Positions 1-32,347 of a stretch of 32,347 nucleotides of DNA are shown here, one piece after another. The notes beneath the pieces are model-generated. The model had not been told where the DNA came from. It did not search any database and saw only the letters and a program-made list of their open reading frames with translations. How positions within the stretch are numbered: position 1 is the first letter of the stretch; the number at the start of each line of letters is the position of its first letter. Origin of the DNA: Pseudomonadota bacterium. Its GTDB lineage: Bacteria; Pseudomonadota; Gammaproteobacteria; Burkholderiales; Burkholderiaceae_C. The translations under genes and the position numbers were made by a program. The DNA is taken from contig JAUNTQ010000031.1 in NCBI GenBank assembly GCA_030538605.1, forward strand, positions 1-32,347. Direction: 5' to 3'.

Positions 1-619
1 TGATGTCGTGCACCGCCTCGTATTTGATGAGCTTTTCGACCAGCGCGGCGGGCGATTGCCAGCTGATGCGGTGCAGCTCAAGAAAGGCGACGTCGAACCA
101 GGTGGAAAAGAGCTGCTCCAGCTCGGCATCCAGCGCCAGCAGGCGCGGGTCGCTTTTGAGGTGCGGCAGCAGCTCGGCACGCATCTCGAGCAGAAAGCGC
201 ATGCCCTCGGGGTAGGCGGCAAAGCGTTGCAAAAGGCGCGTGCGGGGCGCGACCAGGGCGCGGCGCAGCTGCACTTCGGCGCGGGCTTCGTCAGGCGTGC
301 CCAGGGCGGCTTCGTAGGCCTGGCGGGCGGCGTCGAGGGCGCTGACGTCGGGGGCGAACTGCTCGCTCATCAGCAGCCAGCAGTCGCGCCGCTGTTCGGG
401 CGCGGCGCTGGCGTACCAGCCTGCCACGCCGGCGGCGCGGCGGCCGCCTTCGACGTCGCTGATGGCGGGGTCATTCACGGCTTGCAGCTCGGCCAGGGTG
501 CGGCGCAGCACGCGGGGCGAGAGCGCTTCGCGCGGGCGGCCCAGCAGCGCGCCCAGGCGCTCGCGCATGGTGCGGGCGCTGGGGCCTTCGGCGGGGGTGG
601 ATGCGGATGTATCGCTCAT
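1..619 (-). CDS. Malonyl-CoA decarboxylase, N-terminal part (runs off the left edge)
   Basis: The minus-strand frame opens with ATG at 617-619 (MSDTSASTPAEGPSARTMRERL) and stays open for 206 codons to the window edge. The enzyme converts malonyl-CoA to acetyl-CoA and CO2. What is visible matches the helical N-terminal domain of the family. It ends in the segment FLELHRISWQSPAALVEKLI followed by KYEAVHDI, which is typical of the linker leading into the acetyltransferase-like catalytic domain. That catalytic domain lies outside the window, so catalytic residues cannot be checked. The gene lies 38 bp downstream of lgt on the same strand and may be co-transcribed with it. Assignment is from recalled family sequence; a dedicated malonate-use cluster cannot be judged from here. 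Confidence 0.8.
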   Translation of the reverse strand, partial: MSDTSASTPAEGPSARTMRERLGALLGRPREALSPRVLRRTLAELQAVNDPAISDVEGGRRAAGVAGWYASAAPEQRRDCWLLMSEQFAPDVSALDAARQAYEAALGTPDEARAEVQLRRALVAPRTRLLQRFAAYPEGMRFLLEMRAELLPHLKSDPRLLALDAELEQLFSTWFDVAFLELHRISWQSPAALVEKLIKYEAVHDI

Positions 620-657
620 GGCGGCAGGCCCACGTTGGAGAGGGAAGAACGCGGGCC

Positions 658-1488
658 TCAGGCCGCAGCAGCGGGGCGGCGGCTGGCCCACACCCACATC
701 GCGATGCCTGCGGCCATCATGGGCAGGCACAGCCACTGGCCCATGCTCATGCCCAGCGCCAGCAGGCCCAGGTGGGCGTCGGGCTGGCGGAAGTATTCGG
801 CGATGAAGCGGAACACGCCGTAGCCCAGCAAAAACATGCCGCTGACTTGCCCCATCTTGCGCGGCTGGCGCGCGTAAAGCCACAGCAGCACGAAGAGCAG
901 CACGCCTTCGAGCGCGAACTGGTAAAGCTGCGAGGGGTGGCGCGCGGGGTTGCTGCCATCGGCCAGCACCGCGCCGGGAAACACCATGGCCCAGGGCAGC
1001 GCGGGGTCGGCCACGCGGCCCCACAGCTCGCCGTTGATGAAGTTGCCGATGCGCCCGCTGGCCAGGCCCAGCGGCACGCAGGGGGCGATGAGGTCGGTCA
1101 CTTGCAGCCAGGGCCGCCCGCGCGTGCGCGCCCAGAGCACCATGGCCACGATCACGCCCAGCATGCCGCCATGAAAGCTCATGCCGCCTTGCCAGATGTA
1201 GAAGATTTCGAGCGGGTGCGCGGCGTAATACGCGGGTTTGTAAAACAGGCAATAGCCCAGCCGCCCGCCGGCGATGACGCCCACCACGCCCCAGAAGAGC
1301 AGGTCTTCGATGTCGCGCCGCGTCCACGGCGCGGGCTGGGTGATGCTGGCGAACGGCTCGTGGCGCAGCCTGCGCGTGGCCAGAAAGAAAAACAGCGCGA
1401 AGGCGACGAGGTAGGTCAGCCCATACCAGTGCACGGTCAGCGGGCCGAGCTTGAAGGCGACGGGGTCGATGTGGGGGTGCAGCAGCAT
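658..1488 (-). CDS. lgt: Phosphatidylglycerol-prolipoprotein diacylglyceryl transferase
   Basis: Lgt is an inner-membrane enzyme that transfers diacylglycerol from phosphatidylglycerol to the lipobox cysteine of prolipoproteins, the first step of lipoprotein maturation. The 276-residue product has the usual family length and several hydrophobic segments. It carries the signature [15 protein letters not shown], whose key arginine is near residue 146, and the upstream HGGMLGV motif. I start at ATG 1488 ([20 protein letters not shown]), the normal Lgt N-terminus. A longer frame opens at 1542 but adds a basic tail unlike the family. Two predicted lipoproteins in this window (4654 and possibly 6119) would be its substrates. 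Malonyl-CoA decarboxylase follows after 38 bp, and an 82-bp palindromic repeat lies upstream. Confidence 0.96.
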
Positions 1489-1563
1489 GGGCGCATTGTG
1501 CCTGCCCCGGGTGCGCCGCCGTTGCCCTGAAGGAAAGGGCAACAGGGCATGAAATGCAAAAAA

Positions 1564-1645
1564 GTGAGCTGCTTGCGTACGTTATAAAACAAATTTAGAT
1601 ACTTTTATATCTGAAAATGTTTTAAAACGTACGCAAGCAGCTCAC
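1564..1645. repeat. 82-bp AT-rich palindrome, copy 1
   Basis: Arms 1564-1591 and 1618-1645 are inverted copies with one mismatch in 28. The outer 20 bp (GTGAGCTGCTTGCGTACGTT) pair perfectly. An inner AGATA/TATCT hairpin occupies the loop. It lies between the ppa stop (1709) and the lgt start (1488), both on the minus strand. A-rich and T-rich flanks would let it act as a Rho-independent terminator in either direction. Related copies are at 5192, 14566 and 25975. Confidence 0.9.
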
Positions 1646-1708
1646 ATTTCTTTCATCTCCTGCCAGGCCCGTGCATGCACAGGCGCAGGCAGCGGCCTGT
1701 TGCGGCGC

Positions 1709-2239
1709 TTACTTCTTCTGCACGGCGGCCATGCCATCGGCGATTTCCTTGCGTGCCGCGTCGGCACCTTCCCAGCCCAGCACCTTGACCCACTTGCCCG
1801 GCTCCAGGTCCTTGTAGTGCTCGAAGAAGTGCACCAGCGCGTTGCGCGTCAGCTCGGGCACGTCGTCGGGGCTTTGCCAGGTGCTGTAGAGCTTGATGAG
1901 CTTGTCGGTGGGCACGGCCAGCACCTTGGCGTCGTCGCCGGCTTCGTCCTGCATCTTCAGGATGCCGATGGCGCGGCAGGGGATGACCACGCCGGGCACC
2001 AGCGGAAAGGGCGTGACCACCAGCACGTCCACCGGATCGCCGTCGCCCGAGAGGGTTTGCGGCACATAGCCGTAGTTGACGGGGTAATGCATGGCCGTGC
2101 TCATGAAGCGGTCGACGAACAGCGCGCCGGTTTCCTTGTCCACCTCGTACTTGACGGGGTCGGCGTTCATCGGGATCTCGATGACGACGTTGAACTGCTC
2201 GGGCGCCTTGCTGCCGGGGGTGACGTTGCGAAGAGACAT
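1709..2239 (-). CDS. ppa: Inorganic pyrophosphatase (family I)
   Basis: This soluble enzyme hydrolyses pyrophosphate to phosphate and so pulls biosynthetic reactions forward. The 176-residue product has the standard bacterial length. The family signature DGDPVDVLV gives metal-binding aspartates D66, D68 and D71, and the E/K/Y pattern of the active site ([20 protein letters not shown]) is intact. I start at ATG 2239 ([13 protein letters not shown]). The open frame extends 25 codons further upstream but lacks family similarity there. The stop is followed by the 82-bp palindrome, a likely terminator. A strong GC hairpin lies about 40 bp upstream of the start, in the probable leader. Confidence 0.97.
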
Positions 2240-2594
2240 GGTGAGGGGGTTTCCGTGGTTTGAAGGGGGAAGTGACGCGGCCTGCGCCGTGCCGCAGGCC
2301 GTTGAAAAAGCCAACCGGCAAGTTTACGGCCCTGCCCTTGCACTGCCCTTGCGCCACCCCGGCACCCCATGTGCGGCGTGCGCGCCACACTTCGCACCGG
2401 CTGGCGGTCAATTCCCACACGCGCAGGGCGCCAAGCAGTGACATACTCCACACACCAAACGACCACTGTGTACGTTAGTTGTATTTTTTGATTCTCGCTT
2501 CTGGCCGAATGCCCTCCTGTTCAAGCCCCACCCTGCCTGAGCCCCAAGCCAGGCCGCGCGGCTTGTCCGGCGGCCACCTTGCACTGCGCACCCC
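2240..2594. promoter_or_regulatory. Divergent intergenic region between ppa and the kinase gene
   Basis: These 355 bp hold no convincing gene and must carry the outward promoters of ppa and the kinase. The only AT-rich patch is around 2440-2510. I could not place -35/-10 boxes with confidence. A perfect 9-bp hairpin is listed separately. Confidence 0.5.
2278..2301 (-). promoter_or_regulatory. GC-rich hairpin in the probable ppa leader
   Basis: CGGCCTGCG at 2278-2286 and CGCAGGCCG at 2293-2301 form a perfect 9-bp stem with a 6-nt loop, 38 bp before the ppa start codon. No T-run follows on either strand, so it is not a classic terminator. It may affect ppa mRNA stability or translation. Confidence 0.4.
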
Positions 2595-4325
2595 ATGACC
2601 ACCCCCTCCCCCATGCCCCCTGAGCGCGCGCCCGCCAGCATGCCTTCGGTGCTCTCGGTCGGCGCCCTGCCCGAGGGCACGCGCCTGGCCGAGTTCGAGC
2701 TGCGCGGCGTGCTGGGCGAAGGCGGCTTTGCCACGGTCTACCGCGCGTATGACCACTCGCTGCGCCGCACCATCGCCATCAAGGAATACATGCCCGGCGC
2801 GCTGGCCACCCGCGCGGCCGACGGCGGCATGGCCGCGCGCGAAGCCGGCATGCAGGCGGGCCTGGCGCGCGGGCTGGAGAGCTTTCTGGACGAAGCGCGC
2901 CTGCTGGCGCAGTTCGACCATCCGGCGCTGATTCGCGTCTACCGCTTCTGGGAGCAGAACCGCACGGCCTACATCGCCATGCAGCTGATCCAGGGCCGCA
3001 CCCTGCGCGCCCTGCGCGAGGCCGAGCCGCGCCTGGTGGCCAGCGAGGCCTGGCTCAAGCACATGCTCTCGCCCATCCTCGACGCGCTGGAGCTGCTGCA
3101 CGCCAGCCACTGCTACCACCGCGACATCTCGCCCGACAACATCATGGTGCTCGACTCCGGCGTGCCCATGCTGCTGGACTTCGGCGCCGCGCGCCAGGCG
3201 CTGGGCGACGCCACGCAGGCGCTCACCGTCATCGTCAAGCCCGGCTACGCGCCCATCGAGCAATACGACAGCGTGCTGGAGCAAGGCCCCTGGACCGACG
3301 TGTACAGCCTGGGCGCGGTGCTGCATTACCTGATCACCGGCAAGCCCGTCACCGCCTCGGTGTCGCGCCTGCTGAAAGACCCGCTGCCCAAGCTGGCCGA
3401 GATGCCCGGCCTGGGCATCTCGCCCGCCTTCGCCCGCGCCATCGACCGCGCCCTCACCGTGCACCCCGACGAGCGCATCCGCAGCGTGGCCGAATTCCGC
3501 GAAGCGCTCACCCTGCCCACCTTCTGGGCCGACATGCACCGCCAGAGCGTGGAGCTGGGCGCGCTGCGCAGCGACACCGGCAACACCGGCTTCGCCCCGC
3601 TGCCGGACGAGCCCGGGCTTGCCATCGACACGCCCGAGGCCGCCCACCCCGCCACCCAGGCCCATTACCACGCCGCCGAAGCCGACGCGCTGGCCGCCGC
3701 CAACGTGCCCCACACCGACGCCCTCGGCACCGTGGTGCGGGCGCGCCGCAAGCAGCCTCGGCTGGACATGGGCGAGCGCGACGCCCGCAGCGCCGCACAG
3801 CGGCCCGGCCCGGGCCCCGCGCCTGCTGCCCCGGCCACCCGCCTGGCCGCGCTGGCGCAGTCTGCCCAGGCCGCGCTGCGCCGGGCCGATCCGCGCCTGG
3901 CGCTGACACTTGGCCTGGGCACAGCCGTCGCCGTGGCCGTCGCGCTGGCCGCCGCCCTGCGCCCCGCCAGCCCGCCGCACGATGCGCCAACGCCGGTCGC
4001 CACCACACCCGCACCCACGCCCGCACCGGCCCCCGCCTCCGACGCACCGGCCACCCCTGCCGCCCCGCCTGCACCCGCCGCCCCGCCCGTCGCCGAAGCC
4101 CCCGCCACCCAGGGCGTGGGCGCGCAGCTGCTGCTCGATGTCTACCCCTGGGGTGTGGTCTATGTCGACGGCGCGATGAAAGGCCTCACGCCCCCGCTCA
4201 AGCAGCTGTGGTTGCAGCCCGGCACCCACACCGTGGAAGTCCGCAACGCCGACCTGCCCGCCTACTCGCAAACCGTGACCATCCGCAACGGCCAGGACGT
4301 GAAGCTGCAACACGAGTTCAACTGA
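2595..4325 (+). CDS. Membrane-anchored Ser/Thr protein kinase with C-terminal PEGA domain
   Basis: A 576-residue Hanks-type kinase. The glycine-rich loop GEGGFATVY begins at residue 41, and the ATP-binding lysine is K63 (IAIKEYMP). The catalytic loop is HRDISPDN with H175 and D177, and the DFG motif is at 195-197. The kinase domain ends near residue 310. An Ala/Pro-rich linker follows, then one hydrophobic span at about 435-455, a Pro/Ala-rich tether, and a PEGA domain at about 511-576 (YPWGVVYVDGAMKG). The kinase domain should therefore be cytoplasmic and the PEGA domain periplasmic. The neighbouring lipoprotein gene resembles a type VI secretion accessory, and this kinase type is often found in such clusters (PpkA-like). 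No substrate can be named. All catalytic motifs are intact. Confidence 0.9.
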   Translation: MTTPSPMPPERAPASMPSVLSVGALPEGTRLAEFELRGVLGEGGFATVYRAYDHSLRRTIAIKEYMPGALATRAADGGMAAREAGMQAGLARGLESFLDEARLLAQFDHPALIRVYRFWEQNRTAYIAMQLIQGRTLRALREAEPRLVASEAWLKHMLSPILDALELLHASHCYHRDISPDNIMVLDSGVPMLLDFGAARQALGDATQALTVIVKPGYAPIEQYDSVLEQGPWTDVYSLGAVLHYLITGKPVTASVSRLLKDPLPKLAEMPGLGISPAFARAIDRALTVHPDERIRSVAEFREALTLPTFWADMHRQSVELGALRSDTGNTGFAPLPDEPGLAIDTPEAAHPATQAHYHAAEADALAAANVPHTDALGTVVRARRKQPRLDMGERDARSAAQRPGPGPAPAAPATRLAALAQSAQAALRRADPRLALTLGLGTAVAVAVALAAALRPASPPHDAPTPVATTPAPTPAPAPASDAPATPAAPPAPAAPPVAEAPATQGVGAQLLLDVYPWGVVYVDGAMKGLTPPLKQLWLQPGTHTVEVRNADLPAYSQTVTIRNGQDVKLQHEFN

Positions 4326-4653
4326 ACACGCATCGCCGGGCGCCCCTTTGCAGCGCACAGCGGTGCCCGCCGCCAACGCGGCCACGTCCAGACCAGCCAA
4401 GGCAGAAAAATCGCGCGCGCCCATCCGGCGTTGCCCACCATTTGATAGCACGCTCGCAAGGTTTTGCAGTGCATTGACCAGCCCATTGGTCATGACGGGC
4501 CTTGGCTACAATGGCCCGCCCAGCGCATGCCCTTGCCTTCAAGACCATCCGTGCCGTCTGCCACACCAGCGGCGCTCGACCTGATCACCCGATCACTCCA
4601 TCGCCAGCGCCGTCCCGCTGTCACCCATCACGCCCATCCAGCCGTACCCCACC
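4326..4653 (+). promoter_or_regulatory. Gap upstream of the lipoprotein gene: palindrome and weak promoter candidate
   Basis: This 328-bp gap shows no convincing gene. It contains the inverted repeat TGACCA (4475-4480), 6-bp spacer, TGGTCA (4487-4492). This overlaps a possible promoter, TTGGTC (4486-4491) and TACAAT (4507-4512), with a short 15-bp spacing. A regulator bound at the palindrome would block such a promoter. Both calls are pattern-based only. Confidence 0.35.
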
Positions 4654-5166
4654 GTGGTGAACCCGACACATCCTCCCCGCCTGGCCGCCGTCCTGGCGCT
4701 GTGCGTCGCCGTCGCGCTCGGTGGCTGTGCGCAGCTGCTCGGCCCCACCTCCTCGCGCGAATCCGGCTCGCCCGCGTCCCGCCGCCCCGCCGAGCGCCCC
4801 CGCCCTGCCCCCGCGCCCGCGCCCGCGCCAGCGCCCCCGCCCGCACCGGCAGAAGAGCCCGAACCCGAACCCGAAACCAACGCCGTCATCCACGCCGACG
4901 GCCTGCGCCTTTACCGCGCCGGGCAGTACGACGCGGCCATCGCGCGCTTTCAGGCCGTGCAGTCGCCCGCCTCCCTGCGCGTGCAGGCGCTGAAATACAC
5001 CGCCTTCAGCTACTGCGTCACCAACCGCCTGTCCGACTGCGAGCGCGCCTTTGCGCAAGCCCTGGCGCTGTCGCCGCGCTTTCGGCTCACCCAGGCCGAG
5101 CAGGGGCACCCCGTGTGGGGCCCCGTGTTCACCACGGCAGTGAAGGCGCGCGGTGGCCGACGCTGA
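4654..5166 (+). CDS. TPR-type lipoprotein, TssQ-like (type VI secretion-associated family)
   Basis: The 170-residue product begins with a lipoprotein signal peptide (GTG start at 4654, or GTG 4657) ending in LGGC with the lipidated cysteine at residue 25. A Pro/Ala/Glu-rich tether follows to about residue 74. The rest is a TPR-like helical domain (LYRAGQYDAAIARFQAV, then SYCVTNRLSDCERAFAQAL) ending in GHPVWGPVF. From memory this pattern matches lipoproteins annotated as TssQ-family in proteobacterial type VI clusters, but I see no tss genes here. It follows the kinase gene by 328 bp on the same strand, so the two may act together across the envelope. The lipoprotein call is firm; the TssQ link is inferred. 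Confidence 0.65.
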   Translation: MVNPTHPPRLAAVLALCVAVALGGCAQLLGPTSSRESGSPASRRPAERPRPAPAPAPAPAPPPAPAEEPEPEPETNAVIHADGLRLYRAGQYDAAIARFQAVQSPASLRVQALKYTAFSYCVTNRLSDCERAFAQALALSPRFRLTQAEQGHPVWGPVFTTAVKARGGRR

Positions 5167-5191
5167 TGGGCAACGCCGAATTTCTGAAAAA

Positions 5192-5274
5192 GAGAAGCTT
5201 GTTGCGTAGGATATAAAGCATTTTCAGGCATCTTTTCATCTGAAATCCTTTTATAAGCCGCGCAAGAAGCTCAC
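5192..5274. repeat. 82-bp palindrome family, copy 2 (degenerate)
   Basis: The left arm reads GAGAAGCTTGTTGCGTAGGA and the right arm ends in CGCAAGAAGCTCAC. The centre keeps the AT-rich ATCTTTTCATCT hairpin. Arms are imperfect compared with copies 1 and 3. It begins 26 bp after the stop of the lipoprotein gene and lies before the methyltransferase gene, so it may terminate the upstream transcript. Confidence 0.75.
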
Positions 5275-5310
5275 TTTTCAATATATCACTGCCCTGCCCT
5301 GCCCGGCCTG

Positions 5311-6099
5311 ATGCCGCCCATGCCCGCACAACCGCCTCCTTCCGCCCCGCCGGTGCGCGAGCCGCACCAGCCCCTGCCCGGCTACTACCGCACCGAGGAC
5401 GAGCGCGCCGGCTTTCTGCGCGAGATCTTCGACGCCACCGCCACCGATTACGACAAGGTCGAGCGCTATCTCGCCCTCGGCTCCGGCCCCTGGTACCGCC
5501 GCAAGGCGCTGGAGCGCGCGGGCCTGGCCGCCGGCATGGCGGTGGTGGACGTGGGCTTCGGCACCGGCCTGGTCGCCACGCAGGCCATCCGCATCATCGG
5601 CAGGCCCGCGCTGCTTACCGGCGTGGACCCCAGCAGCGCCATGCTGGCCGCCAGCCCGCTGGCGGGCCAGGTGCGGCTGGTGGAGGGCAAGGCCGAAGCC
5701 ATCCCCCTGCCGGGTGCCAGCGCCGACTTCATCAGCATGGGCTACGCGCTGCGCCACGTGGGCGACGTGGGCGCGGCGTTTGCCGAGTTTCACCGCGTAC
5801 TCAAGCCCGGCGGGCGCGTGTGCGTGCTCGAAATCACCCAGCCCGAAGGCCGCCTGGCCAACGCGCTGCTGCGCGCCTACATGCGCGGCTGGGTGCCGCT
5901 GGCCGCGCGCCTGTCAGGCTCGGCCCGGCACACGCCGCGCATCTGGCGCTATTACTGGGACAGCATCGAAGCCTGCGCCCCGCCCGCGCGCATTCTGGAC
6001 ACCCTGCGCGCTGCCGGTTTTGCCGATGTGCGGCGGCATGTCGAGCTGGGTGTGTGCTCCGAATACACCGCCACCAAGCCCGCACCCAAACCCGCATGA
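5311..6099 (+). CDS. Class I SAM-dependent methyltransferase, UbiE/COQ5-like
   Basis: A 262-residue Rossmann-fold methyltransferase. Motif I is VVDVGFGTGLVA (around residues 75-86), followed by the acidic residue after beta-2 (LTGVDPSSAM). The post-motif segments resemble UbiE (MGYALRHVGDVGAAFAEFHR and VLKPGGRVCVLEIT). UbiE methylates quinone precursors, but the proline-rich N-terminus and divergent C-terminus suggest a paralogue with an unknown substrate rather than the housekeeping ubiE. The start ATG 5311 is uncertain; ATG 5320 is possible. The hydrolase gene begins 20 bp after the stop, which suggests co-transcription. Confidence 0.85.
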   Translation: MPPMPAQPPPSAPPVREPHQPLPGYYRTEDERAGFLREIFDATATDYDKVERYLALGSGPWYRRKALERAGLAAGMAVVDVGFGTGLVATQAIRIIGRPALLTGVDPSSAMLAASPLAGQVRLVEGKAEAIPLPGASADFISMGYALRHVGDVGAAFAEFHRVLKPGGRVCVLEITQPEGRLANALLRAYMRGWVPLAARLSGSARHTPRIWRYYWDSIEACAPPARILDTLRAAGFADVRRHVELGVCSEYTATKPAPKPA

Positions 6100-6118
6100 G
6101 CAGCGCGGGGCGCGCCTC

Positions 6119-6901
6119 ATGCACCGCCGCCTTTTTTGCCGCGCCGGTCTGGCCGCCCTGCCCGCCCTTGGCATCGGTTGCACCGGCCTGCCGCTGATGA
6201 CCCCGCCCCTCACCCAGCCCATCGGCAGCCGCACCCACTTCGCCCGGCCCGGCCAACGCGCGCCCACCCTGCTGGTGCTGCTGCCCGGCGCCTACGACGG
6301 CCCTGCCGACTTCGAGCGCCAAGGCTTCGTGGCCGCCGTGCGCCAGCGCGCACTGAACGTGGACGTGCAGCTCGTCGACGCCCACGCCGGCTACTACACC
6401 GCCCAGCGCATCGTCCAGCAGCTGCACGCCGACGTGCTGCAACCGGCCCGCGCAGCCGGCTACGCCCAGGTGTGGCTGTGCGGCATATCGCTGGGCGGCT
6501 ACGGCGCACTGCTCACCGCGCGCGAGCACGCGGGCAGCATCGACGGCCTCTTCACCCTGGCCGCCTTTCTGGGCCGGCGCGACCTGCCCGCACACATCGC
6601 CCGCGCAGGCAGCCTCAGCACCTGGGACGGCCAACGGCCCACCGCCGACGCGCAAGACCTGGCCCTGTGGCGCTGGCTGCAAGGCTTTGCCGACGCGGCT
6701 GAGGCCGCGCGCCGCCCGCGCCTGTTCATGGGCTGGGGCGAGGACGACCGCTTCGTGATGAGCAACCGCCTCGTCGGCACCGTGCTGCCCGCCGCGCAGG
6801 TCTTCACCACCCCCGGCGGCCACCAGTGGGCACCCTGGCAGCGCCTGTGGGCGCGCTTTCTCGACCGCGCGCCCTGGGTCGACGCCGCCCCCCCGCCCTG
6901 A
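6119..6901 (+). CDS. Exported alpha/beta hydrolase (putative esterase, possible lipoprotein)
   Basis: A 260-residue alpha/beta hydrolase. The nucleophile elbow GISLGGYG places the catalytic serine at residue 124. GWGEDDRF likely carries the acid and GGHQW the histidine. The N-terminus (MHRRLFCRAGLAALPALGIG then C21) is an export signal. HRRLFCR resembles a twin-arginine motif, and C21 could be a weak lipobox cysteine. The start ATG 6119 is chosen because it gives this signal; the same frame is open upstream inside the methyltransferase gene but has no similarity there. Tight spacing after the methyltransferase suggests an operon. The substrate is unknown. Confidence 0.8.
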   Translation: MHRRLFCRAGLAALPALGIGCTGLPLMTPPLTQPIGSRTHFARPGQRAPTLLVLLPGAYDGPADFERQGFVAAVRQRALNVDVQLVDAHAGYYTAQRIVQQLHADVLQPARAAGYAQVWLCGISLGGYGALLTAREHAGSIDGLFTLAAFLGRRDLPAHIARAGSLSTWDGQRPTADAQDLALWRWLQGFADAAEAARRPRLFMGWGEDDRFVMSNRLVGTVLPAAQVFTTPGGHQWAPWQRLWARFLDRAPWVDAAPPP

Positions 6902-6936
6902 CGGCCCCTCGGCACCAGCCCACACGCTCGCGCACA

Positions 6937-8379
6937 ATGGCCGGCATGCAACTGAACTTCATCGCCAACGCCCCCGCCGCCAGCGCCAGCGGCCAGACCC
7001 TGCCCGTCATCGACCCGTCCGACGGCCAGCCCTTTGACGAGATTCAGCGCAGCGACGCGCGCGACATCGACGCCGCCGTGCAGGCCGCGCGCGCCGCCTT
7101 CAACGGCCCCTGGGGCCGCACCAGCGCCGCCGAGCGCAGCCGCCTGCTCATGCGCCTGTCGCAAGCCGTCTCAGCCCACGCCGACGAGCTGTGGCAGCTG
7201 GAGCAGCGCGACTGCGGCAAGCCCACCACCCAGGCCAAGGCCGACGCCGCCGCGCTCGCGCGCTACTTCGAGTTCTACGCCGGCGCGTGCGACAAGCTGC
7301 ACGGCGAAACCATCCCCTACCAGAGCGGCTACAGCGTCTTCACCTGGCGCGAGCCGCACGGCGTGACCGGCCACGTCATCCCGTGGAACTACCCCATGCA
7401 GATCTTCGGGCGCAGCGTGGGCGGCGCGCTGGCCGCGGGCAACGCCTGCGTGGTCAAGCCTGCCGAAGACGCCTGCCTGTCGCTCGTCCGCGTGGCGCAA
7501 CTGGCCGCCGACGTGGGCTTTCCGCCCGGCGCCATCAACATCGTCACCGGCTACGGCCACGAAGTGGGCGACGCGCTGGCGCGCCACCCCGGCATCGACC
7601 ACCTCAGCTTCACCGGCAGCCCGCGCGTGGGCACCCTCATCAGCCAAGTGGCTGCCGAGCGGCACTGCCCCGTCACGCTGGAGCTGGGCGGCAAAAGCCC
7701 GCAAATCATCTTTGCCGACGCCGACCTGGATGCCGCCATCCCCGTCGTCATCAACGCCATCGTGCAAAACGCCGGGCAAACGTGCAGCGCAGGCTCGCGC
7801 GTGCTGATCGAGCGGGGCATTTACGACACGCTGCTCGGCCGCCTGGGCGAGGCTTTTGAAGCCCTGCGCGTCGGCCCCGCCGCGCTCAACCTCGACGTTG
7901 GCCCGCTCATCCGCCAGAGCCAGCAGCAGCGCGTGTGGGATTTCTTGAGCGACGCGCAAAGCGCCGGCATCCCCCTCGTCGCGCAAGGCACGGTGGTTGA
8001 CGAAGCGCCCGACACCGGCTTCTACCAGGCCCCCGTGCTGCTGGCCGACGTGCCGGTTGACCACCGCGTGGCGCAGGAAGAAGTCTTCGGCCCCGTGCTG
8101 TGCGCCATGCCGTTTGAGGGTGAAGACCACGCCGTGCAACTGGCCAACGCCACCGCCTTCGGCCTGGTGGCTGGCGTGTGGACGGCAGACGGCGCGCGCC
8201 AATTTCGCATGGCCCGCCGCGTGCGAAGCGGCCAGGTCTTCATCAACAACTACGGCGCTGGCGGCGGCGTGGAACTGCCCTTCGGCGGCTTCGGCGCCAG
8301 CGGCCACGGGCGCGAAAAAGGCTTCGAGGCGCTGTACGGCTTCACCACGCTGAAGACGGTGGCCGTGCGGCACGGGTGA
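6937..8379 (+). CDS. NAD(P)-dependent aldehyde dehydrogenase
   Basis: A 480-residue ALDH superfamily enzyme that oxidises an aldehyde to its acid. The family motifs appear in order: GHVIPWNYPMQ, KPAEDACLS, the cofactor loop FTGSPRVG, the general base E249 in LELGGKSP, the nucleophile C283 in GQTCSAGSR, and EEVFGPVL. The E-to-C spacing of 34 is standard. The C-terminus ELPFGGFGASGHGREKG is typical of betaine-aldehyde and aminobutyraldehyde-type subfamilies. Start ATG 6937 (MAGMQLNF); ATG 6946 is an alternative. It converges on the gamma-glutamyltransferase gene with only 13 bp between stops. It could oxidise the aldehyde made by the nearby GabT, but substrate is not determined by sequence. Confidence 0.92.
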   Translation: MAGMQLNFIANAPAASASGQTLPVIDPSDGQPFDEIQRSDARDIDAAVQAARAAFNGPWGRTSAAERSRLLMRLSQAVSAHADELWQLEQRDCGKPTTQAKADAAALARYFEFYAGACDKLHGETIPYQSGYSVFTWREPHGVTGHVIPWNYPMQIFGRSVGGALAAGNACVVKPAEDACLSLVRVAQLAADVGFPPGAINIVTGYGHEVGDALARHPGIDHLSFTGSPRVGTLISQVAAERHCPVTLELGGKSPQIIFADADLDAAIPVVINAIVQNAGQTCSAGSRVLIERGIYDTLLGRLGEAFEALRVGPAALNLDVGPLIRQSQQQRVWDFLSDAQSAGIPLVAQGTVVDEAPDTGFYQAPVLLADVPVDHRVAQEEVFGPVLCAMPFEGEDHAVQLANATAFGLVAGVWTADGARQFRMARRVRSGQVFINNYGAGGGVELPFGGFGASGHGREKGFEALYGFTTLKTVAVRHG

Positions 8380-8392
8380 GCCAAGGCGCTGC

Positions 8393-9982
8393 TCAGAACC
8401 CCACCGCCTGCCCGTCACGGCGCGAATCCGAAGCGCCCACGTAGCCTTCGCGCGTCTTGTAGACCATCTGCGCAGCGCCAAAGTCCAGGCTGTCCGGCGC
8501 GCCCACCGCCACGTGGTGGCCCATGCCCTGCAAGGCCTGCACCACGGCGGGCGGCAGGTGCGATTCGACGTTGACCACCGGCCCCGGCTCCACGCGAAAG
8601 CGCGGCGCGTCGCTCATGGCCTGCGGGTTCTGGCCGAAGGCCGCCAGGCGCACCATCATCTGCACGTGGCCTTGCGCCTGCATGGAGCCGCCCATCACGC
8701 CCAGCGCCATCACCGGCTGCCCGCCCCGCGTGACAAAGCCTGGAATGATGGTGTGCAGCGGCTGCTTGCGCGGCCCCACGGCGTTGACGTGCGCGGCGTC
8801 CAGGCTGAAACCCTCGCCCCGGTTGTGCAGCGCGATGCCCGTGCCCGGCACCACCACGCCCGAACCAAAGCCACGGTAGTTGGACTGGATGAACGACACC
8901 ATCGTGCCCTCTGCGTCCGCTGCGGCCAGATACACCGTGCCACCGATTTTGGGTAAACCCGCCGCTGGCGTGCTGGCGCGGCGCAGGTCGATCAACGCGG
9001 CGCGCTCGTTGAGGTAGGCCGGCTCCAAAAAAGCCGATGCCGGCACGCGCATGCTGGCCGGGTCGGCCACGTGGCGGTGCAGGTCGGCAAAGGCCAGCTT
9101 CATGGCCTCGATGCCCACGTGGTAGGCGGCGGCGCTGTCCAGGCCCATGCCCTCCAGGTCAAAGCGCTCCAGAATGCCCAGCGCGATCAGCGCCGCCAAC
9201 CCCTGCCCATTGGGCGGAATCTCGTGCAACTGGTAGCCGCGAAAGCCTTGCGCCAGCGGCGTGACCCACGACACGGCGTGCTGCGCCAGATCGTCCTCGG
9301 TCAGCAGGCCGCCGGTCTGGCGGGCAAAGTGCGCCATGCGCTCGGCCAGCGCGCCACGGTAAAAACTCTCACCGCCGCTTTCGGCAATTTGCGCCAGCGT
9401 GGCGGCCTGGTCGGCAAAGCGCCAGCGCTCGCCCGGCCCTGGCGCACGCCCGTCACGCAAGAAGGCGTCGGCAAAACCCGGCTGCTGGGCCAGCACCGGC
9501 ACCTGCGCCGCCCAGATGCGCGCGATTTGCGGCGACACCTGAAAGCCCCGCTCGGCGTAGCCGATGGCGGGCTCGAACAGGCGCTCAAAAGGCAGCCGCC
9601 CAAAACGCTGCGACAGCGCACGCCAGCCCGCCACCTGCCCCGGCACGGTGACCGTGTCCCAGCCGGTCTTGGGCATTTGTGTGTACTGGGCGAAATGCCC
9701 GGGCGTCCAGCCGGCGGGCGAGCGGCCGCTGGCGTTCAGGCCGTGCAGCTCGCCCTTGTGCCACACCAGTGCGAACAAATCACCGCCAATGCCGTTCATC
9801 ACCGGCTCGACCACCGTGAGCGCGATGGCGGTGGCCAGCGCGGCATCCACCGCGTTGCCGCCGCCCAGCAGCATGCGCAGGCCCGCCTGTGCGGCCAGCG
9901 GCTGGCCGGTGGCCACCACGTTGTCGGCCAGCACGGGCATGCGTTGCGAGGGGTAGGGAAAGCGCCAGTCGAAATCGGGCAT
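8393..9982 (-). CDS. Gamma-glutamyltransferase-family protein without signal peptide
   Basis: A 529-residue member of the self-processing gamma-glutamyltranspeptidase (Ntn-hydrolase) family, which hydrolyses or transfers gamma-glutamyl groups. The likely processing site and catalytic nucleophile is T349 in KIGGTVYLAAAD. The N-terminal segment GGGNAVDAALATAIALTVVEP and the C-terminal MALGVMGGSMQAQGH are family hallmarks. There is no export signal, unlike the periplasmic Ggt of E. coli, so it probably acts in the cytoplasm. It is the last gene of the gabT / Bug / GGT operon. It could release glutamate from an imported gamma-glutamyl compound, a job done by PuuD in E. coli putrescine breakdown. 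The substrate is inferred only from context. Confidence 0.88.
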   Translation of the reverse strand: MPDFDWRFPYPSQRMPVLADNVVATGQPLAAQAGLRMLLGGGNAVDAALATAIALTVVEPVMNGIGGDLFALVWHKGELHGLNASGRSPAGWTPGHFAQYTQMPKTGWDTVTVPGQVAGWRALSQRFGRLPFERLFEPAIGYAERGFQVSPQIARIWAAQVPVLAQQPGFADAFLRDGRAPGPGERWRFADQAATLAQIAESGGESFYRGALAERMAHFARQTGGLLTEDDLAQHAVSWVTPLAQGFRGYQLHEIPPNGQGLAALIALGILERFDLEGMGLDSAAAYHVGIEAMKLAFADLHRHVADPASMRVPASAFLEPAYLNERAALIDLRRASTPAAGLPKIGGTVYLAAADAEGTMVSFIQSNYRGFGSGVVVPGTGIALHNRGEGFSLDAAHVNAVGPRKQPLHTIIPGFVTRGGQPVMALGVMGGSMQAQGHVQMMVRLAAFGQNPQAMSDAPRFRVEPGPVVNVESHLPPAVVQALQGMGHHVAVGAPDSLDFGAAQMVYKTREGYVGASDSRRDGQAVGF

Positions 9983-10019
9983 GGGTCAACTCAGAAAAAA
10001 AGAAACGGTGGCAAGGAAC

Positions 10020-11009
10020 TTACTGCATGGTCACGCCCGATTGCCTGACCAGCTTTTCGGTGCGCGGAATTTCTTCTTTCACCATGGCTTCGAAATCGGC
10101 CACGCTGCCGCCACGCGGCTCAGCACCCGTGCCCGCCAGGCTGTCACGAAAGGCAGGCTCTTGCAGCAGCTGGTTGATCGAGGTGTTGAGCTGGCGCACG
10201 ATGGCGGGCGGCGTGCCCTTGGGTGCCACGATGCCGTACCACGGCGCGATGTCGTAGCCGGGGTAGCCCTGCTCGGCAATCGTCGGCACCTCGGGCGCCA
10301 GTGGCGAGCGCTGCGCGCTGGACAGGCCCAGCGCCACCAGCTTGCCCGCCTTGACGTGCGGCAGGCCCGTCATGATGGTGTCGAAGTACATCGACACCTG
10401 GCCCGACAGCAGCGCGGGAATGGCCTCGCCCGCGCCCTTGAACGGCACGTGCAGCAGGTCGATGCCCGCCTGCGCCTTGAGCAGCTCGCCCGCCAGGTGC
10501 GACGTGGTGCCCGCGCCGAAAGATGCATAGCTCAGCTTGCCGGGGTGCGCCTTGGCGTAGGCCACCATCTCGGCCAGCGTCTTGAAAGGCATCGAAGGGT
10601 GCGCCAGCAGGATGTTGGGTGTGACGGCCACCACGGCCACTTTCTCGAAGGCGTCGGGGTCGTAACTGAGCTTCTTGTACAGAAAGCGGTTGGTCACCAT
10701 GGACGCGGGGCCCGACATCAGCAGCGTGTAGCCATCGCCCGGCGCGCGCGCCGCCGCCTCGCTGCCGATCATGGCCGCCGCGCCGGGCCGGTTTTCGACG
10801 ATGAAGTTCTGCCCCAGCTTCTGGGCCAGGCCATGGCCCAACTGGCGCGTGATCTGGTCCGTCGCCGCGCCGGGAGAGAACGGCACGATCATCCGCACCG
10901 GCTGGCTGGGCCAGTCACCAGCGCCTTGCGCACCGGCCAGCGCCGCGCCCGTCAGGGCCACGGCGGCCACGCCTGTTTTGAAGATAGTCCACTGCATCGT
11001 CGGTCGCAT
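10020..11009 (-). CDS. Bug-family periplasmic solute-binding protein (TctC-like)
   Basis: A 329-residue extracytoplasmic binding protein. It has a cleavable signal peptide (MRPTMQWTIFKTGVAAVALT, cleavage near ALAGAQG) and then the Bug signature WPSQPVRMIVPFSPGAATD. Other family blocks are VENRPGAAAMIGSEAAARA and HVPFKGAGEAIPALLSGQV. Bug proteins bind small carboxylates or amino acids; many, like this one, have no transporter genes beside them. Start ATG 11009 is preceded by the Shine-Dalgarno AAGGAG seven bases upstream. It sits between gabT (25 bp) and the GGT gene (37 bp) on the same strand, so it may capture the compound those enzymes degrade. Confidence 0.93.
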   Translation of the reverse strand: MRPTMQWTIFKTGVAAVALTGAALAGAQGAGDWPSQPVRMIVPFSPGAATDQITRQLGHGLAQKLGQNFIVENRPGAAAMIGSEAAARAPGDGYTLLMSGPASMVTNRFLYKKLSYDPDAFEKVAVVAVTPNILLAHPSMPFKTLAEMVAYAKAHPGKLSYASFGAGTTSHLAGELLKAQAGIDLLHVPFKGAGEAIPALLSGQVSMYFDTIMTGLPHVKAGKLVALGLSSAQRSPLAPEVPTIAEQGYPGYDIAPWYGIVAPKGTPPAIVRQLNTSINQLLQEPAFRDSLAGTGAEPRGGSVADFEAMVKEEIPRTEKLVRQSGVTMQ

Positions 11010-11034
11010 GGTCGGTCGCTCCTTGCCAAAAAAA

Positions 11035-12312
11035 TCAGTCCGTCAACACCCGCTCCAGAATCTGCAATGCCTCGTCGAACTGCGCCTGCTCGATCGTGAG
11101 CGGATACAGAAAACGGATGACGTTGCCATGCGCACCGCAGGTCAACAGCAGCAGGCCGTGCGCCAGTGCGCGCTCTTGCACGCGCCGCGCCAGGGCGGCG
11201 TCGGGCTGGCCGGTGGCGGGGTCGACAAACTCGGCGGCCACCATCGAACCCAACCCGCGCACATCGGCCAGGCCGGGACAGCGGGCGCGCCATGCGTGCA
11301 GACGGTCGGTCAACTGGCGGCCCAGCACTTGCGCGCGTTCGCACAGCTTTTCGTCCTGCAACACGTCCAGCACCGCGTGGGCTGCGGCCACGGCCAGCGG
11401 GTGACCGGCATAGGTGCCGCCCAGCCCGCCCGGCTGGGGCGCGTCCATGACTTCGGCGCGGCCGCACACGGCCGACAGCGGCAGGCCACCCGCCAGGCTT
11501 TTGGCCAGCGTCATCAGGTCAGGGCGCACGCTGTGGTGCGACATGGCAAACACCTGGCCCGTGCGGCCAAAGCCGGTCTGGATTTCATCGGCAATCAACA
11601 GCATGCCGTGCTCGTCGCACACCGCACGCAGGCCCTGCATGAAGGCCGGCGGCGCGGGGCGAAAGCCGCCTTCGCCCTGCACCGGCTCGACGATGATGGC
11701 CGCCACGCGGCCCGGATCGATGTCGGACTGAAGCAGCCCGCGCAAGGCCGCCAGGGCCTGCGCCACATCAGCGTCTGACGCCCCGGCCGGAAACGGCGCG
11801 TGGTACACGTCGGACGGAAAAGGCCCAAACCCCACCTTGTACGGCTGCACCTTGCCCGTCAGCGCCATACCCATCAGCGTGCGGCCGTGAAAGGCGCCCG
11901 ACAACGCGATCACGCCTGGCTGTCCGGTGTGGGCGCGCGCGATCTTCACGGCGTTTTCCACCGCCTCGGCGCCGGTGGTGAACAGCGCGGTTTTCACCGG
12001 CCCGTCGATCGGCACCAGCGCGTTGAGCCGCTCGGCCAGCGCCACGTAGCTTTCATAGGGCACCACCTGATAGGCCGTGTGGGTAAAGCGCGCCAGTTGA
12101 TCGGCCACGGCCTGCACCACGCGCGGATGGCGGTGGCCGGTGTTGAGCACGGCAATGCCAGCGGCAAAGTCGATCAGCTGGCGGCCATCGGCGGCCCACA
12201 AGGTGGCGTTGTCGGCCCGCTCGGCATAAAAGTCGCACAGCACGCCCACGCCGCGCGGGGTGGCCGCCAGGCGGCGCTGTGTGGCTTGCGTCGGTTCGGC
12301 AGGGGTTTTCAT
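11035..12312 (-). CDS. gabT: 4-aminobutyrate aminotransferase-type class III aminotransferase
   Basis: A 425-residue PLP enzyme of aminotransferase class III. It would move the amino group of GABA (or a related omega-amine) to 2-oxoglutarate, giving succinate semialdehyde and glutamate. Visible landmarks are the phosphate-binding TTGAEAVENAVKIARAHTG, GAFHGRT, the ADEIQTGFGRTG block with the cofactor-binding aspartate, and the PLP lysine K271 in LAKSLAGG. I start at ATG 12312 (MKTPAEPTQATQRR); an upstream extension to 12378 would run into the divergent regulator's control region. It is the first gene of an operon with a Bug protein and a GGT-like enzyme, and is divergent from a MocR regulator. 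Related omega-aminotransferases share these motifs, so the GABA assignment is probable, not proven. Confidence 0.9.
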   Translation of the reverse strand: MKTPAEPTQATQRRLAATPRGVGVLCDFYAERADNATLWAADGRQLIDFAAGIAVLNTGHRHPRVVQAVADQLARFTHTAYQVVPYESYVALAERLNALVPIDGPVKTALFTTGAEAVENAVKIARAHTGQPGVIALSGAFHGRTLMGMALTGKVQPYKVGFGPFPSDVYHAPFPAGASDADVAQALAALRGLLQSDIDPGRVAAIIVEPVQGEGGFRPAPPAFMQGLRAVCDEHGMLLIADEIQTGFGRTGQVFAMSHHSVRPDLMTLAKSLAGGLPLSAVCGRAEVMDAPQPGGLGGTYAGHPLAVAAAHAVLDVLQDEKLCERAQVLGRQLTDRLHAWRARCPGLADVRGLGSMVAAEFVDPATGQPDAALARRVQERALAHGLLLLTCGAHGNVIRFLYPLTIEQAQFDEALQILERVLTD

Positions 12313-12377
12313 GGCCCCATTGAAGCGCGTGATGGCCCCAGAATAAAGGGCCACTTGGCATGGATTTGATGGAGCCA
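12311..12377. promoter_or_regulatory. gabT / MocR divergent control region with three direct repeats
   Basis: ATGGCCCCA occurs at 12311-12319 (overlapping the gabT start codon) and 12332-12340, 21 bp apart or two helical turns. ATGGAGCCA at 12369-12377 overlaps the Shine-Dalgarno of the regulator gene. TGGCCC (12333-12338) and GGGCCA (12348-12353) also form an inverted repeat. MocR/GabR proteins are known to bind direct repeats between divergent genes, so these are good operator candidates for both repression of gabT and autoregulation. Confidence 0.55.
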
Positions 12378-12379
12378 AT

Positions 12380-13870
12380 ATGCACTCGCTCTGCGGCGAC
12401 CTGCTGCTTCAGCGCCTGGGCTCGCTGCAGGCGGACGCCAGCGTGCCGCGCAACCGCCGTCTCTACCACTGCATTCGCGACGCCATTCTGGACACCAGCC
12501 TGGCGCCGCACACGCGCCTGCCGCCGTCGCGCGATCTGGCGCTGGAGCTGGGCGTGTCGCGCAACACCGTGCTGTTTGCCTACGACCAACTGCTGGCCGA
12601 AGGCTACGTGCGTGCCCGCCCAGGCAGCGGCACCTTCGTGGCCGCCACCGCGCCGCCTTCGGCCGCCAACCGGCGGGATGCGCCGCCCCCGCCCGCGCAA
12701 GAGTTGGCGCCGCTGTCGGCCCGGGGCAGCGCCTTGCTGGCGCAGGCATCGGCTTCGCCCGCGCAATGGGGCGCCTTCATGCCCGGCGTGCCCGACGTCA
12801 CGCGCTTTCCGCACAAGCGCTATGCGCAAATCACCGCCCGCCTGTGGCGCCAGCCCGCGCCCGATCTGCTGAGCTATGGCGCGGGCGGCGGCCTGCTGGC
12901 ACTGCGCCAGGCGCTGGCCGAGCACCTGCGCATGGCCCGCGCCGTGCAGTGCGACGCCAGCCAGATCGTGGTGACCGAAGGCATTCACCAGGCCATCGAC
13001 CTGGTGGTGCGCCTGCTGGGCACGCCCGGTGACACGGCGTGGGTCGAAGACCCGTGCTACTGGGGCATTCGCAGCCTGCTGCACATCAACGGCATCCGCA
13101 TGCTGGCGCGCCCGGTGGACGGCGAAGGCATCACCCTGCCCCACCGCGCGGCAGGCGAGCGGCAGCTGGCGCCGCGCTTCATCTTCGTCACGCCCTCGCA
13201 CCAGTACCCGCTGGGCAGCGTGATGAGCCTCACGCGCCGGCGCGCGCTGCTGGAGCACGCGCGCCGCCACGGCAGCTGGATCGTGGAAGACGACTACGAC
13301 AGCGAGTTCCGCTTTGCCGGCCAGCCCATTGCCTCCTTGCAAGGGCTGGAGCCCGAGGCACCCGTGATCTACATCGGCACCTTCAGCAAGACCCTGTACC
13401 CCGGCCTGCGCATCGGCTACATGGTGCTGCCCACGGCGCTGGCGCCGGCCTTTCGCGCCGCGCACGCCGAGCTGTACCGCGACGGCCACCTGATGACGCA
13501 GGCAGCCCTGGCCGAATTCATGCGCGCGGGCGACTACGCCGCGCACGTGCGCCGCATGCGCCTGGTCTACGCGCGCCGCCGCGCGCTGCTGCGCGATCTG
13601 ATCGTGCAGCGCCTGGGCCCCGGTGCCTGCAACCCGCACGACAGCAAGGCCGGCCTGCACCTGGTGCTGCAACTGCCGCCAGGCACCGACGACGTGGCCC
13701 TGGCACACCAGGCCGCGCAACACGGCATTCTGGTGCGCCCCCTGTCGCGCTACTACCAGCGCGCCCCGGGCGGACGCGGGCTGCTGCTGGGCTACGCCTG
13801 CGTGCCCGATGAAGACATCACCCCGGCCTTCGAGCGGCTGCTGGCCTGCACCGGCCTGGCAGCGGCTTGA
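12380..13870 (+). CDS. MocR/GabR-family PLP-dependent transcriptional regulator
   Basis: A 496-residue fusion of an N-terminal GntR-type winged helix (about residues 25-90; RLPPSRDLALELGVSRNTVL followed by the wing GYVRARPGSGTFV) and a C-terminal fold-type I aminotransferase domain. The PLP lysine is K337 in FSKTLYPGLRIGY. Such regulators sense an amine through PLP chemistry and control a divergent transaminase gene, as GabR does for gabT in Bacillus. Here the coding start is 67 bp from the start of gabT and faces away from it. Start ATG 12380 has GGAG upstream. The effector is probably GABA or the substrate of the gabT operon, by analogy only. Confidence 0.92.
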   Translation: MHSLCGDLLLQRLGSLQADASVPRNRRLYHCIRDAILDTSLAPHTRLPPSRDLALELGVSRNTVLFAYDQLLAEGYVRARPGSGTFVAATAPPSAANRRDAPPPPAQELAPLSARGSALLAQASASPAQWGAFMPGVPDVTRFPHKRYAQITARLWRQPAPDLLSYGAGGGLLALRQALAEHLRMARAVQCDASQIVVTEGIHQAIDLVVRLLGTPGDTAWVEDPCYWGIRSLLHINGIRMLARPVDGEGITLPHRAAGERQLAPRFIFVTPSHQYPLGSVMSLTRRRALLEHARRHGSWIVEDDYDSEFRFAGQPIASLQGLEPEAPVIYIGTFSKTLYPGLRIGYMVLPTALAPAFRAAHAELYRDGHLMTQAALAEFMRAGDYAAHVRRMRLVYARRRALLRDLIVQRLGPGACNPHDSKAGLHLVLQLPPGTDDVALAHQAAQHGILVRPLSRYYQRAPGGRGLLLGYACVPDEDITPAFERLLACTGLAAA

Positions 13871-13893
13871 AATGAAATGACTTCGCTTGGCTC

Positions 13894-13989
13894 AATGACC
13901 GGCGCTGACGCGCCATGACAAATGACGAAAACGCCGCACCAGCTGATGACTTGAGTCATTGGTCATGCGCTCGTTAAAGCGCGGTCATT
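13894..13989. repeat. Inverted pair of short palindromic units (AATGAC family)
   Basis: Unit A (13894-13926) reads AATGACC, hairpin GGCGC-TGAC-GCGCC, then ATGACAAATGAC. Unit B (13955-13989) is the same design on the other strand, with hairpin GCGCT-CGTTAA-AGCGC. Together they form a REP/BIME-like pair after the MocR gene. They may be remnants of a mobile palindrome or serve as a terminator. Confidence 0.6.
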
Positions 13990-14049
13990 CGTCATGCATT
14001 TCATGCCCTGCGGTTGGCGCGCCAGCCCCATGAATAACTGCAATGGCTT

Positions 14050-14127
14050 TCACCCCCGCTCCCGCGTCACCAGCGCAATGCCCAGCACCACCGGCACGAT
14101 GCCGATGAGGCCGCCCACGGCCACCCT
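14050..14127 (-). pseudogene. 3' remnant of an EamA/DMT-type transporter gene
   Basis: On the minus strand a short frame ending at TGA 14050-14052 encodes GRVAVGGLIGIVPVVLGI followed by ALVTRERG. This looks like the last membrane helix and basic tail of an EamA (drug/metabolite) transporter. Nothing upstream continues the gene; the frame runs straight into sequence that reads as a LysR fragment on the other strand. I infer a deletion removed the rest. The match is short, so the family call is tentative. Confidence 0.45.
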
Positions 14128-14524
14128 GCCGGCCGCCGACGACAAGCACGCGCCCGACACCTGGCCCGACGCGCCCCTGTGGGTGGCCGGCGGCGCCGCG
14201 CAGCGGGCCGAGGCGCAGCCCGTGTTGCCGCTGGTGCTGTTTCCGCACGGCTGCGTGTTTCGTGCGCACGCGCTGGCGCAGTTGCAGGCGCTGGGCCACC
14301 GCTGGCGACTGGCCTACAGCTGCCCCAACGTGGCGGGCGTGCTGGCTGCCGTGCAGGCGGGGCTGGGCGTGTCGCTGCTGTCGCGCCACACCTTGCCGCC
14401 GGGCCACGGCCTGCGCCTGCTGGATGCCGCCAGCGGCCTGCCCCCGCCGCCCGCCACGCGCTTGGTGCTGCGCGCCGGGCCCGAGGCCACCGGCGCCACG
14501 GCGCGCGCGGTGCTGGCGCGGTAG
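14127..14524 (+). pseudogene. 3' remnant of a LysR-type regulator gene (LrhA-like effector domain)
   Basis: The plus-strand frame to the stop at 14524 encodes the C-terminal half of a LysR substrate-binding domain: PLWVAGG, PLVLFPHGCVFRAHALAQL, then NVAGVLAAVQAGLGVSLLSR. The DNA-binding helix-turn-helix and first half of the effector domain are missing. A frame is open from 13994, giving a 176-residue ORF, but its first 45 or so residues come from antisense of the transporter remnant and do not look like protein. A gene caller would probably report it as a small hypothetical or LysR protein. I judge it non-functional. Confidence 0.7.
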
Positions 14525-14565
14525 CGCGCCCACTTGCAAGGCCAAATGCAGAATTAACCATAAAA

Positions 14566-14647
14566 GTGAGCTGCTTGCGTACGTTTTAAAACATTTTCAG
14601 ATGGTTCTATATCTAAAAGTGTTTAATAACGTACGCAAGCAGCTCAC
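14566..14647. repeat. 82-bp AT-rich palindrome, copy 3
   Basis: The outer 20 bp (14566-14585 and 14628-14647) are perfect inverted copies and identical to those of copy 1. The centre again carries the AGAT/ATCT element. It lies almost midway between the convergent ends of the LysR remnant (14524) and the thioesterase gene (14689). The right arm is followed by TTTCTTTTT and the left arm is preceded by TAAAA, so it looks like a bidirectional terminator. Confidence 0.92.
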
Positions 14648-14688
14648 TTTCTTTTTATACGCAGTGGCATCCAGCCACCGCCCAAGCG

Positions 14689-15210
14689 TCAGCCCTCATT
14701 GCCCGCCTGCCGCACCTGGGCAAAGCGCGCGTTCAGCTCGTGACGCAGCTCGCGGCGCAGTTCGGCGGCGCGCCAGCGGCGGCGCTCGTCGGGGGTGGCG
14801 GGTGCGAGCGGCGGCACGGCGGTAGGCTTGCCCTCGTCGTCCACGGCCACCATGGTGAAAAAGCAGCTGTTGGCGTGGCGCACCACCTGCTCGCGGATGC
14901 TTTCGGTGATGACCTTGATGCCCACCTCCATCGAGCTGCGCCCGGTGTAGTTGACGCTGGCCAGCAGCGTGACCAGCTCGCCCACGTGGATGGGCTGCAA
15001 GAAGGTGACCTGATCGACCGAGAGCGTGACCACATAGCGCCCGGCATAGCGCGACGCGCAGGCATAGGCCGCCTGGTCGAGCAGCTTGAGGATGGCGCCG
15101 CCGTGCACGTTGCCCGAGAAGTTGGCCATGTCGGGCGACATGAGCACCGTCATGCTGAGCTGGTGCGCGGCCTGCGTGGGCAGCGCGGGCGCGGTGGATG
15201 AATCGGTCAT
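14689..15210 (-). CDS. Hotdog-fold acyl-CoA thioesterase (YciA/ACOT-like)
   Basis: A 173-residue single-hotdog protein with the acyl-CoA thioesterase block GNVHGGAILKLLDQAAYACA (about residues 33-52) and the downstream strand SVDQVTFLQPIHVGELVTL. The HGG..K.LDQ pattern carries the usual catalytic aspartate on the long central helix. These enzymes hydrolyse acyl-CoA to free acid and CoA. Length matches the family. The C-terminal tail is rich in arginine and glutamate and is probably a helix. It runs toward palindrome copy 3, its likely terminator. The YidB gene ends 23 bp upstream of its start on the same strand. Confidence 0.9.
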   Translation of the reverse strand: MTDSSTAPALPTQAAHQLSMTVLMSPDMANFSGNVHGGAILKLLDQAAYACASRYAGRYVVTLSVDQVTFLQPIHVGELVTLLASVNYTGRSSMEVGIKVITESIREQVVRHANSCFFTMVAVDDEGKPTAVPPLAPATPDERRRWRAAELRRELRHELNARFAQVRQAGNEG

Positions 15211-15233
15211 CGCACGAGAACCCGCGCCGGCAG

Positions 15234-15932
15234 TCAGCGCCGCCCGCCCAGCAGGCTGCCGCCCATTTTCAGCAGGTCGCTCATGTCGAACTTGCCGTCG
15301 CCGTTCTGGTCCAGCACGGCGCCCAGCAAGCCACCGGCCAGGCCCCCCTGCTGCTGCACCTGCGCGTGCTCCTGCCCCAGCAGGCCACCCAGGCCGCCGG
15401 CATCGAGGTTGCCCGCGCGGGCGCGGTTGGCCAGGAACGCCATCACGATGGGCGCGAGCATTTTCAAAAGCTGTGCCGACTGGTTGCTCGACATGCCCGC
15501 CGCCTGGCCCAGCCCGGCTTCGGCGCGCGGCTGTGCGCCACCCAGGATGTGGCCGAGGATGCCGCCCGCGTCCACCTGGCGGCTGGCAGGCGCGCCCCCG
15601 CCCAGCACGCTGCCCAGCAAGCCGCCCAGGCCACCGGCTGCGCCGCCGCCCTGCGCGCCGCCACCCAGCAGCCCGCCCAGCAAGCCCCCCAGGTTGAGCG
15701 CCTGCTGTCCACCGCCTGCGGCAGCCGCGCCGTGGTCGCGCTCCAGCGCGCCCAGCAGCGCTTCGGCACCGCCGGGCTGCTGCGCGTTGCGCCCCAGCGC
15801 GCCCAGCAGCATGGGCAGCGCCGCGCCCAGCGCTTGCTGCACCTGCTCCGGATTGGCGCCCAGTTGCTGCGCCATTTGCTGCGCGGGCGCGCCTTGCAGT
15901 TGCGCCATCAGTTCATCGGCCAGGTTCGACAT
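15234..15932 (-). CDS. YidB-family (DUF937) protein with C-terminal EF-hand-like motif
   Basis: A 232-residue protein with a DUF937/YidB-type N-terminus (MSNLADELMAQLQGAPAQQM). The middle is long and very rich in Gly and Leu (repeats such as LGGLLGGLLGGG). The C-terminus has an EF-hand-like loop, DQNGDGKFDMSD (residues 208-219), with acidic or Asn side chains at loop positions 1, 3, 5, 9 and 12, so calcium binding is plausible. Start ATG 15932 has an AGGAGAG Shine-Dalgarno. YidB proteins have no settled function. The gene is divergent from the SDR gene (113 bp apart) and lies just upstream of the thioesterase gene on the same strand. Confidence 0.75.
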   Translation of the reverse strand: MSNLADELMAQLQGAPAQQMAQQLGANPEQVQQALGAALPMLLGALGRNAQQPGGAEALLGALERDHGAAAAGGGQQALNLGGLLGGLLGGGAQGGGAAGGLGGLLGSVLGGGAPASRQVDAGGILGHILGGAQPRAEAGLGQAAGMSSNQSAQLLKMLAPIVMAFLANRARAGNLDAGGLGGLLGQEHAQVQQQGGLAGGLLGAVLDQNGDGKFDMSDLLKMGGSLLGGRR

Positions 15933-16045
15933 GAATACTCTCCTTGGTTGGAACACAAAAGCACGCATGGGGTGCGTGGTGGCGACATGGTACGGGCAGC
16001 GCCCTACACTCGTGCGATTCAAAACGCCACCTGGAGACAAAGTTC

Positions 16046-16807
16046 ATGCGCGTGCAGGGCAAAAGCATCATCGTCACCGGCGCCGGCGGCGGCATTGGCG
16101 AGGGCATTGCCCGCCGCCTGGCCGCCGAGGGGGCGCAAGTCATCGTCAACGACATCCAGCCCGCGCTGGGCGAAAAGGTGGCCGCCGACCTGCGCGCCGC
16201 AGGCGGCCAGGCGCGTTTCATGGCGGGCGACGTGACGCAAAGCGCCGACTGGCAGGCGCTGGTGGCCGCCGCGCAGGCCTTTGGCGGCCAGCTGGACGTG
16301 ATCGTCAACAACGCCGGCTGGACGCACCGCAACCGCCCCATGCTGGAGGTGAGCGAGGCCGAGTTCGACAAGGTCTACGCCGTCAACATGAAAAGCATCT
16401 ACTGGAGCGCCATGCACGGCGTGCCCGCCATGCGGCAGGCAGGCGGCGGCAGCTTCATCAACATCGCCAGCACGGCAGGGCTGCGCCCGCGCCCGGGGCT
16501 GACCTGGTACAACGGCAGCAAGGCGGCGGTGATCGGCACATCCAAGTCGATGGCCGCCGAGCTGGGGCCGGACAACATCCGCGTGAACTGCCTCAACCCC
16601 GTCTTCAACCCCGACACCGGCCTGTCTGCCGAATTCGCGGGCGGGCCGCTGGACGAGGAACGCAAGGCCAAATTCCGCGCCACCATTCCGCTGGGCCGCT
16701 TTTCGACAGCGCAGGACGTGGCCAATGCCGCGCTGTATCTGGCCAGCGACGAAGCGGCCTTCATCAGCGGCGTGTGCATCGAGGTGGATGGCGCGCGCTG
16801 CGTGTAG
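16046..16807 (+). CDS. SDR-family oxidoreductase (FabG/glucose-1-dehydrogenase-like)
   Basis: A 253-residue classical short-chain dehydrogenase. It has the cofactor motif TGAGGGIG near residue 12, NNAGW, and the catalytic set S142, Y155 and K159 (WYNGSKAAV), with normal spacing. An acidic residue after beta-2 (VNDIQPALG) suggests NAD preference. The C-terminal IEVDGARCV matches the usual IxVDGG ending. Start ATG 16046 with GGAG upstream; the frame is open earlier but has no family similarity there. It converges on the MFS transporter gene. Substrate cannot be told from sequence. Confidence 0.92.
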   Translation: MRVQGKSIIVTGAGGGIGEGIARRLAAEGAQVIVNDIQPALGEKVAADLRAAGGQARFMAGDVTQSADWQALVAAAQAFGGQLDVIVNNAGWTHRNRPMLEVSEAEFDKVYAVNMKSIYWSAMHGVPAMRQAGGGSFINIASTAGLRPRPGLTWYNGSKAAVIGTSKSMAAELGPDNIRVNCLNPVFNPDTGLSAEFAGGPLDEERKAKFRATIPLGRFSTAQDVANAALYLASDEAAFISGVCIEVDGARCV

Positions 16808-16808
16808 C

Positions 16809-16846
16809 GGTCAAGCTGCCGCAGGGGCGGCACAGCCGTCTTGACC
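16809..16846. terminator. Nested hairpin between convergent SDR and MFS genes
   Basis: GGTCAAG (16809-16815) pairs with CTTGACC (16840-16846), and inside it TGCCGC (16817-16822) pairs with GCGGCA (16827-16832) across AGGG. It fills most of the 47-bp gap between the two stops. There is no long T-run, so termination is likely but not certain. Confidence 0.45.
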
Positions 16847-16854
16847 CAAACCGT

Positions 16855-18087
16855 CTAGGCCGCCGCCATCGCGGGCCGCTGCGCCGGCAAGCGCATGGCC
16901 ACTGCGGCGGCGGCCAGCAGCAGCACGCCCGCTGCGCCAAAGGCCAGCCAGTGCGTGCCAAAGCGCTCGTAGCCCCAGCCGCCCAGCCAGGCGCTGGCCA
17001 TGCCGCCGACCTGGTGGCCGACGTAGGCCAGGCCATACAGCACGCCCACCAGCCGCACGCCATACACGTCCGCCAGGATGGCCGACGACAGCGCGATGCT
17101 GCCCGCCCACACCAGCCCGCCCACACTGGCGGCCAGATACAGCTCCCAGTGCGTGCCGACGATCACCAGCGCGAAAAAGCCGAGGCCACGCACGGCGTAG
17201 ATCACCGCCAGCATGTTGCGCCGTGGCAGCCGATCAGACCAACGCCCCAGCACCAACGTGCCGAAGATGGCAACGAAGCCGATCAGCCCGATGCCCATGG
17301 CGCTGGTGTGCGCGTCGAAGCCATGGTCCATCAGCATCGGCACGCCATGCGTGCCCAGCAGGTTCATGCTGAAACCGCAGGCGAACAGCCCCGCGCACAC
17401 CATCCAGAACGGCGCGGTGCCGAGCGCCTCGCCCAGCCGCATCGGCGGCGGCAAGGCCACGGCGGGGGCGGTGGCAGGCGTGGCGGCAGGGGACACGGGC
17501 AGGTCGGTGCCCGCCGGCGCCTCGTCACGCATGATGAAGAAGGCCATGGGCAGCGACAGCAACGTGAGCGCCGCCGCAAAGCCGACCAGCGTGGCCCGCC
17601 AGCCGAACATGTCGATGGCGGCGGTGAGCACCGGCGTCATGAGGGCCATGCCCGCCATCGAGCCGGTGGACAGGAAGAACAGCGCCATGCCGCGCTGGCG
17701 CGTGAACCAGTGGCTGATGATGGGCGTGAAGGCCACCGGGCTGCAAAACGCCAGGCCCACCGACAGCAGCACGCCGAAGGAGAGCAGAAAACCCGTGGCA
17801 CTGCCCGCCACCACGGTCCACCACGTGGCCGCATCGACGATGACCACCGCCACCAGCAGCACCGTGCGCGTGCCGTGGCGCGCGATCATCCAGCCCGCCA
17901 GCGGCATCGCCAGGCCGTAGCACAGCATGCCCACCGCGATGATGCTGGCCAGCAGGCTGCGGCTGAAACCCAGGTCGTGCGCGATGGGCAGAAAAAACGG
18001 CCCGATGCCCAGCCGCATGCCGGTGGACAGCAGCGTCAGCAGCGCCGATGCGGCAACGATGTTCCAGCCGAAGTACCAGCGGTTCAT
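16855..18087 (-). CDS. MFS transporter, monocarboxylate/oxalate-formate-like
   Basis: A 410-residue polytopic membrane protein with about 12 hydrophobic segments in two halves and a central basic/acidic cytoplasmic loop near residues 190-220 (Pro/Ala-rich). The N-terminus YFGWNIVAASALLTLLSTGM and the segment FTRQRGMALFFLSTGSMAG are typical of bacterial MCT/OFA-like MFS carriers for small organic acids. It lies 27 bp upstream of, and on the same strand as, nothing obviously related: the convergent SDR is the only metabolic partner. Substrate is unknown. Confidence 0.87.
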   Translation of the reverse strand: MNRWYFGWNIVAASALLTLLSTGMRLGIGPFFLPIAHDLGFSRSLLASIIAVGMLCYGLAMPLAGWMIARHGTRTVLLVAVVIVDAATWWTVVAGSATGFLLSFGVLLSVGLAFCSPVAFTPIISHWFTRQRGMALFFLSTGSMAGMALMTPVLTAAIDMFGWRATLVGFAAALTLLSLPMAFFIMRDEAPAGTDLPVSPAATPATAPAVALPPPMRLGEALGTAPFWMVCAGLFACGFSMNLLGTHGVPMLMDHGFDAHTSAMGIGLIGFVAIFGTLVLGRWSDRLPRRNMLAVIYAVRGLGFFALVIVGTHWELYLAASVGGLVWAGSIALSSAILADVYGVRLVGVLYGLAYVGHQVGGMASAWLGGWGYERFGTHWLAFGAAGVLLLAAAAVAMRLPAQRPAMAAA

Positions 18088-18115
18088 GGCCTGGGCGTTC
18101 TGCGCGTGGCAGCGC

Positions 18116-18829
18116 TCAGGCGCCGGCCAGCCGGCCCCGATCCAGCCGCAGCGCCCGCTGGCAGCGCGCGGCCAATGCCTGGTCGTGGGTGACCAGCACG
18201 AAGGCGGTGCCGTGATCGGCGGCCAGTTGCAGCATCAGCTCGAAAACGCCATCGGCCGTGGCGCGATCGAGGTTGCCGGTGGGCTCGTCGGCCAGCACGC
18301 AGGCGGGCTGCGTGACCAGCGCACGGGCAATGGCCACGCGCTGGCGCTCACCGCCCGACAGCTCTGCCGGGCGGTGGTGCACGCGCTCGGCCAGCCCCAC
18401 CTGCGCCAGCATGCGCGCGGCCACCTGGGCGGCCTGCTCGCGCGGCTGGCGCCGAATCCACAGCGGCATGGCCACGTTCTCCAGCGCGCTGAACTCGGGC
18501 AGCAGGTGGTGGAACTGGTAGACGAAGCCCAGGTGCCGGTTGCGCAAATCGCCCTGTGTCGCAGGCGACAGGCTCGACAAGTCGTGGCCCATCAGCCGCA
18601 CGCTGCCGCTGGTGGGCGCATCCAGCCCGCCCAGCAGATGCAAAAGCGTGCTCTTGCCCGAGCCGGACTGGCCCACGATGGCCAGCGTCTCGCCCGCTTG
18701 CACGCGCAGATCGACGCCGTGCAGCACCGTCACGTCCAGCGGGCCTTCGTCAAAGCGCTTGGTGACGGATTGGGCTTCCAGTACGGTGGCAGGGCTTGTC
18801 AAATGATCGCGATCAGCTATGGGACTCAT
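18116..18829 (-). CDS. lolD: Lipoprotein-releasing ABC transporter ATP-binding protein
   Basis: A 237-residue ABC ATPase that powers release of mature lipoproteins from the inner membrane to LolA. It has Walker [10 protein letters not shown] (53-61), the Q-loop region [17 protein letters not shown], signature LSGGERQR, Walker [13 protein letters not shown] and the H-loop VTHD. The FHHLLPEF segment is characteristic of LolD. Start ATG 18829 has a strong GGAGAGGTGA Shine-Dalgarno. A longer frame to 18943 reads through a repeat and should not be used. The lolE-type permease gene lies 165 bp upstream on the same strand. Confidence 0.95.
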
Positions 18830-18842
18830 ATCACCTCTCCGC

Positions 18843-18992
18843 TCGCACCCCACCTCCCCAAACCCGGAGGCCGCGCAGCAGGACATCGAATCGCCGCGGA
18901 GCAGGCGATGCCAGAACGCCGTGGGCGGGGTTTCCCCGGCCACCAGCGTTGTCCCCCCTCAGGGGGGAAGGCGCGCAGCGCCTCAGGGGGGA
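18843..18992. repeat. Composite hairpin repeat between lolE and lolD
   Basis: The intercistronic gap holds three GC-rich hairpins: GGGG-TTT-CCCC near 18928-18938, CCCCCCT-C-AGGGGGG (18953-18967), and AGGCGC-GCA-GCGCCT (18969-18983), with a further run of Gs beyond. From memory, similar runs occur between genes across Comamonadaceae. They may protect the lolE mRNA end or lower lolD expression. Confidence 0.65.
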
Positions 18993-18994
18993 GC

Positions 18995-20263
18995 TTATTC
19001 ATATCGCAGTGCCTCCGCCGGGTTCACCCGGCTGGCGCGCCAGCTCGGGTAGATGGTGGCCACGAAAGCCAGCAGCAGGCTGATGACGCCGATCGGCACG
19101 ATGTCGCCCGCGCGCGGGTCGCTGGGCATCTGGCTGATGAGGTAGATGTCTTTGGGCAGAAAGCTGGCGTTGAACAGCCGCTCCAGCGCGGGCACGATCA
19201 CGTCGATGTTGAAGGCAATCAGCAGCCCCAGCGCCAGCCCCGCCAACGTGCCGATCACGCCCACCAGCGCACCCTGCACGATGAAGATTTTCATGATGCT
19301 TGCCGGGCTGGCCCCCAGCGTGCGCAGGATGGCGATGTCGGCGCGCTTGTCCTGCACCGTCATCACCAGCGTGCTGACCAGATTGAAGGCGGCCACCGCC
19401 ACGATGAGCGTGAGGATGATGAACATCATGCGTTTTTCCAGCTGCACGGCGGCAAACCAGGTGCGGTTCTGGCGCGTCCAGTCGAGCAGCAGCAGGTGGC
19501 CGCTCAACGTCCCCGCCAACTGCTCCGTGACCTGCCGGGCGCGCTGCATGTCGCGCAGCTTCAGGCGGATGCCGGTGGGCCCTTCCAGGCGGAAGACGCG
19601 CGCGGCATCGTCCATGTGCAGCATGGCCAGGGCCGAGTCGTATTCATAGTGCCCGCTGCTGAACGTGCCCACCACGCGCATCTGCCGCAGCCGGGGCACC
19701 ACGCCCGCAGGCGTGACCTGGCCGCTGGGCGCGATCAGCGTCACCTGGTCGCCCTCGTTCACGCCCAGCCGGCGCGCCAGATCGCCCCCCAGCACGATGC
19801 CGAATTCGCCCGGCACCAGGCGCGGCAGCACCGTGTCTTTCAGTTGCGCGGCCACGTCGGTCACCTCGGGCTCTTGCGCGGGGTCGATGCCGCGCACCAT
19901 CGCGCCCTGCATGGTTTCGCCCCGCGCCAGCAGGCCCTGCGCGCCGATGAAGGGCGCTGCGCCCACCACTTCCGTGTTCTGCCGCGCCTCGGCCAGGGTG
20001 CGGGCGGCATCAGGCAGCGCGCCGCCGTCGGGCGTGAAGATTTCCACGTGCGAGATCACGCTCAGCATGCGGCCCGTCACGTCTTTCTGAAAGCCGTTCA
20101 TCACGCTCAGCACGATGATGAGCGCCGCCACACCCAGCGCAATGCCCAGCATGGACGCGGCGGAGATGAAGCTGATGAAACCGTTGCGCCGCGTGGCGCG
20201 CCCGGCGCGCGTGTAGCGCCAGCCAAGCAGCCATTCGTAAGGCAGGCGGGAAGATGAAGTCAT
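18995..20263 (-). CDS. lolE: Lipoprotein-releasing ABC transporter permease (LolC/LolE family)
   Basis: A 422-residue permease with the Lol arrangement: an N-terminal helix (about 30-57, ISAASMLGIALGVAALIIVL), a large periplasmic domain to about residue 275, then three C-terminal helices. The family segments SVMNGFQKDV, DWTRQNRTWFAAVQLEKRMM and ILRTLGASPASIMKIF are present. Only one permease gene is found here, so the complex may be a homodimer or use a second gene elsewhere; choosing between lolC and lolE names is not possible. The lolD gene follows after 165 bp. The start at 20263 is 148 bp from the divergent COG4255 gene. Confidence 0.93.
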   Translation of the reverse strand: MTSSSRLPYEWLLGWRYTRAGRATRRNGFISFISAASMLGIALGVAALIIVLSVMNGFQKDVTGRMLSVISHVEIFTPDGGALPDAARTLAEARQNTEVVGAAPFIGAQGLLARGETMQGAMVRGIDPAQEPEVTDVAAQLKDTVLPRLVPGEFGIVLGGDLARRLGVNEGDQVTLIAPSGQVTPAGVVPRLRQMRVVGTFSSGHYEYDSALAMLHMDDAARVFRLEGPTGIRLKLRDMQRARQVTEQLAGTLSGHLLLLDWTRQNRTWFAAVQLEKRMMFIILTLIVAVAAFNLVSTLVMTVQDKRADIAILRTLGASPASIMKIFIVQGALVGVIGTLAGLALGLLIAFNIDVIVPALERLFNASFLPKDIYLISQMPSDPRAGDIVPIGVISLLLAFVATIYPSWRASRVNPAEALRYE

Positions 20264-20411
20264 GCGCAGGGAAAGACGGTGAAACGAGAGAGCCAGCGGC
20301 CCGCAGGCCAGCCGATGATTGTGGCATCCCGGACAATGGGCGATGGGGTTCGGCGTTCGGCGTTCAGCGTGAATACCCTGGCCCCCTCAACCACACCCGC
20401 CTGCTTTCGCC

Positions 20412-21350
20412 GTGACCCTGCCTGACACGTCGCACCTGCTCATTGCCGCCGCTGGCCCCGTGCAGCCGGGCGATGCGGCGCTGCCCGCCCTGCCCCACCT
20501 GGCCGCCTTGCTGCGCCGCCTGGCCCCTGCGGGGCGCATCGACGCCGATGAAGACACCGCCGCCACCCCGCTGGAAACCGCGCTGGCCCGCGCCCGCGGC
20601 CTGCCCGACACACCTGGCCTGACGCCCTGGGCCGCGTTCGACACCGCCACCACCGGCACGGCCTGCGCCTGGCTCAGGCCGTGCCACTGGCAGCTGGGCA
20701 TGGGCGACGCCCAGCTCACCGACCCCGCCGCGCTGGCGCTGACCGATGCCGAATCGCACGCGCTGCACGCCGCCTGCGCGCCGCTGCTGGCCGAAGACGG
20801 CATCGCACTCGACTACCACGCGCCCGGTGCGTGGCTGGCGCGCGGTGCGGTGTTTGACGGCATGCACGCGCCATCGCTGGCCAGTGCCAGCGGGCGCTCG
20901 ATCACCCCCACGCAACTGGCCCGCGCCGCCACGCCCGAGCACCAGCGTCACTGGCAGCGCCTGCAAAACGAGCTGCAAATGCTGCTTTACACCCACCCCG
21001 TGAACGACGCACGCGACACCCGCCGCCAGCCCCCCGTCAACGCGCTGTGGGCCGAGGGCGCAGGCCGACTCGACCACCTGCCCGCGCCCACCCCACAGGT
21101 GCGGGTGGATGCGCGCCTGTCCGCCCTCGATCCGACCGACGCCGCCGCCCGCGCCGCCACCTGGCAGGCCATTGACGCCGATGCGCTGGCCCCCTTGCAC
21201 GCCGCCTTGAACGCCGGCGCCGACGTGCGGCTGACCCTGTGCGGCCCGCGCGCGGCGCTGACCTGGGGCGCCGCCGCAGGCAGCCCATGGCAGCGCCTGG
21301 CCAGGCTTTGGCAACGCCAGCCCCTGGCCGATGTGCTGGCGGCACTCTGA
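20412..21350 (+). CDS. COG4255 / RpfE-type protein (phosphoglycerate-mutase-like annotation)
   Basis: A 312-residue protein rich in Ala, starting at GTG 20412 (MTLPDTSHLLIAAAGP). Similar proteins lie beside recJ in many betaproteobacteria and are often labelled phosphoglycerate mutase or regulatory protein RpfE. Conserved-looking blocks are RPCHWQLGMGDAQLTDP and LQNELQMLLYTHPVNDAR, the latter fitting the family's C-terminal NELQMLLHxHPVN pattern. I see no complete metal-binding set of a true phosphoglycerate mutase, so the enzyme name is doubtful. The Uma2 gene starts 65 bp later and recJ follows it. Confidence 0.7.
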   Translation: MTLPDTSHLLIAAAGPVQPGDAALPALPHLAALLRRLAPAGRIDADEDTAATPLETALARARGLPDTPGLTPWAAFDTATTGTACAWLRPCHWQLGMGDAQLTDPAALALTDAESHALHAACAPLLAEDGIALDYHAPGAWLARGAVFDGMHAPSLASASGRSITPTQLARAATPEHQRHWQRLQNELQMLLYTHPVNDARDTRRQPPVNALWAEGAGRLDHLPAPTPQVRVDARLSALDPTDAAARAATWQAIDADALAPLHAALNAGADVRLTLCGPRAALTWGAAAGSPWQRLARLWQRQPLADVLAAL

Positions 21351-21415
21351 GCCGTTTTCACCGCCTGAAAGGCACCACTACACTGCGTGCCATCAACGCC
21401 CAAAGGAACACAGCC

Positions 21416-21994
21416 ATGGGATTGCCCGCTGAAAAATACGTGATGGACCGCGCCGCTTTCATCGACTGGGAAGCCAGCCAGCCCGAGCACAAGCACGAGT
21501 ATTGGCAAGGCGACGTCTTCGCCATGACCGGCGCGCGCCAGTCGCACGTGATCGTGTCGCTCAACGTGGCCACGCTGCTGAAGAACCACCTGCGCGGCAC
21601 CCCCTGCCGCGCCTACATCGCCGACATGCAGCTCGAAGTGGCCGCCGCCGACGCGGTGTTCTACCCCGACGTGTTCGTCAGCTGCTCGCCCGCCGACCTG
21701 GCCGCCGAGCGTGTGGCGCGCGAGCCGCAGGTCGTCATCGAAGTGCTGTCCGACAGCACGGCGTCCGTTGACCGTGGCCGCAAGTTCGCCGCCTATCGGC
21801 AATTGCCCAGCCTGCGCGAATACGTGCTGATCGACCCCGACACCCGCACGGTGGAGGTCTATCGCCGCGTGGAAGACGGCAACTGGCTGCTGGCCGCACG
21901 CGAAGGCGAACGCGCACTGGTGCTGCCCTCGCTGGACTTCGAAGCGCCGCTGGCCGACGTGTTTGAAGACCTGGCGCCACAGGGGCAGGACTGA
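21416..21994 (+). CDS. Uma2-family (DUF820) restriction-endonuclease-like protein
   Basis: A 192-residue protein of the Uma2/DUF820 family, which has a PD-(D/E)XK nuclease fold. Expected landmarks are present: EYWQGDVFAMTGARQSHVIV near the N-terminus, the aspartate in VFYPDVFVSC, and the glutamate in VIEVLSDSTASVDRGRKF with the following lysine. Start ATG 21416 has an AAGGA Shine-Dalgarno. The family is common in cyanobacteria and Chloroflexi and scattered elsewhere; its role is unsettled, with DNA cleavage and transposon links proposed. Here it is wedged between the COG4255 gene and recJ, and its 3' side is filled with repeats, which suggests later insertion. Confidence 0.88.
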   Translation: MGLPAEKYVMDRAAFIDWEASQPEHKHEYWQGDVFAMTGARQSHVIVSLNVATLLKNHLRGTPCRAYIADMQLEVAAADAVFYPDVFVSCSPADLAAERVAREPQVVIEVLSDSTASVDRGRKFAAYRQLPSLREYVLIDPDTRTVEVYRRVEDGNWLLAAREGERALVLPSLDFEAPLADVFEDLAPQGQD

Positions 21995-22335
21995 GGCAAC
22001 AGCCCAACACCCTCATGCCAAGGACGCAAAGGATTCGCGAAGGACGCGAAAGAAATACCAAGAAGTGGATTTCGTGGCTTTCGTAGGCTGGGTAGAGCGA
22101 AGCGAAACCCAGCTTCTTGCCCATGCCGCATGCTGGGTTTCGCTTCGCTCTACCCAGCCTACAAAGCAGCGTGCCGGCACGCGCAGCGCGCAAAAATAGC
22201 CCGTGATTTACTCTCAAAAATATAGCTTCTTGCGCTGTATTTACAAAGGTTTCATGACAATTTCATTTGAATTCTGAATTTTTCGCGTCCGGCAGTTCTG
22301 GCTTTTCAGCCCCCGCTCTCTGACCCCCACCCCCC
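21995..22335. repeat. Repeat-filled gap before recJ
   Basis: No gene is seen in these 341 bp. It contains a unit of the GCCAAGGACGCAAAGGATTC family at 22014-22053, the REP pair at 22083-22162, and a half-element TATAGCTTCTTGCGC near 22221-22235 that resembles one arm of the 82-bp palindrome. The last 130 bp are AT-rich and may hold the recJ promoter, but I could not place the boxes. Confidence 0.6.
22083..22162. repeat. Inverted pair of RAYT-type REP sequences, pair 1
   Basis: The 31-bp unit at 22083-22113 (beginning GTAGGCTGGGTAGAGCG) is perfectly inverted at 22132-22162, with 18 bp between. It differs by one base from the repeats that flank the transposase gene at 30635-31168. The pair has no coding sequence inside and is a non-autonomous (BIME-like) element. 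Confidence 0.92.
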
Positions 22336-24129
22336 ATGAAAATCGACATCCGCGACACCCCGCCCCGCGCCGCCTGGGCGCTGGAGCAAGCCGGAGTGCA
22401 CCCGCTGCTGGCGCGCCTGTTTGCCGCGCGCGGCGTGCAGTCGGCTGACGAGCTGGACGAAGGCCTGGCGCGCCTGTTGCCGCCCACCGCACTCAAGGGC
22501 GCGCGCGAAGCCGCCGTGCTGCTGGCCGATGCCATCGCCGCGCAAAAGCGCCTGTGCATCGTGGCCGACTACGACTGCGACGGTGCCACCGCCTGCGCCG
22601 TGGGCGTGCGCGGCCTGCGGCTGCTGGGCGCTGCCCACGCCAGCTACCTGGTGCCCGACCGCGTGACCGACGGCTACGGCCTCACCCCCCCCATCGCCGA
22701 GCGCGTGGCCGCCCAGGGCGCCGACATGCTCATCACCGTGGACAACGGCATCGCCAGCGTCGACGGCGTGGCGCGCGCGAAAGCGCTCGGCCTGCAAGTG
22801 CTGGTGACCGACCACCACCTGCCCGGCGCTGAGCTGCCTGCCGCCGACGTCATCGTCAACCCCAACCAGCCCGGCTGCGATTTCGAGAGCAAATCCATCG
22901 CCGGCGTGGGCGTCATGTTCTACGTGCTGCTGGCGCTGCGCGCCGAGCTGCGGGCGCGCGGCGTGTTTGACGCGCCGAGCGCCGCCGGGCCGTCCCAAGG
23001 CGCGAGCGCCCCCCTGGGGGGCAGCGCAGCAAGCGAAGCTGCGCAGCGTGGGGGCCAAGTGCCGCAACCCAAGCTCGACGCGCTGCTGCCCCTGGTCGCG
23101 CTGGGCACCGTGGCCGACGTGGTGCGGCTCGACGCCAACAACCGCCGCCTGGTCGCGCAGGGCCTGCGCCGCATCCGCGCCGGCCACTTGCCTGCGGGCC
23201 TGAGCGCTCTGTTTTCAATCGCTGGTCGCGCCAGCCACAAGGCCACCACCTTCGACTTCGGCTTTGCCCTGGGCCCGCGCATCAACGCCGCCGGCCGCCT
23301 GGCCGACATGACGCTGGGCATCGAACTGCTGCTGACCGACGACGCCGCCCGCGCCGATGAGCTGGCGCGCACGCTCGACGGCATCAACCGCGAGCGCCGC
23401 GAAATCGAAGGCGGCATGCGCGAGCAGGCCATGCAGATCGCCGAAGGGCTGTTCGACCCCGACATGCCGCCGCCTTCCGCACTGGCCGTGTTCGACCCCG
23501 ACTTTCACGAAGGCGTGGTCGGCATCGTTGCCGCGCGGCTGAAAGACCGGCTGCACCGCCCCACCTTCGTCTTTGCCGCCAGCAGCGCGCCGGGGCACGC
23601 GGGCGAGCTGAAAGGCTCGGGCCGCTCCATCGCTGGTTTTCACCTGCGCGACGCGCTCGACCTGGTCGCCAAGCGCCACCCTGGCGTGCTCATCAAATTC
23701 GGCGGCCACGCGATGGCCGCCGGCTGCACCATTGCCGAGGAACACTTCGACACCTTCGACCGCGCGCTGCAACAAGTCGCCGCCGAATGGCTGGACGCCG
23801 CCACGCTCACCCGCCGGTTGGAGACCGACGGCCCCCTGCCCCCCGAATACCGCCGCCCCGACATGGTGGACACCCTGCACGCGGCGGTGTGGGGTCAGGG
23901 CTTTGCCCCGCCCGTGTTCAGCGAAGAGGTCGAAGTCATCAGCCAGCGCCTGGTCGGCGAAAAACACCTGGCCCTGAAACTGCGCCACCAGGGCCAGCCC
24001 GTGGACGGCATCTGGTTCGGCCACACCGACCCCCTGCCCGCCCGCGCCCTGCTCGCCTTTCGGCTGGAAGCCGACGAATGGCAAGGCGTGCGGCGGGTGC
24101 GGCTGCTGGTGGAGGGCGTGGCGGGGTAG
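22336..24129 (+). CDS. recJ: Single-stranded-DNA-specific 5'-3' exonuclease RecJ
   Basis: A 597-residue DHH-superfamily nuclease used in recombination and mismatch repair. Metal-binding motifs are intact: ADYDCDGATA (D78, D80, D82), ITVDNGIAS, the DHH motif (D159, H160, H161), and GGHAMAAG of the DHHA1 domain (456-463). The OB-fold C-terminus ends in VRLLVEGVAG. A segment of about 30 residues, from 213 to 243 (PSAAGPSQGASAPLGGSAAS and onward), is low-complexity and is encoded by a palindromic repeat inserted in frame; it sits between ELRARGVFDA and KLDALLPLVALG. This makes the protein a little longer than usual. All active-site residues lie outside the insert, so activity is probably kept. 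Confidence 0.95.
   Translation: MKIDIRDTPPRAAWALEQAGVHPLLARLFAARGVQSADELDEGLARLLPPTALKGAREAAVLLADAIAAQKRLCIVADYDCDGATACAVGVRGLRLLGAAHASYLVPDRVTDGYGLTPPIAERVAAQGADMLITVDNGIASVDGVARAKALGLQVLVTDHHLPGAELPAADVIVNPNQPGCDFESKSIAGVGVMFYVLLALRAELRARGVFDAPSAAGPSQGASAPLGGSAASEAAQRGGQVPQPKLDALLPLVALGTVADVVRLDANNRRLVAQGLRRIRAGHLPAGLSALFSIAGRASHKATTFDFGFALGPRINAAGRLADMTLGIELLLTDDAARADELARTLDGINRERREIEGGMREQAMQIAEGLFDPDMPPPSALAVFDPDFHEGVVGIVAARLKDRLHRPTFVFAASSAPGHAGELKGSGRSIAGFHLRDALDLVAKRHPGVLIKFGGHAMAAGCTIAEEHFDTFDRALQQVAAEWLDAATLTRRLETDGPLPPEYRRPDMVDTLHAAVWGQGFAPPVFSEEVEVISQRLVGEKHLALKLRHQGQPVDGIWFGHTDPLPARALLAFRLEADEWQGVRRVRLLVEGVAG
22986..23058. repeat. Palindromic repeat inserted inside recJ
   Basis: Two hairpins lie side by side: GCCCCCC-T-GGGGGGC (23008-23022) and GCGCAGC-AAGCGAA-GCTGCGC (23024-23044). 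They are flanked by GTCCCAAGGCGCGAGCGC on the left and GTGGGGGCCAAGT on the right. The design matches intergenic repeats of this family of bacteria. It keeps the recJ frame open. Confidence 0.75.
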
Positions 24130-24166
24130 CGCCGTGCGCAGACCGCTCTGACCGCCTGACACTGCG

Positions 24167-24236
24167 GGGTGGGTGCTGGCACCCAAGCGGACAGCGCGTT
24201 CGGCAGGCGGCAAGGCGTGGGTGCCAGCACCCACCC
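24167..24236. repeat. Perfect 19-bp inverted repeat after recJ
   Basis: GGGTGGGTGCTGGCACCCA (24167-24185) is exactly inverted at 24218-24236, with a 32-bp spacer. Each arm can also fold alone (TGGGTGC/GCACCCA). It is the main structure in the 340-bp gap 24130-24469 between recJ and fahA. It may end recJ transcription, though no T-run follows. Confidence 0.8.
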
Positions 24237-24469
24237 TTGCATCTTTCGTCCATCGAGCAAAGCCAGCGTGAACCCACCCCGAAAGCCCTGGCTTTGATGC
24301 GCAGCTGTCGCATCCCGGGCGATTGGCATCCTTGGGCAGCTCACGTCCGAAGCGATGGATCGGTTGCCCTGAAGCGGGGCAAGGCGCGATACTGTCCGGC
24401 TGGGCAAGACCACCCGCAGGGGCTGCCCATTCTCCGATTCATCACCGCACCTGACGAGACAACACACGC

Positions 24470-25783
24470 ATGCCCGCACTGAACGAAACCCACCACCCCG
24501 CGCTGCAAAGCTGGGTCGCCTCGGCCAACGATGGCCGCACCGATTTCCCCATCCAGAACCTGCCCTTCGCCATCTTCCGCCGCGCGGGCACGCCAGAGCC
24601 CTGGCGTGGCGGCGTGGCCATTGGCGATCAGATCGTGGACATGGCCGCCGCCGTGGCCGCGGGCGTGTTCAGCGGCGATGCACTCGCGCCCGCGCAGGCC
24701 GCGGCCGAATCCACCCTCAACCATCTGATGGCCATGGGCCCGAAGCCCTTGTCTCATCTGCGCAAGTCGCTATCCAAAGCATTGCAGACAGGCGCTGTGC
24801 AGCAAGCCACCCTGCAAGCCTGCCTGGTGCCGCAGTCGCAGGCCGAGTACACGCTGCCCGCGCGCATTGGCGACTACACCGACTTCTACACCTCGGTGCA
24901 CCACGCCACCAACATCGGCAAGCTGTTTCGCCCCGACAACCCGCTGCTGCCCAACTACAAGTGGGTGCCCATCGCCTACCACGGCCGCGCCTCGTCCATC
25001 GGCGTGTCGGGGCAAGCCTTCAAGCGGCCCAAGGGCCAGGTCAAGCCGCCCGACGCCGACGCACCGGTGCTCAAGGCCAGTGCGCGCATGGACATCGAGC
25101 TGGAGCTGGGCGTGTTCATCGGCCAGGCCAACGCGCTGGGCGAGCCCGTGCCCATCACCGCCGCCGAAGACCACATCTTCGGCCTGGCGCTGTTCAACGA
25201 CTGGTCGGCGCGCGACATCCAGCCGTGGGAATACCAGCCGCTCGGGCCGTTTCTGTCCAAGAACTTTGCGTCCACCCTTTCGCCCTGGATCGTGACGATG
25301 GAGGCGCTGGCCCCCTTTCGCGCGCCCTTCAGCCACCCCGCCGACGACCCGCAGCCCCTGCCCTACCTCAGCAGCGCGGCCAACAGCGCGCAAGGCGGGC
25401 TGGACATCCAGCTTGAAGCGCTGATCGAAACGCCCCGGATGCGCGCCGCCCAGGCGGTGCCCGCGCGCATCACCCTCACCAACTACCAGCACGCCTACTG
25501 GACCGCCGCGCAAATGGTGGCGCACCACACCGTGAACGGCTGCAACCTGCAAGCCGGCGACCTGCTGGGCACCGGCACCTTGAGCGGCCCCACGCTCGAC
25601 CAGGCCTGCGCCCTGATCGAGCTGACCACCGGCGGCAAAAACCCCATCGCCCTGCCGGGCGGTGAAAGCCGCACCTGGCTGGAAGACGGCGACACGGTGA
25701 TCCTGCGCGGCTGGTGCGAGCGCGAAGGCGCGGCGCGCATCGGCTTTGGTGAATGTGTGGGCACGGTGCTGGCGGCTGAATGA
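24470..25783 (+). CDS. fahA: Fumarylacetoacetase
   Basis: A 437-residue FAH-family hydrolase that cleaves 4-fumarylacetoacetate to fumarate and acetoacetate, the last step of tyrosine and homogentisate breakdown. It has the N-terminal SH3-like domain, then the catalytic block RIGDYTDFYTSVHHATNIGK (metal-binding Asp and catalytic His). It continues with YKWVPIAYHGRASSI, the metal ligands in MDIELELGVF, FNDWSARDIQPWEY and LGTGTLSGP. Length fits the eukaryote-like, long form. Start ATG 24470. No hmgA or maiA lies in the window. A clear terminator follows the stop. Confidence 0.96.
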   Translation: MPALNETHHPALQSWVASANDGRTDFPIQNLPFAIFRRAGTPEPWRGGVAIGDQIVDMAAAVAAGVFSGDALAPAQAAAESTLNHLMAMGPKPLSHLRKSLSKALQTGAVQQATLQACLVPQSQAEYTLPARIGDYTDFYTSVHHATNIGKLFRPDNPLLPNYKWVPIAYHGRASSIGVSGQAFKRPKGQVKPPDADAPVLKASARMDIELELGVFIGQANALGEPVPITAAEDHIFGLALFNDWSARDIQPWEYQPLGPFLSKNFASTLSPWIVTMEALAPFRAPFSHPADDPQPLPYLSSAANSAQGGLDIQLEALIETPRMRAAQAVPARITLTNYQHAYWTAAQMVAHHTVNGCNLQAGDLLGTGTLSGPTLDQACALIELTTGGKNPIALPGGESRTWLEDGDTVILRGWCEREGAARIGFGECVGTVLAAE

Positions 25784-25803
25784 AGGCACGCTGAGCAGCT
25801 GCG

Positions 25804-25831
25804 CCGCCCCTGTCGTGCGGGGCGGTTTTTT
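25804..25831 (+). terminator. Rho-independent terminator of fahA
   Basis: CCGCCCC (25804-25810) and GGGGCGG (25819-25825) form a perfect 7-bp stem with an 8-nt loop, followed directly by six T (25826-25831). It starts 20 bp after the fahA stop codon. Confidence 0.9.
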
Positions 25832-25878
25832 CTGCGAGCCTGCACCCCCATTTTTAAATGGCGGCACCACTACACCCC

Positions 25879-25961
25879 GTCGGCTGGATAGAGCGCCGAG
25901 CGAAACCCAGCGTTCTCGCGCGCCGGGTTGCTGGGTTTTGCTGACGCTCTACCCAGCCTAC
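25879..25961. repeat. Inverted pair of RAYT-type REP sequences, pair 2 (diverged)
   Basis: Left unit 25879-25911 (GTCGGCTGGATAGAGCG, then AAACCCAGC) and right unit 25930-25961 (GCTGGGTTTTGCTGACGCTC, then TACCCAGCCTAC). The units carry small indels and substitutions compared with pair 1, so this is an older copy. Confidence 0.85.
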
Positions 25962-25974
25962 AAAATCAAAAAAA

Positions 25975-26057
25975 GATGAGCTGCTTGCGCACGTTTTTAA
26001 ACAGTTTTAGATACTTTAATATCTGAATTCGTTTTACAACAAGCGCAAACAGCTTCT
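25975..26057. repeat. 82-bp palindrome family, copy 4 (degenerate)
   Basis: GATGAGCTGCTTGCGCACGT on the left and AACAAGCGCAAACAGCTTC on the right are imperfect inverted arms around the AT-rich GATACTTTAATATC hairpin. It lies 13 bp from REP pair 2 and about 93 bp beyond the dinB stop. Poly-A on the left and poly-T on the right again fit a two-way terminator. Confidence 0.8.
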
Positions 26058-26090
26058 TTTTTTCTACGTGCATCGAGCCATGTCTTGCAC

Positions 26091-26117
26091 CTGTCTTTTT
26101 CGCATCCTTGGCATGAG
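26091..26117. repeat. Truncated unit of the GGACGCAAAGG repeat family
   Basis: CTGTCTTTTTCGCATCCTTG continuing GCATGAG matches the right outer unit at 27975-28015 but lacks its middle. It marks the far side of a mosaic with REP pair 2 and palindrome copy 4. Confidence 0.6.
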
Positions 26118-26150
26118 GCAGTTCGGCAGTTGTCAGCCCGGCAAACGCAC

Positions 26151-27380
26151 TCAACCCGCTTCGTCAAACAAAGGCATGGCCGCCGCCGCATCGCCATCGG
26201 CATGCAGAGCATCCGGCTTGGCCAGCGAGCCGACGCGCACGCCCAGCAGGCGGATGCGGCGGCTGAGGTCCACGCGCTTGAGGCACTGGCCGGCCACCTG
26301 GCGGATGCGCTGCGCGTCTTGCGTGTGCGCGGCCACGGTCTGGTCGCGCGTGGCGATCTTGAAGTCGTCAAAGCGCAGCTTGATGCCGATGGTTTTGCCC
26401 ACGTAGCCCTTGCGCTGCAAATCGCCCGCCACCTGCTCGCACAGGCGGGTGAAGATGCGGCCCAGCTCGGCGCGGTCGCGCACGGCATGCAGATCGCGCT
26501 CGAAGGTGGTTTCGCGGCTCATGCTGACGGGCTCGCTTTCGGTGACCACGGGGCGCTCGTCGCGGCCATGCGCGGCGTCGTGCAGCCAGGCGCCGTAGCT
26601 TTTGCCGAAGTGCGCCATCAGCCAAGGGCGCTCGCGCGCGGCCAGCTCGCCAATGGTGGCGATGCCGTGGCTTTGCAGCTTGGCGTCGGCCTTGGGGCCA
26701 ATGCCGTTGATCTTGCGGCAGGGCAGCGGCCAGATCAGCGTTTGCACATCGCCCTCGTGCACGATGCTGATGCCGTTCGGTTTGTTGAACTCGCTTGCCA
26801 TCTTGGCCAGCAGCTTGTTGGGCGCGACGCCGATGGAGCAGGTCAGCCCCGTGGCGTCGGCAATGCTTTTCTGAATGAGCCGCGCCAGCACGCGCCCGCC
26901 TTCGCGCTGGCCGCCGGGCACGTGGGTGAAGTCGATGTAGACCTCGTCCACACCCCGGTCTTCCATCACCGGGGCAATGCCGCGAATGACGGCCTTGAAG
27001 GCGCGTGAGTAGTGACGGTATTGGTCGAAATCGACCGGCAGCAAGATGGCCTGCGGGCACAGCCTGGCGGCCTTCATCAGCCCCATCGCCGAGCCAATGC
27101 CGAAGGGCCGCGCCGCGTAAGTGGCGGTGGTGATGACGCCGCGGCCCACGTAGTCGCGCAGCAGGGGGAAGAAGCTGACGGGGATGTCGGCCAGGTCGGC
27201 GGCCGTCCAGCTGCGCTCGGGCCGCTCGGCGTTCAGGCGGCCGATCAGGTCGTCTTCCTTGCGCCGGCCGCCGCCAATCACCATCGGCAGCCCTTTGAGC
27301 TGCGGATAGCGCAGCCACTCGACCGAGGCGTAGAACGCGTCCATGTCGAGGTGGGCGATGCGGCGGGGTAGAGTGCTCAC
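26151..27380 (-). CDS. dinB: DNA polymerase IV (Y-family translesion polymerase)
   Basis: A 409-residue Y-family polymerase. Catalytic metal ligands are D12 in HLDMDAFYASVE and D145/E146 in RGVDEVYIDF. The helix-hairpin-helix NGIGPKADAKLQSHGI and the little-finger domain (ETTFERDL, IGIKLRFDDF, IRLLGVRVGSL) follow. Between PMVIGGG and GRGVITTATYAARPFG there is an insert of about 40 residues compared with E. coli DinB; from memory betaproteobacterial DinB proteins have a variable insert here. I prefer the GTG start at 27380; a TTG at 27413 is also possible. The gene is divergent from the FRP-like gene, 38 bp away, across a palindrome. No CTGT-N8-ACAG LexA box is seen. Confidence 0.94.
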   Translation of the reverse strand: MSTLPRRIAHLDMDAFYASVEWLRYPQLKGLPMVIGGGRRKEDDLIGRLNAERPERSWTAADLADIPVSFFPLLRDYVGRGVITTATYAARPFGIGSAMGLMKAARLCPQAILLPVDFDQYRHYSRAFKAVIRGIAPVMEDRGVDEVYIDFTHVPGGQREGGRVLARLIQKSIADATGLTCSIGVAPNKLLAKMASEFNKPNGISIVHEGDVQTLIWPLPCRKINGIGPKADAKLQSHGIATIGELAARERPWLMAHFGKSYGAWLHDAAHGRDERPVVTESEPVSMSRETTFERDLHAVRDRAELGRIFTRLCEQVAGDLQRKGYVGKTIGIKLRFDDFKIATRDQTVAAHTQDAQRIRQVAGQCLKRVDLSRRIRLLGVRVGSLAKPDALHADGDAAAAMPLFDEAG

Positions 27381-27398
27381 CCGCCTGAGCTTATCGGC

Positions 27399-27413
27399 TT
27401 GAACGCCGTTCAA
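27399..27413. promoter_or_regulatory. Palindrome between dinB and the FRP-like gene
   Basis: TTGAAC-GCC-GTTCAA is a perfect 6-bp inverted repeat with a 3-bp centre. It lies in the 38 bp that separate the two divergent start codons. It could be an operator acting on both genes. It is not the gammaproteobacterial LexA box, and resembles GAAC-N4-GTTC boxes of Gram-positive LexA only loosely because of its 3-bp spacer. Confidence 0.4.
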
Positions 27414-27418
27414 CCTGC

Positions 27419-27772
27419 ATGACCACCGACTACAAATGGAGCGCCGCCGACAAGAAAACCGCGCGGCGCTTGTACGACGCCGCGCTGGCGGCCGAGCTGG
27501 CCGAGGTGCTGGCCGACTTCAAGGCGCGCGCGGCCGCTGCCGAAGACGTGCAGGCCATGTGGGCCATCCACGACCACCTGCGCCACGTGGGGCGCGAGCT
27601 GGAGGGGAAATACGTCTACACCTATTCCCGCCTGGACTGGCTGCTGCTGCGCCTGGTGCATGAAGGGCGTTTGAGCGAGGCCGATCTGGACGCCTTCAGC
27701 CCGGGCAAGCGTGAGGAGCTTGGGCAGATGCTCGACAGCGCGCGGGCCATGCGGCGATCGGCAGGCGGCTGA
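27419..27772 (+). CDS. Small helical protein resembling cyanobacterial fluorescence recovery protein (FRP)
   Basis: A 117-residue all-helical protein without signal peptide. Its pattern matches, from memory, cyanobacterial FRP along the whole length: an opening WSAAD (W7), ARRLYDAALAAELAEVLA, then MWAIHDHL, RELEGKY, and LLLRLVHEGRLSEADLDAFS. Residues equal to FRP W50, H53 and D54 are W48, H51 and D52. The FRP arginine R60 position is Gly58, with Arg59 next to it. In cyanobacteria FRP binds orange carotenoid protein and speeds its return to the inactive form. No such protein is in this window and none is expected in this group, so the role here must differ or the partner is unknown. Start ATG 27419, divergent from dinB by 38 bp. 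Family call is mine; function unknown. Confidence 0.7.
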   Translation: MTTDYKWSAADKKTARRLYDAALAAELAEVLADFKARAAAAEDVQAMWAIHDHLRHVGRELEGKYVYTYSRLDWLLLRLVHEGRLSEADLDAFSPGKREELGQMLDSARAMRRSAGG

Positions 27773-27790
27773 AGAACAGCCAACAGCCGG

Positions 27791-28015
27791 GCGCAGAGGA
27801 CGCGAAGGATTCGCGAAGGACGCAAAAGAACAGCCACAAGGCTTTGTTTTTCTCCTTCTGGGCCTTGTGTATGGATACATCTTTGCAGGCTGGGTAGAGC
27901 GTCAGCGAAACCCAGCAAACCGGCGCGCGAGAACGCTGGGTTTCGCTGCGCTCTACCCAGCCTACAAAAACCTGTCTTTTTCGCGTCCTTCGCGGATCCT
28001 TTGCGTCCTTGGCAT
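27791..28015. repeat. Composite nested repeat: outer GGACGC units around a REP pair
   Basis: Outer unit 27791-27830 (GGACGCGAAGGATTCGCGAA and on) is inverted at 27975-28015 (TTCGCGTCCTTCGCGGATCC and on). Between them lie RAYT-type REP units at 27885-27916 and 27935-27965; the right unit is identical to the one beside the transposase. The whole fills most of the 266-bp gap between the FRP-like gene and the thioredoxin-like gene. No gene is present. Confidence 0.88.
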
Positions 28016-28038
28016 GAGGTTACTTCGCTGTTCGGCTC

Positions 28039-28578
28039 TCACCAACCCGCCCACCACAGCCGCAGCCGCATGCCCAGCTCGGTCGTGTAGCCCACGCTGG
28101 TGGTGGCCACGCGCCCATCAGGGCGAACCACCACCAGCGCAGGCACCGAGCCCAGGCCATAGCTGCGCGCCAGCGCGCCCTGCGGATCCACCACCGTGGC
28201 CCACGGCAAATCGCGCTGGGTGAGCACGCGCCGCACCGCCCCCACATCGCCCGAGCGCATCGCCACCGTCAGCACCGGCCAGTCAGCCGACACGCGGGTG
28301 ATGTTGTGCTGCTCCAGCCGGCACACGCCGCACCACTCGGCCCAGAAGTGCAGCGCCACGGGTCGCCCGGGGTGCGCGGCGCGCCACTGCGCCAGGCTCA
28401 TCACCGCGCCGTCTTGCACGCTCACGGCCAGCGCGCTGAAGTCGGGCGCCGGGCCGCTGGGCACGTGGCGCGTCTGCCAGAAATGCGCCGCCACCAGCAC
28501 CGCCGCCACGATGGCCAGCGACCCAAGGTGCGACCGCCATTGGCGCCGCAGCGACCCCATCACTTTGCCCAAACCCAT
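28039..28578 (-). CDS. Membrane-anchored thioredoxin-like protein (ScsD/TlpA type)
   Basis: A 179-residue thiol-disulfide oxidoreductase. The N-terminus has one membrane span (about residues 18-32, LGSLAIVAAVLVAAHFW), placing the domain in the periplasm. The active site is WAEWCGVCR with C83 and C86, and the cis-proline is in GSVPALVVVRPDGRV. The segment VLTVAMRSGDVGAVRRVL resembles ScsD (suppressor of copper sensitivity D) more than TlpA. Start ATG 28578; ATG 28605 is possible. It is divergent from trpB2, 79 bp apart. The redox partner is unknown, and no other scs genes are near. Confidence 0.85.
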   Translation of the reverse strand: MGLGKVMGSLRRQWRSHLGSLAIVAAVLVAAHFWQTRHVPSGPAPDFSALAVSVQDGAVMSLAQWRAAHPGRPVALHFWAEWCGVCRLEQHNITRVSADWPVLTVAMRSGDVGAVRRVLTQRDLPWATVVDPQGALARSYGLGSVPALVVVRPDGRVATTSVGYTTELGMRLRLWWAGW

Positions 28579-28657
28579 GTCCAAACCCTTTCGATGCCAA
28601 GGCATACTGACCTGTCCGCACCACTTTTGGTTCAACCACCGGAGGAGACCCGCCGCC

Positions 28658-30022
28658 ATGAGCACCCAGACCAAATACCTGCTGCAAGAAAGCCAGATGC
28701 CCAAGTTTTGGTACAACATCCAGGCCGACTTGCCCCAGCCGCTGCCGCCCGTGCTGCACCCCGGCACCTTGCAGCCCATTGGCCCGGATGACCTGGCACC
28801 ACTGTTTCCCATGTCGCTCATCGAGCAAGAGGTGACGACCGAGCGCGAAATCGAAATCCCCGAACCCGTGCGCGACGTCTTCCGCCTGTGGCGCCCCGCG
28901 CCGCTGTACCGCGCGCACCGGCTGGAGAAAATGCTGGGCACGCCCGCGCGCATCTTCTACAAGTACGAAGGCGTCAGCCCCGCCGGCAGCCACAAACCCA
29001 ACTCGGCCATTCCGCAGGCGTTTTACAACGCGCAGGCGGGCGTCAAGCGCCTGACCACCGAAACCGGCGCGGGCCAGTGGGGCACCTCACTGGCGCTGGC
29101 CGGGCAAATCTTCGGGCTGGACGTGCAGATTTTTCAGGTGCGCGTGAGCTTCGACCAAAAGCCCTACCGCCGCGCCGTGATGGAAACCTACGGCGCGCGC
29201 TGCGTCGCCTCACCCAGCGCCGAGACCGAATACGGCCGCCGCGTGCTGGCCGAAACCCCTGACCACCCGGGCAGCCTGGGGATTGCCATCAGCGAAGCGG
29301 TCGAGATCGCCGCGCAGCGCGACGACACCAAATACGCGCTGGGCAGCGTGCTCAACCACGTGCTGCTGCACCAGACCATCATCGGTCTGGAAGCGATGGA
29401 GCAAATGCACATGGCCGACGCCTGGCCCGACGTCATCGTCGGCTGCACCGGCGGCGGCAGCAACTTTGCGGGCATCGCCTTCCCCTTTATCGGCCACGGC
29501 CTGCGCGGCGGCGCCAAGCCCCGCATCGTGGCCGTCGAGCCCGCCGCCTGCCCCAGCCTCACACGTGGCCAATACGCCTACGACTTTGGCGACACCGCCC
29601 ACCTGACCCCGCTGACCAAAATGCACACTCTGGGCAGTACCTTCACCCCACCCGGCTTTCACGCCGGCGGCCTGCGCTACCACGGCATGGCCCCGCTGGT
29701 CAGCCACGTCAAGGAACTGGGCCTGATGGAAGCCGTGGCCTACACCCAGAACCAGTGCTTCGAAGCTGGCGTGACGTTTGCCCGCGCCGAAGGCATCGTC
29801 CCCGCCCCCGAAGCCAACCACGCCGTGCGCGGCGCCATCGAAGAAGCCCTGCGCTGCAAACGCGAAGGCAAAGCCGAAACGATCCTGTTCAACCTGAGCG
29901 GGCACGGGCACTTTGACATGGGCAGTTATCAAAAATACTTTGCGGGGGAACTCACCGATCAGAGTTATGACGAAAAGGAGCTGGCGCAGGCGTTGTCGGG
30001 GTTGCCGAGTGTGGCTACTTGA
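28658..30022 (+). CDS. Tryptophan synthase beta chain, TrpB2 type
   Basis: A 454-residue PLP enzyme of the TrpB2 branch, longer than TrpB1 and usually not paired with trpA. It joins indole and serine to make tryptophan, or acts as a salvage serine/indole enzyme. The PLP lysine is K113 in SPAGSHKPNSA. Other marks are ETGAGQWGTSLALAG, the phosphate-binding GCTGGGSNFAG and the C-terminal FNLSGHGHFDM. The start ATG 28658 follows GGAGGAG with good spacing. The gene stands alone; no trpA, trpC or trpF lies nearby, so it is probably a salvage enzyme beside a canonical trpBA elsewhere. Confidence 0.94.
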   Translation: MSTQTKYLLQESQMPKFWYNIQADLPQPLPPVLHPGTLQPIGPDDLAPLFPMSLIEQEVTTEREIEIPEPVRDVFRLWRPAPLYRAHRLEKMLGTPARIFYKYEGVSPAGSHKPNSAIPQAFYNAQAGVKRLTTETGAGQWGTSLALAGQIFGLDVQIFQVRVSFDQKPYRRAVMETYGARCVASPSAETEYGRRVLAETPDHPGSLGIAISEAVEIAAQRDDTKYALGSVLNHVLLHQTIIGLEAMEQMHMADAWPDVIVGCTGGGSNFAGIAFPFIGHGLRGGAKPRIVAVEPAACPSLTRGQYAYDFGDTAHLTPLTKMHTLGSTFTPPGFHAGGLRYHGMAPLVSHVKELGLMEAVAYTQNQCFEAGVTFARAEGIVPAPEANHAVRGAIEEALRCKREGKAETILFNLSGHGHFDMGSYQKYFAGELTDQSYDEKELAQALSGLPSVAT

Positions 30023-30107
30023 ATTCAACCCAACGCGGTGAGTTAAGCATGGCTCAATCATTTAACCGATGATAAGAACCAAAAATTGAACAAGCTCAGA
30101 GTTTTTT

Positions 30108-30518
30108 ATGGCGATTTTCGTTACCGCAAAACAAAACATTCGCATCGGCAACTCCAAGCACGTCGAAGGAAAAGCTCCTGAAGGCAACTATTCAGCAGTT
30201 TTTGAAGATGATGGAAACACAGGCTATTTTTATGCCTTGGACTACAGCCGCGAAAACCAGCCGATCCAAAATGCACTTCACATCTACGATGTCGCCAGCA
30301 TCACAGACAAACATTTGCCATCGGAAATAAAAATCGGCTGGTCAATGGACAGCAACAAGGTAGTCCTTCTCATAAATGAATATCCTCACGCTGTTTTTGA
30401 TTTTTTCTCAAAGCGAGGCTATTGCCGCAATGAATTTCCGCCCCCCACAAAAAATTCCGGCTGGTCAGGCCATGAATGGTCAGATGAATCTATCGAATTG
30501 TTCGCGGGCGATCCCTAA
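30108..30518 (+). CDS. DUF2251-like small protein in AT-rich DNA
   Basis: A 136-residue protein, probably soluble and without signal peptide (MAIFVTAKQNIRIGNSKHVE). The block YSAVFEDDGNTGYFYALDYS resembles, from memory, DUF2251 (COG4859) proteins, which have no known function. The gene and its flanks are visibly richer in A and T and use codons unlike the neighbours, which points to acquisition from elsewhere. It lies 85 bp after trpB2 and just left of the transposase element. Small lone proteins like this are sometimes immunity proteins for toxins, but no toxin gene is seen, so that is only a thought. Confidence 0.65.
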   Translation: MAIFVTAKQNIRIGNSKHVEGKAPEGNYSAVFEDDGNTGYFYALDYSRENQPIQNALHIYDVASITDKHLPSEIKIGWSMDSNKVVLLINEYPHAVFDFFSKRGYCRNEFPPPTKNSGWSGHEWSDESIELFAGDP

Positions 30519-30594
30519 CAATTCATTCAAATGATTGGACGCTGGCTAGCATCGAAGAAAAAATCGAGCCTACAGCGCTACATAAACTAAGCCC

Positions 30595-31224
30595 GTAGGC
30601 TGGGTAGAGCGCAGCGAAACCCAGCAAGCGCCGGTTATTCACCGAACATCGCACCGCCATCGTCCCCACCCGCCGCCCAATCCGCAGGCAAACGTCCCTC
30701 GCGCACATAGCGGTGAAAGCTGGAATACGGCCAGGCACCCGGTGTTTTCGCCCAGCCGTGTTTGACGGGGTTGTAGTGGATGTAATCCACGTGGCGCGCA
30801 AAGTCCTCTTCGTCGCGAATCTGATGTTCCCAATAGCGACGCTGCCAGATGCCGCGCTCGCCCTTGGCCTGGCGGCTTGGTGAGATGAATTCCGCCTTGG
30901 GAATGGCGGCCGAGAATTTCGATTTGATCTGCCGCCAGCGCAGCGAATAGTCGCCGTCTTGCGGCGGCAAAGTCCAGAGGCAATGCAGGTGGTCGGGCAG
31001 CACGACCATGGCGTCGATGCTGAAGGGGTGGCGCGCTTTGACCTGGGCCACGGCGGTGCGCAGGGCGTCGATGTGGCGGGTCAGGGTGTCGTTGCCTTGC
31101 CGCTCGGCCAGGGTGACGGTGAAGAAATAGGTGGCGCCGCTGAGATGGGAGCGGATGTAGCGGCGCATTTTGGGGTTTGTGGCGTGCGGGCAAGCTGGGT
31201 TTCGCTGCGCTCTACCCAGCCTAC
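30595..31224. mobile_element. RAYT element with perfect 31-bp inverted repeats
   Basis: The 31-bp unit at 30595-30625 (GTAGGCTGGGTAGAGCGCAG and on) is exactly inverted at 31194-31224. Between them lies the single REP-associated tyrosine transposase gene. The left repeat lies 9 bp from the transposase stop and the right 25 bp from its start. This is the likely source of the REP pairs at 22083, 25879 and 27885. Confidence 0.9.
30635..31168 (-). CDS. REP-associated tyrosine transposase (RAYT, Y1/IS200-like)
   Basis: A 177-residue Y1 HUH nuclease. The metal-binding HUH motif is H60-L-H62 in VVLPDHLHCLW. The conserved block WQRRYWEHQIRDEEDF follows, then VDYIHYNPVKHGW. By alignment with the E. 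coli TnpA-REP (YafM) sequence as I recall it, the catalytic tyrosine is Y129. Such enzymes cut and join single-stranded REP DNA and are thought to spread REP sequences; they do not move as typical insertion sequences. The frame is complete and all key residues are present. It is flanked by perfect inverted 31-bp REPs and seems intact. Confidence 0.95.
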   Translation of the reverse strand: MRRYIRSHLSGATYFFTVTLAERQGNDTLTRHIDALRTAVAQVKARHPFSIDAMVVLPDHLHCLWTLPPQDGDYSLRWRQIKSKFSAAIPKAEFISPSRQAKGERGIWQRRYWEHQIRDEEDFARHVDYIHYNPVKHGWAKTPGAWPYSSFHRYVREGRLPADWAAGGDDGGAMFGE

Positions 31225-31233
31225 CTGCGCTCG

Positions 31234-31953
31234 TTACGCCTCGTCGAAGAGTTCGAGCAGGCGATCCAAGCCGCCCATGTCAATCGCCACCTTGGCTTGC
31301 TCGCGCACTTTGGGCTTGGCGCGGTAGGCGACGGAGAGGCCGACGGCGCTCATCATTTCCAGGTCGTTGGCACCGTCGCCCATGGCGATGGCCTGGGCGG
31401 GGTCGCAGCCGATGAGGCTGCAGGTGCGCAGGACGGTTTCGCGCTTCATGGCGCCGTCGACGATGTCGCCCCAGCTTTGGGGGACGATGCGGCCAGTGAG
31501 TTGGCCACCCTCGATTTCGAGCTTGTTGCTGCGCGCGAAGTCGAGGGCCAGGCGGTCGCGCAGGCGGTCGGCGAAGTAGGTGAAGCCGCCGGAGACGAGC
31601 AACACTTTCAGGCCTGCGGCCTTGGCGGCCAGCACGAGTTCGGCGGCACCGGGGTTTAGCGCCAAGCGCTTGCGGTAGACCTGGGCCAGATGTTCTTCGC
31701 GCACGCCTGCCAGCAGGGCGACGCGCTGGCGCAGGCTTTGTTTGTAGTCGGTGATTTCGCCGCGCATGGCCGCTTCGGTGATGGCAGCGACTTCGGCCTT
31801 GCGGCCAGCGGCGTCGGCGATTTCATCCACACACTCGATGTTGATGAGGGTGGAATCCATGTCGAAGGCGATGAGCTTGAAGTCGCGCAGGGCACCGGGG
31901 CGGGGGCCGCGCAGGTGCAGGCCGGGGGCGATTTCGGTGGTGTCGGTGGACAT
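31234..31953 (-). CDS. serB: Phosphoserine phosphatase
   Basis: A 239-residue HAD-family phosphatase that makes serine from phosphoserine, the last step of serine synthesis. HAD motif I is FDMDSTL with nucleophile D31 and acid D33. Motif II is LLVSGGFTYFADR, and motif III/IV is AIAMGDGANDLEMM with the preceding lysine-containing segment. The N-terminal ACT-like extension of E. coli SerB is absent, as in short bacterial forms. The stop lies 10 bp from the right REP of the RAYT element, so the element inserted very near the gene's 3' end without harming it. Confidence 0.95.
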   Translation of the reverse strand: MSTDTTEIAPGLHLRGPRPGALRDFKLIAFDMDSTLINIECVDEIADAAGRKAEVAAITEAAMRGEITDYKQSLRQRVALLAGVREEHLAQVYRKRLALNPGAAELVLAAKAAGLKVLLVSGGFTYFADRLRDRLALDFARSNKLEIEGGQLTGRIVPQSWGDIVDGAMKRETVLRTCSLIGCDPAQAIAMGDGANDLEMMSAVGLSVAYRAKPKVREQAKVAIDMGGLDRLLELFDEA

Positions 31954-31970
31954 GGTTTGCTTTTGATTTG

Positions 31971-32010
31971 ATAGCTGCTTGCGCTTATTTGGTAAGCGCT
32001 AGGGTCCGAT
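31971..32010. repeat. Short palindromic repeat upstream of serB (AGCTGCTTGCGC type)
   Basis: GCGCTTA-TTTGG-TAAGCGC (31981-31999) is a perfect 7-bp hairpin preceded by GATAGCTGCTT and followed by TAGGGTCCGA. I recall this as a common intergenic repeat of Comamonadaceae. Its AGCTGCTTGCG core is shared with the 82-bp palindromes. Confidence 0.7.
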
Positions 32011-32045
32011 TTGGCTTATAGCCAATCCCATCGCTTCGGCTGCCC

Positions 32046-32149
32046 GCTCCTTCCCCCGCTGGGGGAAGGCTGGGATGGGGGCTGACTACCTTCGAAAAAT
32101 TAACCGTGGTTGGCCCCCACCCCAACCCTCCCCCAGCGGGGGAGGGAGC
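32046..32149. repeat. Inverted pair of 37-bp C/G-run repeats
   Basis: Left unit 32046-32082 and right unit 32113-32149 are imperfect inverted copies. Each holds its own hairpin (CCCCCGCTGGGGG on the left, CCCCCAGCGGGGG on the right). The pair lies in the 235-bp gap between serB and the L,D-transpeptidase stop and may terminate the latter's transcript. Confidence 0.8.
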
Positions 32150-32188
32150 AAGATGCGTCTGATTGCTTGTGGGTTTGTCCATAGAAAA

Positions 32189-32347
32189 CTAACGCGGTGT
32201 GGCGGCGGTGCGGGCGAAAGGGAAGACGTCGGCGGTGCGGCTTTGCTCGGGCAGGATGTAGACGACGCCATGCTGGTCGCTGAACAGGGGGAGGATGTGG
32301 CGGTCGTAAAAGCTGGCGGGGATGTTGATGCAGCCGTAGGAGATGCG
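32189..32347 (-). CDS. L,D-transpeptidase-like protein, C-terminal end (runs off the right edge)
   Basis: The minus-strand frame is open from the window edge to TAG at 32189-32191 and encodes 52 residues: RISYGCINIPASFYDRHILP, then LFSDQHGVVYILPEQSRTAD and a short tail. RISYGCIN is the catalytic SxGCI/N motif of the YkuD fold with its nucleophile cysteine. The rest of the catalytic domain lies outside the window. YkuD enzymes make 3-3 cross-links in peptidoglycan or attach proteins to it. The match is short but the motif is clear. Confidence 0.8.
   Translation of the reverse strand, partial: RISYGCINIPASFYDRHILPLFSDQHGVVYILPEQSRTADVFPFARTAATPR

Follow-up and report, generated by a model that had tools for sequence, protein, structure and literature searches.

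A diverged FRP-like protein gene beside dinB in a Burkholderiales contig and its possible role as a dimeric adaptor

The 32,347-nucleotide stretch of Burkholderiales DNA analysed here (the window) carries a gene, frpl, whose family membership and predicted fold show that it encodes a diverged FRP-like (FRPL) protein. We consider it probable that this gene was gained horizontally, that the block it forms with the neighbouring dinB was inverted, and that its product would serve as a dimeric adaptor for a partner encoded at a distance, with a binding patch that is either relaxing or rewired. The argument turns on the following features.

25892..25964, no strand: left arm of an inverted repeat of the REP type (73 nt, 92% complementary) that bounds the dinB-frpl block
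26151..27380, minus strand: dinB, DNA polymerase IV (Pfam IMS/IMS_C; one NCBIfam DNA polymerase IV model over its cut-off)
27381..27418, no strand: divergent spacer of 38 bp, holding TAAGCT and the dyad TTGAAC-GCC-GTTCAA
27419..27772, plus strand: frpl, FRP-like protein of 117 aa (ATG at 27419 to stop at 27772), identified from the open reading frame, Pfam, PDB sequence matches and predicted fold
27882..27954, no strand: right arm of the same REP-type inverted repeat (73 nt), with the REP core at 27938-27965

A diverged member of the FRPL family

An earlier note, made from the letters of the DNA, had described the 117-residue product as FRP-like, and this is borne out by the open reading frame and by both Pfam and PDB matches. 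The protein, P0001, is recognised by the FRP family model PF18032 with an E value of 1.2e-10 (42.1 bits against a cut-off of 26.6) over residues 7-101 (profile 1-95 of 99), so that the profile search proposed in the note returns a significant match. By sequence, its PDB matches are the FRPL of Pseudomonas borbori (8ag8, E 4e-22), Fremyella FRP (5tz0, E 1.3e-08) and Synechocystis Slr1964 FRP (4jdq and 4jdx, E 1.6e-08 and 1.7e-08), while the remaining six are unrelated (E 0.6 or worse); identity to 4jdx and 5tz0 is 24-26%. The 8ag8 structure was reported in Steube et al. 2023 (PMC10172135). An alignment-based prediction for the single chain confidently gives a long helical hairpin with a helical head domain, the fold typical of FRP and FRPL. 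The gene, which is single-copy in its own genome assembly, has an open frame with full coding signal (script gene caller: score 66 for 117 aa; dinB, 242 for 420). Upstream of it we found no Shine-Dalgarno-like 4-mer; such a 4-mer is present in 60 of 81 relatives and absent in 21.

Gapless alignment to FRP at an offset of +2 sets P0001 W48, H51 and D52 at the places of W50, H53 and D54, and Gly58 at that of R60, equivalences that the earlier note had correctly given; all four FRP residues are presumably functional. The R60 place holds K in 4jdq (an R60K mutant by its title) and Q in 8ag8, and among the relatives position 58 is R in 65 of 79, Q in 10, G in 2 and K in 2, which makes Gly58 rare, though P0001 is not alone in having it. 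The note had passed over V66 and T68. Of the 20 alignment rows obtained independently of our search motif, all 20 have D at the first of these places and 19 have R at the second, and P0001 therefore departs from the signature typical of FRPLs, D66 plus R68 in the KYDYRYS segment, which derives from our survey and is not a published criterion. L011, a below-cut-off match outside the 20 rows, shows T by eye where D66 would stand. The P. borbori FRPL keeps D66, R68, Q71 and F76, whereas P0001 has V, T, R and L there, and P0001 lacks the usual R58, D66, R68, Q71 and F76 altogether. Since the motif used to pick relatives contains D66, R68, Y69, S70, Q/V71 and L72, constancy at these positions is built in; we therefore relied on the 20 motif-independent rows (17 from Pfam-model searches and three PDB fragments, with the below-cut-off L006 and L011 left out) and recounted outside the motif. 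P0001 departs at 9 of the 26 columns conserved in at least 85% of alignment rows (next row, 6), and outside the motif at 6 of 19 conserved columns, the most of 80 rows (next, 5).

The dimer interface has fared differently. All 11 positions of the apolar FRP interface described in PMC6155142 are apolar in P0001, which is compatible, at the level of sequence, with a homodimer. The retained interface and the loss of R58, D66, R68, Q71 and F76 together suggest that the ancestral binding patch is relaxing or has been rewired. In a tree of 98 of the 102 rows (identical ones removed), P0001 has the longest end branch (1.22; median 0.2) and clusters with a second long-branched sequence, L126 (support 96/66), a grouping that the tree tool marks as possibly artefactual. 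A search for a close orthologue on which selection could be measured found none. FRPLs of the same genus and family (L015 from Ottowia thiooxydans, L025, L004 and L125-L131) are likewise sporadic; identity to P0001 is 42% for L015 and L025, in a comparison that omitted L036 and the second L016 copy from 81 references, and 44% for L125. Unlike the window, the stretches fetched for these relatives contain no DinB.

A patchy but maintained family

FRP-like proteins outside cyanobacteria, to which the earlier note alluded, were previously described by Steube et al. 2023 (PMC10172135), who place FRPLs mainly in proteobacteria and acidobacteria, with a sporadic distribution and absence from model organisms; among the matches listed in the open-licence PMC literature, no other paper on FRPL function appears. 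Our counts likewise show a patchy distribution. PF18032 has matches in 5 of 29 genus genomes (one below the cut-off), 8 of 399 family genomes and 6 of 399 order genomes. At class level the sole match among 369 genomes is the own one, and at phylum level 4 of 398 genomes match; the own genome is part of every one of these counts. A motif scan of one genome per species across 84,980 species yielded 178 confirmed relatives, of which 80 were taken into the locus and alignment counts. Most of these 80 belong to Pseudomonadota and Acidobacteriota. A handful are MAG contigs assigned to Chloroflexota, Planctomycetota, Ignavibacteriota (two), Bacillota and Methanothrix, a single isolate is labelled Mycobacterium, and some may be misbinned. 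For those filed as Methanothrix, Moorella and Mycobacterium (L085, L081 and L037), misbinning, mislabelling or transfer could be considered, and the last of them groups with Inquilinus limosus (support 100/98).

Among 26 FRPL copies, dN/dS has a median of 0.275 (range 0.112-0.558, 238 pairs), which indicates that the family is maintained, though not tightly. One Pseudomonas MAG (L016) carries two copies, at 8001-8318 and 9397-9690, about 1.1 kb apart, the sole double among the 80 loci. Within the genus, the FRPL of L004 carries R in place of W48 and C in place of Y69, and that of L006 (1486-1656), close to the end of its contig, is cut short at about 56 residues, through either a break in the gene or an error of assembly.

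We also considered a phage gene or a part in anti-phage defence, and set both aside. PADLOC and PHROGs gave no match for P0001 or L015, phage or plasmid records gave none with two queries, and of 23 stretches in viral contigs that fit the motif pattern none was confirmed as FRPL; the P. borbori FRPL has one weak PADLOC match (Cas7f, E 0.011), which we read as chance.

Gene order around dinB and frpl

As the earlier note had it, dinB runs divergently from frpl. Its start is probably the GTG at 27380, which leaves 38 bp between the two genes; the frame at its longest begins at a TTG, 27413. TAAGCT directly upstream of dinB recurs, by eye, in 8 of 25 relatives and may be the dinB -10 box. The core of the flanking REP repeats, with 27938-27965 among its matches, has 60 of them in the genome at no more than 2 mismatches, compared with 0 for a reversed control. 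At 11 of the 25 dinB loci of relatives, fah lies within reach, always in the orientation of dinB and without frpl; in the window its orientation is opposite. At one of the 25 (L110), a thioredoxin-like gene follows dinB convergently, which is the order expected of the window if the dinB-frpl block were turned back. Probably frpl entered the gap that separates fah from dinB through horizontal transfer, and the block would later have been inverted by recombination between the two inverted REP repeats. The window holds further elements of this kind, including a REP-associated tyrosine transposase at 30635-31168 (NF047646, 208 bits) set between the arms of an exact inverted REP pair of 31 nt (region 30595-31224), and another inverted REP pair at 22083-22162. 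The thioredoxin-like protein of the window (AhpC-TSA, 28039-28578) begins with a stretch that resembles, by eye, a membrane anchor, and a DUF2251 protein is encoded at 30108-30518.

Across the family, neighbouring genes were called with a home-made script that recovers frpl in 75 of the 81 loci, the window among them. The upstream neighbour lies on the same strand in 60 of 72 cases, and the downstream one is convergent in 48 of 73 (window included). Using 70 of the 75 called loci, thinned to 54 with unshared neighbours, frpl occupies a convergent slot in 24 of 54, compared with 141 of 822 other genes (p 7e-06); without the window and thinned at 60% FRPL identity the bias is weaker (6/22 vs 19/191, p 0.03), other identity thinnings without the window giving 20/46, 25/53 and 38/69. 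The window frpl is itself outside such a slot, dinB being divergent. Insertion into a convergent gap in either direction would give this pattern, which thus fits a solitary cargo gene, although mobility is not proven. The 99 neighbour proteins, sized 60 to 700 aa and each representing one cluster, match 116 Pfam families, none of them in more than three proteins, and SnoaL_2 is matched by two, too few for an argument. A recurring gene partner is therefore absent from the loci examined, and what FRPLs bind is, to judge from this survey, unlikely to be learned from their gene neighbourhood.

Proposed role and its alternatives

The placement of frpl could point to a functional pair, in which FRPL would tune DNA polymerase IV in stress through a shared divergent promoter. 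The two genes are divergent and 38 bp apart, the spacer holds the dyad, and the P. borbori FRPL rises in starvation (PMC10172135). However, tblastn at E 1e-8 found the window DinB in none of 80 FRPL loci (80 of the 178 relatives, 50 of them with at least 2.5 kb on both sides) and in none of 19 shorter additional loci, about 1.5 kb on either side of 25 further dinB loci in the genus contains no frpl, and in G017, where both genes share a contig, they lie about 36 kb apart. The conserved linkage expected of a Pol IV accessory protein is missing, the dinB-FRP pairing that the earlier note wished to see surveyed is unsupported, and we regard such a pair as very unlikely. Matches to dinB occur in 26 of the 29 genomes of the genus, which marks it as a core gene, and in our reading frpl stands next to it by chance. 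Less credible still, to the point of being almost negligible, is a role of the cyanobacterial kind, in which it would regulate a carotenoid-binding or OCP-like protein. It would draw on the shared fold, on the retained equivalents of W50, H53 and D54, and on one FRPL, of a Desulfobacteraceae, that accelerates OCP1 recovery in vitro; but the FRPLs of P. borbori, Methylocaldum and Chlorobi are virtually without effect on it, and Steube et al. found no OCP, HCP or CTDH in FRPL genomes (both from PMC10172135). In FRP numbering, R60 is replaced by Gly, and the OCP contacts F76, K102 and L106 named in the same paper correspond to W74, E100 and M104 of P0001, none of the three alike. Carot_N (PF09150) is matched neither in the own genome nor in any of 20 FRPL genomes, a search in which no positive control gave a match, and a crtI-family desaturase exceeds its cut-off in 3 of the 20 and is not in the own genome. 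OCP is likely absent from this genome, and a general link between FRPLs and carotenoids is unlikely. The NTF2-like partner envisaged in the earlier note did not appear either, PF02136 having no match in the own genome.

A more serious contender is decay, with the window frpl a horizontally gained, functionless copy from which the signature residues, and perhaps the ribosome-binding site as well, have disappeared. The long branch may reflect decay and not function, the near-invariant D66 and R68 have become V and T, the departures from conserved columns exceed those of all other rows, no Shine-Dalgarno-like 4-mer precedes the gene, and other copies in the genus (L004 with W48R and Y69C, L006 with its roughly 56 residues) are also worn. 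On the other side stand the open frame with full coding signal, the wholly apolar interface and the 21 of 81 relatives that likewise lack the 4-mer, as well as the confident fold, although an alignment-based prediction says little on decay. Weighing these, we hold decay to be a real but lesser possibility. A broader proposal, in which FRPLs are solitary roaming genes, dimeric adaptors sitting in convergent gaps that separate unrelated genes, in several phyla, and serving a widely conserved core partner, with the window copy rewired and its dimer kept, strikes us as rather improbable.

The reading we prefer is that of an adaptor whose partner is encoded elsewhere. P0001 should form a helical dimer of the FRP type, and by analogy with FRP the head domains of the FRPL dimer would grip a partner and alter its conformation; FRPL would then be a small protein-binding adaptor, a role it should have if the analogy holds, with its partner encoded elsewhere in the chromosome. 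Such action would probably take place in stress or starvation, a hint that comes from one experiment in Steube et al. 2023 (PMC10172135), where a P. borbori FRPL fusion protein formed polar foci and rose on starvation, protein copy number being uncontrolled. In the window copy, the binding patch would be either relaxing, in a gene that is being lost, or rewired to fit a partner that has itself changed. That a conserved fold without its known partner suggests a different role, as the earlier note had proposed, is also the conclusion of that paper, which regards FRPLs as the source of a key regulator of cyanobacterial photoprotection. The window copy adds a further member to this already described family and, keeping fold and apolar interface while having lost the signature patch, it is a natural variant that may offer a built-in contrast in the hunt for the FRPL partner.
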